Shown here: positions 1 to 64,000 of the stretch, one piece after another
Position numbering within the stretch: the first letter of the stretch is position 1
Layout of the letters: the number at the start of each line of letters is the position of its first letter
DNA from: an uncultured Pelagibacteraceae bacterium
GTDB lineage: Bacteria; Pseudomonadota; Alphaproteobacteria; Pelagibacterales; Pelagibacteraceae
Assembly: GCA_902597175.1 (NCBI GenBank)
Contig: CACJWN010000006.1
Location: 1 to 64,000, forward strand
DNA: 64,000 bases
Reading direction: 5' to 3'
Translations under genes and position numbers: made by a program
The notes under the pieces: model-generated
The model's database searches: none
The model's input: the letters and a program-made list of their open reading frames with translations, nothing else
Told to the model about the DNA's origin: nothing

Positions 1-583
1 TTTCATCATCAGACATATCTTGTGCTCCATAAATCGTGTCATAGCCCAATGTCCAAAATATGGCCGCGGTATATAAAGTCAAAATATTATATGAAATATC
101 ATAACCCATGGAGGTCCAGGACATAATTATTCCCCAATTAAAAGTAATTCCTAAAAATAATTGAGGCCAATAAGTAATTCTTTTCATGAAAGGATAGGAA
201 AAAGCAAGAAGCATTGATCCTAATCCCAAAAAAATTGTATATGTATTAAATTGTATAAGAATTAAAAAAGCAAAAAAGCATAAAAAAGCTACATAAAAAA
301 AAGCATGATTCACCGAGATGATATTTACTGCTAATGGTCTTTTCTTAGTTCTTTTTACTTTTTTATCAAAATCTTTATCCACAATATCATTGAATATACA
401 TCCAGCGCTTCTCATAAGTAATGAGCCAAAAAAAAATAAAATTAAGTAATAAAAATATATAGAATTATTTTGACTAAAACTCTTTGCGTAAGTTAACCCC
501 CATGAACAAGGCCAAAACAAAAGCATAAAGCCTATGGGTTTGTTTAATCTAGTTAATTCTATGAATATCTTTAAATGCTTCAT
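1..583 (-). CDS. ubiA: 4-hydroxybenzoate polyprenyltransferase UbiA, 3' part cut by window edge
   Basis: UbiA attaches the polyprenyl tail to 4-hydroxybenzoate in ubiquinone synthesis and is an integral inner-membrane enzyme. Translating the reverse strand from the ATG at 583 gives an opening MKHLKIFIELTRLNKPIG. The first Asp-rich motif, NDIVDKDFD, follows at about residue 60, and the second, DTIYGAQDMSDDE, lies at the window edge. Both motifs bind Mg-diphosphate in this family, and hydrophobic segments lie between them. About 194 codons are visible and the C-terminal third is missing. It is divergent from the DUF2721 gene across 53 bases. CtaB at 7314 belongs to the same superfamily, but the IYGAQD-type second motif and the N-terminus fit UbiA better. 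Confidence 0.93.
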   Translation of the reverse strand, partial: MKHLKIFIELTRLNKPIGFMLLFWPCSWGLTYAKSFSQNNSIYFYYLILFFFGSLLMRSAGCIFNDIVDKDFDKKVKRTKKRPLAVNIISVNHAFFYVAFLCFFAFLILIQFNTYTIFLGLGSMLLAFSYPFMKRITYWPQLFLGITFNWGIIMSWTSMGYDISYNILTLYTAAIFWTLGYDTIYGAQDMSDDE

Positions 584-593
584 GAAATATTAC

Positions 594-622
594 TTGTAAA
601 TATCAAACACTATCTACATAAT
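594..622 (+). promoter_or_regulatory. Possible sigma-70 promoter for the DUF2721 gene
   Basis: TTGTAA at 594-599 and CATAAT at 617-622 are separated by 17 bases. The predicted transcription start falls about 8 bases before the ATG at 637. AT-rich DNA gives such matches by chance, so this is tentative. Confidence 0.35.
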
Positions 623-636
623 CAATTTGATTCGCT

Positions 637-1047
637 ATGGATATTGATTACACAGTTGCAGCTTTAATGTTTCCTGCAATTCCTTTAATGATGACAATGT
701 ATAGTAATCGTTTTCATACTTTAAGCGCATTAATTAGACAACTGCACGACAAATTTACTTTTGAAAAAAAAGTTCCACCAGAATTAGAAAAACAACTTCA
801 TGTATTAAATAAACGAACCAATTTTCTTAAATACGTAATGGGGTTTTCGTCTTTTGGATTTCTTTTCAATATGCTTACGGTGTTACTATTATATTTAGAC
901 TTAACATTTTATGCTAGGCTAAGTTTTGCGTTGTGCTGTGTATGTATGATAATTTCAATTTTTTTATTTTTACAGGAAGTTAGAATGTCTAATGAAGCGT
1001 TGAAATATCACCTTAGTGATATGGACTCTATGAAAAAGGATTTATAA
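637..1047 (+). CDS. DUF2721 family membrane protein
   Basis: The 136-residue product begins with a hydrophobic stretch (AALMFPAIPLMMTMYSNRF, about 8-26), followed by the family-typical LSALIRQLHDKF at about 30-41. Two adjacent transmembrane helices follow at about 67-112, and the C-terminus is charged. This layout is what I recall for DUF2721, a family of unknown function in proteobacteria. It is a single gene, divergent from ubiA, and its stop lies one base from the stop of the convergent DUF1289 gene. No catalytic motif is visible, so no function is assigned. Confidence 0.8.
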   Translation: MDIDYTVAALMFPAIPLMMTMYSNRFHTLSALIRQLHDKFTFEKKVPPELEKQLHVLNKRTNFLKYVMGFSSFGFLFNMLTVLLLYLDLTFYARLSFALCCVCMIISIFLFLQEVRMSNEALKYHLSDMDSMKKDL

Positions 1048-1048
1048 A

Positions 1049-1309
1049 TCAATCCTCTAAAAGTTTTTTTTTAAAAAGTGAAATTCCTTGGTTAACTTTA
1101 TGATTGTAAGATTCTTCAAAAGTACTTAATTGCCACCCTTGCATTCTTGATTTTATTTTCTCAATATTTGCTAATTTCCATTCATCACCAATATTTTCAT
1201 CTTTCCATTGTTTTTTTTCTTCGTTAGTTCTCGCGCATCCATAACAATAGCCAGTTACAGGATCAGTTTTACAAATACTAATACAAGGAGAAATTATTTT
1301 TTTTGACAT
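1049..1309 (-). CDS. DUF1289 small cysteine-rich protein
   Basis: The protein has 86 residues. Four cysteines near the N-terminus, in CISIC (about 9-13) and YCYGCAR (about 22-28), followed by a W, match DUF1289, a family suspected of binding metal or an Fe-S centre. No function is established. Its start codon overlaps the stop of the quinone oxidoreductase gene by one base (TAATG), so it is the last gene of the 4075-1049 minus-strand run. The Cys spacing differs from that of the CDGSH protein in the same run. Confidence 0.82.
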   Translation of the reverse strand: MSKKIISPCISICKTDPVTGYCYGCARTNEEKKQWKDENIGDEWKLANIEKIKSRMQGWQLSTFEESYNHKVNQGISLFKKKLLED

Positions 1310-2283
1310 TAAGGAAGTAAAATTGCTGGACCAATTAATTTCCTTGCCTCAAGATCTGCGTGAGCGTTCTTAGCGTCTGCAAGTTTATACTTTTTTGAAA
1401 TTCTAATTTTTATTTTTCCAAATTTCACCTTCTCAAAAATTTGATCAGCTCCAACTTGAAGTTCTTTTCTATTACTAAAGTACTGTCCAATAGAAGGCCT
1501 TGTAAAGTAAAGGCCTTTGGGCTGGATTTCTTTTGGAACATTAATAGGATCTAAAGGTCCAGATGCATTTCCAAAACTTATCATCATACCTCTTGTTGAA
1601 AGACATTCTAATGATCCATGGAATGTTTTTTTTCCGACACCATCAAAAACTACGGGCACTCCTTTATTTTTAGTAATTTTCATAACCTCTTTAGCAAAAT
1701 TATCTTTTGTATAATTAATGACATAAGAGTAACCATTTTCTTCAGCTATTTTGATTTTATCATCAGAGCCGACTGTTCCAATTACTTTTGCTCCAATACT
1801 ATTAGCCCATTGAGCAAAAATTTGGCCGACACCTCCAGCTGCTGCATGAAAAAGAACTGTTTCACCAGCTTTAAGCCTATAAGTTTTGGTAAGTAAATAA
1901 TTAGTAGTTAAACCTTTTGTCATTAAAGTTGCAGCTAACTCGTGTGAAATTCCATCTGGAATTTTAACAGCTATTTTAGATGGGATTATTCTTTGCTGAG
2001 CATAAGCTCCTAATGGAACAGAGGCGTATGCAATATTGTCACCTTTATTAAACTCAGAAACATTTGAACCTACTTCATCAATTTTTCCAGCAGCTTCCAA
2101 ACCAATACCACTAGGCAAATTGATAGGGTACAAACCAGATCTATGATAAGTATCAATATAATTTAAACCAATTGCATGATTAGTAACTTTGATTTCATCA
2201 GCACCCGGGGATGTAACGTTTACATCCTGAAGTTCTAATACTTCTGGACCTCCGTTTTTTTTAATTACGATAGATTTAGGCAT
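1309..2283 (-). CDS. NADPH:quinone oxidoreductase, zinc-independent MDR family
   Basis: The 324-residue protein has the usual length and order of the quinone-reductase branch of medium-chain dehydrogenases. An N-terminal GroES-like domain contains GLNYIDTYHRSGLYP. A Rossmann domain follows, with the AAAGGVGQ dinucleotide signature at about 147-154. The Cys/His zinc ligands of the alcohol dehydrogenases are absent, consistent with NADPH-dependent reduction of quinones or enones. The ATG at 2283 is the natural start. It lies 25 bases after the pirin gene and overlaps the DUF1289 gene by one base, so it is probably co-transcribed with them. The physiological substrate is unknown. Confidence 0.88.
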   Translation of the reverse strand: MPKSIVIKKNGGPEVLELQDVNVTSPGADEIKVTNHAIGLNYIDTYHRSGLYPINLPSGIGLEAAGKIDEVGSNVSEFNKGDNIAYASVPLGAYAQQRIIPSKIAVKIPDGISHELAATLMTKGLTTNYLLTKTYRLKAGETVLFHAAAGGVGQIFAQWANSIGAKVIGTVGSDDKIKIAEENGYSYVINYTKDNFAKEVMKITKNKGVPVVFDGVGKKTFHGSLECLSTRGMMISFGNASGPLDPINVPKEIQPKGLYFTRPSIGQYFSNRKELQVGADQIFEKVKFGKIKIRISKKYKLADAKNAHADLEARKLIGPAILLP

Positions 2284-2308
2284 TTTTTACGGGAACGTAC
2301 TTTAACTT

Positions 2309-3151
2309 TTAGTATTTAGCAAATGTTCCGTTGTTATAGTCTTGAATAGCCTCAAGTATCTCAGCTTTTGTATTCATCACAAACGGTCCGCCTCTTGCAA
2401 TAGGTTCGCCAATTGGTTTACCAGCTATAAATAAAAATTCAGATTTTTTGCTTGCTTTAATTTTTAATTTAGTCCCTCGCTCTAGTAATATTAAGTTTGA
2501 GTCAGCTGTTTTATTGTGGGCTTTTTCTCCTATACTTAACTCTCCTTTTAATAGGTATATAAAAGAGTTATGTCCTGATGGTACATCACAGTTAAATTCT
2601 TTTTTTTCGTTTAAAATTATATGAAAATAAATGGGATCAACGTTATGATTTTTCTCTGGTCCTTCAGCTTTTTCGTATTTGCCTGCGATTACTTTTACAA
2701 TTTTCTCACTATCTTCGTGTTGTCCGAGCTCATTTCCTTTTATATAAAGGTATTCAGGCTTGTTCTTTTTCATTTTAGCTGGCATGTTTATCCAAAGTTG
2801 AAAGCCTAATAACTTACCTTCTTTCATAGCAGGCATTTCGGAGTGAATAATTCCTCTTCCAGTTTTCATCCATTGTACATCTCCAGATGTCATAATACCT
2901 TTAGCTCCAGTGCTATCTTGATGTTCAAACTCTCCGTTTAACATATAAGTTACTGTTTCTATTCCTCTGTGTGGATGAGGTGGAAAACCAGCCACATAAT
3001 CATCTTTATTTTCAGAACCAAATTCATCAAGCATTAAGAATGGATCGATATAATCTGCTTCTGGAGTTCCTATGCTTCTTTTTAATTTTACTCCTGCACC
3101 ATCTGAGGCATTTAAGGCTTTAATAATTTTTTTTACTTCAATTTGAGACAT
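2309..3151 (-). CDS. Pirin family protein (bicupin)
   Basis: The 280-residue protein has the full pirin fold. Cupin 1 carries the metal ligands in PHPHRGIETV (two His, about 56-60) and in IIHSEMP (His and Glu, about 100-106). Cupin 2 ends in the pirin C-terminal signature GRPIGEP-like segment, here GKPIGEPIARGGPFVMNT. Bacterial pirins bind Fe(II), and some cleave quercetin with dioxygen. The true substrate here is unknown. It sits in a run with a quinone oxidoreductase and a CDGSH protein, which suggests an oxidative-stress or aromatic-compound role. That role is inference from neighbours only. Confidence 0.92.
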   Translation of the reverse strand: MSQIEVKKIIKALNASDGAGVKLKRSIGTPEADYIDPFLMLDEFGSENKDDYVAGFPPHPHRGIETVTYMLNGEFEHQDSTGAKGIMTSGDVQWMKTGRGIIHSEMPAMKEGKLLGFQLWINMPAKMKKNKPEYLYIKGNELGQHEDSEKIVKVIAGKYEKAEGPEKNHNVDPIYFHIILNEKKEFNCDVPSGHNSFIYLLKGELSIGEKAHNKTADSNLILLERGTKLKIKASKKSEFLFIAGKPIGEPIARGGPFVMNTKAEILEAIQDYNNGTFAKY

Positions 3152-3172
3152 AGAGATATTTATAATGAAAGT

Positions 3173-3835
3173 TTAAACTATATCAAGTAGCTGCGTTAAA
3201 TTGCTGATCTTACTTTTTGGCTGAAAATCGAGGATATCAAATACTGAGTTATGTCTATTAACCCAAATAGAATTATATCCAAAGTTTCCACCTCCTGAAA
3301 CATCCCATGTATTCGCGCTCAAAAAAGTAATTTCATCAGATTTAATTTTATATTTTTTAATTGGTATTTCATAAACTCTTGGGTCAGGTTTATAAATTTT
3401 CACTTCTTCAATAGAGAAAAGATCATCAAATAAGTTATTTAAATTATTACTTTCAACTAGTTCATTTAGAAGATCAAGAGTCCCATTAGAAAGTATAGCA
3501 AGTTTGAAGTTTTTCTTTTTTAAATCTTTCAAGACTTCTTTTACTTCGGGATAAGGAGATAAAATTTTGTAAAGACTAAGCAACTCATTTTTCATATTTT
3601 TATTAATATTGAATACTTTCATTGATTTATCCAAACTGTCCTCTGTAATATCCCAAAAATTTTTATGTCTTTTCATTAAACTTCTAAGCCAAGTATATTC
3701 AAGCTGAGTAGTTCTCCAAAAATTCGCAAATGTTTCCCACTTATCTCCAATTTTATCTTTACATCTTTTAGCAGCTGAATTTACATCGAACAATGTACCG
3801 TAAGCGTCAAACACTACTGCCTTTGTTTTCATCAT
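3173..3835 (-). CDS. Haloacid dehalogenase type II (HAD superfamily)
   Basis: The 220-residue protein has HAD motif I, DAYGTLFDV, at about 10-18 with the nucleophilic Asp, and motif II in ILSNGT. KPDPRVYEI carries the motif III Lys and a Tyr, and SANTWDVSGG carries the late Ser/Asn/Asp. YTWLRSLM supplies the Arg found in L-2-haloacid dehalogenases. These specific residues favour the dehalogenase subfamily over general phosphatases: hydrolysis of (S)-2-haloacids to (R)-2-hydroxyacids. Tandem ATGs at 3835 and 3832 are both possible starts. Its start lies directly against the stop of the CDGSH gene. Marine haloacids are a plausible substrate, but activity is unproven. Confidence 0.85.
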   Translation of the reverse strand: MMKTKAVVFDAYGTLFDVNSAAKRCKDKIGDKWETFANFWRTTQLEYTWLRSLMKRHKNFWDITEDSLDKSMKVFNINKNMKNELLSLYKILSPYPEVKEVLKDLKKKNFKLAILSNGTLDLLNELVESNNLNNLFDDLFSIEEVKIYKPDPRVYEIPIKKYKIKSDEITFLSANTWDVSGGGNFGYNSIWVNRHNSVFDILDFQPKSKISNLTQLLDIV

Positions 3836-4075
3836 TTATTTAATGTTATGTGAACCATCACATAATGGTTGATCGTTTGTTTGTTTGCATGTGCAGAAAA
3901 AAACTTTTTTAGATTGATCAGCTAAATATTTAAAAGGCACAAACTCAGTTCCTTTATGTGAACCATCACAAAAAGGTTGCTTAGAACTAATTCCGCAAGT
4001 ACACCAAAAATAAGATTTTCCCTCTAATACGTCAATGCCTATTGGGGAATCTCCAGCTCTATTTCCTTTTTTCAT
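3836..4075 (-). CDS. CDGSH iron-sulfur domain protein, two tandem motifs
   Basis: The 79-residue protein carries two copies of the CDGSH signature, each C-x-C-x(n)-CDGSH. The first is CTCGISSKQPFCDGSHKG at about 25-42 and the second is CTCKQTNDQPLCDGSH at about 61-76. Each copy would bind one [2Fe-2S] cluster with three Cys and one His, as in the mitoNEET/miner2 families. No membrane anchor is seen. A Shine-Dalgarno AGGAG lies 5 bases before the ATG at 4075. It is the first gene of a five-gene minus-strand run. Electron transfer or cluster transfer is the family role; the partner is unknown. Confidence 0.9.
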   Translation of the reverse strand: MKKGNRAGDSPIGIDVLEGKSYFWCTCGISSKQPFCDGSHKGTEFVPFKYLADQSKKVFFCTCKQTNDQPLCDGSHNIK

Positions 4076-4084
4076 TAAAGCTCC

Positions 4085-4113
4085 TTTATATCTTCAAAAT
4101 TTGTTTATATTAT
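4085..4113 (+). promoter_or_regulatory. Possible promoter for rsmE
   Basis: TTTATA at 4085-4090 and TATTAT at 4108-4113 are spaced by 17 bases. The predicted start lies next to the ATG at 4122, so the transcript would be almost leaderless. Evidence is weak because of the AT-rich context. Confidence 0.3.
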
Positions 4114-4121
4114 AGATATTA

Positions 4122-4832
4122 ATGAATATTAGATTATATCATCCGGACAGTATACTAGAAAATAATACAAGTTTGTTAAGTAAAGAGCACACTCATTATA
4201 TTGTTAATGTCATGAGACTTAAAAGAGGCTCAAACTTAAATTTTTTTAATAAAAACGGTGAATGGAAAAGCGAAATAATTTTTTTAGATAAAGATAGAGT
4301 TGAAGTTAGGTTTTTAGAAAAAATTAAAGAAGCTTATAATTTATCTAAAACCGAGCTAGCTATTTGCTTAGTTAAAAAAATTCCAATGGATAATATTTTA
4401 CAAAAAGCTACAGAGCTTGGTATAAGTAAAATTATTCCAATAATTTCAGAAAGAACGGAAGTAAAAGAATTAAATCTTGAGAGAGCAAAAAAAATAGTTA
4501 TTGAAGCGACCGAACAATCTAATCAACTTGTGCCTCCAAATATCAGTGATGTTATAAAATTAAAAGATTTTTTATTAACTTTTGATGAAAACTCAAAAAT
4601 TTTATTTTCTGACGTCAATTCAAAAGAAAAATTAAAAAATGAAGATCTTAAAAATGTTAAATCTTTTTGTATTTTGATTGGTCCTGAGGGTGATTTCTCT
4701 CCAGCGGAACGTGAGTTAATCTTACAAAATAGAGCGGTAAAACCGTTTACTCTATCTAGAAACATTCTAAGGTCTGATACCGCCGCAATAAGCGCGATTT
4801 CACTAGTGAATTTTATCAATAACTTTCATTAA
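4122..4832 (+). CDS. rsmE: 16S rRNA m3U1498 methyltransferase RsmE
   Basis: The 236-residue SPOUT-class RNA methyltransferase has an N-terminal PUA-like region (HYIVNVMRLKRG at about 25-36). Next come QKATELGISKIIPIISERTE at about 90-109, the SAM-binding IGPEGDFSPAE at about 190-200, and LSRNILRSDTAA at about 213-224. These are the standard RsmE motifs in order. It methylates U1498 in the small ribosomal subunit. It stands between the divergent CDGSH gene and coxB, 51 bases downstream, and is probably transcribed separately from the cox genes. The ATG at 4122 gives the full expected N-terminus. Confidence 0.94.
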   Translation: MNIRLYHPDSILENNTSLLSKEHTHYIVNVMRLKRGSNLNFFNKNGEWKSEIIFLDKDRVEVRFLEKIKEAYNLSKTELAICLVKKIPMDNILQKATELGISKIIPIISERTEVKELNLERAKKIVIEATEQSNQLVPPNISDVIKLKDFLLTFDENSKILFSDVNSKEKLKNEDLKNVKSFCILIGPEGDFSPAERELILQNRAVKPFTLSRNILRSDTAAISAISLVNFINNFH

Positions 4833-4850
4833 TTGTCGCATTAATTGAAA

Positions 4851-4878
4851 TTGTGAAATCATCTAAAAGCTGTATAAA
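4851..4878 (+). promoter_or_regulatory. Possible promoter for the cox operon
   Basis: TTGTGA at 4851-4856, a 16-base spacer and TATAAA at 4873-4878 precede the coxB ATG at 4884. The predicted transcription start coincides with the start codon, and no Shine-Dalgarno is present. That suggests a leaderless coxB message. This is inference from sequence alone. Confidence 0.4.
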
Positions 4879-4883
4879 AACTC

Positions 4884-7312
<2,429 letters not shown>

Positions 7313-7313
7313 A

Positions 7314-8228
7314 TTGAGCCAGATTAGTATAAAATCTAAAAACTCTAAACTCGGTTTAGCATTTGACCTGAGTTCATTTTTTAATTTAATGAAACCCAGG
7401 GTAATGTCTTTAGTTCTTTTTACTTGTATGGTTGGGTTATTAATAGCTCCAATTAGTGTAGATTTTACTACTGCTTGTATTTCTCTTTTGGCGGTAGCTA
7501 TAGGTTCCGGCGCTGCTGGAACACTTAATATGTGGTACGAATCTGACTTAGATGCTTTAATGAGCAGAACTTGTTTGAGACCTATACCAACCGGAAAAGT
7601 AAAAAAAGATCAAGCTTTATATTTTGGCATAATTTTATCAGCTTTATCAGTAAGTATCATTTATTTTTCAGCTAATTTAATTTCTGCGATTTTATTGGCA
7701 TCAACAATTGCTTTTTATTTTTTTGTTTACACAATTTGGTTGAAAAGGAAAACTCCACAAAATATTGTTATAGGCGGTGCTGCTGGAGCATTACCACCTG
7801 TTATTGGATGGACAATAGCAACTGGAAGTATTTCTGTTGAGCCTTTAATTTTATTTTTAATTATCTTCTTATGGACGCCATCACATTTTTGGGCATTAAG
7901 TTTATATAAATCAGGCGATTATAAAAAAGCAAAAATTCCAATGCTTCCTATAATTTCTGGAACTATGACAACAAAGATAAATATTCTTGTCTACGCTTTG
8001 ATTATGTTACCAGCGGTTATAGCTCCGTATTTTTTCAATTTTGCTAGCTTATTTTATTTGATCGCATCTTCAATAATGACTATATATTATATATACTTAT
8101 GTTTTAAACTATATAGTTCTAAAATTGCCAAGGTTTCAAACAAAATTGCCAGAAAAATATTTATTTACTCAATTTTCTACTTATTTTTAATTTTTTTAAT
8201 TTTACTAATTGATAATATTCTAAAATAA
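7314..8228 (+). CDS. ctaB: Protoheme IX farnesyltransferase (heme O synthase) CtaB
   Basis: CtaB adds a farnesyl group to heme b, the first step of heme A synthesis for CoxA. NMWYESDLDALMSRT supplies the Asp-rich motif, and IVIGGAAGALPPVIGW and WTPSHFWALSLY are typical. About eight membrane helices are predicted. A longer reading from TTG 7287 would overlap coxA. I chose the TTG at 7314 (MSQISIKSKNSK, 304 residues), one base after the coxA stop, because the N-terminal segment before KPRVMSL looks native. An ATG at 7389 would remove this segment. The non-ATG start is an inference. Confidence 0.93.
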   Translation: MSQISIKSKNSKLGLAFDLSSFFNLMKPRVMSLVLFTCMVGLLIAPISVDFTTACISLLAVAIGSGAAGTLNMWYESDLDALMSRTCLRPIPTGKVKKDQALYFGIILSALSVSIIYFSANLISAILLASTIAFYFFVYTIWLKRKTPQNIVIGGAAGALPPVIGWTIATGSISVEPLILFLIIFLWTPSHFWALSLYKSGDYKKAKIPMLPIISGTMTTKINILVYALIMLPAVIAPYFFNFASLFYLIASSIMTIYYIYLCFKLYSSKIAKVSNKIARKIFIYSIFYLFLIFLILLIDNILK

Positions 8229-8229
8229 C

Positions 8230-8343
8230 ATGATGGATAAAAAGAAAAAAAATTTGATTACTGCTTTGATATTAATCTTATTTATGATTTTTTTATTTGT
8301 GCTAACTTTTTACAATATTGGGATTTATAATAGAGAAATATAA
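8230..8343 (+). CDS. 37-residue single-helix membrane protein in cox operon (CoxF-like)
   Basis: This short ORF reads MMDKKKKNLITALI, then a strongly hydrophobic stretch to about residue 29, then NIGIYNREI and TAA. Its stop overlaps the ctaG ATG by one base (TAATG), and its start is one base after the ctaB stop, so it fits the operon exactly. The layout of a lysine-rich N-terminus followed by one transmembrane helix matches the small oxidase assembly proteins (CoxF type) found between ctaB and ctaG in many alphaproteobacteria. Sequence identity to those proteins is not checked. It fills a gap that would otherwise be the only long one in the operon. Confidence 0.72.
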   Translation: MMDKKKKNLITALILILFMIFLFVLTFYNIGIYNREI

Positions 8344-8894
8344 TGAGTATTAACAAAAAAAATCTAACACCTATCGCTTTAGTATCAATATTTTTACTTA
8401 TGCTAGCTTTTTCTTTTGCAGCTGTTCCATTATATGATTTGTTTTGTAGAGTAACAGGTTTTGGAGGAACTACTCAAAATGCTACTAATAAAGAAATTCC
8501 AAAAATTATTGTAAATCAAGACTATAAAATGAGATTTGATACAAACATAAATAGTACTTTGAATTGGAAATTTTATCCTGAAATGAACACTTTAGACTTA
8601 AAACCAGGTGAAGTTCATACAGTAAAATTTAACGTTGAAAATCCTAGTAATGAAATTTCTTCAGGGTCAGCAACATTTAATGTGTCTCCATCACCGTTTG
8701 GTATTTATTTAAATAAGATAGGCTGTTTCTGTTTTGAGAAACAAACTCTACAACCTGGTGAAAAAAAAGAGTTTGTACTAACATTTTTCTTGGATCCTAA
8801 AGTAGTTGATGATAATAAAACTAAAAATATGTCTGATGTAACCTTGTCTTTTACTTTTTTTTCATCAGGCTATTACGAAAAGAGTAACACATAA
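8343..8894 (+). CDS. ctaG: Cytochrome c oxidase assembly protein CtaG (Cox11)
   Basis: The 183-residue copper chaperone inserts CuB into subunit I. One N-terminal transmembrane helix (about 9-30, FLLMLAFSFAAVPLYDLFC) is followed by an Ig-like periplasmic domain. The copper-binding CFCF motif (GCFCFEKQTLQPGE) is at about 128-141. VTGFGGTTQ near residue 38 is conserved in the family. The start overlaps the upstream small ORF by one base and the stop overlaps coxC by one base, so translation is probably coupled. Confidence 0.96.
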   Translation: MSINKKNLTPIALVSIFLLMLAFSFAAVPLYDLFCRVTGFGGTTQNATNKEIPKIIVNQDYKMRFDTNINSTLNWKFYPEMNTLDLKPGEVHTVKFNVENPSNEISSGSATFNVSPSPFGIYLNKIGCFCFEKQTLQPGEKKEFVLTFFLDPKVVDDNKTKNMSDVTLSFTFFSSGYYEKSNT

Positions 8895-9685
8895 TGTCAG
8901 CAGAGAAACCAAAACACGATTACCATTTAGTTGATCCAAGTCCTTGGCCGATCTATGTTTCATTTGCAACTTTAGTCTTAGCTTTTGGAGCAGTTTATTA
9001 CTTTCATTCCAAAGCTCTTTGGTTATTATTAATTGGTTTTGCTTTAGTAGTTTATGGTGCATTTATGTGGTGGAGAGATGTTATAGAGGAAGCAGAACAT
9101 CAAGGCCATCATACGCCTATAGTTCAGATTGGACATAGGTACGGTATGACACTATTTATTGCTTCTGAAGTAATGTTTTTCGTTGCATGGTTTTGGGCTT
9201 TTTTTAACGCAAGTTTATTTCCACCTGACTCTATCGGTGGTATATGGCCACCAGCAGATATTAAAACTTTCGATCCTTGGGATATACCATTAATTAATAC
9301 TTTAATTCTATTGTTATCAGGAACTACTGTCACTTGGGCGCATCATGCAATGTTAGAAAATGACAGAAAAGGATTAGTGAATGGTTTGATAGCAACAGTA
9401 TTTTTAGGATTTATATTTTCTTGTTTTCAAGCATATGAGTATCATCACGCAACATTTACTTTAGATGGTGGGATTTATGGATCCACATTTTATATGTCGA
9501 CTGGTTTTCATGGTTTTCATGTAATAGTAGGAACTATTTTTCTAGCAGTATGTTTGTTTCGATCAATGAGAGGTCACTCGACACCTCAACACCATTTTGG
9601 ATTTGAAGCAGCAGCTTGGTACTGGCATTTTGTGGACGTAGTTTGGTTATTCCTCTTTGCTGCGATCTATATTTGGGGAAGTTAA
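8894..9685 (+). CDS. coxC: Cytochrome c oxidase subunit III
   Basis: The 263-residue subunit has seven predicted helices. The opening HDYHLVDPSPWPIYVS is characteristic. FIASEVMFFVAWFWAFFNASL, FQAYEYHH and the C-terminal HFVDVVWLFLF are the conserved COX3 segments. The Glu in ASEVMFF lies near the proton-uptake region in homologues. It stabilises the aa3 core and binds lipid. It overlaps ctaG by one base, and the surf1 gene begins 7 bases after its stop if the TTG start is used. Confidence 0.97.
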   Translation: MSAEKPKHDYHLVDPSPWPIYVSFATLVLAFGAVYYFHSKALWLLLIGFALVVYGAFMWWRDVIEEAEHQGHHTPIVQIGHRYGMTLFIASEVMFFVAWFWAFFNASLFPPDSIGGIWPPADIKTFDPWDIPLINTLILLLSGTTVTWAHHAMLENDRKGLVNGLIATVFLGFIFSCFQAYEYHHATFTLDGGIYGSTFYMSTGFHGFHVIVGTIFLAVCLFRSMRGHSTPQHHFGFEAAAWYWHFVDVVWLFLFAAIYIWGS

Positions 9686-9692
9686 TCTCAAA

Positions 9693-10355
9693 TTGAAAAG
9701 AGCATTTTTATTTCAACTATTCGTAATTCTATTTGTAACAATATTTTGTGCCTTAGGAACTTGGCAACTTTATAGATTACAATGGAAACTAGAACTTATA
9801 AGCGAAATAACTTTTGGATTAGACTCAAACCCTATAGAATATACAAATTCAATTAAGAAAAATTATCAGAGAGTAAGCGCTAAAGGAAAATTTAACTTTG
9901 ATAAACAAATTTACCTTTATAGTTTAAATGATAGTGGAAAACCTGGATATGATGTTGTCACTCCTTTTAGAACAGATAAAAATCAAAATGTTTTAATTAA
10001 CAGAGGATGGATTAAAAAAGAACTTAAAGGCAATTCAAGCATTAACGTTAAAGCAGAAAATGACAGAGAGATAATTGGTCTTTTAAGAGAAATATATAAG
10101 CCAAGTATTTTTAAACCAGATAATGATATTTTAAATAATATTTGGTTTTCATTAAACTTAGAAGATTTAAAAGAAGCTACAGGAGAGCAATTTAATGAAT
10201 TTGTAATTTTTTTAGAGGATAATCAAGCCAAGACACCACTTCCTAAAAAGATAAGTATAGACGTGCCAAATAATCACCTTAAATATGCTATAACGTGGTA
10301 TGCAATATCAATTTCTATAATTTTTTATTATTTATATTTTAGAAGAAAAAAATGA
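9693..10355 (+). CDS. SURF1 family cytochrome oxidase assembly protein
   Basis: SURF1 proteins help insert heme a into subunit I. The product has the family layout: an N-terminal helix (FLFQLFVILFVTIFCALG), then GTWQLYRLQWK, a periplasmic domain with PGYDVVTPF and VLINRGWIK, and a second helix near the C-terminus ending in basic residues. A TTG at 9657 would overlap coxC by 29 bases. I prefer the TTG at 9693 (KRAFLFQLF, 220 residues), which lies just past the coxC stop. It overlaps thrC by four bases (ATGA). Confidence 0.88.
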   Translation: MKRAFLFQLFVILFVTIFCALGTWQLYRLQWKLELISEITFGLDSNPIEYTNSIKKNYQRVSAKGKFNFDKQIYLYSLNDSGKPGYDVVTPFRTDKNQNVLINRGWIKKELKGNSSINVKAENDREIIGLLREIYKPSIFKPDNDILNNIWFSLNLEDLKEATGEQFNEFVIFLEDNQAKTPLPKKISIDVPNNHLKYAITWYAISISIIFYYLYFRRKK

Positions 10356-11728
10356 ATTATTTTAGCACTAGGGATAAATCTTTAGAATTTAGTTTTAAAG
10401 ATATTTTCTTGAGAGGACTTGCGCCAGGTGGAGGGTTGTTTTTGCCTGTTGAAATAAAGAAGTACAATCAAGAAGAACTTAATAATTTAAGTCATCTAGA
10501 TTATAATGAACTTGCTACAGAAATTATCTTTAACTTTTGTTCAGATGAAATTAAAAAGGAAGAACTTAACTCTCTCATTCAAAAATCTTATAGTAGTTTT
10601 AAAGATAAAGAAGTCGTAAATATAAAAAAAATTGGAAATATAAATCTTCTTGAACTTTATCATGGACCCACTTTAGCTTTTAAAGATATTGCAATGCAAG
10701 TAATTGGAAATATGTATGATTACTTAGAAGTCGCAAAAAATAAAACTGTAAACGTCATAGTTGCTACATCAGGAGATACTGGTTCAGCAGCTATAGCGGC
10801 ATTAAGCAATAGAAAAAATATAAATCTTTTTGTGTTGCACCCACATAATATGATTTCTAATACTCAAAGAAAAATAATGACAACGATTGGGGGAAATAAT
10901 ATTTATAATATCGCCATAGAAGGATCATTTGATGATTGTCAAAAAATTGTAAAAGAGCTCTTTAATGAGGATAGTTTTAGAACGAAAATAAATATGTCAG
11001 GTGTAAATTCTATCAATTGGGCAAGAATTGTTTGTCAGATTGTTTATTACTTTTATTCTTTTTTCAAATTAAAAAAAAATAATATTAGCTTTTCTGTGCC
11101 AACTGGAAATTTTGGGGATATTTATGCTGGATATGTAGCAAAAAAAATGGGTTTACCAATTAATAAACTTATAGTTGCTACAAATAAAAATGACATTTTA
11201 CAAAGAGTTATTAATACAGGTGAGTATAAACCTGATAAAGTGAAAACAACCGTCACACCAAGTATGGATATCCAAGTTGCCAGTAATTTTGAGAGGCTAC
11301 TTTATTATATATTAGATGAAAACGATAGTAAGGTAGGGTCATTAATGAATGATCTATCATCAAAAAGTTTATTCAATTTAGACAAAAAAGAAATCGATAA
11401 AATTAAAAAGGATTTTGAAGCAGTAAAAGTTACAGATGAAGAAACATTATCTATAATTAGCGAAATTTATAAAGAGCATCAATTTATAATTGATCCTCAT
11501 ACTGCTACTGGAGTAGGAGCTGCAAACAGTATTAAAAATTTAGGAGATATAGTCGTTCTTGGTACAGCTCATCCTTATAAGTTTAACGATACAATTAAAA
11601 AAGCTATAGGAAAAAATTTAGACTCACCTGAGCATTTAAAATTGAATATAGATAAAAAGGAAACATTTGATATTATCAGAAATTCAAATTCAGAAGTAAA
11701 AAATTATATTTTGGGCAAAATTAAATGA
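10352..11728 (+). CDS. thrC: Threonine synthase
   Basis: This 458-residue PLP enzyme converts O-phosphohomoserine to threonine. The opening YFSTRDKSLEFSFKD with GLAPGGGLFLP is typical of the long (fungal/proteobacterial) threonine synthase class. The PLP Lys lies in HGPTLAFKDIAMQ at about 104-116, and the phosphate-binding ATSGDTGSAA is at about 141-150. It follows surf1 with a four-base overlap and overlaps the peroxiredoxin by four bases. thrB lies close by on the opposite strand (12625-13593), so the last two steps of threonine synthesis are encoded within about 3 kb. Confidence 0.95.
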   Translation: MNYFSTRDKSLEFSFKDIFLRGLAPGGGLFLPVEIKKYNQEELNNLSHLDYNELATEIIFNFCSDEIKKEELNSLIQKSYSSFKDKEVVNIKKIGNINLLELYHGPTLAFKDIAMQVIGNMYDYLEVAKNKTVNVIVATSGDTGSAAIAALSNRKNINLFVLHPHNMISNTQRKIMTTIGGNNIYNIAIEGSFDDCQKIVKELFNEDSFRTKINMSGVNSINWARIVCQIVYYFYSFFKLKKNNISFSVPTGNFGDIYAGYVAKKMGLPINKLIVATNKNDILQRVINTGEYKPDKVKTTVTPSMDIQVASNFERLLYYILDENDSKVGSLMNDLSSKSLFNLDKKEIDKIKKDFEAVKVTDEETLSIISEIYKEHQFIIDPHTATGVGAANSIKNLGDIVVLGTAHPYKFNDTIKKAIGKNLDSPEHLKLNIDKKETFDIIRNSNSEVKNYILGKIK

Positions 11729-12210
11729 GAATAAAAATAGGAGATAAACTACCTAACTCGGAATTATTTTATCTTGATCAAAATAATGATGTAAAAAAAA
11801 TTGATATTTTAAATCTTTGTAAAGGCAAGACTATTATTTTAGGTATGCCAGGAGCTTTTACTAAAACTTGTTCGGCTCTTCATCTTCCTGGGTATATAAA
11901 AAATTACGACTTAGCTACTCAAAAAGGAATTACAAAAATTGTATGTATTGCTGTTAATGATCCTAATGTAATGAAGGCCTGGGGTGAAAATCAAAATGCT
12001 GGAAGTAAAATATTCATGGCTGGTGATCCTTTTCTTAAATTTACAAAAGCTATCGGAGCAGAAGTAGATAAATCCGAAAAAGGATTAGGAATTAGATCTA
12101 ATCGATATACTATGATGGTAGAGAATTGTGAAGTTAAAAAAATAGAGGAAGAAAAAGAAACAGCTACTTGTGAATTATCTTCAGCTGAAAGCTTTTTAAA
12201 GTCTATTTAG
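11725..12210 (+). CDS. Peroxiredoxin, Prx5 type
   Basis: The 161-residue protein has the Prx5 active site PGAFTKTCSALHLPGY at about 42-57, with the peroxidatic Cys in TKTCS and the upstream Thr that activates peroxide. ILGMPGAF and VCIAVNDPNVMKAWG are also typical. It would reduce H2O2 or alkyl hydroperoxides using thiol donors. Further Cys residues at about 133 and 147 (VENCEV, TATCELS) could be resolving residues. It is the last gene of the cox-thrC run and overlaps the convergent rnhA by eight bases. Confidence 0.92.
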   Translation: MRIKIGDKLPNSELFYLDQNNDVKKIDILNLCKGKTIILGMPGAFTKTCSALHLPGYIKNYDLATQKGITKIVCIAVNDPNVMKAWGENQNAGSKIFMAGDPFLKFTKAIGAEVDKSEKGLGIRSNRYTMMVENCEVKKIEEEKETATCELSSAESFLKSI

Positions 12211-12625
12211 TTTTCGAAACTGCCAATTCATCAACAAGATTATTATATTTGTTACCAGCGTGTGCCTTAACCCATCTCCAAGTAACTTTATGTTTTTGAC
12301 AAGCATTATCTAATTTAATCCAAAGATCTTTATTTTTAATTGTTTTCTTGTTTGAACTCTTCCAATTATTAACTTTCCACTTTTTAATCCAATCAGTTAT
12401 TCCATCTTTTACATATTTTGAGTCAGTAAAAATTGTAATCTCTGATTTATTTTTTATTTTTTTTAATGCCATAATCGGAGCCATCAATTCCATCCTATTA
12501 TTAGTTGTACTACTCTCACTTCCAGAAATACTTGATTGATTAGAATCATCTATTATGATTGCTGCCCAACCTCCTTTCCCAGGATTTCCAGAGCAAGCAC
12601 CATCAGTATAAATTTTTAATTTCAT
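12203..12625 (-). CDS. rnhA: Ribonuclease HI
   Basis: The 140-residue protein has the RNase H fold with the catalytic set visible: Asp in IYTDGACSGNPGKGGW (about 5-20), Glu in TTNNRMELMA (about 41-50), Asp in IFTDSKYVKDGI (about 66-77), and a late Asp in NNLVDELA. It cleaves RNA in RNA-DNA hybrids. A second, unrelated-fold enzyme, RNase HII, is also in the window (27954-28523). It starts one base inside the thrB stop and is the last gene of the long minus-strand run. Confidence 0.96.
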   Translation of the reverse strand: MKLKIYTDGACSGNPGKGGWAAIIIDDSNQSSISGSESSTTNNRMELMAPIMALKKIKNKSEITIFTDSKYVKDGITDWIKKWKVNNWKSSNKKTIKNKDLWIKLDNACQKHKVTWRWVKAHAGNKYNNLVDELAVSKTK

Positions 12626-13593
12626 TAAAAGAAATAATCCTCATGATTTTTTGCATTCTTGTGAAATTCTAATCTTTTTAAATACTCCATTGGATCTTTA
12701 ATTTTAACTATTGCTCCTTCTACCTTATTTAATGCATCGAATACTCGAGTTAGCAAGAATCTCAAAGCAGCGCCTTGAGATAAAACTTTAATATTATTCA
12801 ATTCTTCATTAGTTAATTTCCTTATAGAAGTATATCCGTCTATAAAGTTTTTTGCTTTAGTAACGTTAAAACTTAAATTACTTTTTAGACCGTCGAAACA
12901 CAGAGCGTTGAAGCAAATAGCGATTTCAAACGCAAAAAAATCTTCACATGAAAAATAAAAGTCAATCACACCGCTAAATTTTTCTTGAATAAAAAAAATA
13001 TTGTCGTGAAATAAATCTGCATGAATTATCCCTCTTGGCAGATTTTTTGGCCAATTTTTTTCAACATCATTTAGATTTTGCTCAATTAATCTTGGTAGAT
13101 CTTTATGTATACTTTCACACTTATCTTTGACTGAATTAAATAATTTTCTCCATGAATTAACAGATAGGTCATTTTGTCGTTTTAGTTTTAAATTCTTTGT
13201 GAGTTCATGCATTCTAGCTATTTCAGATCCGATTGATTTACAATTGGCAGGAGATAAATTTTTTTTTGCCTTCCCCTCAAGAAATGACACAATCATTAAT
13301 TTTTTTCCTTCAAAACTTGTAATAGTTTCATTATTATTATTAGAAATAGGAGCAGGGCATTTAAAGCTAGCTTTATTTAAAGATGACATTAGATCAGAAA
13401 AAAAAGGAAGATCAGCAGATTTAACTCTTTTTTCGTAAATAGTTAAAATAAATTTTTTTTTATTAACAGATAAAAAATAGTTTGTATTTTCAATACCCTC
13501 TTCAATTCCTTTGAATGAGTCCAGCTTACCTAAACTATAATAAGATAAAATTTCCTCAATTTTATTTTGATTTAACTTTGTATAGACAGCCAT
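12625..13593 (-). CDS. thrB: Homoserine kinase ThrB, APH/choline-kinase fold
   Basis: The 322-residue kinase belongs to the alphaproteobacterial-type homoserine kinases with a phosphotransferase (APH) fold, not the GHMP type of E. coli. The opening MAVYTKLNQNKIEEILSYY, the G-rich ENTNYFLS, the catalytic loop IIHADLFHDNIFF (about 187-199, Asp in HADLFHDN) and VIDFYFSCED (about 208-217) are all present. It phosphorylates homoserine for ThrC. Single-base overlaps with ispH and rnhA indicate one transcription unit. I recall the ispH-thrB-rnhA order from other alphaproteobacteria. Confidence 0.93.
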   Translation of the reverse strand: MAVYTKLNQNKIEEILSYYSLGKLDSFKGIEEGIENTNYFLSVNKKKFILTIYEKRVKSADLPFFSDLMSSLNKASFKCPAPISNNNNETITSFEGKKLMIVSFLEGKAKKNLSPANCKSIGSEIARMHELTKNLKLKRQNDLSVNSWRKLFNSVKDKCESIHKDLPRLIEQNLNDVEKNWPKNLPRGIIHADLFHDNIFFIQEKFSGVIDFYFSCEDFFAFEIAICFNALCFDGLKSNLSFNVTKAKNFIDGYTSIRKLTNEELNNIKVLSQGAALRFLLTRVFDALNKVEGAIVKIKDPMEYLKRLEFHKNAKNHEDYFF

Positions 13594-14537
13594 TAATTGA
13601 GTTCTTTCGGCAATTTAAATACAACTTTTTCTTCTGCAACTATTACCTCTTCAATAGAAACCTTTCTATCTTTTCTTAAATTATCCAATAAATTTTGAAC
13701 AAGCTTTTCTGGTGCAGACGCTCCAGAAGATATCCCAATAGTTTCAGAATTTTCTATTTCATTAAAAGGAATTTTTTTTTCAGAATGCATTAGTTGAGAA
13801 TTATTACAACCAGCTTTTTTTGCAACTTCAACTAATCTTACAGAATTAGATGAGTTACGGCTACCCACTACAAAAAAAATATCACACTTAGAAGCTATCT
13901 CTTTAACAGCAGATTGTCTGTTGGTAGTTGCGTAACATATATCCTCTTTAATAGGGCCTTTAATTTTTGGAAACTTGTTTTTAAGAGCTTCAATTATTTC
14001 AGCTGTATCATCTACGGACAGAGTTGTTTGAGTAATATATGCAAGAGGTTTTTTAAAATCGTTTTCTTTTAGTAGATCAACATCTTTTTTTGTCTCGATT
14101 AGTTTAATTGATCCTTTTGGAAGCTGACCCATTGTGCCAATAACTTCAGGATGATTTTTATGTCCAATTAATAATATTTCGAAACCATTTTTATTTAATT
14201 GCTCCGACTCTCTGTGAACTTTCGAAACTAATGGACAAGTTGCATCCACAAAGGATAAATTTTTTAATTTAGCCTCTTTTGGAACTGACTTTGGCACTCC
14301 ATGAGCTGAGAAAATTACAGGTCTACTTACGTCGACTATTTCAGATATTTCATTAACGAAAATTGCACCTTTTTCTTTTAACTCTTCAACAACCTGCTTA
14401 TTGTGCACTATTTCATGACGAACATATACTGGAGCTCCAAACTTGCTGATAGATTTTTCAACTATTTCAATTGCTCTTTTAACTCCAGCACAAAATCCTC
14501 TTGGTGACGCTAAATAAATTTTAAGTTCTTTCTTCAT
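13593..14537 (-). CDS. ispH: 4-hydroxy-3-methylbut-2-enyl diphosphate reductase IspH
   Basis: IspH is the last MEP-pathway enzyme, producing IPP and DMAPP with a [4Fe-4S] cluster. The three cluster cysteines are in PRGFCAGVKRAI (about 12-23), DATCPLVSKVH (about 98-108) and ICYATTNRQ (about 200-208). HEIVHNKQVV and the SSNSVRL substrate-binding segment are present. At 314 residues the length is normal. It overlaps blh by 17 bases, directly downstream of the carotenoid genes, so precursor supply and carotenoid synthesis are probably co-transcribed. Confidence 0.97.
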   Translation of the reverse strand: MKKELKIYLASPRGFCAGVKRAIEIVEKSISKFGAPVYVRHEIVHNKQVVEELKEKGAIFVNEISEIVDVSRPVIFSAHGVPKSVPKEAKLKNLSFVDATCPLVSKVHRESEQLNKNGFEILLIGHKNHPEVIGTMGQLPKGSIKLIETKKDVDLLKENDFKKPLAYITQTTLSVDDTAEIIEALKNKFPKIKGPIKEDICYATTNRQSAVKEIASKCDIFFVVGSRNSSNSVRLVEVAKKAGCNNSQLMHSEKKIPFNEIENSETIGISSGASAPEKLVQNLLDNLRKDRKVSIEEVIVAEEKVVFKLPKELN

Positions 14538-15426
14538 TTTTTTCTAAAAGATATTCTAACAATATATGCGGAAAAGTAAGTGACGCCAAACCAATAAATA
14601 TTACCTTATAAATAGCCTCATCAAGCTTATAAAAATTATTTAAAAAATATATTGCAAATAAAAAAATTACTGCAGTTACAAAAGTTAATGGGATAGCTTT
14701 AATTATAAATTTTTTAAGTCCTGGCTTGAAAGATCTATCCAACTCAAAAATAAGAGTAATAGAATGCCTAATTGAGTGAAGAAAACAAAAATAAAGAGTG
14801 AAAGCTAAAATAGGTGATAAAAAAAGATTTAGTATGATTAAAGACAAGAAGTCTATGATCATGACACCTTTTAGATTTATGTTTTCTTTTTTTGAAATGT
14901 ACAAAGATGATAAAAAACCAAGACATAACATTCCAATTAAAAATTCATTACTAAAAAATCCTGCTTCAAAAACTTTAAAATTTAGAATCTTAAATATTTC
15001 ATTAGTTTCTTCTCTCTTTAATAATAATGGAGCCATAATTACAGTTGATCCTTTTAAGAAAAATAAACACTCAGATATGAAAAACTTTTTTCTAAAAAAA
15101 AATACTGTATCTTCTTTTCCGAAATGATAGGCGGCTACAATCAAAAATAGTAATAAAATTGTATTAGGAAATATCAACCAGAATATTATTATCAATGATG
15201 AAACTAATACATAGGTAAGATAAAAAGATACAGTTTGTTTGTATCCAAATAATTTTAAAAGCCTTTTTCCTTTGATATTATCTAATGCGCCGTGAGAAAT
15301 TCCCAAAATTAAAATTAAAAATAAGCAAAATATAACTGGTTCAAAATTGAACATTAGATAAAGGGGGCTTATTAAAATACAAAAATTAAAAAATATAATT
15401 GAATGCTTAAAGCTAATATCTTCCAT
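14521..15426 (-). CDS. blh: Brp/Blh family beta-carotene 15,15'-dioxygenase
   Basis: The 301-residue polytopic membrane protein cleaves beta-carotene to two retinals in bacteria with rhodopsins. Predicted iron-ligand His residues lie in GISHGALDN (about 42-50), AAYHFGKED (about 98-106), CFLHSIRHS (about 214-222) and FPHILLEYLL near the C-terminus. This His pattern is the mark of the family. It starts at the crtY stop (one-base overlap) and completes the lycopene to beta-carotene to retinal route. No rhodopsin gene is in the window. The cleavage function is from family knowledge. Confidence 0.93.
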   Translation of the reverse strand: MEDISFKHSIIFFNFCILISPLYLMFNFEPVIFCLFLILILGISHGALDNIKGKRLLKLFGYKQTVSFYLTYVLVSSLIIIFWLIFPNTILLLFLIVAAYHFGKEDTVFFFRKKFFISECLFFLKGSTVIMAPLLLKREETNEIFKILNFKVFEAGFFSNEFLIGMLCLGFLSSLYISKKENINLKGVMIIDFLSLIILNLFLSPILAFTLYFCFLHSIRHSITLIFELDRSFKPGLKKFIIKAIPLTFVTAVIFLFAIYFLNNFYKLDEAIYKVIFIGLASLTFPHILLEYLLEKNEERT

Positions 15427-16493
15427 TAATTAAACAATGCTTTTAAAAAAATTAATTTTGGCATTTTGCTTATAATATTTATGTCTTCAATAATATTACT
15501 TTTATTTGATAAAAATTTTATAACCGTATTTGAAGAAGTTTTAAACATATTAAAAAAAATTTTAGGCATCTTTTCGGGGTGTTTTTCTAATACTCTTAGA
15601 AATACTTTATCTAAAAACTGATATTTTTTTCCTATTGAGAATATTTTTACTTTATTAATATTGTCAATATTTTTTACAATATAACGACTATGCTCTTGAA
15701 TGTTCAAAAAAGTATAACCTGTGCTTAACCTAGTCATCCCTCCAGCTGATCCAATATTAATTATTTTATTATTATTACTTAATGACGGAGTAAAGAGTGG
15801 TATAGCTCCTTTTTCAGTAAAGTTTATTTTATAGTTTTTTATACCTAGATTATTCTCAATATAATTTTCCAACTGGATGTCATAATCCCTGAGGCTTTGA
15901 TCCTCTAAATCTGATAACCAAGTAGTTTCAATTAAAGCTTTATTTTTACTGAATGGCAATGTGTAGAAAAAATGTACATCTTTTCTCTGATCACAATTAA
16001 AATCCATTAAATTTATTATTTCATCATCAAAAATGTTCTTATGTGTCTCTATCTCTATACCTTGAAAGTGTTGCCATAACTCAGATTTATCAAGTTCTTT
16101 TTCAAAAATACTATTAAAAATTATTGAATTTTTTGAATTGACCTCGTTTAGATTTCTGAAAAAACAAATATTAGAATTGGTGGAGAGTTTAGAATTTATC
16201 TTTTTATAAAATTTTTCACTATCGATACTTTGGTAAGGAAATTTTTTATTTGTTAATTCATTAGAGTTTTCAGCAGTATTAATTGTAAAATTATTCCAAC
16301 TTTTAATTACACAATCTTCAAAATTATGATCAAATACTTTCCAGAATGACCAAGTTTTGTCTCTCTTATACTCTTCACGGGTTTCAATTATTGCTAAAGT
16401 TTTCTTCTTTAACTTGTCATTTATTTCAAGCTCATAGGCTAAAGATAAACCTGCGCATCCACCTCCAACAATAATATAATCAAATTCTTTCAT
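15426..16493 (-). CDS. crtY: Lycopene beta-cyclase CrtY
   Basis: The 355-residue FAD/NAD(P)-binding enzyme has an N-terminal dinucleotide motif, FDYIIVGGGCAGLSLAYEL. RDKTWSFW (about 44-51) is strongly conserved in CrtY, and the mid-region FYTLPFSKNKALIETTWLS and INIGSAGGMTRLSTGYTF segments are family-typical. It cyclises both ends of lycopene to beta-carotene. It overlaps crtB by 14 bases and blh by one base. The length is slightly under the usual 380 or so, but all core motifs are present. Confidence 0.94.
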   Translation of the reverse strand: MKEFDYIIVGGGCAGLSLAYELEINDKLKKKTLAIIETREEYKRDKTWSFWKVFDHNFEDCVIKSWNNFTINTAENSNELTNKKFPYQSIDSEKFYKKINSKLSTNSNICFFRNLNEVNSKNSIIFNSIFEKELDKSELWQHFQGIEIETHKNIFDDEIINLMDFNCDQRKDVHFFYTLPFSKNKALIETTWLSDLEDQSLRDYDIQLENYIENNLGIKNYKINFTEKGAIPLFTPSLSNNNKIINIGSAGGMTRLSTGYTFLNIQEHSRYIVKNIDNINKVKIFSIGKKYQFLDKVFLRVLEKHPEKMPKIFFNMFKTSSNTVIKFLSNKSNIIEDINIISKMPKLIFLKALFN

Positions 16494-17328
16494 TCAAATT
16501 AATCTCTTGTTCTAAAATATTATGATTTAATTGATTGTCGTAATTTAAATTTTTTATGAATAATAATTTAATAAAGTCAATAATAGCTAAAAAAGTCTGA
16601 ATTACCTTTTCAAATACTGGGACATAGATCTTGCCGGCTTTATTATAATTATCTATGTTATTTTGTTTGAGGATGTAGTCACCTATTTTCTTGTAAACTC
16701 TTCTTGCTACAATAACTGAAAATCTAGATTTAACTGGTATACTACTAATAGATGTAAATGATTTTTCGTAAAATGCTTGAGACTCATTTATAATAGTTCG
16801 AATTGATGAAAAATCGTGTTCAATATATTGTCTATTACGCGCTTTATCCTCACAAACATCTCTAGCAATATTAGTAAGTTGCATGGCTATACCAAGATCA
16901 ATCGCACCTTTTAGAGCCTCTTTATTTTTTACTTTCATTATTTTTGACATCATTAATCCAACTGTTCCAGCAACTCTGTAAGAATAAACAAGTAAATCTT
17001 TTTTTGAATTAATCACTACTTTTTCCACCAAGTCTGTTTCCACTCCATCAAATAAATCTATTACAATTTGATGAGAAATACCCTCACTATCAATGAGTGA
17101 CCACATATCTTTTATAATTTGATTATCTAAATTTTTATTCTCAAAATCTTTTTTAAATTTTGAGAAAACTTCTTTTTTTACACTCAGATTATTATCATCA
17201 TCAACTATATCGTCTAACGTTCTACAGAAGTTATATAAAGATGAGCATTTATCCAAAATATTACTCGATAGAAAAAAACTTGCCCAATAAAAAGATTTAG
17301 CATGTTTTTTTAATAGATTATTTTTCAT
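16480..17328 (-). CDS. crtB: Phytoene synthase CrtB
   Basis: The 282-residue squalene/phytoene synthase family enzyme condenses two geranylgeranyl diphosphates. The first Asp-rich motif is in RTLDDIVDDD (about 36-45) and the second in LTNIARDVCED (about 151-161). YSYRVAGTVGLMMS and RVYKKIGDYIL are typical. It overlaps crtI by four bases (ATGA). No geranylgeranyl diphosphate synthase (crtE) is in the window, so its substrate must come from a prenyltransferase encoded elsewhere. Confidence 0.95.
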   Translation of the reverse strand: MKNNLLKKHAKSFYWASFFLSSNILDKCSSLYNFCRTLDDIVDDDNNLSVKKEVFSKFKKDFENKNLDNQIIKDMWSLIDSEGISHQIVIDLFDGVETDLVEKVVINSKKDLLVYSYRVAGTVGLMMSKIMKVKNKEALKGAIDLGIAMQLTNIARDVCEDKARNRQYIEHDFSSIRTIINESQAFYEKSFTSISSIPVKSRFSVIVARRVYKKIGDYILKQNNIDNYNKAGKIYVPVFEKVIQTFLAIIDFIKLLFIKNLNYDNQLNHNILEQEINLNERI

Positions 17329-18794
17329 TTAAATAATTTGTCTAAAACCTTTGCTGATGAAAGAACCCCGGGCATTCCAGCTCCTGGATGTGTGCCCGCA
17401 CCAACAAAGTATAAATTTTTATATATTTCAGATTGATTATGAAATCTAAAATAAGCTGACTGAGAAAATTTAGGCTGAATTGAAAATCCAGATCCATAAA
17501 GAGTTGCTAAATCTATCTCGAAGTAGTCAGGTGTCAAATAAAAATCACTGACCACATTTTCTTTAATACCAGGCAGAACAGTTTTATCCATTTTTTCTAG
17601 AACTAAATGTTTAAATTTATCACCTTCTTCAATCCAATTTATTTCAGATAAATTATTTGGTACTGGAACCAACACGTAAAAAGCATCTTGCCCTTCTGGA
17701 GCCATATTCGGATCTGTTGCAGACGGGCGATGTAAATAATAGCTTATATCATTAGAAAGTATTTTCTTTTCAAAGATTTTATCAAGATGCTTTTCGTAAG
17801 ACTCTCCAAAATAGATTGTATGATGTGCAACATTATTATATTTTTTTCTAGAACCAAAATAATAAACAAATAATCCCATTGAATAATCCATTCTTTCCAT
17901 TTTTTTTTTAAATAAAAAATCATAATCATCTTTTGATTTTATCAAGTTGTTGTAAACATTTGGGGGATCAGAGTTACAAATTACATAATCACTATTAATT
18001 ATTTTTGAATTATTAATTTTAATACCCTTAACCTTTTTGTTTTCTGTGAGTATTTCTGTAACCTCGGCGTTTTTAATAATTTTGATATTTTCCTCAATCA
18101 TTAGTTTTTCTAAAGCTTTAACAACACTCCCGGTCCCTCCCATTGAATAGTGAATGCCCCATTTTTTCTCTAAAAATAAAATTAATGTATATATCGAAGT
18201 AGTACTGAAAGGATTTCCACCTACCAAAAGTGGATGCATACTAAATACTCTTCTCAATTTTTCATTAGATATATAGCTTGAAACTAAACCATACACTGAC
18301 TTGTAACTTTTTAATTTTAATAAAGATGGAATTTGCTTCATCATAAATATTAAATTATTAAAAGGCTTATCAGACAAATCCGTAAAACCTTTATTAAAAA
18401 TTTTTTCAGTAAAATTAACTAAACTTTTATATCCGTCATAATCAGTTGGGTTAAATTTTTTTACTTGTTCTTCCATAGACTTATCATCACCATTGTAGTC
18501 GAATGTATCTCCGTTATTGAAAACAAATCTGTACCATAAATCTAAAGGTACTATTTTTACGTATTCAGAAATATCTTTATTAAATAGTGAAAATAATTCT
18601 TTAAATAGGTAAGGCGCGGTTATTACTGTTGGACCACCGTCGTAAATAAATTTATCTTTTTTAAAAACTCTTGCTCTGCCACCTAGATCAGGATGTTTTT
18701 CCACTAAAGTAACTTTATGGCCTTTAGCTTTCAATCTAAGCGCTGCAGCCAACCCACCAAAACCTGAACCAATAACTATTGTTTTTTTTGCCAT
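17325..18794 (-). CDS. crtI: Phytoene desaturase CrtI
   Basis: The 489-residue FAD enzyme converts phytoene to lycopene. The N-terminal Rossmann motif, VIGSGFGGLAAALRLKAKG, with VEKHPDLGGRARV is at about 6-45. The C-terminal FAD segment, NLYFVGAGTHPGAGMPGVL, is at about 460-478. Both are signatures of bacterial CrtI. It is the first carotenoid gene and begins only 16 bases after the atpF stop on the same strand. No clear separate promoter was seen in that gap, so it may be read from the ATP synthase transcript. Confidence 0.96.
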   Translation of the reverse strand: MAKKTIVIGSGFGGLAAALRLKAKGHKVTLVEKHPDLGGRARVFKKDKFIYDGGPTVITAPYLFKELFSLFNKDISEYVKIVPLDLWYRFVFNNGDTFDYNGDDKSMEEQVKKFNPTDYDGYKSLVNFTEKIFNKGFTDLSDKPFNNLIFMMKQIPSLLKLKSYKSVYGLVSSYISNEKLRRVFSMHPLLVGGNPFSTTSIYTLILFLEKKWGIHYSMGGTGSVVKALEKLMIEENIKIIKNAEVTEILTENKKVKGIKINNSKIINSDYVICNSDPPNVYNNLIKSKDDYDFLFKKKMERMDYSMGLFVYYFGSRKKYNNVAHHTIYFGESYEKHLDKIFEKKILSNDISYYLHRPSATDPNMAPEGQDAFYVLVPVPNNLSEINWIEEGDKFKHLVLEKMDKTVLPGIKENVVSDFYLTPDYFEIDLATLYGSGFSIQPKFSQSAYFRFHNQSEIYKNLYFVGAGTHPGAGMPGVLSSAKVLDKLFK

Positions 18795-18810
18795 ATATTT
18801 ATGGCCTATT

Positions 18811-19308
18811 CTAACTAGATTTCTTCTTAAGTGCTAATTTTGTTTCTTCTATACTAGAGCTGTAAATTTTATCTAATTTGCTTTTATCTAGAGAGTTTTT
18901 TATTAATTTTTCCACTGACTCTATAGCTATTTTTACTGAGGCATTTTTTATATCTTTAATCGCTTGATTTTTTAATTGCTTTATCCTCTCTTCAGCATTT
19001 TTTTTCCTATTTTCCATTAAATTATGAAATTCCTCATTTGTTTTAATAACATTTTTTTCTGCCTCTTCATTAGCTTTATCTATCATTTCTTTAACTTCAT
19101 TTTTTGAATTACTAATTTTTTTTTCTTGCTCAATTAAAATATTTTTTGCATCTTCTTTAAGTTTCTCTGCCTCACCAATTTGATTAGAAATATTTAAAAT
19201 ATTTAATTCTAGAGTTTCTATAATTTTTTGAGGCACTCTGAAATAAAATAATATTCCAATAAAAATTAAAAATGAAATGGTAACCCAGAAAGTCGCATCT
19301 AATGTCAT
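18811..19308 (-). CDS. atpF: ATP synthase F0 subunit b
   Basis: The 165-residue protein has one N-terminal membrane helix (about 6-24, FWVTISFLIFIGILFYF). A long charged coiled coil of Lys/Glu-rich heptads follows to about residue 130, and the C-terminus is amphipathic. This is the standard peripheral-stalk subunit b. It overlaps the b' gene by four bases (ATGA) and is the last of the F0 genes. Alphaproteobacteria often keep F0 genes apart from F1, and no F1 gene is present here. Confidence 0.93.
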   Translation of the reverse strand: MTLDATFWVTISFLIFIGILFYFRVPQKIIETLELNILNISNQIGEAEKLKEDAKNILIEQEKKISNSKNEVKEMIDKANEEAEKNVIKTNEEFHNLMENRKKNAEERIKQLKNQAIKDIKNASVKIAIESVEKLIKNSLDKSKLDKIYSSSIEETKLALKKKSS

Positions 19309-19880
19309 AAATATTTACTAAGATTTTTCTTTGAAGTTTCTTCTACAGCAGCTTTGACGCTACTTTCATTAAGTTTATCACCTGATATCTTTTCTATAAT
19401 ATCAGCTGTAATATTTTCAGAAATATTCTGAATCGATGAAATTGAATTTTTCTTAATCTCTGAGATTTCTTTTTGAGCTTTTAAAATTTCTTTTTCGATC
19501 TCTTTTTCTATTATTTCTTTTTTTGATTGAATATCTTTATCTAAAGCAGTTTTGGAATCAAAATGTATTTTATTAACTTCTTTCTTGGCCTTATCTAAAA
19601 TTAAATCATATTCTTTAAGCTTTGCCTCTGACTGTTCTTTAAATTTGTTAGCATTTTCTAAATCTTCTTTAATTTTATTTTCGCGATTATCCAAATTACT
19701 TTTTATTTTAGGCAAGTAAAATTTTGATAATGAGATATAAAGTATCACGAAAACAAGAATCAACCAAAACGCTTGGGACGCCCAATATTTCGGATCCAGC
19801 TGAGGCATTCCAGCCTCAGCCGAATACAAATTTGTATTTAACGCTGTAAGCGCTAACAATAAACTTAAGAAGCTTTTCAT
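19305..19880 (-). CDS. atpG: ATP synthase F0 subunit b'
   Basis: The 191-residue second b-type subunit forms the stalk heterodimer with b, as in phototrophic and other alphaproteobacteria. Residues 1-20 look like a cleavable signal (MKSFLSLLLALTALNTNLYS). MPQLDPKYWASQAFWLILVF then starts the membrane helix with the Asp-Pro-x-x-W segment typical of b'. A long Lys/Glu coiled coil follows. It has a ten-base gap to atpE upstream and a four-base overlap with atpF downstream. The choice of b' over b rests on the PQLDPxYW motif. Confidence 0.92.
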   Translation of the reverse strand: MKSFLSLLLALTALNTNLYSAEAGMPQLDPKYWASQAFWLILVFVILYISLSKFYLPKIKSNLDNRENKIKEDLENANKFKEQSEAKLKEYDLILDKAKKEVNKIHFDSKTALDKDIQSKKEIIEKEIEKEILKAQKEISEIKKNSISSIQNISENITADIIEKISGDKLNESSVKAAVEETSKKNLSKYL

Positions 19881-19890
19881 ATTTTATTTA

Positions 19891-20118
19891 CTAAAAAGCA
19901 AATAATATAATTAAAGCTACTACAAGTCCGAAAAGTCCTGTTGCTTCAGCTAAAGCAAAACCTAATAACAAATTAGGGAATTGTTTTTGAGCTGCAGATG
20001 GATTTCTCATTGCACCTGACAGGTAGTTACCGAAAATTATTCCGATACCAACACCGGCCCCAGCTAATGCGATTGCAGCAAGACCTGCTCCAATCATTTT
20101 TGCCGCTTCTAACTCCAT
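19891..20118 (-). CDS. atpE: ATP synthase F0 subunit c
   Basis: The 75-residue hairpin of two helices forms the rotor ring. Helix 1 is glycine-rich (GAGLAAIALAGAGVGIGIIFG) and helix 2 holds the proton-binding Glu in FALAEATGLFGLV (about 54-66). The polar loop RNPSAAQKQ lies between them. It has the strongest ribosome-binding site seen in the window (see 20123-20129), matching the need for many copies per complex. Confidence 0.98.
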   Translation of the reverse strand: MELEAAKMIGAGLAAIALAGAGVGIGIIFGNYLSGAMRNPSAAQKQFPNLLLGFALAEATGLFGLVVALIILFAF

Positions 20119-20122
20119 TTTT

Positions 20123-20129
20123 CCTCCTT
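20123..20129 (-). promoter_or_regulatory. Strong Shine-Dalgarno of atpE
   Basis: The reverse strand reads AAGGAGG four bases before the atpE ATG. It is a perfect anti-SD match in a window where most starts lack one. High translation of subunit c relative to a and b is expected from ring stoichiometry. Confidence 0.8.
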
Positions 20130-20135
20130 TTTAAA

Positions 20136-20870
20136 TTAATGGTGTAAATTTAATGCATCGTTTAGGTAGATGCAGGTTAATATTGCAAAAACATATGCTT
20201 GTAAAAATGCTACTAAAATTTCTAAGCCTGTTAATGCCACTGAAAAACTAAGTGGTAACCAACCACCTAATATTCCTAAACTCACAACAAATCCTCCAAA
20301 AACTTTTAACATTGTATGACCTGCCATCATATTAGCAAATAAACGAACTGATAAACTTACTGGTCTGCTCAAGTAAGAAATAATTTCAATAATGGTAATT
20401 AAAGGCAATAGTACAGCAGGCACACCACTTGGCACGAAAATGCTCAAATATTTAAAACCATGTTTAATAAAGCCAATTACAGTTACAGCCATGAATATAA
20501 ATAAAGCCATTATTAGAGTTACTATAATGTGACTTGTGACAGTAAATGAATATGGCAACATACCTACCATATTGCAAAATAAAACAAACATAAACAAACT
20601 GAATATAAATGGGAAATAAGGTTTAGCTTTTGAACCAGCCGTATCGCTAATCATTTTTGCCACAAAGGTGTAAAACATCTCAGCAATTAATTGTATTTTG
20701 CTCGGTATAATTTTTTTTTCTTTTGAACCAAAGAATAAAAGTAAAATAATAAGTGATGCACTTATCACCATGAACAAACTTGCATTAGTAAAGGATAAAT
20801 CAACACCGGCAATATTAATTTCAGGGCCAATTTTATGGACCGTAAATTGTTGCATAGGGTTGTTTGCCAT
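20136..20870 (-). CDS. atpB: ATP synthase F0 subunit a
   Basis: The 244-residue membrane subunit forms the proton half-channels. The essential Arg lies in SLSVRLFANMMAGH (about 174-187). The C-terminal helix has the conserved LVAFLQAYVFAILTCIYLNDA. MQQFTVHKIGP at the N-terminus is common in alphaproteobacterial AtpB. It lies nine bases after atpI and 17 before atpE. Confidence 0.97.
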   Translation of the reverse strand: MANNPMQQFTVHKIGPEINIAGVDLSFTNASLFMVISASLIILLLFFGSKEKKIIPSKIQLIAEMFYTFVAKMISDTAGSKAKPYFPFIFSLFMFVLFCNMVGMLPYSFTVTSHIIVTLIMALFIFMAVTVIGFIKHGFKYLSIFVPSGVPAVLLPLITIIEIISYLSRPVSLSVRLFANMMAGHTMLKVFGGFVVSLGILGGWLPLSFSVALTGLEILVAFLQAYVFAILTCIYLNDALNLHH

Positions 20871-20879
20871 ATAAGCTTT

Positions 20880-21161
20880 CTAATCCTTTTGCATTTTGTT
20901 AGCTGCCCTAATCACATTTAACATGCCCGCAGCTGCTCCCAAAAAAAAGAAAATTATTATTAACCATGGTTTAGTATCAAACCAGCTATCTAAAATAAAC
21001 CCAATTATTGTCCCAACAGCGACTGCGGCGACTAATTCAGTACCTAATTTAAAGGCATTCCCCATAAAGGACCCTTGTTTTTCATTATCATTATCTAAAT
21101 CTTTTTTAATCTTAGATTTTGCAATTTTTAGGCGAGTTTTAAATTCATCAGGAATAGTCAT
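20880..21161 (-). CDS. atpI: AtpI/AtpZ-type ATP synthase accessory protein
   Basis: The 93-residue protein has two transmembrane helices (about 42-61 and 67-84) linked by DSWFDTKPW, following a charged N-terminus. The G-T-x-x-G-x-x-x-D pattern in TIIGFILDSWFDT is typical of AtpI/AtpZ proteins, which help assemble the c-ring or move Mg2+. It is the first of the F0 genes and lies ten bases after the smc stop, inside the same minus-strand run. Confidence 0.87.
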   Translation of the reverse strand: MTIPDEFKTRLKIAKSKIKKDLDNDNEKQGSFMGNAFKLGTELVAAVAVGTIIGFILDSWFDTKPWLIIIFFFLGAAAGMLNVIRAANKMQKD

Positions 21162-21171
21162 TATGTTTTTT

Positions 21172-23616
21172 TTAAGCTACTAATTCTTCTGCTCTTTGTA
21201 AATCTACAGAAACAAGTTGGCTAACACCTTGTTCTGCCATTGTTACTCCGTAAAGTCTATCCATTCTAGACATTGTTAAAGCGTGATGGGTAATTATTAT
21301 AAATTTCGTATTAGTGATTTTAGTCAGATCATCAAGCAATCCACAAAACCTTGTTACATTTGCATCATCTAGAGGAGCATCAACTTCATCTAAAACACAA
21401 ATTGGAGATGGGTTAACTAAAAATACTGCGAAAACTAATGACAAAGCGGTTAGGGCCTGTTCGCCACCGGAAAGCAGTGTTATTGATTGAAGCCTTTTAC
21501 CAGGTGGAGAAACAAACATTTCTAAACCTGCTTCTAGTGGATCATCAGAGTCTACCAATTCAATTTTTGCAGTCCCTCCATTGAAAAGTTTTGTATAAAC
21601 CTCATTAAATTTTCTATTAACTTTTGTATAGGCTTCAAGTAAGCGCTCTCTACCTTTTTGATTTAATTCATCTATACTTGTTTTCAATTTTACTATGGCT
21701 GAGTATAGATCTGCTCTATCGTCTTCCATTTTTTTTATTTCCGTCTCATATTTTTTTGTTTCTTCATCAGCTCTTAAATTAACAGAGCCAAGTGAATCTC
21801 TTTGCTTTTTTGTTTGTTCAATTTTTTCGGTTTGTTCCTCAATACTTGGTAAATTCTCTAATTCTAACTCATTTAGATCTGATTGAGGCAATAATGATGT
21901 CTCACTATCTATGTTTAATTCATTTTTGACTGAATATAACAAATCTTTTTTTCTATTTTCAATTCCCTCAACCGTTGCTTCATTTCTAGCCTTACTCTCT
22001 TTTAATTCAATCAATTTTAATTGAATTTCTCTAAGGTTCTCGTTTATAGCACTATATTTTTTTTCAGCTTGAGATAGTTCGCTTGCAATTTCCTCATTTC
22101 TTCTTTTTATATTTTCAAGATTTTGCAGGTTTTGACCTTTTGAAGTAGCAATTCTCTCTGGATTTTTTTGATTTTCACTTATTTCGAATTTAATTTTATT
22201 TTTTCTGTCATTTAATTCTGAAATCATTTTTTCAGAATTTGTTTTTAAATTACGCCAATTTTCTAATTCTACATCAATATTTTTAATTCTTTCTTTTCTT
22301 TTAATTGAATCGCTTTCTATAGACTTATTTTTTCCATATTTTTCTGCGTATTTCTCTTGTGAAGAAGTAATTTTTTTTATAACTTCTTTTAATTCTCTAA
22401 AAGACTCCTTCGATAGTTTCTTGTTATTGTCTATATCTCTCTCGATTTGGTCTAAGATATTATTTAATTGATTTTGCAATTCATCTAATTCAGATTTCGA
22501 TATTTGAAGTTCCTTTGAAGATTTGTTCTCAACTTCTAATAATTTATTTTCAGTATTTAGAAGATCACTTTTTTCCTTGGAAATTCTTTTTTCATTGAGA
22601 TCGGCGTCAAGTGATATGCTTTTCTCTCTTTCAAGATCGGAGTCAACAGTTTTGATGGATTTTTCTAATTTTTCTTGCAGTGATTTAACTCTTGCCTCTT
22701 CCTCAACTAAGTTTGTCATATCTAAATTCAATTTCTGCAAAGTAGCTGCACTCTCCATTTTTTTATCTCTTAGGGGTGAAAGTTTTTTATTCTCTTCCTC
22801 AAGCAGTGTATTATTATGATTATAATCAATATTAACTGCGCTTATTTCATCGTCTAATTCACTTAGTTTTTCTTGAATTTGTTTTTTTTCCTTTTCAATT
22901 TCGTTTATTTTTAAAAAATATAATCCTGCTTCAATTTTTTTAATTTGATTCGAAATTTCTTTATATCTAGTTGCTTCCTCTGCTTGTTTTTTAAGATTAT
23001 CAAGCTGTTTTTGTTGTTGTCTTTTTAATTCATCCGCTCTTTTCAGATTATTTTCCGCTGCATTTAATCTTGTCTCCGCTTCTTGTCGTCTAGCATGTAT
23101 ACCAGAAATACCAGCTGCCTCCTCCAGTATGGATTTTCTTTCTATAGGTTTTGCTGTAACCAATTGGCCAATTCTTCCTTGACTAATGAGAGAAGGAGAG
23201 TGAGCCCCAGTAGACAGATCGGCAAAAAAAGTTTGAACATCTCTTGCTCTTACCTCTTTATCATTAATGAAGTATTTTGAACCTTTATCTTTTTCAATCT
23301 TTCTTTTTACTGATATTTCTTCAAACTCTTTATACTGAACTGGACCAGTTTTTTCATTGTTGTCAAGAAGCAAAGAAACTTCAGAAATATTTTTTGAGGG
23401 TCTATTAGATGTTCCAGAAAAAATTACATCTTCCATTCCTGACCCTCTTATACTTTTTGCTGAATTTTCTCCCATACACCATCTAAGTGCCTCTACAATA
23501 TTTGATTTTCCACACCCGTTCGGCCCGACTATTCCAGTAAGACCTTTTTCAATAAGCACAGTCGTCTTTTCTGAAAAAGATTTAAAACCTGTCATTTCTA
23601 AATTTTTAAATTTCAT
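21172..23616 (-). CDS. smc: SMC chromosome-segregation ATPase, short form without visible hinge
   Basis: Residues 31-38 (GPNGCGKS) form Walker A, and a Q-loop/arm region follows with ARDVQTFFADLSTGAHSPSLI. LSGGEQALTAL at about 715 is the ABC signature, and CVLDEVDAPLDD at about 740 is Walker B. Both ATPase heads are therefore intact. Between about 170 and 665 the sequence is continuous Lys/Glu/Leu coiled coil, and I see no Gly-rich globular hinge. Bacterial SMC is normally about 1150-1200 residues, while this is 814. The frame is open throughout with a normal start and stop, so it is not a pseudogene. It abuts the dsbA-like gene and precedes atpI by ten bases. Confidence 0.9.
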   Translation of the reverse strand: MKFKNLEMTGFKSFSEKTTVLIEKGLTGIVGPNGCGKSNIVEALRWCMGENSAKSIRGSGMEDVIFSGTSNRPSKNISEVSLLLDNNEKTGPVQYKEFEEISVKRKIEKDKGSKYFINDKEVRARDVQTFFADLSTGAHSPSLISQGRIGQLVTAKPIERKSILEEAAGISGIHARRQEAETRLNAAENNLKRADELKRQQQKQLDNLKKQAEEATRYKEISNQIKKIEAGLYFLKINEIEKEKKQIQEKLSELDDEISAVNIDYNHNNTLLEEENKKLSPLRDKKMESAATLQKLNLDMTNLVEEEARVKSLQEKLEKSIKTVDSDLEREKSISLDADLNEKRISKEKSDLLNTENKLLEVENKSSKELQISKSELDELQNQLNNILDQIERDIDNNKKLSKESFRELKEVIKKITSSQEKYAEKYGKNKSIESDSIKRKERIKNIDVELENWRNLKTNSEKMISELNDRKNKIKFEISENQKNPERIATSKGQNLQNLENIKRRNEEIASELSQAEKKYSAINENLREIQLKLIELKESKARNEATVEGIENRKKDLLYSVKNELNIDSETSLLPQSDLNELELENLPSIEEQTEKIEQTKKQRDSLGSVNLRADEETKKYETEIKKMEDDRADLYSAIVKLKTSIDELNQKGRERLLEAYTKVNRKFNEVYTKLFNGGTAKIELVDSDDPLEAGLEMFVSPPGKRLQSITLLSGGEQALTALSLVFAVFLVNPSPICVLDEVDAPLDDANVTRFCGLLDDLTKITNTKFIIITHHALTMSRMDRLYGVTMAEQGVSQLVSVDLQRAEELVA

Positions 23617-24210
23617 TTAAAGATTTTTTTCTATAACTTTTTTAAATTTTTTGTAATTAAATTCACCAGAGTATTTCTTTTCATTTATAAATATTGAAGG
23701 GGTAGATTGTATCTTATATTTTTTTTGGGCTTCAATTCTCTGATTAAGTATTTCATCTTGTGATTTATCATTTTTTAAACAACTATTCATTTTCTCCTCT
23801 TTCATATTAAATTCCGTCCCAATTTTCTTGATCGATTCATTTATTCTATTTATATCAGAACCAACTGCCCATAAATTTTGTTTTTTATATATTGTACCTA
23901 ATAGTTCAAATTTTTTTTCATCTATGATACTACATCTTAAAATAATTTCTGCATTCAGTGCCGCTAAGTCTAATGGGAAAGGATGATGTTCAAATTTGAC
24001 TAATCCAACGTCTATAAAATCTTTTTTTAAATCATAATAGATTTCTGAGTGAAAATTGGCACAAGCTGGGCAAGTTAATGAGGAAAAAACTTTAACTGTT
24101 ACTTTAGCATTTGCATCTCCACTACTTAAAATTTTTCCATGAACATTAACAGAAAAAATTACCAAAATTAAAAATAATGTTTTATAAAATATCTTAACTA
24201 CTTCTTTCAT
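23617..24210 (-). CDS. DsbA/Com1-family thiol-disulfide protein, exported
   Basis: The 197-residue protein has an N-terminal signal-anchor (about 8-24, FYKTLFLILVIFSVNVHG). The thioredoxin-fold domain has the active site CPAC at 47-50, preceded by VFSSLT, and the cis-Pro loop QSTPSIFIN near residue 173. HHPFPLDLAALNAE is typical of the DsbA_4/thioredoxin_4 group. It probably oxidises or isomerises periplasmic cysteines. Two further Cys (about 91 and 141) are present. It overlaps the DUF721 gene by 17 bases and abuts smc. Confidence 0.88.
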   Translation of the reverse strand: MKEVVKIFYKTLFLILVIFSVNVHGKILSSGDANAKVTVKVFSSLTCPACANFHSEIYYDLKKDFIDVGLVKFEHHPFPLDLAALNAEIILRCSIIDEKKFELLGTIYKKQNLWAVGSDINRINESIKKIGTEFNMKEEKMNSCLKNDKSQDEILNQRIEAQKKYKIQSTPSIFINEKKYSGEFNYKKFKKVIEKNL

Positions 24211-24679
24211 TATAAGCCTTTAAAAAATTACTAAGAGAATTCTTAAGTTGATTATTTTCTACTTTTTTTATTTTTTCATCTATTTGTTTTAAATCTTTGA
24301 TTTTAGGTAAAACTTTATTTCGTTTAACAATTTTGTTTGAGATCACTTTAAGATTTACTTGCTTTATACAGTTGTATCCAAAAAAACTATTAATTTTATC
24401 AGTAATTTCACTTTTCTTATATTCAATATCGAGCTCTTTTCCATGAATTACATTTAGAACTAATGTTCCATCTTTCATCCCTTTTCCCATTTTCACATTT
24501 AAAGGATAGCAATTGTCAAATATCTCCTTGCTTACCATCTTAGTCCAATTATCAACTATATTAGAATAGTTATAACCACCTTTTCTAAGATGTTTTTTAA
24601 GTGTCTTAGGAATTGAACTTGAAAAAGGTCTCAAGCCTTGTATGTAAGTATGCGTTTTATTATTATTTTTGTTATGCAT
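24194..24679 (-). CDS. DUF721 (DciA-like) protein
   Basis: The 161-residue protein matches the DUF721 layout: an N-terminal helical segment (LKKHLRKGGYNYSNIVDNWTKMVS) and a KH-like region (LVLNVIHGKELDIEYKKSEITDKI, about 84-107), then a basic tail. DUF721 includes DciA, which loads the replicative helicase DnaB in many bacteria that lack DnaC. That role is by family only. Its ATG (24677-24679) sits directly back to back with the mutY ATG. It is the first gene of the run reaching down to rnhA. Confidence 0.82.
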   Translation of the reverse strand: MHNKNNNKTHTYIQGLRPFSSSIPKTLKKHLRKGGYNYSNIVDNWTKMVSKEIFDNCYPLNVKMGKGMKDGTLVLNVIHGKELDIEYKKSEITDKINSFFGYNCIKQVNLKVISNKIVKRNKVLPKIKDLKQIDEKIKKVENNQLKNSLSNFLKAYNERSS

Positions 24680-25675
24680 TTAAGTTCAACTTTATCAAAA
24701 AAAATTTTAGCTTGGTATGATAATAGCAAAAGAAATCTACCATGGCGTGTTGGCAAAAAGTCACCTAAAAAGCTGTATTATAGACTGTTAAGTGAGTTTA
24801 TGTTGCAACAAACTCAGGTAAAAACAGTTATTCCATATTTTTTCAAATTTACAAAAAAATTCAAAACAATTGATGCTTTATCTAAAAGCAACGAAAAAGA
24901 AATCTTAAAAATGTGGGAAGGTCTTGGTTACTATAGAAGAGCAAGAAACCTTTTAGCATGCTGTAAGACTCTCGTAAAAAATCACAAATCAAAACTGCCG
25001 AATTCTATAATTGAAATTAAAAAACTTCCTGGAATAGGAGATTATACAGCAAATGCTTTATTAGGCCTGGTTTATAATGAACCGAGAATTGCATTAGATG
25101 GAAATGTGAAAAGAGTGTTTTCAAGAAATTTGAATATCAAGGAAAAAAATATAAAATTTGATAAATTAATTGAGAAAAATAAAAAAAAACTTTTTAGCAC
25201 AAATCGAAATGCTGATTTCGTCGAAGCTTTAATGGAATTTGGTGCGTTGATTTGTAAACCAAAGGACCCAAAATGTCTTGCTTGTTGTTTGAATAAAACG
25301 TGTAAGTATTTTAAATCTGATAAAAAAATTAAAAACATCAGAGATAAAATGATAAAAAATAAAAATTACGATATTTTTTGTTATATTAATAAAAAAAAAC
25401 AAATCGCTTTGAAAAAAAATAATCAAATCAGTTTTTTGAAAAATTTCAATTTACCCGAGATCAAAGAAGCAAATAGTTTTACAAAGAACCAAAATTGGAA
25501 ATTTTTAAAAAACTATAAAAATTCAATTTCAAATTTAAAATTAAATATTAATCTCTATTATAAATTTTCCAATAAGCTTCCATCAAAGTATAATTGGTAT
25601 TCTTTAAAAGATAATAAAGAATTTGTTCCAAGTTTTACAAAAAAAATATTAAGACAAGTATCAACTTTATTTTAA
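24674..25675 (+). CDS. mutY: A/G-specific adenine glycosylase MutY
   Basis: MutY removes adenine mispaired with 8-oxoguanine. With the ATG at 24674 the product (333 residues) begins MHLSSTLSKKILAWYDNSKR, aligning with known MutY starts. Longer starts at 24638 (TTG) and 24650 run into the opposite gene. The catalytic Glu is in SEFMLQQTQ (about 40-48). The helix-hairpin-helix is LPGIGDYTANALLG, with Asp in ALDGNVKRV. The [4Fe-4S] motif is complete (C-x6-C-x2-C-x5-C in CKPKDPKCLACCLNKTC). The C-terminal domain is short and Lys-rich, so 8-oxoG recognition may be reduced. Its stop overlaps the next start (TAATG). Confidence 0.94.
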   Translation: MHLSSTLSKKILAWYDNSKRNLPWRVGKKSPKKLYYRLLSEFMLQQTQVKTVIPYFFKFTKKFKTIDALSKSNEKEILKMWEGLGYYRRARNLLACCKTLVKNHKSKLPNSIIEIKKLPGIGDYTANALLGLVYNEPRIALDGNVKRVFSRNLNIKEKNIKFDKLIEKNKKKLFSTNRNADFVEALMEFGALICKPKDPKCLACCLNKTCKYFKSDKKIKNIRDKMIKNKNYDIFCYINKKKQIALKKNNQISFLKNFNLPEIKEANSFTKNQNWKFLKNYKNSISNLKLNINLYYKFSNKLPSKYNWYSLKDNKEFVPSFTKKILRQVSTLF

Positions 25676-26805
25676 TGAAAAAAAAAATAGCAATAATAGG
25701 CGCTGGTATAGCAGGTTTAACTTTTGCTAATCTAATTAAAAAAAATTCTGATTATGAATTTATGTTATATGAAAAACAAGAAAGTTTATCTCTCGACGAA
25801 GGATTTGGAATTCAACTTTCGACAAATAGTGTAAAAATTTTAAATACTATTGGGTTTAATAAAATGGACAAAAGCAAAATTTTTCATCCAATGGGAGTCG
25901 ATTTTTATAATATTCAAAATAAAAAAATCTGTGAATTAGATCTCACACAATTTAATACAGAAGAAAAAAAGTATACTACTTTAAAGAGATCTACATTGAT
26001 TGAATTTTTAAAGGATGACGTATACACCCAACATTTAAGATTTGGAAAAAAGATTAAAGAAGTTTCTGAGCTAAAGGGGAAAGTTTTTATAAAGTTTGAT
26101 GATAATACAAATGATCTTGTCGACTTAGTTATTGGCGCTGATGGAATATTTTCTAATACTAGATCTTTTTTTGAAAAGAAAAAGAATGAGCCAAAATTTA
26201 AAAAAGCTATAGCCGTAAGAACAATACTAAAAACAAAATCTGAATTAAAGATTGATGAGCAAAGAATAAGTCTCATGATGGGAAAAAATTGCCATATTGT
26301 GATTTACCCATTAAATCAAAATAAAGAACTTAATCTTGTTTGTATTATAAGAGACAAAAAATATGACCCGGATAATATAAAACCATTGGTTAATAAAGTT
26401 GTCACTCAAAATTCTAATTTAGAAAAAGTTTTTGAAGGAGATTTAAAATCTTGGCCTTTATATTTTACCCCTAAAATACTTCCGTCTTCAAATAGCAAAG
26501 TTTTTTATATTGGAGATGCTTTTAATGGATTTCTTCCAACTTTAGCTCAAGGAGCAGGGCAATCGATAGAGAGTGCCCACGAGTTATTTAATTTAATCAA
26601 AGATGATAAAGCAGAAATTCAGAATACTTATTTTAAAGAGAGATCAAGAAGAGCAAAGATAGTAAAGAGAAGATCGAATATTAATTTTTTTGCTTTCCAT
26701 TTTTCTAGCTCAATTATGCAAACATTAAGAAACTTTTTCATGAAGTTTCTTGTTAAAAAAAAAAGCTTTGTTAATTCATATTTAGGAACAGTCTATAAAA
26801 ATTAA
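25675..26805 (+). CDS. FAD-dependent monooxygenase, PHBH/UbiH-like fold
   Basis: The 376-residue protein has three signatures of the class A flavin monooxygenases: the N-terminal GxGxxG (IIGAGIAGLTFA), the DG motif (VIGADGIFSNTR, about 152-163) and the GD motif (YIGDAFNGFLPTLAQGAGQSIE, given in part, about 279-300). It would hydroxylate an aromatic or polyprenyl-aromatic substrate using NAD(P)H and O2. It could belong to ubiquinone synthesis (UbiH/UbiF/UbiL group) or act on salicylate-like compounds, and I cannot decide between these. It follows mutY with a one-base overlap and ends against ccrM in a shared TTAA. Confidence 0.85.
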   Translation: MKKKIAIIGAGIAGLTFANLIKKNSDYEFMLYEKQESLSLDEGFGIQLSTNSVKILNTIGFNKMDKSKIFHPMGVDFYNIQNKKICELDLTQFNTEEKKYTTLKRSTLIEFLKDDVYTQHLRFGKKIKEVSELKGKVFIKFDDNTNDLVDLVIGADGIFSNTRSFFEKKKNEPKFKKAIAVRTILKTKSELKIDEQRISLMMGKNCHIVIYPLNQNKELNLVCIIRDKKYDPDNIKPLVNKVVTQNSNLEKVFEGDLKSWPLYFTPKILPSSNSKVFYIGDAFNGFLPTLAQGAGQSIESAHELFNLIKDDKAEIQNTYFKERSRRAKIVKRRSNINFFAFHFSSSIMQTLRNFFMKFLVKKKSFVNSYLGTVYKN

Positions 26806-27875
26806 ATTTGTTTGCCCGCAATAAATTTTTGCCTTAAATTATCAATCAGCACAGTCGATCCGTTAAAATTATAATGCCAATAAGTCCAACCATTATAACT
26901 TTCTGCTCCCATTATTTTTGCTGCGATTTTATGTATTGATCCCTCTGTATCCTTATATTTTATACTTCCATCAGCCATTATTTTTGCATTAATCTTTTTC
27001 TTTTGATCAAACAAAGATGTTCCAGGTTTAATTATTCCTAATTCCACTAGTGAGCCAAAAGGTATTCTAGGTTTTGATTTATTATTTTCAATAGTATCTA
27101 GGTAGTCATCAGCTATTGTCTCGGTCTTTTTAATTCTTTCCTTAGCTGCAACGAAATATTTTTTATCTTTTTCAATACCATAATAATTTCTACCTAATTT
27201 TTTAGATACGACAGCAGTGGTTCCTGTACCTAAAAAAGGATCAAAAACAGTGTCACCTTTATTAGTAGTTGCCAATATAATTCTATGAAGTAGGGCTTCT
27301 GGCTTTTGCGTGGAATGTATTTTTTTTCCATTTTTCTTTAGTCTTTCTTTTCCATTACAAATTGGCAATGTCCAGTCCGACCTCATTTGCAAATCATCAT
27401 TTAAACATTTGAGAGATTGATAATTAAAAGTATATTTTGATTTTTTAGTCTTTGATGCCCAAATAAGTGTCTCGTGTGCATTAGTAAATCTTGTTCCCCT
27501 GAAATTAGGCATTGGATTATTTTTTCTCCAAATAACATCATTAAGCAACCAATAATCTAAATTTTGTAAATGATAGCCTAATCGAAAAATATTATGATAA
27601 GAACCTATTACCCAAATAGATCCATCATCCTTTAAAACTCTTTTGCATTCTGCTAACCAAGATTTACAAAATTCATCGTAATGTTTGAAACTATTAAATT
27701 GATCCCATTTATCATTAACACCATTTACTTTGCTAGAGTCCGGACGTGTTAATTTTTCACCAATTTGCATGTTGTAAGGTGGATCAGCAAAAATTAAATC
27801 AAAAGTTTTGTCTGGAATTTTTTTAAGTTCCTTTAAACAATCACCATTAATAATTTTGTTAGAAAATTTTAACAT
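26802..27875 (-). CDS. ccrM: CcrM-type adenine DNA methyltransferase (GANTC)
   Basis: The 357-residue beta-class N6-adenine methyltransferase has the catalytic motif DPPYN at 31-35. The SAM-binding FDPFLGTGTTA is at 211-221, followed by GRNYYGIEKD. The C-terminal 90 residues, with GIIKPGTSLFD and NGWTYWHY, match the extra domain that distinguishes CcrM. The length nearly equals that of the Caulobacter enzyme (358). It is a solitary methylase with no restriction gene nearby. In alphaproteobacteria CcrM methylates GANTC late in the cell cycle. Four GANTC sites sit just upstream (27882-27953). Confidence 0.94.
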   Translation of the reverse strand: MLKFSNKIINGDCLKELKKIPDKTFDLIFADPPYNMQIGEKLTRPDSSKVNGVNDKWDQFNSFKHYDEFCKSWLAECKRVLKDDGSIWVIGSYHNIFRLGYHLQNLDYWLLNDVIWRKNNPMPNFRGTRFTNAHETLIWASKTKKSKYTFNYQSLKCLNDDLQMRSDWTLPICNGKERLKKNGKKIHSTQKPEALLHRIILATTNKGDTVFDPFLGTGTTAVVSKKLGRNYYGIEKDKKYFVAAKERIKKTETIADDYLDTIENNKSKPRIPFGSLVELGIIKPGTSLFDQKKKINAKIMADGSIKYKDTEGSIHKIAAKIMGAESYNGWTYWHYNFNGSTVLIDNLRQKFIAGKQI

Positions 27876-27881
27876 TTTCTA

Positions 27882-27953
27882 GATTCAACTTCAAATTGAA
27901 TCAAGGGTCAAACAATTTTAGAAAAAAAATGAGTCTTTTTGTGTTTGAGATTC
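27882..27953 (-). promoter_or_regulatory. Cluster of four GANTC sites between rnhB and ccrM
   Basis: GATTC at 27882-27886, GAATC at 27898-27902, GAGTC at 27931-27935 and GATTC at 27949-27953 all lie in the 78-base gap upstream of ccrM. At this base composition about one GANTC per 360 bases is expected. Their position, in the leader or promoter of the enzyme that methylates them, suggests methylation-sensitive autoregulation, as known for ccrM of Caulobacter. Confidence 0.6.
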
Positions 27954-28523
27954 TTAACTCGACAATATCTTGTGTATCGGTTTAAAACCTTTTCTATGGT
28001 GTGAGGTTACACCAAATTTTTTTAATCCTTCAAAATGAGCTTTAGTGCCATATCCAAAATTTCTATCCCAGGCATAATTAGAAAATTTTTTAGATAATCT
28101 TATCATAAACTTATCTCGGTGAACTTTTGCAATAATTGAGGCTGCACTTATGACTTTAATTTTTTCATCTCCATTTATAATTGTTTTATAATTTTTTAGA
28201 CCCCTTGGAGCAAAATTCCCGTCTATTAAGGTTATATCTGGTCTTATTTCAAGCTTTTCAATTGCTCTCTTCATAGATAGTAAAGATGCTTGTAAAATGT
28301 TTAAATTTAAGATTTCTTCAACAGAGGCAATTCCCAGTGCGTAATAAGAATTTTTCTTAATATGCTCTGAAACTTCTTCTCTTTTATTAAATGATATTTT
28401 TTTTGAGTCCTTTAAAAGATTTAGGTTTACACTTTTTTTAAGCACAACAGCAGCAGAAACCACTGGACCTGCAAGGCAACCTCTACCTACTTCGTCTACA
28501 CCAGCTGTTATCAATTCTTTCAA
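27954..28523 (-). CDS. rnhB: Ribonuclease HII
   Basis: The 189-residue enzyme removes single ribonucleotides from DNA and RNA primers. The catalytic DEVGRGCLAGPVV (Asp-Glu) is at about 10-22, Asp in LIDGN is at about 98-102, and the late Asp is in HRDKFM. The start is TTG at 28523. It is the only possible start here, since the preceding in-frame codon is the TAA that ends the uracil-DNA glycosylase gene. The two genes are thus in the same frame, separated by one stop codon. ccrM follows 78 bases downstream on the same strand. Confidence 0.94.
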   Translation of the reverse strand: MKELITAGVDEVGRGCLAGPVVSAAVVLKKSVNLNLLKDSKKISFNKREEVSEHIKKNSYYALGIASVEEILNLNILQASLLSMKRAIEKLEIRPDITLIDGNFAPRGLKNYKTIINGDEKIKVISAASIIAKVHRDKFMIRLSKKFSNYAWDRNFGYGTKAHFEGLKKFGVTSHHRKGFKPIHKILSS

Positions 28524-29216
28524 TTATATATTGAGTTTATTTTTCTTTTCTCTAATCATTTTTAAATCAATCCAGGACATCTTTTTTTGGGCTGGTTGTC
28601 TCATTAAAAAAGCAGGGTGAAAAGTAATGATAACGGAAGTTTTACAATTTCCAAATTCTTTTTCAATCCACTTCCCTCTCATTTTTGAAATAACTACATC
28701 ATTACCAATAAGTGCATTCATTGCAGTACTTCCAAGAAGAACGAGTATTTTTGGATTAATTATTTCAATATGTTTTGTGATAAAGGGCAAATATCTTTTG
28801 ATTTCTTCATCCGTAGGTCTTCGGTTTTCAGGTGGTCGATAATTAATAATGTTAGAGATGTAAACTTTTTTTCTATCTAAATTTATGGCAGTTAGCATTT
28901 TATCCAACAACATTCCTGCTCTTCCGACAAAAGGTAAACCTTCATCATCCTCATTGGCACCTGGTGCTTCTCCAATTAGCATTATTTTTGATTTAGGATT
29001 ACCATCACTGAAAACTATGTTCTTAGCATTTTTTTTAAGATCACATTTTTTCAAATTCATAATAGACTTTTTCAAAAACTCTAAACTTTTAGATCTATCT
29101 TCAGGTATTTCATAATTATCTTTTTTATACCTATTGATTGCTTTATTGTTGTAAATTAGATTGTGATTTATAAGATTATAATATTTTATTAATTTAATTT
29201 TATTATTTTTTAACAT
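28524..29216 (-). CDS. Uracil-DNA glycosylase, family 4-like, Fe-S ligands mostly missing
   Basis: The 230-residue protein has motif A, IGEAPGANEDDEGLPFVGRAG, around residues 81-101 (GEAPG at 82-86). The RPPENRRP segment is at about 127-134 and motif B, HPAFLMRQP, at about 200-208. These are the family-4 signatures. Known thermophilic family-4 enzymes use four Cys for a [4Fe-4S] cluster. Here the corresponding places hold Leu55, Cys58, Tyr126 and Tyr142, so three are lost. The catalytic loops look intact. It would remove uracil from DNA. Its ATG faces the TPR gene ATG with three bases between them. Confidence 0.85.
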   Translation of the reverse strand: MLKNNKIKLIKYYNLINHNLIYNNKAINRYKKDNYEIPEDRSKSLEFLKKSIMNLKKCDLKKNAKNIVFSDGNPKSKIMLIGEAPGANEDDEGLPFVGRAGMLLDKMLTAINLDRKKVYISNIINYRPPENRRPTDEEIKRYLPFITKHIEIINPKILVLLGSTAMNALIGNDVVISKMRGKWIEKEFGNCKTSVIITFHPAFLMRQPAQKKMSWIDLKMIREKKNKLNI

Positions 29217-29219
29217 TTT

Positions 29220-30920
29220 ATGCTCAAAAGTGAAAAACTAATTAAGATTACAGGACATATTACATTTGTCATTATTTTTATTTTTTTTTCCACACTTGAG
29301 GCGAAAAATTTGGATAAATACACCAAGACAAATAACATAGCTGATTATTTTTCAGGTATTCTGCTTTTAAATCAAAGTAAATATACCGACTCTTATCAGT
29401 ACTTTAAAAAGCTTGATGGACTTGAAGATAGCCATCCAAATTATTCTAGAAAGTACATTTATTCTTTAATTAATTCTGGAAATTTTAGTAAAGCTTTCAG
29501 TTTTGCGAAAAAACTCAATAAAGAAAAAAAAAATAATTATGAAAGTGATTTAGTCCTTGGAATAAATTACCTCAAAAATTCTAAATATGATCTTGCTAAA
29601 AAATATTTTATTAAAGCAAAAAGAAATAATTCAATTTCTGTTTTAAACAATTATATTTTAAATACACTATATATTTGGTCTGATTTGGAGGGTAACACTT
29701 TAGAAGAGGCTAAGCTCAAACTGAATCAACTCGATAATAGGTTTGATAACTTAAAAAAGATTCAAAATGTTTTTTTACATTGCTATTTCAACAGCAAAGA
29801 TACAGACCTGCTTTTCAACAAACTTATTTCTAACGAAAAAACTGATTTTTCTAGATATAACTATTTTTATGCAAGACATTTAGATAATAAAGGACAAAAA
29901 ATTGAAGCAAGAAAAATTATAAAGAAAGCTTTGAAGAAATATCCTAGAAATTTAATTCTAAATCAATACGAGGTCAATTTAGAACTTCAAAAAAACTTCT
30001 CCGATTTTAATTGCAATAATAAAGTAGAAATCGTAGCAGAATTACTTTACATAGCCGCAAATGCCCTTTCTTCACAATCATATTTTCAAACCTCAAATTT
30101 TTATTTAAATTTTTCAAAATATTTAAACAAAAATTTTTACTCATTTGATACGCTTTTAGCAGAAAACTTTTATAAAATTGAGGATTTAGAAAGTGCAAAA
30201 AAAACTTATCAAAAGTTAAGAAAGAATGGAAATGCTTTTGAGTGGTATTCAAACAAACAAATTTCTAGAATCTTAATAAAAGAGAAAAAAAAAGATGATG
30301 CAATTAAATTATATACAAATTCTTTCAATAATCTTCCATCCAAAGGAATTTATGAAACTTATGATTATGCTGAATTTTTAAAAAATAATGAAAAATACGC
30401 AGAGTCAATAAAATATTATACAAAAGTTTTAGAAAAAATAGATACAACACATCCACTTTATCCCAAAGTCACTGACAGTAGAGGTGTTGCATATGAAAGA
30501 AACGGACAGTGGGATAAAGCCGAAAAAGATCTTCTCGCATCTTTGGAAGTGAGTCCTAATCAAGCTTATGTCATTAATTATCTAGCATACACTTGGATAG
30601 AACAAGGTATAAAAATCGAAAAATCTTTAAAAATGTTAGAAAAAGCAAACAAAATAAAATCTAACGACCCGTACATAATAGACTCTCTTGGATGGGCTTT
30701 ATACAAACTAAAGAGATATGAAGAGTCAAAAGATTATCTTCAACTTGCTGTCAAATTAATGCCTGCAGATCCAATAGTTAATGATCATTATGGCGATGTT
30801 CTCTGGCAAAATGGCAACGAAATTCAGGCAAGATATTATTGGAACTATGTTTTGAATCTTGAAAAGGCTGAAAAAGATTTAAAAGAAAAAATTGAACAAA
30901 AATTAATTAAAGGCCTTTAA
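29220..30920 (+). CDS. Exported tetratricopeptide-repeat protein
   Basis: The 566-residue protein has an N-terminal signal or anchor (about 12-29, THFVIIFIFFSTLEA-like). Tandem TPR-type helices run to the C-terminus. The clearest are near 430-530, where AYVINYLAYTWIEQG and PYIIDSLGWALYKLKRYEES show the W-LG-Y-A-P TPR pattern. The central part is degenerate. This layout is common in alphaproteobacterial TPR proteins next to ispE, with no established function. A scaffold role at the cell envelope is inference. It is followed by ispE after five bases. Confidence 0.82.
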   Translation: MLKSEKLIKITGHITFVIIFIFFSTLEAKNLDKYTKTNNIADYFSGILLLNQSKYTDSYQYFKKLDGLEDSHPNYSRKYIYSLINSGNFSKAFSFAKKLNKEKKNNYESDLVLGINYLKNSKYDLAKKYFIKAKRNNSISVLNNYILNTLYIWSDLEGNTLEEAKLKLNQLDNRFDNLKKIQNVFLHCYFNSKDTDLLFNKLISNEKTDFSRYNYFYARHLDNKGQKIEARKIIKKALKKYPRNLILNQYEVNLELQKNFSDFNCNNKVEIVAELLYIAANALSSQSYFQTSNFYLNFSKYLNKNFYSFDTLLAENFYKIEDLESAKKTYQKLRKNGNAFEWYSNKQISRILIKEKKKDDAIKLYTNSFNNLPSKGIYETYDYAEFLKNNEKYAESIKYYTKVLEKIDTTHPLYPKVTDSRGVAYERNGQWDKAEKDLLASLEVSPNQAYVINYLAYTWIEQGIKIEKSLKMLEKANKIKSNDPYIIDSLGWALYKLKRYEESKDYLQLAVKLMPADPIVNDHYGDVLWQNGNEIQARYYWNYVLNLEKAEKDLKEKIEQKLIKGL

Positions 30921-30925
30921 AAAAT

Positions 30926-31765
30926 ATGGTCTTAAAGTCTTACGCAAAAATAAATTTAACATTATCAATCAACAATAAACTTAAAAGTGGACTTCATAAT
31001 ATCCAGTCAATTTATTGTCTTATTGACCTAAACGACATAATGTTTTTAAAAAAAATCAAAAATAAAAATTTTGATCAAGTTTCTTTTACTGGTCCTTTTT
31101 CTAAAGACATTAACAAATCTAATAATTCAGTCAAAAAAGTACTTAAAGTAATGAGAAAAAATAAAATTATTCATGATTATTATTCTGTAAAAGTAAATAA
31201 AAAAATCCCAGTCTTTGCAGGTCTTGGTGGAGGAACAGGTAATGCAGCGACTTTATTTAATCATTTTGCAAAAAAAAAATTTAATAAAAAGATTTTTGAT
31301 AGAATTACTAAAGAAGTTGGATCTGATTTTAGACTTTTTTCTTATAATTTAGGTTTTCAAAAAGATTTAAAATCTGTGGTAAAAATTAATAAAAAACACA
31401 GGTTTTACTTTTTACTTGTTTTCCCAAAAATTAAAAGTTCTACTAAAAGTGTATACTTAAGATTAAAAAACTACTCAAAATTAAAAATCTTTAAAAAAAA
31501 TAATTTTTATTTGAAAAAAGATTTTATTAATTATCTTAAAAATTCCAAAAATGATCTACAATTAGTTGTTGAAAAAAAACACCCAATCATAAAAAGTTTA
31601 TTAAAAAATATTAGCAGTGCAAAAGGATGTCATTTATCAAGAATGACTGGATCAGGATCATCGTGTTATGGAATTTTTAATAATGAAAGAAACTCAAAAT
31701 TTGCATTGAGAAAGCTAAAAAACAAATTTCCTAATTTTTTATATTTTACTGCTAAATCTATTTAA
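30926..31765 (+). CDS. ispE: 4-diphosphocytidyl-2-C-methyl-D-erythritol kinase IspE, diverged
   Basis: The 279-residue GHMP kinase belongs to the MEP pathway. SYAKINLTLSI at about 4-14 holds the substrate Lys, PVFAGLGGGTGNAATL at about 95-110 is the ATP-binding loop, and MTGSGSSCYGIF near residue 240 is GHMP motif 3. The segment around the catalytic Asp reads EVGSDFRLFS where homologues usually have GADVPFFL-like sequence; the Asp is kept, but its context is unusual. The protein is very Lys-rich. It overlaps the convergent SHOCT gene by eight bases. With IspH (13593-14537), two MEP steps are in the window. Confidence 0.87.
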   Translation: MVLKSYAKINLTLSINNKLKSGLHNIQSIYCLIDLNDIMFLKKIKNKNFDQVSFTGPFSKDINKSNNSVKKVLKVMRKNKIIHDYYSVKVNKKIPVFAGLGGGTGNAATLFNHFAKKKFNKKIFDRITKEVGSDFRLFSYNLGFQKDLKSVVKINKKHRFYFLLVFPKIKSSTKSVYLRLKNYSKLKIFKKNNFYLKKDFINYLKNSKNDLQLVVEKKHPIIKSLLKNISSAKGCHLSRMTGSGSSCYGIFNNERNSKFALRKLKNKFPNFLYFTAKSI

Positions 31766-32711
31766 GTACTTTTTTTTTGGCTTTTTCAAACTCCTCTTTA
31801 GTCAAAGCACCAGATTTATAAAGTTCATTAAGCTTTATCAATTCTTTTGTAACACTACCTTTTGTACTTTTATTTTTTGATTTGTAATTTTCTGGCAGGA
31901 CATCACTTAAGTCTAACTTTTGATATTTTTTTACAGTTTGAAATTCTTCAAAATTCTTATGCAGTTGAGCACTTTTTTTTAACCATTTCTCCATAACTTT
32001 TTTTGCTTCATGAAAGTTTTCTATCTTGTCAGGATGAAACTCTGTTGTGTCTCTGGAGGTGAACTTTGGTTTATAATTGGCGAAAGCCTCAGGCGTAATA
32101 CCGTAAGAAAATAAATACCAAGAAGGCCTTACAGCTAGAGAGTGATAAGATGTAAAATAACTCAAATATATGTCAGGCATTTTTATATTGTTTCTTTCTA
32201 TATAATCTCTTAATGAAGCTGTAAAAACTTCATCCCCAGAAGAAACTGAGGGAGACAATTCTCTTTTAACATCAAGTATGCTTACGACCATGCAATTATG
32301 GGCAAAACCTTTTTTATAAAATTTTAGGTAATTGTAATGTTGCCTTTCTCTACAACCGTCCTCTTCGGACTTAAATACAGCTGCCTGAATATAAGATGAC
32401 ATATATGCTACCCATTTGCTTAAATTATCAACTCTTATTATATTAAAAAAAGCTACAGGAGTTTGTCCTTCAAATTTCATAAAAAGAAGATCCTCTGTTT
32501 TAATTGTTGCGTATATATCGTCAAACTCTTTAGTAACTAGTTTCCAATCACCATCTTCTAAAGGCAAAATCATTTTTTTTGATGATTTAAATTCACCCCT
32601 TATTGTTTCATTAATTTTTGTTTGCCAATCATTAGTTTTCCACTCAATTGAATTTACGTTTGTCAGAAATAAAAATATCAAGAAAAATGATATGAACAGG
32701 GTTTTTTTCAT
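31758..32711 (-). CDS. Secreted protein of unknown function with C-terminal SHOCT-like motif
   Basis: The 317-residue protein starts with a signal peptide (about 1-21, LFISFFLIFLFLTNVNS). The mature part (about 22-280) is a mixed domain I do not recognise, with Trp-rich patches (IEWKTNDWQ, LSKWVAYMSSY) and three Cys (about 118-151). The last 30 residues, ELIKLNELYKSGALTKEEF, match the SHOCT motif, a short helical pair usually at protein ends. No enzyme motif is visible. It is a single gene, divergent from tRNA-Gln. Confidence 0.6.
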   Translation of the reverse strand: MKKTLFISFFLIFLFLTNVNSIEWKTNDWQTKINETIRGEFKSSKKMILPLEDGDWKLVTKEFDDIYATIKTEDLLFMKFEGQTPVAFFNIIRVDNLSKWVAYMSSYIQAAVFKSEEDGCRERQHYNYLKFYKKGFAHNCMVVSILDVKRELSPSVSSGDEVFTASLRDYIERNNIKMPDIYLSYFTSYHSLAVRPSWYLFSYGITPEAFANYKPKFTSRDTTEFHPDKIENFHEAKKVMEKWLKKSAQLHKNFEEFQTVKKYQKLDLSDVLPENYKSKNKSTKGSVTKELIKLNELYKSGALTKEEFEKAKKKVLK

Positions 32712-32738
32712 TATTTAATTTAACAAAAAATGATCAAT

Positions 32739-32769
32739 TTTACATATTTTATTTTTGTTTCTTTATGCT
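32739..32769 (+). promoter_or_regulatory. Possible promoter of tRNA-Gln
   Basis: TTTACA at 32739-32744 and TATGCT at 32764-32769 are spaced by 19 bases. Transcription would begin near 32776, about 17 bases before the tRNA. The long spacing and mediocre -10 make this tentative. Confidence 0.3.
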
Positions 32770-32792
32770 AAATGTTAAGAAGACGTTTAGTT

Positions 32793-32866
32793 TGGGGCAT
32801 AGCCAAGCGGTAAGGCAGCGGTTTTTGATACCGCCATCCTAGGTTCGAATCCTAGTGCCCCAGCCA
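32793..32866 (+). tRNA. tRNA-Gln (anticodon UUG), CCA encoded
   Basis: The acceptor stem TGGGGCA (32793-32799) pairs with TGCCCCA (32856-32862), followed by discriminator G and an encoded CCA (32864-32866). The D arm is GCC...GGC. The anticodon stem GCGGT/ACCGC closes the loop TTTTGAT, giving anticodon TTG. The T arm CCTAG-GTTCGAAT-CCTAG is perfect. The U1-A72 start is typical of tRNA-Gln. It lies seven bases upstream of the CCA-adding enzyme gene, with which it may share a transcript. It is the only tRNA seen in the window. Confidence 0.96.
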
Positions 32867-32873
32867 TAGATTT

Positions 32874-34136
32874 ATGCTTAATCTAAGTTTTAATTTTTTA
32901 AAAAATATCAAGAGTTTTATATTTCCATTTTACAGAAACAAAGATTTAAAATTTATTTTCAAAAAATTACAAGAGGGTATTCCTGGAGATAAAGTAGCAG
33001 CAAGATTTGTAGGCGGATGTGTAAGGAAGCATCTCTCAAATGAAAAAATTGATGATATTGATATTGCAACAATTTTAACAACAGATCAGATCAAAGAAAA
33101 ATTTAAAGACACAAATCTAAAAGTTATTGATACAGGAGTTAAACATGGAACTGTCACTATTGTGTCTAAAAACCACAAAGTTGAATTAACAACATTAAGA
33201 AAAGACATCAAAACAGATGGAAGACATGCAGAGGTAGAATTTACTGATGATTGGCAACAAGATTCTGAGAGAAGAGATTTTACAATTAATGCAATTTATA
33301 TGGATATTAATGGAAAACTTTATGATCCACAAATGGGTACAGTTGATCTTAAAAATAAGAATATCAAGTTTATTGGAGATCCACAAAAAAGAATAGAGGA
33401 GGATTATTTAAGAATTGTCAGATTTATAAGATTTAAACTAATGTATGATATTGTTGTTGAACCAACAACTAGTGATGCAATTAAACAAAATCTGGACGGT
33501 ATTCAAAAAATCTCCAAAGAGAGAATTTTGATTGAATTACTAAAAATTTTAAGTCTAAAAAACTTTTTAACAATTAATCAAAATAGCAATTTGAGGGAAA
33601 TATTTTCAATGATATTTCCTGAATTCTTATATTTGAACAGATTAGAAAGACTTAAAAAGATTTATCAATACTCTAAGGTAAACGTAGATATTTTGTTGGC
33701 TGTGATGCTAATTGATGATAAAGAAAATCATGAATATTTTATTCATAAGTATAACGCATCTAATAAGATCAAAGAGACCCTAGAACAGTTTTATAAAAAT
33801 TTAATAAAACTTAAAAATGATAAAGAATTTCTTGAAAAAAATTTAATTAAAAATATTTATTTAAATGGAAAAAATCATTTAATAGGTCTAAATTTGATAA
33901 ACTTTTCAATAAATTCAAAAGTGAAAATAAACGATTTTTTTAAAACTCTTAATAATATTTTAAAAATTAAAGCACCTATATTTCCTATAAATGGCGAGAC
34001 CCTTAAGCAAAAAGGGATGCAGGAGGGACAGAGATTAGGAAAAGTTTTAAAAACTCTAGAGAAAGAGTGGATAAATAATAATTTTAAAATTTCAAATGAA
34101 AGGGTCGAAGAGATAATAAAATTTAATTCAAATTAA
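32874..34136 (+). CDS. cca: CCA tRNA nucleotidyltransferase / polyA-polymerase family
   Basis: The 420-residue class II nucleotidyltransferase has the nucleotide-binding RFVGGCVRKHL at about 43-53 and the catalytic DDIDIATILT at about 60-69. RRDFTINAIYMD is at about 134-145, and the ADP/CTP template-like region EDYLRIVRFIRF at about 177-188. It adds or repairs the 3' CCA of tRNAs. Because the adjacent tRNA-Gln already encodes CCA, repair is a likely job, though tRNAs elsewhere may lack it. It starts seven bases after the tRNA and ends in a TTAA shared with the greA stop. Confidence 0.93.
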   Translation: MLNLSFNFLKNIKSFIFPFYRNKDLKFIFKKLQEGIPGDKVAARFVGGCVRKHLSNEKIDDIDIATILTTDQIKEKFKDTNLKVIDTGVKHGTVTIVSKNHKVELTTLRKDIKTDGRHAEVEFTDDWQQDSERRDFTINAIYMDINGKLYDPQMGTVDLKNKNIKFIGDPQKRIEEDYLRIVRFIRFKLMYDIVVEPTTSDAIKQNLDGIQKISKERILIELLKILSLKNFLTINQNSNLREIFSMIFPEFLYLNRLERLKKIYQYSKVNVDILLAVMLIDDKENHEYFIHKYNASNKIKETLEQFYKNLIKLKNDKEFLEKNLIKNIYLNGKNHLIGLNLINFSINSKVKINDFFKTLNNILKIKAPIFPINGETLKQKGMQEGQRLGKVLKTLEKEWINNNFKISNERVEEIIKFNSN

Positions 34137-34609
34137 ATGTATTCAACATCAAGGATTTCAAAGTTTCTTTCCCCAGATGGTGTTGTTACACTTATCATTT
34201 CACCCTTATTTTTTCCTATAAGAGCTTTTCCTATTGGACTTTTAAAAAAAATTAAGTTTTTTTTTATATCTGCTTCATCCTGGCCTACTAATCTATAAGA
34301 AATCTTTTTATCTGTTTCTAAATCTTGTACTTTTACGGTTGATCCAAAAATAACTTTTCCATCATTTTCTATTTTAGTGACATCAATTACATTCGCTCTT
34401 GCAATAATATCATTAATCGCAATTACCCGGCTTTCGATTAATGCTTGTTGCTCTTTTGCTGCATGATATTCAGCATTCTCTTTTAAATCCCCATGAGATC
34501 TTGCTTCAGCTATCGCCTCTACAATTTTTGGCCTCTGAATATTTTTTAGATCTTCCAATTCTGCTTTTAAATTTTGAAGACCACTGACTGTAATTGGTTC
34601 TTTTTCCAT
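34133..34609 (-). CDS. greA: Transcription elongation factor GreA
   Basis: GreA rescues backtracked RNA polymerase. The N-terminal coiled coil has EAIAEARSHGDLKENAEYHAAKE at its tip region, including the Asp-Leu-x-Glu-Asn acidic tip (about 42-46). The C-terminal domain has SPIGKALIGKNKGE. A GTG start at 34621 would overlap hemF. The ATG at 34609 gives exactly 158 residues, the usual GreA length, two bases after the hemF stop with GGAA upstream, so I use it. It is the last gene of trmL-hemF-greA. Confidence 0.95.
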   Translation of the reverse strand: MEKEPITVSGLQNLKAELEDLKNIQRPKIVEAIAEARSHGDLKENAEYHAAKEQQALIESRVIAINDIIARANVIDVTKIENDGKVIFGSTVKVQDLETDKKISYRLVGQDEADIKKNLIFFKSPIGKALIGKNKGEMISVTTPSGERNFEILDVEYI

Positions 34610-34611
34610 AA

Positions 34612-35436
34612 CTATTTCCACTTTGCTTCAGGAGGGAGTGACATTAATATTGAGTCAATATTTCCTCCCGAGTTTAATCCAAATCTCGTGCCTCTATCAT
34701 ACAAAAGATTGAACTCTACATACCTTCCTCGTTTGATGAACTGTTTTTCTTTGTCTTTGTTTGTCCATTTAAATTTTTCTTTTCTCTTTATAATTTTCTT
34801 TGAAATATCTATAAAAGAAAGACCTAGTTCTCTTACAAATTTAAAATTTTTAATCCAATCTTTAGTTTCATAATCAAAAAAAATACCACCAATGCCTCTA
34901 GCTTCTTTTCTGTGCGGTAAATAAAAATATTCGTCACACCATTTTTTGTATTTTTTATAATCTTTTTTATTTTGGACACATATTTTTTTTAATTCATCAT
35001 GTATCATTTTTTTTTCTCTTAGATCTTCATAACTTGGTGTTACATCCATCCCTCCACCAAACCACTCTCTAGAAGTTACTATAAACCTAGTGTTGAAATG
35101 TATCGCAGGCATTTTGGGGTTTCTCATATGAGCAACCACAGAAACTCCTGAAGCCCAGTATTTACCTTTTCTTTCAGCTCCTAATATTTTTGATCTAAAT
35201 TGTTTAGGAAAAATTCCTGAAACGGTAGACTTATTGACTCCAACTTTATCAAATATTTTCCCATTTGATAACAGAAATGAAGTTCCTCCACCTTCATTTT
35301 TTTTATTTTTATTCCAATCTCTTTTTGAGAATTTCACTTTATTATTTTCAAGATATTCAAATTCTTTACAAATCTGAGTTTGTAAATATGAAAACCAGCT
35401 ATCAGCCATTTTTTTTCTAAATTCAGTTGTAATCAT
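34612..35436 (-). CDS. hemF: Oxygen-dependent coproporphyrinogen III oxidase HemF
   Basis: The 274-residue enzyme makes protoporphyrinogen IX by O2-dependent decarboxylation. WASGVSVVAHMRNPKMPAIHFNTRF (about 93-117), WFGGGMDVTP (about 125-134) and FYLPHRKEARGIGGIFFDY-type segments are unmistakable. KRGRYVEFNLLYDRGTRFGL lies near the C-terminus. It implies aerobic heme synthesis, consistent with the cox and pet genes. It overlaps trmL by four bases (ATGA). Confidence 0.97.
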   Translation of the reverse strand: MITTEFRKKMADSWFSYLQTQICKEFEYLENNKVKFSKRDWNKNKKNEGGGTSFLLSNGKIFDKVGVNKSTVSGIFPKQFRSKILGAERKGKYWASGVSVVAHMRNPKMPAIHFNTRFIVTSREWFGGGMDVTPSYEDLREKKMIHDELKKICVQNKKDYKKYKKWCDEYFYLPHRKEARGIGGIFFDYETKDWIKNFKFVRELGLSFIDISKKIIKRKEKFKWTNKDKEKQFIKRGRYVEFNLLYDRGTRFGLNSGGNIDSILMSLPPEAKWK

Positions 35437-35882
35437 TTAAGTAAACTATTTTGTCTCAAAGCCTCAGAAGCTACTATCGCAACACTCATTGCAACATTTA
35501 AAGATCTAGTTTTTTTGTTCATAGGTATCTTTATTTTATTTTTGAGTATTTTATGTATCTCTTCTGGAACCCCAGCACTTTCTTTTCCGAATAAAAGCAT
35601 ATCATTCTTTTTAAATTTAAACTTATGATATAATTTTTTTGCCTTGGTTGTCATTAAAACTATTCTTGATTTCTTATATTTTTTTTTAAATGACTCAAAA
35701 CTATTGTGCCGAACAATCTTACCTAAGCCAGCATAATCCATAACTACTCTTTTAAATCTGCTATCGTTTAAATTAAAACCACATGGTTCTATTAAGTGAA
35801 TATTCAAATTTAGACAGGCTCCCAGTCTGATTATTGCTGCAGTATTTTGAGGGATATCAGGTTTGTAAAGTACTATGTGCAT
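35433..35882 (-). CDS. trmL: tRNA (cytidine(34)-2'-O)-methyltransferase TrmL
   Basis: The 149-residue SPOUT methyltransferase modifies the wobble base of tRNA-Leu. The opening HIVLYKPDIPQNTAAIIRLGA, the SAM-knot LLFGKESAGVP (about 94-104) and SLNVAMSVAIVASEALRQ near the C-terminus are standard. It is the first gene of the trmL-hemF-greA run and is divergent from petA across 89 bases. Confidence 0.93.
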   Translation of the reverse strand: MHIVLYKPDIPQNTAAIIRLGACLNLNIHLIEPCGFNLNDSRFKRVVMDYAGLGKIVRHNSFESFKKKYKKSRIVLMTTKAKKLYHKFKFKKNDMLLFGKESAGVPEEIHKILKNKIKIPMNKKTRSLNVAMSVAIVASEALRQNSLLK

Positions 35883-35971
35883 TATTTAAGCTTAATTTAT
35901 GTGTCATTCTGACCCTAGAAATCTTTAAAATATGGTTTTATTTAATAATTATATTATAAGCACTTACATAA
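35883..35971. other. Divergent intergenic region trmL / petA
   Basis: This 89-base AT-rich gap must hold the petABC promoter. TATAAG at 35955-35960 is a good -10 candidate seven bases or so before a start near the petA ATG at 35972. No convincing -35 was found at the right distance. No terminator or RNA structure is apparent. Confidence 0.35.
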
Positions 35972-36493
35972 ATGAGCAAAGAAGAAAAAAAAGTTAACAG
36001 AAGAGATTTTTTATTTACAGCTAGTTATACAGTAGGAGCAGTAGGGGTTGGAGCAGTTATTTGGCCAATGATTGACCAAATGAATCCTGATAAAGCCCAA
36101 CAAGCTTTAGCAACTACAGAAGTTGATATTAGTAGTATAGAACCTGGTAAGTCTATTACTGTTTTATGGAGAGGAAAACCAGTATTCTTAAAAAGAAGGA
36201 CTTCAGCTGAAATTGCTGAGGCCAGAGCAGTAAAGTTGGACGATTTGCCTGATCCTCAAAAAGATGAAGATAGAGTAAAAGAGGGTAAAGACGAATGGTT
36301 AGTCATGCTAGGCGTTTGTACGCATCTTGGATGTGTGCCTCTAAAAGATAAAGGCGATTTTAATGGTTGGTTTTGTCCTTGTCATGGTTCACATTATGAT
36401 GTATCTGGCAGAATAAGAAAAGGACCAGCGCCAACAAACATGGAGATACCGAAGTTCGAATTTGTTGACAGTAATACAATAAAGATTGGTTAA
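35972..36493 (+). CDS. petA: Ubiquinol-cytochrome c reductase Rieske iron-sulfur subunit
   Basis: The 173-residue protein has a twin-arginine targeting motif (NRRDFLFTA at about 9-17) followed by a membrane anchor. The Rieske [2Fe-2S] boxes are CTHLGC (about 112-117) and CPCHGSHYD (about 131-139), giving two Cys and two His ligands plus the disulfide pair. It takes electrons from ubiquinol to cytochrome c1. It is first in petABC, six bases before petB. Confidence 0.97.
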   Translation: MSKEEKKVNRRDFLFTASYTVGAVGVGAVIWPMIDQMNPDKAQQALATTEVDISSIEPGKSITVLWRGKPVFLKRRTSAEIAEARAVKLDDLPDPQKDEDRVKEGKDEWLVMLGVCTHLGCVPLKDKGDFNGWFCPCHGSHYDVSGRIRKGPAPTNMEIPKFEFVDSNTIKIG

Positions 36494-36499
36494 GAAATA

Positions 36500-37759
36500 A
36501 TGAGTGAACACGAATACGTACCGAAATCTAAAGCAGCTAAATGGTTTAACGACCGTTTGCCATTGCTTACTCTTGGGGCACACCTTACTGATTATCCTAC
36601 TCCAAAAAATTTAAATTATTGGTGGACCTTTGGTGGAATTTTAACTTTTTGTTTAATCACCCAAATAGTTACAGGAATTGTTTTAGCAATGCATTACGTC
36701 GCTCATGCAGATTTAGCTTTTGCGAGTGTAGAACACATAATGAGAGATGTAAATTATGGTTGGCTAATAAGATATATTCATAGCAATGGTGCATCTATGT
36801 TTTTCCTAGCAGTTTATATTCACATTTTTAGGTCTTTATTTTATGGATCATATAAATCACCAAGAGAAGTAATCTGGATAATTGGTCTGATGATTTATTT
36901 ATTGATGATGGCAGCAGCTTTTATGGGTTATGTTTTGCCTTGGGGTCAAATGAGTTTCTGGGGCGCTACAGTAATAACTAATTTATTTAGTGCGATCCCA
37001 TTAGTTGGAGATAGTATAACAACTTGGTTATGGGGAGCATATTCTGTAGATAATCCAACACTTAACAGATTCTTTAGTTTACATTATTTAATTCCGTTTT
37101 TAATTTTAGGATTAGTAGTTTTGCACATTTGGGCTTTACATGTTCCAGGTAATAATAATCCTGTAGGTATTGATATAAAGAAACCTTCAAAAGATACAGT
37201 TCCATTTCATCCTTATATAACAGTTAAAGACGCTTTCGCACTTCTAGTCTTTATGATTATATTTGCTGGATTTGTTTTCTTTACACCAAATGTTTTAGGA
37301 CATTCTGATAATTACATTCCAGCTAACCCATTAGTCACCCCTGCACATATTGTGCCTGAATGGTATTTGCTTCCTTTCTATGCAATTTTAAGATCAGTGC
37401 CTGACAAACTAGGAGGCGTTATTTTAATGTTTAGTGCGATTTTTATTTTGTTCGTTCTACCTTGGTTAGATACATCAAAAGTAAGATCGGCTGTTTTTAG
37501 ACCGATTTATAGACAGTTCTTTTGGATATTAGTAATAGACGTTCTAATGCTTGGTTACGTTGGTGCGATGCCAGCTGAAGGAATTTACTTAGTATTAGCT
37601 AGAGTGGGAACTATTTATTATTTCTTACATTTTATAGTAGTTATGCCTGTTGTTGGTTATTTGGAAAAAACGGATCCGATTCCTATGAGCATCTCCGAGC
37701 CAGTATTAACCGGAGGATCAGAACCATCTTTAGCCAGGAAGGTTAATGATAAAGTCTAA
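36500..37759 (+). CDS. petB: Cytochrome b of the bc1 complex
   Basis: The 419-residue eight-helix subunit carries two b hemes and both quinone sites. His pairs are visible in AMHYVAHAD and [20 protein letters not shown], and in FSLHYLIPF and [14 protein letters not shown]. The Qo-site motif [14 protein letters not shown] is at about 288-301. [16 protein letters not shown] is typical. It overlaps petC by 14 bases, indicating coupled translation. Confidence 0.98.
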
Positions 37760-38528
37760 TATAAAACTACTCGTTTTATCTTTTTTGTTACTTATCTCAC
37801 TTAGACCACTTCAAAGCGCTGAAATGGTTGACCCGATAAAAGTGGATTGGAGTTTTAAAGGTTTAACAGGAACCTTTGATAGAGCGTCACTACAAAGAGG
37901 TTTCCAAGTTTATAAAGAAGTCTGTGCTTCTTGTCACTCAATGCAATATCTTAGCTATAGAAATTTAGGAGAACCTGGTGGACCTGAGTTTTCAGAACAA
38001 GAAGTAAAAGCGATTGCAGCTAGTTTCGAAATAGAGGATGGTCCAGACTCTCAGGGAGAAATGTTTACTCGACCAGGAAAACCTTCAGATAAATTTAAGA
38101 GCCCATACCCTAATGTTCAGGCAGCAACAGCTGCAAATGGTGGGGCATACCCGCCTGATATGTCAGTTTTAGTCAAAGCAAGAAAAGGAGGAGCTAATTA
38201 TATTTATTCAGTTCTTGTTGGCTACGAAGACCCTCCTCCAGGTGTAACTCTTGATGACGGTGTTTATTACAATAAATATATGGCCGGTAATAAAATTAAA
38301 ATGCCAAATAATTTAATGGATGGATTAGTTGAATATGCAGATGGCACGGAGTCCACTGTTGATCAAATGGCCAAAGATGTAACAACTTTTTTGGCTTGGG
38401 CTGCTGAGCCAGAACTTGAAGAGAGACATAAAACTGGTGTAAAAGTAATTATTTATTTAGTACTTTTAACAATTCTTGTTTATTTAAGCATGAAAAAAAT
38501 ATGGTCAAGGATTGACTCTGAAGTATAA
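37746..38528 (+). CDS. petC: Cytochrome c1
   Basis: The 260-residue protein has a signal peptide (about 1-24, [17 protein letters not shown]), the heme-binding CASCHS at about 59-64, and the C1 signature [13 protein letters not shown]-terminal anchor helix (about 232-250, [16 protein letters not shown]) is followed by a short basic tail. AGGAAGG just upstream of the ATG can serve as ribosome-binding site. It overlaps the convergent ychF by 24 bases, the largest convergent overlap in the window. Confidence 0.96.
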
Positions 38529-39575
38529 AACATCACCATCTTTTACAATATAATCTTTTCCCTCAATTCTTAACTTTCCATTTTCTTTACATTTTTCTGC
38601 ACTACCATATTTTATAAAATCTTCACAAGATACAGCCTCCGCTCTGATAAAGTTTTTTTCAAAATCTGTATGAATGACACTAGCTGCTTTTGGGGCAATA
38701 GTATTTTTTCTTACTGTCCAAGCTCTACTTTCCTCAGGGCCTGAAGTAAAAAAAGTATCTAATTTTAAAAGATCATATCCTTCTTTAATCAATTGATTTA
38801 ATCCAGTTTTATTTAAACCTATATCCTGCATAAAAGCCTCTTTTTCATTCTTATCTAAACCCGAAAGCTGGTCTTCTATGTCAGCACAGATTTTTATTAT
38901 TTTTTCATTAGGATATTTGTTTTGTACTTCCTCGGTATATTGGTTTCCTTTAGACAAATTCTCTTCATCTACATTACATACAATTATTTTAGGTTTAATA
39001 CTTAATAGACCTATACTAGATAAAAATTTATTTTCTTCTTCATTATTTATCTTTACCTCTTGATTTTTATCAAGCTGATTTAATTTTTCTTCTAAAATCT
39101 TTTTTTCTTTATCCTCAAGAAGTTTCTTTTTACCCTTTTCAAGTTTTTTTTGAACAATATCAAGGTCAGACAAAACTATTTCTGTCTTAATAGTTTCTAA
39201 ATCACTTGAAGGGCTTATTTTTGAATTTACGTGGGTAATTTTTTCTGAGTCGAAGCACCTCACTAAATGTATTATCGCATCTACTTCTCTAATATGTGAA
39301 AGAAATTTATTGCCAAGACCTTCACCTTTTGATGCACCCTTAACCAGGCCAGCTATGTCAACAAAGGTTATATTTGTATAAATCTTTTTTTTTGAACTAG
39401 AAAGCTTAGCTAATTGATCTAATCTTTCATCAATTACATCAACAATACCTATATTGGGATCAATAGTGCAGAAAGGAAAATTTGCTGCCTCAGCATTTTT
39501 AGAGGCAGTTAAGGCGTTAAATAAGGTTGATTTACCAACATTTGGCAATCCAACTATTCCACACTTAAATCCCAT
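38505..39575 (-). CDS. ychF: Redox-regulated ATPase YchF (Obg-like)
   Basis: The 356-residue P-loop protein has GLPNVGKSTLFNALT at about 8-22, DIAGLVKGASKGEGLGNKFL at about 73-92, and the unusual NVDEENL in place of NKxD, which gives ATP preference. The TGS domain with FFTSGPEESRAWTVRKN lies near the C-terminus. It binds ribosomes in stress and translation control. It overlaps pth by 11 bases. The order rplY-pth-ychF is common in bacteria. Confidence 0.96.
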   Translation of the reverse strand: MGFKCGIVGLPNVGKSTLFNALTASKNAEAANFPFCTIDPNIGIVDVIDERLDQLAKLSSSKKKIYTNITFVDIAGLVKGASKGEGLGNKFLSHIREVDAIIHLVRCFDSEKITHVNSKISPSSDLETIKTEIVLSDLDIVQKKLEKGKKKLLEDKEKKILEEKLNQLDKNQEVKINNEEENKFLSSIGLLSIKPKIIVCNVDEENLSKGNQYTEEVQNKYPNEKIIKICADIEDQLSGLDKNEKEAFMQDIGLNKTGLNQLIKEGYDLLKLDTFFTSGPEESRAWTVRKNTIAPKAASVIHTDFEKNFIRAEAVSCEDFIKYGSAEKCKENGKLRIEGKDYIVKDGDVLYFRVNP

Positions 39576-40137
39576 TTAGGTTTTGATTAACTTTGCTTGA
39601 AAATAAATCCATTTTCTTGTCAATGAGTGTAGGTATTTGTTTTACAATATTTTCAGTAATTTCTTTGATTTTCTCTTCCTCATCTTCTTTAAAATCTTCG
39701 AGAACGTGATTATTAACTTTCTTTTTTTGTTTTGGATGACCTATTCCTATCCGAACTCTAGAATATTCTTTTCCTATGAATTTATCTATCGACTCAATAC
39801 CATTGTGACCAGCACTGCTCCCACCAAACTTTGCTTTGATTTTACCAAAATCAATATCCATATCATCGTGAAAAACTATCACGTCTTTTGCATCAATTTT
39901 AAAATAATCTATTAATTCCTTTATAGCAGTTCCAGAATTATTCATAAAAGTTAACGGCTTAATTGCATAAATTTTTTTCTCTTCAATATTTCCAGTTGTA
40001 AGCAAACCTTTAAATTTTGGTTTTTGTTTTGATAATTTAAAGTGTAAATTTATGGCGTCAATAATTTTGAAGCCTATGTTGTGTCTAGTATTAGTATAGT
40101 CAGAGCCTGGATTTCCTAATCCAACAAGTAAAAGCAT
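39565..40137 (-). CDS. pth: Peptidyl-tRNA hydrolase
   Basis: The 190-residue enzyme recycles peptidyl-tRNA. GLGNPGSDYTNTRHNIGF (about 6-23) holds the catalytic His. FHDDMDIDFGKIKAKFGGSSAGHNGIESI (about 90-118) holds the supporting Asp and the tRNA-contact region. PLTFMNNSG with the Asn is present. It lies five bases after rplY and overlaps ychF. Confidence 0.96.
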   Translation of the reverse strand: MLLLVGLGNPGSDYTNTRHNIGFKIIDAINLHFKLSKQKPKFKGLLTTGNIEEKKIYAIKPLTFMNNSGTAIKELIDYFKIDAKDVIVFHDDMDIDFGKIKAKFGGSSAGHNGIESIDKFIGKEYSRVRIGIGHPKQKKKVNNHVLEDFKEDEEEKIKEITENIVKQIPTLIDKKMDLFSSKVNQNLNGI

Positions 40138-40142
40138 ATTAA

Positions 40143-40880
40143 TTATTTCTTTTCAGCAGGTTTTTTTTCTTCAGGTTTCTTTTCAGCAGAGCCCTCTTTA
40201 GCTTTATCATCTTTTTTTACTGGATCTCCATCTTTGGCCGCCGCTTCTGCTCCTTCAGCAGGTGTTTCACCTTCTGCGCCCTCGGCTGTTGTTTCTTCAG
40301 CAGGTTTTTCCGGCTCTTTAATTACAGTCGGAGCAGCTACTGTTGCAACTACGAAATCACGATCTGTAATAGTTGGTATTACATTTTCAGGAAGTTTAAC
40401 TGATGAAATTTTAATACTTGTTCCGATATCTGTTCCAGCTAAATCCACGATTATTTCATTTGGAATACTTTCGGCTGGACATTTTAATTCAACTTTTCGT
40501 CTTACAATATTTAACACTCCTCCTCTTTTTAATCCGGGGGAGTCAGGGTGATTAATGAATTTCACTGGAATTTCCAGTATAATTTTTTTTCCTGAAACTA
40601 TCCTCATGAAGTCAATGTGCATTGGTTCTTCGGAAACTACATGATAAGCTACATCTCTAGGTATTACTTTTTCTTTTTTACCTTCTATATCTAACTCTAA
40701 AACTTTTGATAGAAATGTTTCAGAATTTATAATATTGGATATTTCTTTTTTGCTGACAGAAATATTCAGATTTTGATTTTTTCCACCATAAAGTATTGCA
40801 GGTATTAAACCTTCTGCTCTTAATTTATTGTTAGAGCCAGAAGTTAAATTCTCTCTTATTTTTGCTTTTAAATTACTCAT
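40143..40880 (-). CDS. rplY: 50S ribosomal protein L25/CTC with charged tail
   Basis: The protein has 245 residues. The N-terminal L25 domain (about 1-95, with GLIPAILYGG and VIPRDVAYH) binds 5S rRNA. The CTC beta-domain follows to about residue 185. The last 55 residues are low complexity, with Ala/Glu/Gly first (EGAEGETPAEGAEA) and then Lys/Pro/Glu repeats (EKKPEEKKPAEKK). Such tails occur in alphaproteobacterial L25. It has its own candidate promoter and heads the rplY-pth-ychF run. Confidence 0.94.
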   Translation of the reverse strand: MSNLKAKIRENLTSGSNNKLRAEGLIPAILYGGKNQNLNISVSKKEISNIINSETFLSKVLELDIEGKKEKVIPRDVAYHVVSEEPMHIDFMRIVSGKKIILEIPVKFINHPDSPGLKRGGVLNIVRRKVELKCPAESIPNEIIVDLAGTDIGTSIKISSVKLPENVIPTITDRDFVVATVAAPTVIKEPEKPAEETTAEGAEGETPAEGAEAAAKDGDPVKKDDKAKEGSAEKKPEEKKPAEKK

Positions 40881-40897
40881 AAGTTTATTGAAGTCGG

Positions 40898-40926
40898 TAT
40901 ATAACCCAGGACATTAATCAAAACAA
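40898..40926 (-). promoter_or_regulatory. Candidate promoter of rplY
   Basis: On the reverse strand TTGTTT (40921-40926) and TATATA (40898-40903) are separated by 17 bases in the 49-base gap between prs and rplY. The predicted start lies about 10 bases before the ATG at 40880. Confidence 0.4.
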
Positions 40927-40929
40927 GTA

Positions 40930-41862
40930 TTAATTAAATAAATCAGACACCGAGTTAGAGTTAGCAATTCTTTTAATAGCTTCTGACATTAGCGAAGATA
41001 TAGATAAAACCTCGATTTTATTGTTATTATGAATTTTTTTTGTATTATCAATTGTGTCAGTAACGATAAGTTTCTTTATCTTTGAATTTTTGATTTTTTT
41101 TGCCGCATCTCCACTTAATACACCGTGGGAAATAAAAACATAGACTTCATTAGCGCCACTTCTTTTAAGAGCATCAACAGCATTTACTATAGTTCCTCCA
41201 CTATCAATTATGTCATCTACTATTATGCAAGTTTTATTTTTGACGTCTCCTAAAATATTCATAACTTCAGACTTTCCTGGAGCCGGTCTTCTTTTATCGA
41301 TAATTGCTAGATCAGCTTTAATTCTATTTGCTAAATCCCTGGTCCTTGCAACACCACCAACATCTGGTGAAACACAAATCAACTTTTTGTTTTTTAATTT
41401 CTTTTTAATATATTTTGCAAATAATGGTGCTGTGTACAAATTATCTACCGGCATATCAAAGAAGCCTTGAATTTGACCTGCGTGTAAATCAACTGTTACT
41501 ACTCTTGTTGCACCTGCATTAGTAATTAAATTTGCCATTACCTTAGCAGAGATAGAAGTTCTCGGTGCTACTTTTCTATCTTGCCTTGCGTAACCAAAAT
41601 ATGGGATTACCGCTGTAATTGTTTTTGCTGAAGATCTTCTAAGAGCATCAATGACCAATAACAACTCCATTATATTATCGTTAGCTGGATGAGAAGTAGA
41701 CTGAACAACAAAAACACTATTGCCTCTTATATTCTCATTAATTTCAATATAAATTTCTCCGTCTGCAAATCTCCTGATATTTGTGTTAATGAGCTTCAGT
41801 TTTAAATTTTTGGCAATACTCTTACTGAGCTTTAAATTACTAGTTCCAGATAAGATTTTCAT
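40930..41862 (-). CDS. prs: Ribose-phosphate pyrophosphokinase (PRPP synthetase)
   Basis: The 310-residue class I enzyme makes PRPP for nucleotides, His and Trp. YFGYARQDRK at about 96-105, VVTVDLHAGQIQGFFDMPVDNL (His in the active loop, about 127-148) and the PRPP site IIVDDIIDSGGTI (about 215-227) are all present. The start is ATG 41862. It is preceded by the best promoter-like sequence in the window (41875-41903). Confidence 0.97.
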   Translation of the reverse strand: MKILSGTSNLKLSKSIAKNLKLKLINTNIRRFADGEIYIEINENIRGNSVFVVQSTSHPANDNIMELLLVIDALRRSSAKTITAVIPYFGYARQDRKVAPRTSISAKVMANLITNAGATRVVTVDLHAGQIQGFFDMPVDNLYTAPLFAKYIKKKLKNKKLICVSPDVGGVARTRDLANRIKADLAIIDKRRPAPGKSEVMNILGDVKNKTCIIVDDIIDSGGTIVNAVDALKRSGANEVYVFISHGVLSGDAAKKIKNSKIKKLIVTDTIDNTKKIHNNNKIEVLSISSLMSEAIKRIANSNSVSDLFN

Positions 41863-41874
41863 GAAATAAGATTA

Positions 41875-41903
41875 CTTATACAATTATTTATCTGACTTTT
41901 CAA
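41875..41903 (-). promoter_or_regulatory. Sigma-70-like promoter of prs, short leader
   Basis: On the reverse strand TTGAAA (41898-41903), a 17-base spacer and TATAAG (41875-41880) each match the consensus at five of six positions. The -10 ends 12 bases before the prs ATG, so the 5' leader would be about six bases. The -35 lies just past the pgeF stop. Confidence 0.6.
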
Positions 41904-41904
41904 A

Positions 41905-42657
41905 TTAAATCATACTTATAGTTGATATACATCTACCATAATCGTTTTGCTTTAATTTAGAAGACCTTCTGTAACTAAAAAAATTCTTTTTTTCTCTATA
42001 AGTGTCTCTATTAATATGATCCACTTTTACATTAAGTTCTAAAAGCTTATCGTTTACATATTCCCTTAGATTAAAGATTTTTTTATTTTTATTTTTAATT
42101 TTAAAGTATTTTTCATTTTTTTTTGACTTTACAAGAAACTTTTTATAAAAATTTAAGTCAACCTCGTAACTTTTAATTGATATACATGGTCCAATTGATG
42201 CAAAAATATCATATCTAGAATTTTTTCTTTTAATTTTAACAATTGTTTTTTTTATAATACCCGATAGAGCACCTCTCCAGCCTGCATGAATACATCCTAT
42301 TATCTTATTCCTTTTATCATAAACCAAAATAGGGACACAATCTGCAGTTAAAACACCCAAAGCGACCTTTTTATATCTAGTAATCATTGCATCGGAGTTA
42401 ATATTTTTATCTAGATTTTTTTCATTAATTTCAACAACTTTATTACTATGTGTTTGATGCATTAAAATTAATCTTTTTTTTTTAACGTACATCTTTTTTG
42501 ATACGTATTCTAAATTTTTTGAAATATTTTTTCTTTTATCTCTTGAACCTTTTCCGCAATTTAAACTCTTGTAAAGTCCAGAGGAGTAGCCACCTCTTCT
42601 TGAAAAAAAGCAATGATTTAAATTTTTAAATTTTTTTAAACGTTTCGAGTAAAACAT
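41905..42657 (-). CDS. pgeF: Peptidoglycan editing factor PgeF (YfiH/laccase-domain)
   Basis: The 250-residue protein has the family metal-site residues: LMHQTHSNKV, LTADCVPILVYD (about 98-109, Cys) and CIHAGWRGALSG (about 117-128, His). The family removes wrongly incorporated residues from peptidoglycan precursors and also acts as a purine nucleoside phosphorylase. The older name polyphenol oxidase is probably misleading. It has a one-to-three-base overlap with the methyltransferase upstream. Lys content is high, as in its neighbours. Confidence 0.9.
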   Translation of the reverse strand: MFYSKRLKKFKNLNHCFFSRRGGYSSGLYKSLNCGKGSRDKRKNISKNLEYVSKKMYVKKKRLILMHQTHSNKVVEINEKNLDKNINSDAMITRYKKVALGVLTADCVPILVYDKRNKIIGCIHAGWRGALSGIIKKTIVKIKRKNSRYDIFASIGPCISIKSYEVDLNFYKKFLVKSKKNEKYFKIKNKNKKIFNLREYVNDKLLELNVKVDHINRDTYREKKNFFSYRRSSKLKQNDYGRCISTISMI

Positions 42658-43721
42658 CAGTTAAATCCATAATAATTATTATTTTTACATTTATAGACTA
42701 AAATTACTTTAAACAATTCACCCATTAATTTTGGACTTAACAATCGTTCTAATCTTAAATAAAGATTGGCCTGATCTCTAAATTTCATCTTTTTTGCAAT
42801 GATTTCAGCCCTAGAATTTATTCCCATCTTTATTAGAAATTCTTTTTGAGAAATTACTTTTTTCACTTTACACTTATTCTTTAAAAAAAATTCATTTAAC
42901 AAAGAAAAATTAACATGAGAAGTAATGTCGGCCCTGCCTAGATTTTGAAGCAACTTGTTTTTTTTATTTTTAATTACAGATTGTAAAGTATTTTGATTAT
43001 TAGGTTTTAAATAACCATAATCTATCATTAAAAGGCAACCATTTAATTTTGAAATTGTCTTAATAATTTTCTTCATTTCAGTCAAACCAAATTTAGGAAA
43101 CTCTATAAATTGAAGATTTTTTAATACTTTAAATGATTGAATATTTTTTAAGTCTTGTTTATTTGCTTTTCTTAAAATTTCCTTTATTTCGTAATTTTCA
43201 TTAATTGAATAATTTTTTTCATAAAGTTTTTTTTTAATTCTTTTAAATTGTTTAATTGGAATTGCATCAAAAAATTCATTCCCAAAAAAAATAACAGGAG
43301 CATCATTTAGATTTTGGAAATTCTTAATCCATTTAATCTTATTATTTTTGATATTTGATTTTTGAATCTTTTTTAAATTATCACTTGTTTCGTATAAGAA
43401 GATATTTTTTGCAGAATTGAATTCAGGAAATTTCTTTGAAATATCCAAAAGAATTTTAATTAGGCTACCATCCCCGGGCCCGAGTTCTACGATATTGATC
43501 TTTTCTGGTTTACCAAATTTTTCCCATGTAGAAATTATCCAAATCGATATTAGTTCCGAAAAAAGATTAGAAATAGTTGGAGCAGTAATAAAATCACCTT
43601 TTTCACCAAATGGAACTTGAGACGAATAATAGCCAAATTTTTTATCATAAAGAACATTTTGTAAAAACTTATCGACCGGAAGTGATTTCTTTTTTTTAAA
43701 AAATTTTAAATTTGATTTCAT
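42657..43721 (-). CDS. MidA/NDUFAF7-type SAM-dependent methyltransferase
   Basis: The 354-residue protein has the MidA (DUF185) pattern: VDKFLQNVLYDKKFGYYSSQ near the N-terminus, KGDFITAPTIS, and the SAM-binding VELGPGDGSLI at about 75-85. FFGNEFFDAIPIKQF lies at about 145-159 and MIDYGY follows. The mitochondrial relative NDUFAF7 dimethylates an Arg of complex I subunit NDUFS2; a similar NuoD role here is inference. It overlaps lgt and pgeF by four bases or fewer. Confidence 0.9.
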   Translation of the reverse strand: MKSNLKFFKKKKSLPVDKFLQNVLYDKKFGYYSSQVPFGEKGDFITAPTISNLFSELISIWIISTWEKFGKPEKINIVELGPGDGSLIKILLDISKKFPEFNSAKNIFLYETSDNLKKIQKSNIKNNKIKWIKNFQNLNDAPVIFFGNEFFDAIPIKQFKRIKKKLYEKNYSINENYEIKEILRKANKQDLKNIQSFKVLKNLQFIEFPKFGLTEMKKIIKTISKLNGCLLMIDYGYLKPNNQNTLQSVIKNKKNKLLQNLGRADITSHVNFSLLNEFFLKNKCKVKKVISQKEFLIKMGINSRAEIIAKKMKFRDQANLYLRLERLLSPKLMGELFKVILVYKCKNNNYYGFN

Positions 43722-44503
43722 CTTTTTTTAACAATGTAAAACATTGCTATACCCGATAAAAACATTACAAAGCTTAATATTGACCCCATGCTAGCTATAT
43801 TAAAAATATAACCAAGTTGAACATCTGGCTCTCTAAATAATTCCGAAATTATTCTGAAAACTCCATAATAGATCAAAAAAAAATAAGAGCAAGAACCTAT
43901 CTCATACTTTTTTTTAAAAAAGATTATGTTTAGAACTAAAAATAATAGTAAACCCTCTAAAGCTGCTTCGTATAATTGAGATGGGTGTCTTGGCGTTAGA
44001 TCAATAGAAGGAAATATTACACTCCAAGGAACTGAACTGACTTTGCCCACAAGCTCACCATTAATAAAATTTGCAATTCTTCCAAAAAAAATTCCTATTG
44101 GTGACACACAGGCTACTATATCTAACAAGAATAAGGTTTCTATTTTTCTTCGAATAGAAAATATATAAGTGCCTAGAATTATCCCTATTAAGGCACCATG
44201 AAATGACATACCTCCCTCCCAAATTTTTAATATATCAATTGGGTTACTGAGGTAGTACTGAATGTTGTAAAAAGCTACATAACCAAGTCTTCCACCAATA
44301 ATGATTGAAATCACTAAGTAAGTTATTAAATCATCAAAATGTTTTAAATTAAATTTTTCTTTTAGTAGCTGACTTTTATTTGATATTAATTTTTTCCCAT
44401 ACCACCAACCTATTAAAATACCAAGAACATATGCTAAAGAGTACCACCTAAGGGAAATAAATCCCAAGCTAAAAATTACTGGATCTAAATTATGAGTAAA
44501 CAT
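43718..44503 (-). CDS. lgt: Prolipoprotein diacylglyceryl transferase
   Basis: The 261-residue, seven-helix enzyme adds diacylglycerol to the lipobox Cys of prolipoproteins. The Lgt signature is GRIANFINGELVGK at about 142-155, with the essential Arg and Asn. Others are GGMSFHGALIGI at about 96-107 and RHPSQLYEA at about 174-182. It heads the lgt-midA-pgeF run, with a promoter overlapping that of ubiK on the other strand. Confidence 0.96.
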   Translation of the reverse strand: MFTHNLDPVIFSLGFISLRWYSLAYVLGILIGWWYGKKLISNKSQLLKEKFNLKHFDDLITYLVISIIIGGRLGYVAFYNIQYYLSNPIDILKIWEGGMSFHGALIGIILGTYIFSIRRKIETLFLLDIVACVSPIGIFFGRIANFINGELVGKVSSVPWSVIFPSIDLTPRHPSQLYEAALEGLLLFLVLNIIFFKKKYEIGSCSYFFLIYYGVFRIISELFREPDVQLGYIFNIASMGSILSFVMFLSGIAMFYIVKKR

Positions 44504-44513
44504 ATTTTACTAT

Positions 44514-44542
44514 ATCATATTTGAAATTTTCCGTTCTATCAA
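44514..44542 (-). promoter_or_regulatory. Promoter of lgt, overlapping ubiK promoter
   Basis: The reverse strand reads TTGATA (44537-44542), 17 bases, then TATGAT (44514-44519); both hexamers match at five of six positions. Transcription would start about four bases before the lgt ATG at 44503. Confidence 0.55.
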
Positions 44543-44549
44543 ATAAGAT
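44521..44549 (+). promoter_or_regulatory. Promoter of ubiK, overlapping lgt promoter
   Basis: TTGAAA (44521-44526), 17 bases, then TAAGAT (44544-44549). The -10 ends five bases before the ATG at 44555, so the message would be leaderless. It shares most of its length with the lgt promoter. Confidence 0.5.
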
Positions 44550-44554
44550 AAGTT

Positions 44555-44800
44555 ATGAGTAACTCAGAAAAAATTTTAAAAACACTATCTGAATTAATAG
44601 AAAAAAGTATTTTAACTTCAAAGGATATAAAAAAAGAAATATCCAATGACTTTAAATTTAAAAAAGATAAGATAATAAATGATCTTGACCTGGTTTCGAG
44701 AAATGAATTTGAGGTTCTAAAGAAGATTGTACAAAATCAAGATTTAATTATAAAAAAATTAACAAAAAATAAAAAAACTAAAAAGGCAAAGAAATCTTAA
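44555..44800 (+). CDS. ubiK: UbiK/BMFP-type ubiquinone accessory factor
   Basis: The 81-residue protein has an N-terminal amphipathic helix. The family-typical DLVSRNEFEVLKKIVQ coiled coil follows at about 46-61, and the tail is Lys-rich. The VSREEFDVQ-like motif marks the BMFP family, in which E. coli UbiK binds the ubiquinone biosynthesis enzymes at the membrane. It is a single gene, overlapping the convergent histidine kinase by 23 bases. Together with ubiA it marks ubiquinone synthesis. Confidence 0.8.
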   Translation: MSNSEKILKTLSELIEKSILTSKDIKKEISNDFKFKKDKIINDLDLVSRNEFEVLKKIVQNQDLIIKKLTKNKKTKKAKKS

Positions 44801-46094
44801 CTTGCAATCCCTTTAATTTACTTCTTCCTAACTGTATATTTCCCCCATGAGAGTTTATTATATCTTCAACTATTGCTAGACCTAGACCAACTCCAGATTG
44901 ATTAAGACTTCTACTTTTGTCTAATCTAAAAAAGGGTTTAAAAACATTTTTATATTGATCTTCTGGAATACCAGGACCATCATCGTGAAAAATAATAGCT
45001 ATTCTATTAGTAGTTTTTTCAAATTCTATTAATACATTTTTTCCATAAGTTAATGCATTTTGAATGATATTTTCGAAACATCTTTTTAATGATAGTGGCC
45101 TTCCTTTGAAATGAATTCCTTCAATTTGAGAAATTTGTAAATTTTTAGTAGCATAATTTTTTTTAACTTCTTCAAATAATCTTTTTAAATCAATGTCTGA
45201 TGTGCTTTCTGTTGCCTGTGTTTTGGCAAATTGAAGGTAGTTGTTCAGCATAGACTCCATCTCATCAATATCCTTAGACATATTTTTTGATACATCTTTT
45301 TCTTTTAACATTGCTAATTGAAGTTTTAATCTAGTTAATGGTGTCCTTAAGTCATGACTTATTCCTGATAACATTTCTGACCTTTGATTTAAGTGTCTAT
45401 TAATTCTTTTTACCATCCTATCAAACTCATATGCGGCCTTTCGAATTTCTTGCGCGCCAGATGGTCTAAAATTATTTACATATTCCCCTTTACCAAATCT
45501 TTCTGCAGCTTTAGCTAAACGCACTAAAGGCCTTGTTTGATTTTTTAAAAAAATGAGGGCAATTATTACTAGAACCAAAGACGGGAGAGTGGTCCATAAA
45601 ACAAATAATCGTACGGAGGATGCTGATACCATTTCTTTTGGAACTAAAAATTCAATTACCTCATTTTGAGATTTAATTTTTATATCTACTGCGTTTTTAA
45701 ACTTTAATGTGCTGAACCAATAATTATTATTCCCAAAAGTAGATTTTAATTCTCTTCGAAGAGATCTATCCATTGGGCTAAATTTTCGCTCACCTGAGAC
45801 TTCGGGTAATTTATCTTTGACTATACCTATTTCGAAATTAAAATTATTTCTATAACTATCAGTAAAAAAATCTAAATTTTTTTTATCATTTTGATACATT
45901 TCTTCGATAGTTTTTAGTTGTGCCACTAAAGATCTAGTTATATTTTTATTAGCTTTTATCCAGATGCTATCGTAGAAAACTATAGTAATAATTACCTGTA
46001 GGATAATTGTTGGTGCAGCTACGATAATTAATGCTCTATAAAAAAGTCTCTTAGGTAAAATAATTTTAATTAATCTATTCAATCCAGAGAACAT
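44778..46094 (-). CDS. EnvZ-like sensor histidine kinase
   Basis: With the ATG at 46094 the kinase has 438 residues. It has an N-terminal helix (about 20-42), a periplasmic sensor of about 120 residues, a second helix (about 160-182) and a HAMP linker (RPLVRLAKAAERFGKGE). The H-box GISHDLRTPLTRLKLQL carries the phosphorylated His. The N-box is ENIIQNALTYG, and the G-boxes are DDGPGIPED and GVGLGLAIV. A TTG at 46142 would add 16 residues inside the regulator gene and is less likely. It overlaps the response regulator by 20 bases and is its obvious partner. The signal is unknown. Confidence 0.93.
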   Translation of the reverse strand: MFSGLNRLIKIILPKRLFYRALIIVAAPTIILQVIITIVFYDSIWIKANKNITRSLVAQLKTIEEMYQNDKKNLDFFTDSYRNNFNFEIGIVKDKLPEVSGERKFSPMDRSLRRELKSTFGNNNYWFSTLKFKNAVDIKIKSQNEVIEFLVPKEMVSASSVRLFVLWTTLPSLVLVIIALIFLKNQTRPLVRLAKAAERFGKGEYVNNFRPSGAQEIRKAAYEFDRMVKRINRHLNQRSEMLSGISHDLRTPLTRLKLQLAMLKEKDVSKNMSKDIDEMESMLNNYLQFAKTQATESTSDIDLKRLFEEVKKNYATKNLQISQIEGIHFKGRPLSLKRCFENIIQNALTYGKNVLIEFEKTTNRIAIIFHDDGPGIPEDQYKNVFKPFFRLDKSRSLNQSGVGLGLAIVEDIINSHGGNIQLGRSKLKGLQVKISLPF

Positions 46095-46752
46095 ATCCTG
46101 AGCCTCTAATAGTTTGTAAATATTTTGGGTTTCTTGGATCAACTTCTATTTTTTGTCTTAATCTCGTTATCATAACATCAATAGACCTCTCTTGGCTTAT
46201 TCCCGAAATTTTTCCTATTTCCTCACGCGAAAAAGTTTTTCCGGGATTTGAAAGCATCTCGACTAAAACTTTCTTTTCAGAAATGTTTATCTTTTTCTCT
46301 TTATCTTTTAATTTTAAAGTTAATTTATTGAGATCTACTTCAGCAGCACCAATATAGTGAATTGTTTTAAGGTCAATTTTATTATTATTTTTAATGATAT
46401 TTTTTATCCTCAATAATAGTTCTTTTGGCTCAAAAGGTTTTCCAACGTAGTCATCAGCACCTAATTCTAGACCCTTAATTCTGTTCTCCACATCCCCCTT
46501 AGCTGTAAGTAAAATTATTGGCACTTTAAGTTTTTTTTTGATTTCCTTAGTGAGTTCATAACCATCCTGACCAGGCATCATTACATCTAAAATTATTATA
46601 TCATATCTTAGATATTCAATTTTTTTTTTCGCATCATCAGCATTTTCCGCACTAGAAACAATATAATTTTTCGAGGATAAATAGTCTTTAAGAAGAGCTC
46701 TAATTCTATCATCATCGTCAACTATTAGAATATGTAAATTGTTATTTTCCAT
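46075..46752 (-). CDS. OmpR/PhoB-family response regulator
   Basis: The 225-residue protein has a receiver domain with acidic pocket VDDDDRIR (about 9-16), phospho-Asp in ILDVMMPGQDG (about 52-62), Thr in ILLTAKGD and Lys in GKPFEPKELL. The C-terminal winged helix has ISEKKVLVEML and SIDVMITRLRQKIEVDP. The ATG at 46752 is preferred to the adjacent upstream TTG. With the MarR gene before it and a kinase after it, the arrangement resembles the petP-petR pair near respiratory genes in Rhodobacter. That likeness is recalled, not tested. Confidence 0.94.
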   Translation of the reverse strand: MENNNLHILIVDDDDRIRALLKDYLSSKNYIVSSAENADDAKKKIEYLRYDIIILDVMMPGQDGYELTKEIKKKLKVPIILLTAKGDVENRIKGLELGADDYVGKPFEPKELLLRIKNIIKNNNKIDLKTIHYIGAAEVDLNKLTLKLKDKEKKINISEKKVLVEMLSNPGKTFSREEIGKISGISQERSIDVMITRLRQKIEVDPRNPKYLQTIRGSGYVLWIE

Positions 46753-47182
46753 CAATAATTTTTTTTAATACGTCCTTAAATTTAATAACCGAGTCCGAAC
46801 TTGAACTTTTTAGAGCATTAAATATTCTTTTCTTTTGGGTGTTATAAACTGCCTCAAAAAAAACTTTTCCTTCTTTATCCAAAAATAGGTTTTTCTTTCT
46901 TGTATCATTATCATTTTTTACTTGTTTTATCATTCTAGACTTTATTAAATCACGTAATACTCTATTTAGACTCTGTTTGGTAATTTTCAATTTAAATATA
47001 AGTTCACCTAAATTAATCCCAGGATTTCTTTCGATCAAATTTAGTGCCCTCAGATGAGCCGGTCCAAAATACTTTTTAGACAGAATTTCTCTTGGATCTG
47101 AAAAGGTTTCTCTATAAGCGTAGTACAAGAGTTGAATAAACTCTTTTATTTGATCGTCTTTCAGATAAAGTAAATCTTTCAT
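46742..47182 (-). CDS. MarR-family transcriptional regulator
   Basis: The 146-residue protein has the MarR winged helix: PAHLRALNLIERNPGINLGEL, then KLKITKQSLNRVLRDLIKSRMI (recognition region, about 69-90). The wing follows with NDNDTRKKNLFLDKEGKVFF (about 94-113). It overlaps the response regulator by 11 bases and is divergent from ilvE. A short inverted repeat in the shared gap (47205-47216) could be its operator. Regulator genes are rare in this window, so this three-gene block is notable. Confidence 0.9.
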   Translation of the reverse strand: MKDLLYLKDDQIKEFIQLLYYAYRETFSDPREILSKKYFGPAHLRALNLIERNPGINLGELIFKLKITKQSLNRVLRDLIKSRMIKQVKNDNDTRKKNLFLDKEGKVFFEAVYNTQKKRIFNALKSSSSDSVIKFKDVLKKIIDGK

Positions 47183-47196
47183 AATGGTAAGTTATA

Positions 47197-47233
47197 TTGA
47201 CTTATCCTTTTAAGGAATATACTTTTTTATAAT
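47197..47233. promoter_or_regulatory. ilvE promoter region with small inverted repeat
   Basis: TTGACT (47197-47202) and a perfect -10 TATAAT (47228-47233) are present but 25 bases apart, too far for one standard promoter. Between them is TCCTT-TT-AAGGA (47205-47216), a five-base inverted repeat that a MarR or response-regulator dimer could bind. An activated promoter is possible. Confidence 0.3.
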
Positions 47234-47258
47234 AAAAAAATCTATATATTTGCATCAA

Positions 47259-48149
47259 ATGGAAACGATACCCTACGATAAAAGATCTGGAAAAATTTGG
47301 TTTAATGGAAAAACTGTTGAATGGCAGAACGCAAATATCCATATTTTAAATCATGGTTTGCATTATGCAAGTTGCGTTTTCGAAGGAGAAAGAGTTTATG
47401 ATGGAGAAATTTTTAAGCTAGAAGAACATACGGCAAGATTATTTTACTCAGCTAAAAGAATGGGAATAGATGTTCCTTACAGTGAAAAAGAAATCAATCA
47501 AGCTTGTAAAGAAATTGTTAGTATCCAAAAAGTGCGTAATGGATATGTCAGACCTTTAATTTGGAGAGGTAGTGAGATGATGGCAATCTCCGCCCAAAAA
47601 AATAAAATACATGTAGCTGTTGCTACATGGGAATGGGGTTCTTATTTTGATCCAAAGTTAAAATTAAATGGAATTAAACTCAATATTTCAAGCTGGAGAA
47701 GACCTGCTCCAAATACAATTCCTTGGGATACTAAAGCGGCAGGACTTTATATGATCTGTACGCTGTCCAAACATGAGGCCGAAGCAAAGGGCTTTACTGA
47801 CTCATTGATGCTTGATCATCAAGGTAATATTGCAGAAGCAACTGGAGCAAACGTATTCTTTAAAAATAAAATTAACGAATTACACACTCCAATACCGGAT
47901 TCATTTCTAGACGGTATAACGCGAAGAGCAGTTATAAATATTGCTAAAAAAAAAGGAATTAAGGTCATTGAAAGAAAAATTGGACCTGAAGAAATGGAAA
48001 ATTTTGTAGGATGCTTTTTAACAGGTACAGCTGCAGAAGTTACTCCAGTTTCACAAATAAATAATTATAAGTTTAAAGTTTGTGAGACTATTACTGAGTT
48101 AAATGAAGCATATCAAAATTTAGTAAGAAAAAAAGATTCTGCTGCTTAA
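47259..48149 (+). CDS. ilvE: Branched-chain amino acid aminotransferase
   Basis: The 296-residue class IV PLP enzyme catalyses the last step of Leu, Ile and Val synthesis. ILNHGLHYASCVFEGER at about 30-46, the PLP Lys in PWDTKAAGLY (about 157-166), LDHQGNIAEATGANVFF and CFLTGTAAEVTPV are standard. A TTG at 47250 would add three residues. The ATG at 47259 (METIPYDKRSG) matches the usual start. Its stop directly touches the stop of the convergent methyltransferase. Confidence 0.96.
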   Translation: METIPYDKRSGKIWFNGKTVEWQNANIHILNHGLHYASCVFEGERVYDGEIFKLEEHTARLFYSAKRMGIDVPYSEKEINQACKEIVSIQKVRNGYVRPLIWRGSEMMAISAQKNKIHVAVATWEWGSYFDPKLKLNGIKLNISSWRRPAPNTIPWDTKAAGLYMICTLSKHEAEAKGFTDSLMLDHQGNIAEATGANVFFKNKINELHTPIPDSFLDGITRRAVINIAKKKGIKVIERKIGPEEMENFVGCFLTGTAAEVTPVSQINNYKFKVCETITELNEAYQNLVRKKDSAA

Positions 48150-48890
48150 CTATTTTTTAGCTGAAATTAAAACAGACCAGGCAAAATATCTAAATAATTT
48201 AATTTTAAATAAGATTTGGTCAACATTTTTCAAAATTTCAAATATCTTTGATTTATTAGGATTTGAGTAAAATGGAAAAAAAATTAAAGTTAAAAAACCG
48301 TAATATTTTATCTCAACATTCTTATATTTATTTTTTAATAAAGTTAAATCTTTATCAGTAAAAGGATGTTCATCAATCGATCTAGATTTAGGTGTTAGTT
48401 TTCTGTAAAGATTAATAATTGGATTTGTTCCTAAAGGCTCTACGAATATAAGAGATCCGCCCGGCTTCAAAATTCTCAAAATCTCATCAAGACATTTCGA
48501 GAACTCTAGATGATGTAAAATTCCATGACCGTAAACTAAATCAAATTGATTATTTTCAAAGCTCGTTTTCTCACAATTATCTACTTTGAGATCTACCATA
48601 GAACCTAGATATTTTGTTTTATCTTTTGCTTTATTAATAGAAATTTCAGAAATATCTATACCAGTAACTTTTTTAGGCTCATAATTACTTACCTCAATAA
48701 TTGAAGGCCCTACTCCGCAACCATAATCAAGAACTTCAGCATTTCTTGAATTTTTTTTTAATCGCTCATAAAAGTCATCCCAAATATTAGCTATGGCTTT
48801 GTAAAATATATTCTCAAATCTTCCTTTTGGTCTTGATTGTAATTCATTATGAAAATCTTTTTCTCTTAAATTTTTTTCAGTTAAACTCAT
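48150..48890 (-). CDS. Class I SAM-dependent methyltransferase, substrate unknown
   Basis: The protein has 246 residues from ATG 48890; ATG 48914 would add eight residues and overlap pgsA by 20 bases. Motif I, VLDYGCGVGPSIIEV, is at about 52-66, motif II is VTGIDISE, and the post-motif GHGILHHLEFSKCLDEILRILKPGG is at about 120-144. The C-terminal part is hydrophobic with aromatic residues. This fits small-molecule methyltransferases of the UbiE/Methyltransf_11 type. No substrate is indicated. It is last in the uvrB-to-pgsA run. Confidence 0.82.
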   Translation of the reverse strand: MSLTEKNLREKDFHNELQSRPKGRFENIFYKAIANIWDDFYERLKKNSRNAEVLDYGCGVGPSIIEVSNYEPKKVTGIDISEISINKAKDKTKYLGSMVDLKVDNCEKTSFENNQFDLVYGHGILHHLEFSKCLDEILRILKPGGSLIFVEPLGTNPIINLYRKLTPKSRSIDEHPFTDKDLTLLKNKYKNVEIKYYGFLTLIFFPFYSNPNKSKIFEILKNVDQILFKIKLFRYFAWSVLISAKK

Positions 48891-48894
48891 ACTA

Positions 48895-49479
48895 CTATTT
48901 TTTTGTGTCCTCATTTATTGCATGGTCAATTCCTCTTCTTAGATAATCATAGCCTGTATATAATGTAAGAAAAGACGATAACCATAAAAGAATAATACCA
49001 ACAGTTTGGGCATTATAATCTTGAAAATTAATTATTTTATTTCCACTTTCTCCAGTTAAGAGAATAGCAATTGCAGTCATTTGAATAAAAGTTTTTAATT
49101 TTGATAAACCAGTAACTTCCATTTTTATACTGCCTTTAGCCAAAAATTCTCTTAAACCTGATACCAGAATTTCTCTGGTAAGGATTATAATTGCAGCTAT
49201 AACCTCATAATTTTTAATTGTACCATTCATAACAAGTAAAATTAGAGCAGCTGCTACTAAAATTTTATCTGCAATAGGATCTAATAATTCACCAAGTTTA
49301 GACTCCTCTTTAAATAATCTTGCCAATAATCCGTCCAAGTAATCTGTAAAACTAGCAAGAACAAATAAAAAAAAGGGGATTAAATCACCAAAAAACCCAG
49401 GAATAAAAAAAGTAATTACAAAAATAGGAACAATTATTATTCGACCAATAGTCAGTATGTTCGGTATTTTTAATTTCAT
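48895..49479 (-). CDS. pgsA: CDP-diacylglycerol-glycerol-3-phosphate phosphatidyltransferase
   Basis: The 194-residue membrane enzyme makes phosphatidylglycerol phosphate. The CDP-alcohol phosphatidyltransferase motif D-G-x2-A-R-x8-G-x3-D-x3-D is complete in the segment [20 protein letters not shown] at about 50-69. Its start [18 protein letters not shown] is typical. It overlaps uvrC by four bases; the uvrC-pgsA order is common in proteobacteria. Confidence 0.95.
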
Positions 49480-51314
49480 TCGTGAAAGTAATCATATATT
49501 TTCTTTGCTATATTGTCTTCTATTCCATCAACAGATTTTAAATCATCAAAACTTGCAGATTCAATAGCTCTTGCAGACCCAAAATGATTTAATAAAGCTC
49601 TTTTCCTCTGTTTTCCGATACCATGAATTTGATCTAATAAAGATTTACTGAGGTTCTTTTTTCTCTTTGCTCTGTGAGTACTTATCGCAAATCTATGGGC
49701 TTCATCTCTCAGCCTTTGAATAAAAAATAGTAGGGGATTATTTTTATCTAAAATTGTCTCTTTTCCGCGATGATAAATTTTTTCTTCACCGGCATTTCTT
49801 TTTTTTCCTTTCGCCACAGCTAAAATTGGCAAATCATGTAAACCCAACTCATTTAGCACTTCTCTACTCACAGAATATTGTCCTTTTCCTCCATCAATTA
49901 TAATTAAATCAGGCAATGATAATGATCCTGATTTTTCCTTCACAGCTTTTGAAAATCTTCTAAAGAGAACTTCCCTCATCATTCCATAATCATCATTTGT
50001 TACTTTTTCATCCTTTATATTGAATTTTCTGTACCTTTTTTTAATGAAACCTTCATTGCTAAAACAAATTAAAGAGCCCACGGAGTCAGTTCCTTGAATA
50101 TGGCTATTGTCATAGACCTCAATTAATTCAATATTATTATTCAGACTAAATTTTATTGCTAAATCCTCAATAAGATTATTGTTTGTGTCAGATTGAATAA
50201 GCTTTTGTTTTAGGGATTGTTTTGCATTTTTTTCTGCAAGATTTGAAATACTGATCTCATTTTTACTTTTAGCAATTTTTATAATTATTTCTTTTTTATC
50301 TTTCTCAGAAAAAGTTTTTTCAATAAGCTTTCTGTCTTGAACTTCACAGTTTGTCAAAATGAGTCTAGGAATAGTTTTGTTTTCATAAAATTGGGATATA
50401 AAAGAACTTAAAATATCTTCTAATTTGTCATCAGGATCATGTTTTGGGTAAAAAGCTTGATTACCCCAATTTTGTTTAGACCTAAAAAAAAATACTTGGA
50501 CACATGTTTTGCCAGTTTCCTTATAAATACTTATAACATCAGCTTCTGTTAAATTTGTTTGATTAATTTTTTGTGAAGTTTGTATTTGGGTCAAAGCTTT
50601 TATTCTATCTCTAGCTACAGCTGCTTTTTCGTAATCCAGATCTTTACTAGCTTTTTCCATTTCTTTTGACAAATTTTTTTGAATTCTTCTTGATTTACCA
50701 GAAATAAAATCGATAGCGTCCTCGACAGAGGACTCGTACTCTTTTTCACTTATGTGACCAACACAAGGAGCAGAACATCTTTTTATTTGGTACAAAATAC
50801 AGGGCCTTTCTCTATTTTTAAATACCGTGTCATCACAAACTCTTAAAAGAAAAATTTTTTGTAAAATTTTTATTGTCCAATTAGCAGACCCTATTGAAGA
50901 GAATGGTCCAAAATAATATCCTGATTTTGACTTTTTCCCCCGAAGTTTTGTGAGTTGTGGCCACTTATCTTTGTTGCCAATATAAATATAAGGAAAAGAT
51001 TTATCATCTCTTAACAGAATATTGTAACGAGGTTTATATTTTTTTATTAAATTTGCCTCTAAAAGCAAAGCCTCACTCTCATTACTTGTAGTTGTGGTCT
51101 CAAGATTATGTGTTAGAGAAAGCATTCGCTCAGTCCTAATAGGTAGATTAGACTCTGTAACGTAACTCTTCAATCTGTTTGGGATATTTTTAGCTTTACC
51201 GATATATAATATCTCACCAGTCGAGCTAATCATTTTATAAACACCTGGGTTTTTTGGTATTAACGGTATTTTATCTTTAATTACTTTTTTTCCTAACTCT
51301 AGACTATTTATCAT
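49476..51314 (-). CDS. uvrC: Excinuclease ABC subunit C
   Basis: The 612-residue nuclease makes both incisions in nucleotide excision repair. It has an N-terminal GIY-YIG domain ([10 protein letters not shown] and [18 protein letters not shown], about 23-53) and a UvrB-binding UVR motif near residue 205 ([19 protein letters not shown]). The RNase H-like endonuclease domain follows ([15 protein letters not shown] and [12 protein letters not shown]), with a tandem HhH at the C-terminus ([16 protein letters not shown]). It lies four genes from uvrB in one overlapping run. Confidence 0.97.
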
Positions 51315-51706
51315 ACTTTTGATTTTGATACCTCGATACCTACAGATTTGGTTTTCTTTAAGATATCAATTTTTTCTATTTTTAGGTTAACCTTTTTAAC
51401 TAGTTTATTTTGAAAGATCATATTAAAAATATTTTCTGATAAGTCTTCAAGCAGCTTGTGGTGCTTAAGATTAGTAAGTTTCTCAATTTTACTAACGACT
51501 TCCTCATAATTAATGATAGATTTCAAATCTTTATTATTTGGGAACACATAAGGATCGGTAAAAATTTCAATATTAAATTTAACTCTCTGCTTCTTTTTTT
51601 TTTCAAAATTATGTATACCGACAAACATATTTAAAATTAAATCATTTATAACTACTTTCCTTTTATATTTAAATTTTTCTTTTTTCTTAAATTTAATAAT
51701 TTTCAT
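51311..51706 (-). CDS. folB: Dihydroneopterin aldolase FolB
   Basis: The 131-residue protein of the FolB/tunnel fold has [26 protein letters not shown], the typical opening. The substrate Glu/Lys region includes [15 protein letters not shown] (about 74-88) and the C-terminal [20 protein letters not shown]. It acts in folate synthesis. It sits between an SDR gene with pteridine-reductase features and uvrC, with four-base overlaps on both sides. The N-terminal 18 residues are very Lys-rich. Confidence 0.86.
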
Positions 51707-52458
51707 TCTTTTGTGTTAATAATATCTGGTGTTTTCCATGCAAGTCTTTGCCCACTATCAATATTAATTATTTCTCCTGTTATATTTTTGTTTTCAATAA
51801 AAAACTTTACCCCGTTACATATGTTATCTAAATCTACTTTTTTTCTTAAGAGCGTAGATTTCCATTGTTTTTTGAAATGTTTCTCAGATTGTCTTTTATT
51901 TTTTAAAGTTGGTCCAGGTGAAATACCATTTACTCTAATATTAGGCGCTAGTTTCATAGCCGATGTTTTTGTAAAAGTAGCTAATGAAGATTTACTTAAA
52001 GTGTAAGAGAAAAAAAAGGGAGTTAATTTTTCAACTCTTTGATCAATAATATTGATAATACAACCCTCTTTATTTTTAATCGTTTTTTTAAAATTTTGAG
52101 TTAAGATTGCTGGTGCTTTAAGGTTAATATTTATGTGTTTTGTAAACGATTTTTCAGAAAAATTTTCTAGGTTATCATTTTCAAAAATAGAGGCATTATT
52201 AATTAAACAATCTAAACCTTGCATAGTTTTGTAGGCTTTTTTTATTAAAGATTGAGTTTGTTTTAAATTACCTAAATCAGCCTTAAATAAATATGCATCA
52301 GCTCCAAGTTCATCTAACTCTTTTTTTAATTTTAAGGCGCTTCTTTTTGATTTGTTATAATGAATACCTATTTTTGTTTGAAAGCCTACTAAACTTTTAG
52401 CAATTGCAGAACCTATTCTAGTAGCTCCTCCAGTGATAATTATTTTTTTGATTTCCAT
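51703..52458 (-). CDS. SDR-family reductase, FolM/pteridine-reductase-like
   Basis: The 251-residue Rossmann protein has [17 protein letters not shown] at about 7-23 and then [15 protein letters not shown]. The Arg after TGGAT and the HYNxS segment are features of FolM/PTR1 pteridine reductases. NNAS, the catalytic YTLSK (about 151-155) and ISPGPT are intact. The neighbour folB supports a role in reducing dihydrofolate or dihydromonapterin. Such a role would matter if folA is absent from this genome, which I cannot see. General SDR activity is certain; the substrate is inferred. Confidence 0.82.
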
Positions 52459-54611
52459 TTTTTTATTGCTTTTCTTGGCTTAGTGCCTGGCATGCCCATA
52501 GTTGATCTACCTTTTGGATAAACCTTGCTTTTCAAATTATATTGAGAAATTTTAGGATTCAAAGTTATTTCGAGTTCACTAGCCTCTAGTTTTCTCATTT
52601 CATCTCTTAACTTAGCTGCTTCTTCAAATTCTAAATTAGAGGCAGCTTCTTTCATTTTCCTATTTAAAGCTTTAAGGTGTTTCTTTAAGTTACCACCTAC
52701 ATTTGAACCTTCACTAATTTTTACGTAATCTTTTTCGTAAACAGATTCTAAAATATCGCTTATTTCTTTTTTTACTGACTCTGCAGTTATTCCATTTTTC
52801 TTGTTATAATCTAATTGCTTATTTCTTCTTCTATCTGTTTCCTTAATAGCTTTTTCAATACTTTTTGTGACCTTATCAGCATATAAAATTACCTTACCAT
52901 CAACGTTTCGAGCTGCTCTTCCAATTGTTTGAATTAAAGAAGTTTCAGATCTTAAAAATCCTTCCTTGTCTGCATCTAATATTGCTACTAATGCGCATTC
53001 AGGAATATCTAGGCCCTCTCTTAATAAGTTTATACCAACTAGAATATCAAACACTCCCATTCTTAAATCTCTAATTATTTCAATTCTCTCAAGAGTGTCT
53101 ATATCAGAGTGCATATATCTAACTTTAAGCCCATTTTCGTGAAGGTATTCAGTAAGATCTTCAGCCATTTTTTTTGTGAGAGTTGTAGCAAGTACTCTGT
53201 ATCCTCTCTTTACAATTTCTTTTGCCTCATGCATCAAATCATCCACTTGGGTTTTTGCTGGTCTTATTTCAACAGGAGGATCTATTAAACCTGTAGGTCT
53301 TATAATTTGGTCAATATATTTATTACTTGTCTGTTTCAGTTCCCATGGACCTGGGGTTGCAGATACAAAAACAGTTTGTGTTCTCATCAAATCCCATTCT
53401 TCAAATTTTAATGGTCTGTTATCCATACAAGATGGAAGTCTAAATCCATATTCAGCTAAAGTACTTTTCCTTGTACGGTCTCCTTTATACATCCCATTTA
53501 GTTGTGGCACAGTAACGTGACTTTCATCTACGAATATAATTGCATTATCCGGAAAATATTCAAATAGAGTAGGAGGTGGCTCACCAGCTTTCCTACCAGA
53601 TAAAAATCTAGAATAATTTTCTATACCTGCACAAGTTCCAGTAGCTTCAATCATTTCTAAATCAAATTTAGTTCTCTCTCTCAGTCTTTGTTCTTCTAGA
53701 AGCTTATTATTTTCTCTATGTTTTTTTAAAGTATCAGCTAATTCAGATTTTATTTGTTTGATAGCCTGCTCTATAGTTGGTTTAGGAGTTATGTAATGAC
53801 TATTAGCGTAAATTTTAATGATTGAAAAATCATTTGTTTTATCGCCGGTAAGCGGATCAAATTCTTCAATTTTTTCCAATTTATTTAAATTAAAACTTAT
53901 TCTCCACGCTCTATCTTCTAAGTGTGATGGAAAGATCTCCAAGTTTTCTCCTCTGACCCTAAAGGTCCCTCTAAAAAAATTTTGATCATTTCTTTTATAT
54001 TGTAAATTTATAAAGGCTCTGATTAAATCATCTCGCTCATACTCATAATTTTTTTTTAATGTGATCGTCATTTTTGAGTATGCTTCTACAGAACCTAAAC
54101 CATAAATACATGATACGCTAGCAACAATAATTACGTCATCTCTCTCCAACAACGATCTTGTCGCTGAGTGTCTCATCCGATCTATTTGCTCATTAATAGA
54201 GGCCTCTTTTTCTATATAAGTATCAGATCTAGGGACGTATGCTTCTGGAGTGTAGTAATCGTAATATGATACAAAATACTCTACAGCATTATCTGGAAAA
54301 AAACTTTTAAACTCCCCGTACAATTGAGCAGCTAAAGTTTTGTTTGGCGCTAGAATTAGAGCAGGTCTATTAGCTTTTTCGATAACTTTTGCCATTGTAA
54401 ACGTTTTACCCGATCCTGTAACACCTAAAAGCACTTGTTCTTGTTTGTTATCTTTTAAGTTTTTTAATATTTGTTTAATGGCCTCTGGTTGGTCACCGCT
54501 AGGTTGAAAATCACTTTTGATTTTAAAGTTAATACCTCCCTCTAACTTCTTAATTTTTTTTGAGTTATTAACTTCTAGATCAGCTAATTTTTCTTGATAA
54601 GTATTTTGCAT
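52440..54611 (-). CDS. uvrB: Excinuclease ABC subunit B
   Basis: The 723-residue helicase-like damage-verification protein is slightly longer than E. coli UvrB (673) because of N- and C-terminal extensions. Walker A is [16 protein letters not shown] at about 62-77. The beta-hairpin has [20 protein letters not shown] at about 116-135, and the helicase motifs include FVDESHV and [13 protein letters not shown]. The UVR motif [21 protein letters not shown] is near residue 665. The last 40 residues are basic. It overlaps the SDR gene by 19 bases and heads the uvrB-SDR-folB-uvrC-pgsA run. Confidence 0.97.
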
Positions 54612-54612
54612 T

Positions 54613-54641
54613 TTGTGTTAATAATAAATTAATTATATTAT
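54613..54641 (+). promoter_or_regulatory. Possible promoter of the aminotransferase gene
   Basis: TTGTGT (54613-54618) and TATTAT (54636-54641) are spaced by 17 bases. The -10 ends eight bases before the ATG at 54650, so the leader would be minimal. Confidence 0.35.
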
Positions 54642-54650
54642 AAATTTCAA
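54621..54650 (-). promoter_or_regulatory. Candidate promoter of uvrB
   Basis: The reverse strand reads TTGAAA (54645-54650), 18 bases, then TATTAT (54621-54626); both hexamers match at five of six positions. The -35 includes the first base of the opposite gene's ATG. The leader to the uvrB ATG (54611) would be about three bases. No LexA-like box was recognised. Confidence 0.45.
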
Positions 54651-55837
54651 TGAGCATAGTTTCCAATAGTTTAAAACGTATAAAACCGTCGCCTACAATA
54701 GCAGTTACCTCAAAAGCTAGGGAAATGAGAGCCGCTGGAAAGGATGTTATAGGTTTAGGGGCTGGAGAGCCTGATTTTGACACTCCAGATAATATTAAAG
54801 AAGCAGCGATAGAAGCGATTAAAAAAGGTGATACAAAATATACTGCAGTGGATGGAACCCCAGCTTTAAAAAAAGCTATCCAAGCAAAATTTTCTAGGGA
54901 AAATGATTTATCATACGAGCTTGATCAAATTTCAGTTGGAACTGGTGGAAAGCAAGTTTTATATAATGCTTTTATGGCAACCATTAATAAAGGTGATGAG
55001 GTAATTATTCCTGCCCCTTATTGGGTTTCTTACCCCGACATTGTTTTGTTAGCTGGGGGAAAACCCAAAATAATTAAGTGTGATGAAAAAAATAATTTTA
55101 AATTAACGCCAGAAAAATTAAAAAAAGCAGTCTCAAAGAAAACGAAGTGGATAATTATAAACTCGCCATCTAACCCTACAGGCTCTGGTTATACCAAAGA
55201 TGAGATAATAGCTTTATCGAAGATTTTAATAAAATATAAAAATTTATTTATTTTAAGCGATGATATTTACGAACATATTACTTATGATGGATTTAAATTT
55301 TTTACAATCGCTCAAATTGAAAAATTAAAAAGCAGAACATTAACCATGAATGGAGTGAGTAAATCTTACTCAATGACTGGTTGGAGAATAGGTTATGCTG
55401 CAGGTCCAAAAGAAATTATTAAAGCAATGGCTAAAATTCAATCCCAATCAACTAGTAATCCTACATCCATAAGTCAAGCAGCTGCGGTCGAGGCTTTAAA
55501 TGGAACACAAGACTTTATTTCAGAAAGATCAAATTCTTTTAAAGAGAGAAGAAATTTCGTTGTTGATAGTTTAAATAACATAAAAGGTATAAGTTGCTTA
55601 AGCCCTGAAGGAGCTTTTTATGTTTTTCCCAACTGTAAAAAATTACTAAACAAGAAAACAAAACTGAAAACTGATAAAGATTTTGTAGAAAAACTATTAG
55701 AAAAAGCTGAGGTAGCTGTGGTTCAAGGTTCTGCCTTTGGTTTAGATGGTTACTTTAGGATATCTTACGCTACCTCAATGGAAAATTTGAAGAAAGCAAT
55801 GAAAAGAATTAAAACTTTTTGTGATAACCTTAATTAG
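54650..55837 (+). CDS. aspC: Aspartate aminotransferase-type class I aminotransferase
   Basis: The 395-residue PLP enzyme of the I-gamma subgroup has IGLGAGEPDFDTPDNIKEAA at about 34-53 and VGTGGKQVLYNAF at about 99-111. SPSNPTGSGY carries the cofactor Asn, and NGVSKSYSMTGWRIGYAAGP (about 236-255) carries the PLP Lys and the following Arg. The C-terminal FRISYATS holds the substrate-carboxylate Arg. It probably transaminates aspartate/oxaloacetate, but the subgroup also includes prephenate aminotransferases. It overlaps the convergent trxB by eight bases. Confidence 0.91.
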   Translation: MSIVSNSLKRIKPSPTIAVTSKAREMRAAGKDVIGLGAGEPDFDTPDNIKEAAIEAIKKGDTKYTAVDGTPALKKAIQAKFSRENDLSYELDQISVGTGGKQVLYNAFMATINKGDEVIIPAPYWVSYPDIVLLAGGKPKIIKCDEKNNFKLTPEKLKKAVSKKTKWIIINSPSNPTGSGYTKDEIIALSKILIKYKNLFILSDDIYEHITYDGFKFFTIAQIEKLKSRTLTMNGVSKSYSMTGWRIGYAAGPKEIIKAMAKIQSQSTSNPTSISQAAAVEALNGTQDFISERSNSFKERRNFVVDSLNNIKGISCLSPEGAFYVFPNCKKLLNKKTKLKTDKDFVEKLLEKAEVAVVQGSAFGLDGYFRISYATSMENLKKAMKRIKTFCDNLN

Positions 55838-56780
55838 AATCAGATAGATATTTTTCAGCTTCTAGTGCCGACATACAACCCATTCCAGCAGCGGTAACAG
55901 CTTGTCTAAAAATTTTATCCTTCACATCTCCTGCAGCAAAAACTCCTGGAATATTAGTTTCAGTGGAGTCAGGCTTTGTAATTAAATACCCTTCTTTGTC
56001 CATTTTAAGTTGATCTTTAAATAAAGATGTAGCTGGATCATGTCCGATTGCAATAAACAAACCATCAACTTTAAGATCTTTAACTTTATTATCTTTCACA
56101 TTTTTTATTTTCAACGCATTAACAGTTTTTGGCTCTTTAGTGCCAATAACATCTTCAACTATTGTATCCCAAATAATCTCTATTTTTTTGTTTGATTTTA
56201 ATTTTGATTGAAGCATTTTTTCTGCCCTAAGTTCGTTTCTCCTATGTATTAAATAAACCTTTGAAGCAAATTTAGTTAGGAACATTGCTTCTTCAACAGC
56301 GGCATTTCCCCCACCAACAACAGCTACTTCTTTTTCTTTGAAGAAAAATCCATCACAAGTAGCGCATGCCGAAACTCCAAACCCTCTAAATTCTTGTTCA
56401 GATTTTAGATTTAACCATCTTGCTTGTGCTCCTGTAGAAATTATAAAACTATCTGCAGTGTATACCTGACCACTATCACCTGTTGCTGTAAAAGGTTTTT
56501 TTGTTAAATCAACTTTACTTATATGATCTTGAATCATCTCTGTACCCACAGCTTCTGCTTGACCTTTCATTTCGTCCATAAGCCATGGCCCCTGAATCAC
56601 TTTTGAGTATCCAGGGTAATTTTCAACATCAGTTGTAGTTGTTAGTTGTCCTCCCGGTTGAGAACCATGAACAAGTATCGGTTTAAGCATAGCTCTGGCC
56701 GCATAAATAGCTGCTGTATAGCCAGCAGGACCCGATCCAAGAATTAACACTTTTGTATGTTTTGTTAATTTATTATTCAT
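55830..56780 (-). CDS. trxB: Thioredoxin reductase
   Basis: The 316-residue flavoprotein reduces thioredoxin with NADPH. The FAD motif is ILGSGPAGYTAAIYAARA (about 13-30), and the redox-active CATC is in SACATCDGFFF (about 137-147). The NADPH motif is VVGGGNAAVEEA, and the C-terminal GVFAAGDVKDKIFRQAVTAAG follows. A GTG at 56822 gives a longer reading with an odd hydrophobic N-terminus that overlaps the divergent gene. The ATG at 56780 gives the usual length and is preferred. Confidence 0.96.
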   Translation of the reverse strand: MNNKLTKHTKVLILGSGPAGYTAAIYAARAMLKPILVHGSQPGGQLTTTTDVENYPGYSKVIQGPWLMDEMKGQAEAVGTEMIQDHISKVDLTKKPFTATGDSGQVYTADSFIISTGAQARWLNLKSEQEFRGFGVSACATCDGFFFKEKEVAVVGGGNAAVEEAMFLTKFASKVYLIHRRNELRAEKMLQSKLKSNKKIEIIWDTIVEDVIGTKEPKTVNALKIKNVKDNKVKDLKVDGLFIAIGHDPATSLFKDQLKMDKEGYLITKPDSTETNIPGVFAAGDVKDKIFRQAVTAAGMGCMSALEAEKYLSDSN

Positions 56781-56803
56781 AATGTAAAGGTATATAGTAA
56801 CTA

Positions 56804-57757
56804 ATGTTAGAATTAAAAGCACTTCTTTTAACGCAAGGGATGCACGGCATGGTTAGTCAAGTGGAGGGATTAGCTAAAGCTTTGGGCCTAAGTTATAAAC
56901 ACCAAAAAATTGAATTAAAATCTTTTTGGAATTTAATCCCTCCAAAAATTAGCCCAATATCAGAAAATTTGGTAAAAAATAAATTTGTGTGTGATTGCAA
57001 AGTAATTATATCTTGTGGAAGAAAAAGTGTAATACCATCAATAGCTTTGAAAAAAAGATTAGGTAATCAAATTTTCAATATTCACATACAAGATCCTAAA
57101 GTTTCTTTTGAACACTTTGACCTCATAGTGAGCCCTGAGCATGATCGTTTAAAGGGTGAAAATATAATTAGTACAACAGGTGCTATTCACTACCTAACAA
57201 AAAAAGAGATTAATGATAATTCAAAGTATCTAGGAATTGAAAAAGACAAAAGAAAAGAATTAGTAGCATTTATTATCGGAGGACCAAACAAATATTATAA
57301 TTATTCAGAAAAACAAATTCATGAACTTTTTAATAAAGTTAAAACATTATTTACTCCAGATAAATTTAAAATTATTGTAATTCCTTCTTACAGAACACCT
57401 GAAAATATTTTAAAAATAGCATTTAATACCTTTAGTATTAATCATCATGTTGTAAAAAATATTGATAAAAAAGCCTATCTTTCTGCACTAGCAATCTCAA
57501 ATTATATAGTTGTAACGTGCGACTCTACGTCGATGATTTCTGAAGCTGCAATGACTGGAAAACCTGTTTATATTGCTATGATGAAGTCTTTTAAGCCAAC
57601 GGGAAGATTCAAAAAATTTTATTCACAATTGAAAGATTTAGGTATAACAAGAGAACTAGAGGATAGAATTGAAAGTTGGAGTTATAATAGTTTAAATGAG
57701 GTAAACAGAATTGCTCCAATTGTAAAAGCAAAAATGAAAAAAAATGGAATTATTTAA
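56804..57757 (+). CDS. ELM1/DUF1022-family putative glycosyltransferase-like protein
   Basis: The 317-residue protein has an opening ALLLTQGMHGMVSQVEGLAKALGL (about 6-29) that matches the ELM1 family, named after a plant mitochondrial-fission factor but widespread in alphaproteobacteria. CKVIISCGRKSVIPSIALKK and FNIHIQDPKVSFEHFDLIV follow. VAFIIGGPNKYY and the late VVTCDSTSMISEAAMTGKPVYI look like the donor-binding half of a GT-B fold. A role in envelope sugar chemistry is plausible but unproven. It overlaps the 2-oxoglutarate oxygenase gene by 14 bases. Confidence 0.8.
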   Translation: MLELKALLLTQGMHGMVSQVEGLAKALGLSYKHQKIELKSFWNLIPPKISPISENLVKNKFVCDCKVIISCGRKSVIPSIALKKRLGNQIFNIHIQDPKVSFEHFDLIVSPEHDRLKGENIISTTGAIHYLTKKEINDNSKYLGIEKDKRKELVAFIIGGPNKYYNYSEKQIHELFNKVKTLFTPDKFKIIVIPSYRTPENILKIAFNTFSINHHVVKNIDKKAYLSALAISNYIVVTCDSTSMISEAAMTGKPVYIAMMKSFKPTGRFKKFYSQLKDLGITRELEDRIESWSYNSLNEVNRIAPIVKAKMKKNGII

Positions 57758-58409
57758 ATCATTAGAAAAAAGGACTAAATTATTTAGTGACCCTTTTAAA
57801 CATTTTGAAATCAACCAGCCATTGACTCAAAATGCTATTGATGAGATCTGTAGTGCAGAGATAGCTGATCCTAGAAAACAAAATTTAAATTATGATGGAA
57901 CAAGAGCTCTTGATGGAGGAGAGGGAGCCTTTCGAGCCGGGATTAAAGATGGAGGAAAAGCAAAAAAACTTCGATGTTATGTAACTAAAGAAAACTCTAA
58001 TAAATTTCCAAATTTAACAAAATTTATTGAAGAATTAAGATCACCTGAAGTTTATAAAAAAATTGGATCATTAATTGGAAAAGATTTAAGTAATTCTTAT
58101 GTAAGACTTGAAGTGATTTGTGACCGAGAAGGTTTTTGGCTTAAACCCCACTGTGATATTGAAGAAAAATTAATGTCTTCGATAGTTTTTGTTAATTTAC
58201 ACAACGAATCAGAAAATCTAGGAACTGATTTTTATGACAAAGAATTAAATAAAGTCAAAACTGTTCCTTACAAACATAATTACGGATATTTCTTCACAAG
58301 TGGACCAAACACTTGGCATGGAATGGAAAAAAAAGAGATCAAAAAAGAGAGAAGATGTATCCAAATAAACTACGTGACTTTCGAGACTGATTGGAAAGTA
58401 ATAAGTTAA
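57744..58409 (+). CDS. 2-oxoglutarate/Fe(II)-dependent oxygenase family protein
   Basis: The 221-residue protein shows an H-x-D pair in [12 protein letters not shown] (about 131-142). About 60 residues later [23 protein letters not shown] (about 191-213) provides the second His and an Arg for 2-oxoglutarate. This is the double-stranded beta-helix facial triad. SSIVFVNLH and [12 protein letters not shown] support the fold. The substrate is unknown; small-molecule or protein hydroxylation are both possible. It is tightly coupled to the ELM1-like gene and ends in a TTAA shared with the carB stop. Confidence 0.78.
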
Positions 58410-61400
58410 ATATCTTGTAGTGAAGTTACACTTATATCTCTTAATTTTAGAGATTTTATCCCCTCCAAGCAAACTTTAGCCGTAGACATATTAGTGCAGT
58501 ATGGAACTTTGTTAGCTAGAGTGGCTCTTCTTAATGCAACAGCGTCGCTCAATTGGGTTTCACTATTTCCACCTCCTGTATTAATAACCAAAGCTATTTT
58601 TTTAGCATTTAGAATATCCACAATATGTGGGGAACCCTGATTTACTTTGTTTATTTTTTTACACTTAATTCCATGCCGATTTATATAATCAGCGGTACCT
58701 CCGGTTCCACATAGCTTAAAATTTAATTTAATTAATTGTTTTGCCAATTGTACACCCTCTTCTTTATGGCTATTTTTTAAAGAAATAAAGGCTAAGCCTT
58801 TTTTTGGAAGAGAATTCGAAGCTGCAATTTGACTTTTAGCAAATGCCATCCCAAAATTTTTATCAAATCCCATAACTTCACCTGTAGATTTCATTTCTGG
58901 TCCAAGCAAAAGATCACTATTTGGGAATTTATTGAATGGAAACACAGCTTCCTTTACTGCAAACATATCTTTCGTTTTACTTTTTAAGTTGAAATTAGAT
59001 AATTTTTCGCCAGCCATCACTCTAGAGGCTATCTTAGCAAGCGGTAAATTTTTAGCTTTTGAAACAAATGGAACGGTCCTACTTGCTCTTGGGTTTACTT
59101 CAATTACATAAATTTCATCTTTTTTAATTGCATATTGAACATTCATAAAACCTTTCACTTTAAGAGCTAATGCTAATTTTTTTGTTTGATTTTCAATTTC
59201 TTTAATCAAAAAAGATTTTATTGATACCGGAGGCAAGCTACATGCTGAGTCACCAGAGTGTATTCCAGCCTCTTCAATGTGTTGCATAATACCAGCCACA
59301 AAAACATTTGTTCCATCTGATATCGCATCAACGTCTACTTCTAAAGCATTATCAATAAATTTATCAATCAAGATAGGATTACTTTCAGCAACTTTAAATG
59401 CTTCCTTTACAAAATCTTTTAGTTGACCTTTTTCATAAACAATTTCCATTGCTCTTCCACCTAATACATAAGATGGCCTTACCATTAAAGGTAAACCAAT
59501 TTTGTCCGCAATCTTAATAGCTTGTGGAAAGGTTCTAGCTATTCCACTTTCAGCTTGTTTTAAATTAAGTTTATTTAGAAGATTTCTAAATCTATCTCTG
59601 TCCTCTGCTAGGTCAATCGAAGCATATTGCGTTCCTAAAATAGGAAGTTTATTTTCACTCAAAAATTTTGCTAGTTTAATAGGAGTTTGACCACCGAATT
59701 GAGTAATGACGCCTTTAACATTACCTTTTGATTTTTCTCTCCTAATAATATTAAAAACATATTCATCTATCAAAGGTTCAAAATACAATCTATCACTTGT
59801 ATCATAATCTGTTGATACGGTTTCTGGATTACAATTAACCATTATTGTTTCATATTTAGCCTCTTTGAGAGCAAAACTAGCTTGGCAACAGCAATAATCA
59901 AATTCGATACCCTGACCAATTCTATTAGGTCCTCCACCAAGTATTATAATTTTATTTTTATTAGATGGGTCAGCTTCACATTCTAAATTAGAGGAGAAAT
60001 TTCTTTGATAAGTAGAATACATATATGGAGTGAAAGATTTAAATTCTGCAGCACAAGTATCGACTTTTTTATAAACTGGTAAAACTTTTAAAGCAGTTCT
60101 TTTCTTTCTAATTATCGACTCTGAAGTATTCGTAAGTTCAGATAATTTTTTGTCTGAAAAACCTATCGACTTAATATAATTAAACTCATTGAAATTTTTA
60201 GGAAGACCTTTTTTCTTTATCTTAATTTCATTCTCTATGATTTCTTTTATTTGATTTAAAAACCAAGGATCAATTTTCGAAAGTTTATTTATATCCCTTA
60301 AATTTATTTTTTTTCTTATAGCCTCTCCAACAAGCAAAATCTTATTAGGAATATTTTCTTTAAGCTTATTTTTAATTTGTTTTGTGTTTAAATTAAATAT
60401 TTGGTCTAATCCTGAGAAACCTGTTTCTAAAGAAACTAAAGCTTTTTGAAGAGACTCTTTAAAATTTCTACCAATAGCCATTGCTTCTCCCACCGATTTC
60501 ATTGAAGTTCCTAAAACTGCAGCTGAAGATGAGAATTTTTCAAAAGTAAATCTTGGGATTTTAGTGACCACATAGTCTATTGTGGGCTCAAAAGAGGCAG
60601 GTGTAACTTTCGTAATTTCATTTTTTAATTCGTCTAACGTGTAACCTACAGCTAACTTTGCTGCTACCTTTGCAATTGGAAATCCTGTGGCTTTGGAAGC
60701 TAGCGCTGATGATCTTGAAACCCTAGGGTTCATCTCAATGATTACCATTCTTCCATTTTTCGGATTAATCGCAAATTGAACATTTGATCCCCCGGTTTCT
60801 ACACCAATTTTTCTTAAGCAAGCTATAGAGGCATTCCTCATAACTTGATACTCTTTGTCGGTTAAAGTTAGTGCTGGAGCAATAGTTACTGAGTCCCCAG
60901 TATGAATACCCATGGGATCTAAATTTTCTATTGAACAAATGATAATACAATTGTCATTTTTATCTCTGACAACTTCCATCTCAAATTCTTTCCAACCCTC
61001 TAAGCACTCTTCAACTAAGACTTGATTAACAGGTGACTCGTGAAGTCCATTTTTTATTATCTTATAAAAATCTTTTTTATTTTTTGCGATACCACCCCCC
61101 AAACCACCTAAAGTAAAAGCTGGTCTTATAATTGCTGGTAATCCAATTTGTTTTAATACCTTTGAAGATTGTTTAAAATTATTTACTATTTTTGATTTTG
61201 GAAGATCTAAACCAATCTCTATCATATTTTTTCTAAACTTTTTTCTATCTTCTGCGTTGGATATGGCTTTTGAATTAGCGCCTATAAGTTCAATTTTATA
61301 TTTTTTAAGAATTCCTTTTTTTTCTGCCTCCATAGCTAAATTTAAAGCAGTTTGACCACCCATGGTAGGCAAGATCGCATCAGGTTTTTCTTTGATAATA

Positions 61401-61630
61401 ATTTTTTCAAGAACTTCAATTGTAATAGGCTCAATATAAGTTTTATCAGCGATGTTTGGATCAGTCATAATTGTAGCTGGATTTGAATTTATGAGAATTA
61501 CTTTGAAACCTTCATCTTTTAAAGCTTTGCAAGCTTGAGTTCCTGAATAATCAAACTCACAAGCTTGCCCAATAATAATTGGTCCCGCACCCACAACCAA
61601 AATTTTTTTAATATCTTTTCTTTTTGGCAT
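58406..61630 (-). CDS. carB: Carbamoyl-phosphate synthase large subunit
   Basis: The 1074-residue protein has the full duplicated ATP-grasp architecture. Half 1 has [19 protein letters not shown] (about 12-30) and [14 protein letters not shown]. The oligomerisation domain lies at about 400-550. Half 2 has [19 protein letters not shown] and [17 protein letters not shown]. The C-terminal MGS-like allosteric domain begins near residue 940 (KGLAFISL). It makes carbamoyl phosphate for pyrimidines and arginine. It overlaps carA by 23 bases. Confidence 0.98.
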
Positions 61631-62816
61631 TTTTTTTCATACTCTTTACAAATTTATCAAATAAATAAACACTATCTTGTGGACCAGGATTAGATTCTGG
61701 ATGATACTGAACTGAGAAAACAGGTTTATTTTTTAATTCGATACCCTCAATACTGTTATCAAATAAAGATTGGTGAGTAACTCTTATATTTTTAGGTAAA
61801 CCTTTTTTTACTACTTCAAAACCGTGATTCTGACTCGTTATCTCAACATTGCCCTCAATTAAATTTTTAACAGGATGGTTAGCCCCTCTATGTCCTAATT
61901 TCATTTTTTCAGTTTTTGCACCAAGTGCTAATGCTAGTATTTGGTGACCTAAACAGATTCCAAATAGTGGAAGCTTTTTTTTGATTAACTTTTGTATAGT
62001 TGAAATAGCATATTTCCCAGTTGCTGAAGGATCTCCAGGTCCATTAGATAAAAATATCCCATCAGGCTTGAGTCTTAAAATATCTTCTGTACTAGTTTTG
62101 CATGGCACAATTGTAACCTTACAATTAAAATCTGAAAAATATCTTAAAATATTTTTCTTAATCCCGTAATCTATTGCAACTACATGTAATAATTTTTTTT
62201 TATTTTTTAAATATCCATCCTCTTTTTTCCAGGTTTTGTAATCTTGCCACAAATAACTCTTTTTAGTAGTAACTTGTTTTGCTAAATCTAAGTTTTTAAG
62301 ACCACTCCATTTATTGGTTATTTTAATAAGTTTTTTTATATTCAATTTTTTTTTGTTGTAAAAAGATATCGTCCCCTTTGGAGCACCTTTATCTCTAATA
62401 AAATTTGTTAAATTTCTAGTATCAACTCCGGTTATTCCAACTATTTTATTCTTTTTTAACCATTGATCTAAATGTTTTAAAGATCTGTAATTTGATGGAT
62501 TAGTTATTTCTGTGTTTATTATTACTCCTTTAGCCCATATTTTGTCAGATTCGTGGTCCTCTTTATTAGTTCCTACATTTCCAACATGAGGAAACGTAAA
62601 ATTAATTATCTGATCAGCATAAGAAGGATCAGAAATTATTTCTTGATAACCAGTAATTGAAGTATTGAAACACACTTCACCTGTTGCAGTACCGTTATAT
62701 CCTAAACCTACACCTTTGAAAAACTTACCGTTTTGTAGAACTAAAATAGCAGTGGAGTCGATCTTATTAAGATTTTTTTTTGAGATTATATTTTGATCAA
62801 TCTTCTTCAAATACAA
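61608..62816 (-). CDS. carA: Carbamoyl-phosphate synthase small subunit
   Basis: The 402-residue glutaminase subunit has an N-terminal domain with [22 protein letters not shown] (in part, about 46-67) and a class I amidotransferase domain. The nucleophile Cys is in [17 protein letters not shown] (about 277-293), and His/Glu in [14 protein letters not shown] near residue 375. No ATG or GTG is available upstream of the conserved [11 protein letters not shown], so TTG at 62816 is the most plausible start. The nearby ATG at 62821 is out of frame. A promoter lies just upstream. Confidence 0.95.
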
Positions 62817-62858
62817 CTCATGAGTTAAAGTAAAAAACTTATAAACATGATTTTGCGC

Positions 62859-62887
62859 AACATATGAAATAGAATTAAAATCGTCAA
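62859..62887 (-). promoter_or_regulatory. Candidate promoter of carAB
   Basis: The reverse strand reads TTGACG (62882-62887), 17 bases, then TATGTT (62859-62864). The predicted start near 62852 leaves a leader of about 36 bases before the carA TTG, the longest leader of any promoter proposed here. No attenuator hairpin was recognised in it. The whole carA/yqeY gap (62817-62935, 119 bases) is the longest non-coding stretch in the window. Confidence 0.5.
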
Positions 62888-62935
62888 GAAAGTTCTTTTT
62901 ATTTTGTATAAGAATTGTGATTAAAATATTTCATT

Positions 62936-63391
62936 ATGTCACTTAAAAAACTAATTGAAGAAAAGCTTAATGAAGCACTTAAATCAAAAGATAAAAAAAC
63001 TTACCCGACCTTAAGACTAATAGTTTCAGCTATAAAAGACGCAGAAATCGCAGGACGTTCAAAGGGTCAAAAAGACATCAAGGATGGAGACATCATCTCA
63101 TTACTTAAGAAGATGGTAAAACAAAGAAAAGAGTCGTGTGATGTTTACAAAAAAGCGGGGCGCACTGAGCTACTAGAGAGTGAAATTAATGAAATTGAAG
63201 TTATAAATAAATTTTTACCAAATCAATTAAGTGAGGAAGAAACAAAAAAAATATGCTTAGAAACTATTAAATCCGTAAATGCTACATCAATGAAAGATAT
63301 GGGAAAAATAATGGGTGTTTTAAAATCTAAACACGCAGATAGTTTAGATTTTTCTAAAGTAAGTTCAATTTTAAAAGGGTTATTAAACTAA
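62936..63391 (+). CDS. GatB/YqeY domain protein
   Basis: The 151-residue protein matches the YqeY family: LKKLIEEKLNEALKSKDKKTYPTLRLIVSAIKD, given in part (about 2-34), then LLKKMVKQRKESCDVYKKAGR (about 57-77) and FLPNQLSEEE. The C-terminal MGKIMGVLKSKHADSLDFSKVSSI region resembles the tRNA-binding tail of GatB. The family is thought to aid tRNA-dependent amidation, with no firm function. It sits two bases before dnaG, a neighbourhood I recall from other alphaproteobacteria. Confidence 0.9.
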   Translation: MSLKKLIEEKLNEALKSKDKKTYPTLRLIVSAIKDAEIAGRSKGQKDIKDGDIISLLKKMVKQRKESCDVYKKAGRTELLESEINEIEVINKFLPNQLSEEETKKICLETIKSVNATSMKDMGKIMGVLKSKHADSLDFSKVSSILKGLLN

Positions 63392-63393
63392 TC

Positions 63394-64000
63394 ATGAAAT
63401 ATCCAAAAGAATATCTTAATGAAATAAAATTAAGATTAAAAGTTTCACATGTGGTTGGAAAAACCGTTCAACTTAAAAAAAGAGGTAAAGAATTTGTTGG
63501 ACTTTCGCCATTTAAAAATGAAAAAACTCCATCTTTTACTGTAAATGATGATAAAGAATTTTATCATTGTTTTAGTACAGGTGAGCATGGAAATATATTT
63601 GATTTTTTGATGAAAACAAAATCAGTTGGCTTTGGAGAAGCAGTTAAAATTTTAGCTGCCGAGGCCGGTATGCAACCTTATAGATTTTCAAATTTCGATA
63701 AAAAAAAGGATTTAAGATTTCAAACATACAGACAAATTTTTAAAGATTACACCGATTTCGCAAGAAAACAATTGTTTCAAGCAAATAATCAAGAACCACT
63801 TAATTATTTATTAAAAAGAGGATTAAAGAAAAGCATTATTGAAGAATTTAAAATTGGATTTGTACCTTGGAAAAATAATTTCTATGAAGATTTGTTAAAA
63901 AAATATACCGAAGAGGAAATAAGCTTAACAGGTCTTTATTACAAAAGTGACAAAACTGAAAAATTTATTGATAGGTTCAACTCTAGAATAATTTTTCCTA
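63394..64000 (+). CDS. dnaG: DNA primase DnaG, 5' part cut by window edge, zinc motif decayed
   Basis: From ATG 63394 the frame is open to the window end (about 202 codons). The start MKYPKEYLNEIKLRLKVSHVV and EKTPSFTVNDDKEFYHCF are typical of the DnaG zinc-binding domain. The later KRGLKKSIIEEFKIGFVP and RFNSRIIFP belong to the start of the RNA polymerase domain. The usual ligands CPFH and C-x2-C appear as SPFK (38-41) and C-F-S-T (59-62), so only one of four is kept. It starts two bases after the YqeY gene; rpoD, often next, would lie beyond the window. Confidence 0.93.
   Translation, partial: MKYPKEYLNEIKLRLKVSHVVGKTVQLKKRGKEFVGLSPFKNEKTPSFTVNDDKEFYHCFSTGEHGNIFDFLMKTKSVGFGEAVKILAAEAGMQPYRFSNFDKKKDLRFQTYRQIFKDYTDFARKQLFQANNQEPLNYLLKRGLKKSIIEEFKIGFVPWKNNFYEDLLKKYTEEEISLTGLYYKSDKTEKFIDRFNSRIIFP

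Follow-up and report, generated by a model that had tools for sequence, protein, structure and literature searches.

GANTC sites, an invariant inverted repeat and a predicted sigma70-type promoter upstream of ccrM in SAR11 bacteria

SAR11 bacteria are among the most abundant in the sea and possess few regulators. The window, by which we mean the whole 64,000-nucleotide stretch analyzed here, comes from an uncultured Pelagibacteraceae genome (labeled G000; 0.99 Mb in 19 contigs, 86% complete) and contains a ccrM gene preceded by rnhB (Table 1). The ccrM product scores 573 bits (E = 1.9e-172) against the CcrM model NF050803, whose cut-off of 830 bits is also not reached by Caulobacter vibrioides in our control set. 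It combines a Pfam N6_N4_Mtase domain with a C-terminal RAMA domain, and the named records that match it at 96% identity come from Pelagibacteraceae single cells, which places the genome in SAR11. All 110 SAR11 loci have rnhB upstream of ccrM, and so do 62 of the 68 loci compared at class level; in some of the remaining six, the locus ends before this position. We predict that the gap between the two genes is the ccrM promoter.

Table 1. Features of the ccrM locus and the GcrA homolog of the same genome; numbers of sites count back from the ccrM ATG
Feature	Position	Strand	Remarks
ccrM, GANTC adenine-N6 DNA methyltransferase, 357 aa	26802..27875	(-)	Profile and Pfam matches
rnhB, ribonuclease HII, upstream neighbor on the same strand as ccrM	27954..28523	(-)	NF000595, 219 bits (cut-off 167)
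rnhB-ccrM gap, 78 bp, predicted ccrM promoter	27876..27953	(-)	
GANTC site at -11 (GAATC on the ccrM strand; GATTC on +)	27882..27886	(-)	Overlaps the putative -10 and the repeat's right end
GANTC site at -27 (GATTC on the ccrM strand; GAATC on +)	27898..27902	(-)	3 nt behind TTGACC; forms the repeat's left end
GANTC site at -60 (GACTC on the ccrM strand; GAGTC on +)	27931..27935	(-)	
GANTC site at -78 (GAATC on the ccrM strand; GATTC on +)	27949..27953	(-)	Touches the rnhB stop codon
-35-like box TTGACC (-36 to -31 from the ATG)	27906..27911	(-)	TTGAC unchanged in 90 same-genus and 39 genus g4 loci
Putative -10 TTGAAT, 17 nt from TTGACC	27883..27888	(-)	Inferred from spacing only
19-bp inverted repeat ATTCAATTTGAAGTTGAAT, fixed letters ATTCAATTTnnnGTTGAAT	27883..27901	(-)	16/19 positions unchanged in 90 loci
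GcrA homolog	G000:C9:26311-26739		PF07750, 133 bits (cut-off 26.9)

A preliminary description of this stretch had reported four GANTC sites in 72 bases directly upstream of ccrM, and all four are present, each inside the gap. Six bases separate the nearest site from the ATG at 27873-27875, and the proximal part reads TTGACC-NNN-GATTC-AATTTNNNGTT-GAATC-(N6)-ATG on the ccrM strand. The accompanying expectation of about 0.2 sites per gap holds for base composition, as 178 sites per 64 kb in dinucleotide shuffles amount to 0.22 per 78 bp, but the local rate (101 sites in the window, 57% of the shuffled number) lowers it to about 0.12; the motif is avoided overall. The 72 bp at ccrM is the tightest span of four sites in the window, followed by a span of 200 bp that shares three of the same sites and by a separate one of 249 bp. 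We extended the count to 45% of this genome (the window plus 20 stretches, 445,535 bases in all), with gaps defined by open reading frames of at least 80 aa and ATG starts only. Here, the next-tightest span of four is 149 bp, and the ccrM gap is the densest of 249, with 51 GANTC/kb versus 2.0/kb for the others. Most other gaps of 40 to 200 bp lack the motif (89 of 101), 10 have one site, one has two, and one has three; the single gap with two sites holds tRNA-like sequence, as judged by eye. The second densest gap in this sample is a 126-bp gap upstream of a gene for a small CxxC protein, GFA-like by eye (L352 on G000:C13, 15927-16052). It has three GANTC sites within 28 bp, and TTGAC does not lie directly before them.

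The same imbalance is found among relatives. In the 80 of 110 SAR11 loci taken for this count, the ccrM gap holds 183 GANTC sites in 5,665 bases (32.3/kb), although the gene caller accepts GTG and TTG starts and trims some ccrM gaps, and 3 of the 80 scored zero. The 148 other gaps of these loci hold 68 sites in 18,587 bases (3.66/kb, with 1.94/kb overall), and none of the 129 other gaps of 50 to 150 bp has two or more. Intergenic over-representation of GANTC has been published (PMC3973325, PMC9516812), and the relatives' other gaps do exceed the overall rate, so that the ccrM cluster could be one draw from DNA that is enriched in GANTC between all SAR11 genes. Yet the ccrM gap stands another 9-fold (80 loci) to 25-fold (this genome) above other gaps, with its sites at fixed positions, and neither the relatives' loci nor the genome sample showed us another gap of comparable length that matches it in number of conserved sites, which makes general enrichment an extremely improbable explanation. 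Chance clustering is ruled out by the background counts together with the fixed site positions. The other intergenic regions sampled are thus not equally dense in GANTC and, in the genome sample, mostly have no site.

To describe conservation within the genus, we drew on the 136 of 169 same-genus genomes with a ccrM match, which include all 14 near-complete ones. The comparison covers 90 of the 136, taken mostly from the most similar ccrM downwards, with fragments and many less similar genes left out. The rnhB-ccrM gap measures 76 to 78 bp in 86 of the 90 loci, and sites recur at about -11, -27, -60, and -78. GANTC is intact in 82 loci at -11, 79 at -27, 46 at -60, and 59 at -78. All four sites are kept in 33 species, three in 27, two in 23, and one in 7, in a tally that takes in the four alignment positions only and scores the -60 site of L085 and L095 as lost because their GANTC lies about a base off those columns. 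Sites are therefore kept in this gap among relatives. We also counted changes by parsimony for each gap column on a ccrM codon tree, in which 51 fourfold degenerate ccrM sites average 17.2 changes (range, 6 to 33). Most letters of the -60 and -78 sites change within this neutral range, the A and T of the -78 site being slower (3 and 4 changes). Conservation of the cluster consequently stands for the two ccrM-proximal sites but not equally for the distal pair, and we reject a switch in which all four sites would count alike. Among intact copies, the central base is C in 41, A in 2, T in 2, and G in 1 at -60 and A in 51, T in 4, and G in 4 at -78.

The strictest constraint falls on TTGAC and the inverted repeat rather than on GANTC itself. 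Every one of the 90 same-genus loci carries the block TTGAC-N5-ATTCAATTT-N3-GTTGAAT, and TTGAC, ATTCAATTT, and GTTGAAT have undergone zero changes. The two proximal GANTC sites are a fixed ATTCAA-N7-TTGAAT repeat flanked by an outer G and an outer C. These observations raise the alternative that the repeat is an operator for a putative dimeric DNA-binding protein, with incidental GANTC ends and no role for methylation. It would account for the contrast between the 16 unchanged repeat positions and the 10 and 8 changes inferred for the outer G (-27) and outer C (-7), for the survival of the repeat in L042 and L098, which have lost both inner sites, and for the related TTCAA-N7-TTGAC of genus g4, which is kept almost unchanged although placed differently relative to the -10. 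The two species without inner sites also indicate that GANTC is not indispensable. However, 79 of the 90 loci retain the outer G and 82 the outer C, far above the expectation from fourfold sites of this AT-rich gene, where G or C is the commonest base at just 1 of 51 sites (in 33 of 90 loci), and this argues that the two letters are selected and not neutral. They are under selection that is weaker than that on the repeat, and they are sometimes lost. The recurrence of GANTC at the same promoter positions with a varying center at the class level, described below, likewise speaks against incidental ends, and we regard the operator without methylation as rather unlikely.

The repeat could instead work at the RNA level, by folding into a hairpin immediately ahead of the start codon and so controlling translation. 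The strand does fold with the repeat as a hairpin (z = -2.7), but the stem bases never change and so provide no compensatory pairs, a transcript from the -35 box used as drawn would begin at or near the ATG and exclude the hairpin, and the gap has no Rfam match up to E = 1. Control by such a hairpin is accordingly improbable. The one sub-threshold Rfam match, to ToxI, lies inside rnhB. A separate terminator-like hairpin, 7 pairs followed by a T run, lies antisense inside rnhB at 27997-28014 (+). Among known regulators, NtrX has the operator CAAN2-5TTG (PMC9223101), which shares with our repeat a CAA...TTG inversion at cell-cycle promoters. We rejected NtrX as the repeat-binding protein, as the spacing is 7 (CAA-N7-TTG) in all 90 loci and hence outside the NtrX range of 2 to 5.

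We searched for further copies of the repeat beyond ccrM. Exact ATTCAA-N7-TTGAAT occurs at one place in G000, at ccrM, and a reversed control pattern also occurs at one place. It is present in 33 of 41 genomes, several with a second place elsewhere, and the reversed control matches are of about the same order; in 13 genomes searched with two mismatches, total matches barely exceed the reversed control. We examined three recurring two-mismatch matches. The first, ATTCAATTTCA[CA]GTTGTAT, was seen in 10 of 13 genomes (L211, L208, L215, and L217 at 1501-1519). It covers the GTG start codon of a conserved hypothetical gene whose neighbors look acs/actP-like by eye, and it probably reflects coding constraint. 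Another sits inside a 266-codon open frame in G000. The third, ATTCACTTTTTAGTTGAA[CA], at G000:C5:47621 (L347 7621-7639; L216 1501-1519) and also in G149 and G151 (context read in G000 and G151), lies in conserved non-coding DNA between Fur-family-like and ABC-transporter substrate-binding-like genes (by eye), upstream of the latter. It could be a second operator of the same putative protein or an ordinary promoter, so that ccrM may not be the only gene with the putative operator. These searches neither establish a wider regulon nor reject one.

The cluster lies in a promoter-like region: TTGACC and a 17-nt spacer are accompanied by GANTC between and at the elements, the -27 site closely following TTGACC and the -11 site covering the provisional -10. 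TTGACC would make a good -35. The provisional -10, TTGAAT, has no A as its second base, and a scan for the consensus passed it over, seeing no textbook -10 in the window's genus. If correctly placed, it would give a nearly leaderless ccrM mRNA. We also looked at other genera of the family, using 20 loci chosen by hand (9 from genus g4) and 30 more g4 loci; from genera g5, g7, g9, and g12, which have more divergent ccrM genes, only L190 was taken in. The 39 g4 loci follow TTGAC-N3..4-GANTC-N6..7-GAGTCTA, with 37 loci keeping site 1 and 38 keeping site 2, and the center of site 1 is A in 24, C in 8, and G in 4 of the 36 loci with both sites. The g4 repeat TTCAA-N7-TTGAC is nearly unchanged and lies across the -35, a different place relative to the -10 than in the window's genus. 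As read from these predicted elements, the promoter arrangement is clearer in g4 than in the window's genus.

For the class as a whole, we drew 240 genomes, of which 199 match the CcrM model, a number that includes weak matches to other methyltransferases. The 68 loci analyzed are the 30 best-scoring and 38 hand-picked ones; several pairs share a genus and L190 belongs to the window's own family, so they are not 68 independent cases. Their start codons were estimated from homology, which blurs the count over 100 bp (none in 19 of 68), and we preferred the count over 250 bp. Within 250 bp upstream of ccrM, at least one GANTC is present in 63 of 68 loci and at least two in 59, with none in 5. 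TTGAC-N1..7-GANTC occurs in 45 of 68 loci versus 5 of 1,360 mononucleotide shuffles, which keep base composition only, and the first site lies 2 to 5 nt behind TTGAC. TTGAC-GANTC-GANTC occurs in 37 of 68 loci versus 0 of 1,360 shuffles; 31 loci are without the two-site pattern. The center of site 1 in the 37 loci is G in 13, A in 9, C in 9, and T in 6, the variation to be expected if a methylation target, and not a single fixed protein site, is being selected. Site 2 abuts a -10-like CAnnnT, whose A is present in 35 and whose T in 34 of the 37 loci; the spacer is 17 nt long in 33, and these predicted promoters fit the sigma70 hexamers better than those of the window's genus. Of the 45 loci with the one-site pattern, 40 have an additional GANTC no more than 34 nt ahead of TTGAC. 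In nine of these 45 promoters (within L124-L186), GANTC directly abuts TTGAC, as in GACTCTTGAC. Several have a CtrA-like TTAAC before an upstream GATTCAA or GATTCCA.

Named records give a similar picture. Among 22 picked from 80, TTGAC-GANTC-GANTC is found in Novosphingobium (L313, L318, and L331), Altererythrobacter (L308), a Rhodospirillaceae metagenome-assembled genome (L322), and the divergent Pelagibacteraceae record L316. GANTC is clustered without this pattern in, for example, Phenylobacterium haematophilum (L306) and Aestuariivirga (L314), the ccrM upstream regions of Filomicrobium and Methyloligella have a single site, and the SAR11-like L190, L296, and L312 show no GANTC cluster at ccrM. 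The L316 promoter reads TTGACCTC-GATTC-TATTTT-GAATC-ATATT; from this one record, the class form would go back to the SAR11 ancestor and would later have been altered in the window's genus. The two-site pattern matches in 21 of 41 genomes, and the matches that recur in one form are those at ccrM, by place or by sequence. The sole other match in G000 (C10:35935-35962) lies inside a TolR/ExbD-like coding sequence (by eye). The cluster is thus not specific to SAR11, and the view that something unusual was kept even in a streamlined genome falls away, as GANTC-rich ccrM promoters are common in the class. Our searches of open-access papers yielded no account of the class-wide promoter geometry or the SAR11 repeat, although Stephens et al. 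1995/1996 and Haakonsen et al. 2015 may already describe part of these.

GcrA, known to read methylated GANTC, is encoded in G000 as well as CcrM. PF07750 exceeds its cut-off in 46 of 61 same-genus genomes, including G000 and all 4 near-complete ones, and it was not found in the other 15, all of them less than 90% complete. The family also matches in Sulfolobus of the control set, so a match alone is no proof of GcrA function. The gcrA gene itself has one GANTC (at -181) in its upstream 200 bp in G000 (L333) and none in four relatives (L119-L122). GcrA recruits the sigma70 polymerase to methylated promoters (PMC7403470). In Caulobacter, GANTC between -35 and -10 accompanies activation at 40 to 60 min; the same study finds GANTC no farther than 50 bp away at only 31% of the cell-cycle start sites enriched for GcrA (PMC4287350). 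Few high-probability GcrA targets are reported among Candidatus Pelagibacter ubique orthologs (PMC7987155). An earlier count of GANTC in 500-bp windows upstream of cell-cycle genes could not derive methylation control (PMC2877005). For ccrM, one source considers methylation control "most probably" at work (PMC3973325), and a review describes two GANTC sites in the Caulobacter promoter and more expression once replication makes them hemimethylated (PMC10073500). Where they treat the ccrM promoter, papers on Sinorhizobium and Agrobacterium stress CtrA, not GANTC (PMC4433202, PMC7003649); in the main texts of these two and of PMC10754441, the regulator is CtrA or TipR, and the word GANTC is absent. 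In Pelagibacter, GANTC is reported to be methylated in a pattern that follows replication, with 99.86% of sites fully methylated in culture (PMC9516812), so that a site staying unmethylated would be hard to accommodate in that organism.

Fork hemimethylation, the biology of CcrM and GcrA, and the replication-following methylation of Pelagibacter GANTC make replication-coupled control the best reading of the locus. We consider it moderately probable that ccrM is controlled in this way via a GANTC-embedded sigma70-type promoter of old alphaproteobacterial design, of which the window's cluster is apparently the SAR11 form. In the old design, one GANTC would immediately follow the -35 box and another would coincide with the -10. 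A passing replication fork would leave these sites hemimethylated until CcrM acts, and RNA polymerase, presumably helped by the sigma70 cofactor GcrA, would meet the ccrM promoter in a replication-dependent state. Output of ccrM would then follow replication, and full methylation would damp it, if the direction of feedback is that reported for Caulobacter. In the window's genus, the two sites are the ends of the invariant repeat, so that a bound protein would probably share this DNA with CcrM. Such a putative protein presumably needs ATTCAA...TTGAAT more than it needs GANTC and sits on both sites. The usual completion of the repeat ends to GANTC suggests that methylation tunes the binding of this protein or of the polymerase. 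More tentatively, and with greater doubt, ATTCAATTTnnnGTTGAAT may be a ccrM-specific operator at whose GANTC-completed ends CcrM methylation and a candidate regulator compete, a replication-sensing feedback that would stand in for CtrA. The methylation-state switch of the preliminary description remains a hypothesis with partial support: the cluster exceeds background, is conserved, lies in promoter-like DNA, and shares its genome with a gcrA gene. The wording of a feature kept against streamlining does not stand, strong conservation is limited to the two proximal sites, and the elements free of any change are the repeat and TTGAC rather than GANTC.

Comparison with known systems shows partial likeness. 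The Caulobacter ccrM promoter, compared through the review cited above (PMC10073500) and not by sequence, also has GANTC sites, but Caulobacter ccrM is activated by CtrA, whereas no ctrA ortholog was reported for Pelagibacter (PMC2877005), and the invariant inverted repeat of the window's genus sets its promoter apart. The locus resembles the GcrA-dependent methylated sigma70 promoters of Caulobacter in having GANTC between -35 and -10 and in a genome that encodes both GcrA and CcrM; in the window's genus, the second site begins 11 nt after the first ends, in contrast to 4 to 7 nt in the class, and the -10 is non-canonical. The gcrA promoter of Agrobacterium tumefaciens, with 6 GANTC sites in 250 bp and repression of gcrA by CcrM (PMC11514494), is similar as a GANTC-rich region upstream of a CcrM/GcrA circuit gene. 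Unlike there, the cluster in this SAR11 genome lies at ccrM, and gcrA has almost no GANTC upstream.

The promoter may let ccrM sense fresh replication of its own DNA. The idea that ccrM senses its own methylation becomes a testable promoter architecture, common to much of the class and with positions fixed nearly to the base. If SAR11 ccrM does have a replication-sensing promoter, it would amount to a cell-cycle clock of very small size. A further lead is the strictly conserved repeat, which hints at a candidate regulator open to biochemical isolation. One further element lies in the gap: CACWA, at 27939-27943 (-64 to -68 from the ccrM ATG), precedes the -60 GANTC by 3 nt. The window's genus keeps it nearly unchanged, and genus g4 has a similar upstream ACACAA (L110-L118 and L223-L252). 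One guess is that it represents a partial DnaA-box-like CACA.
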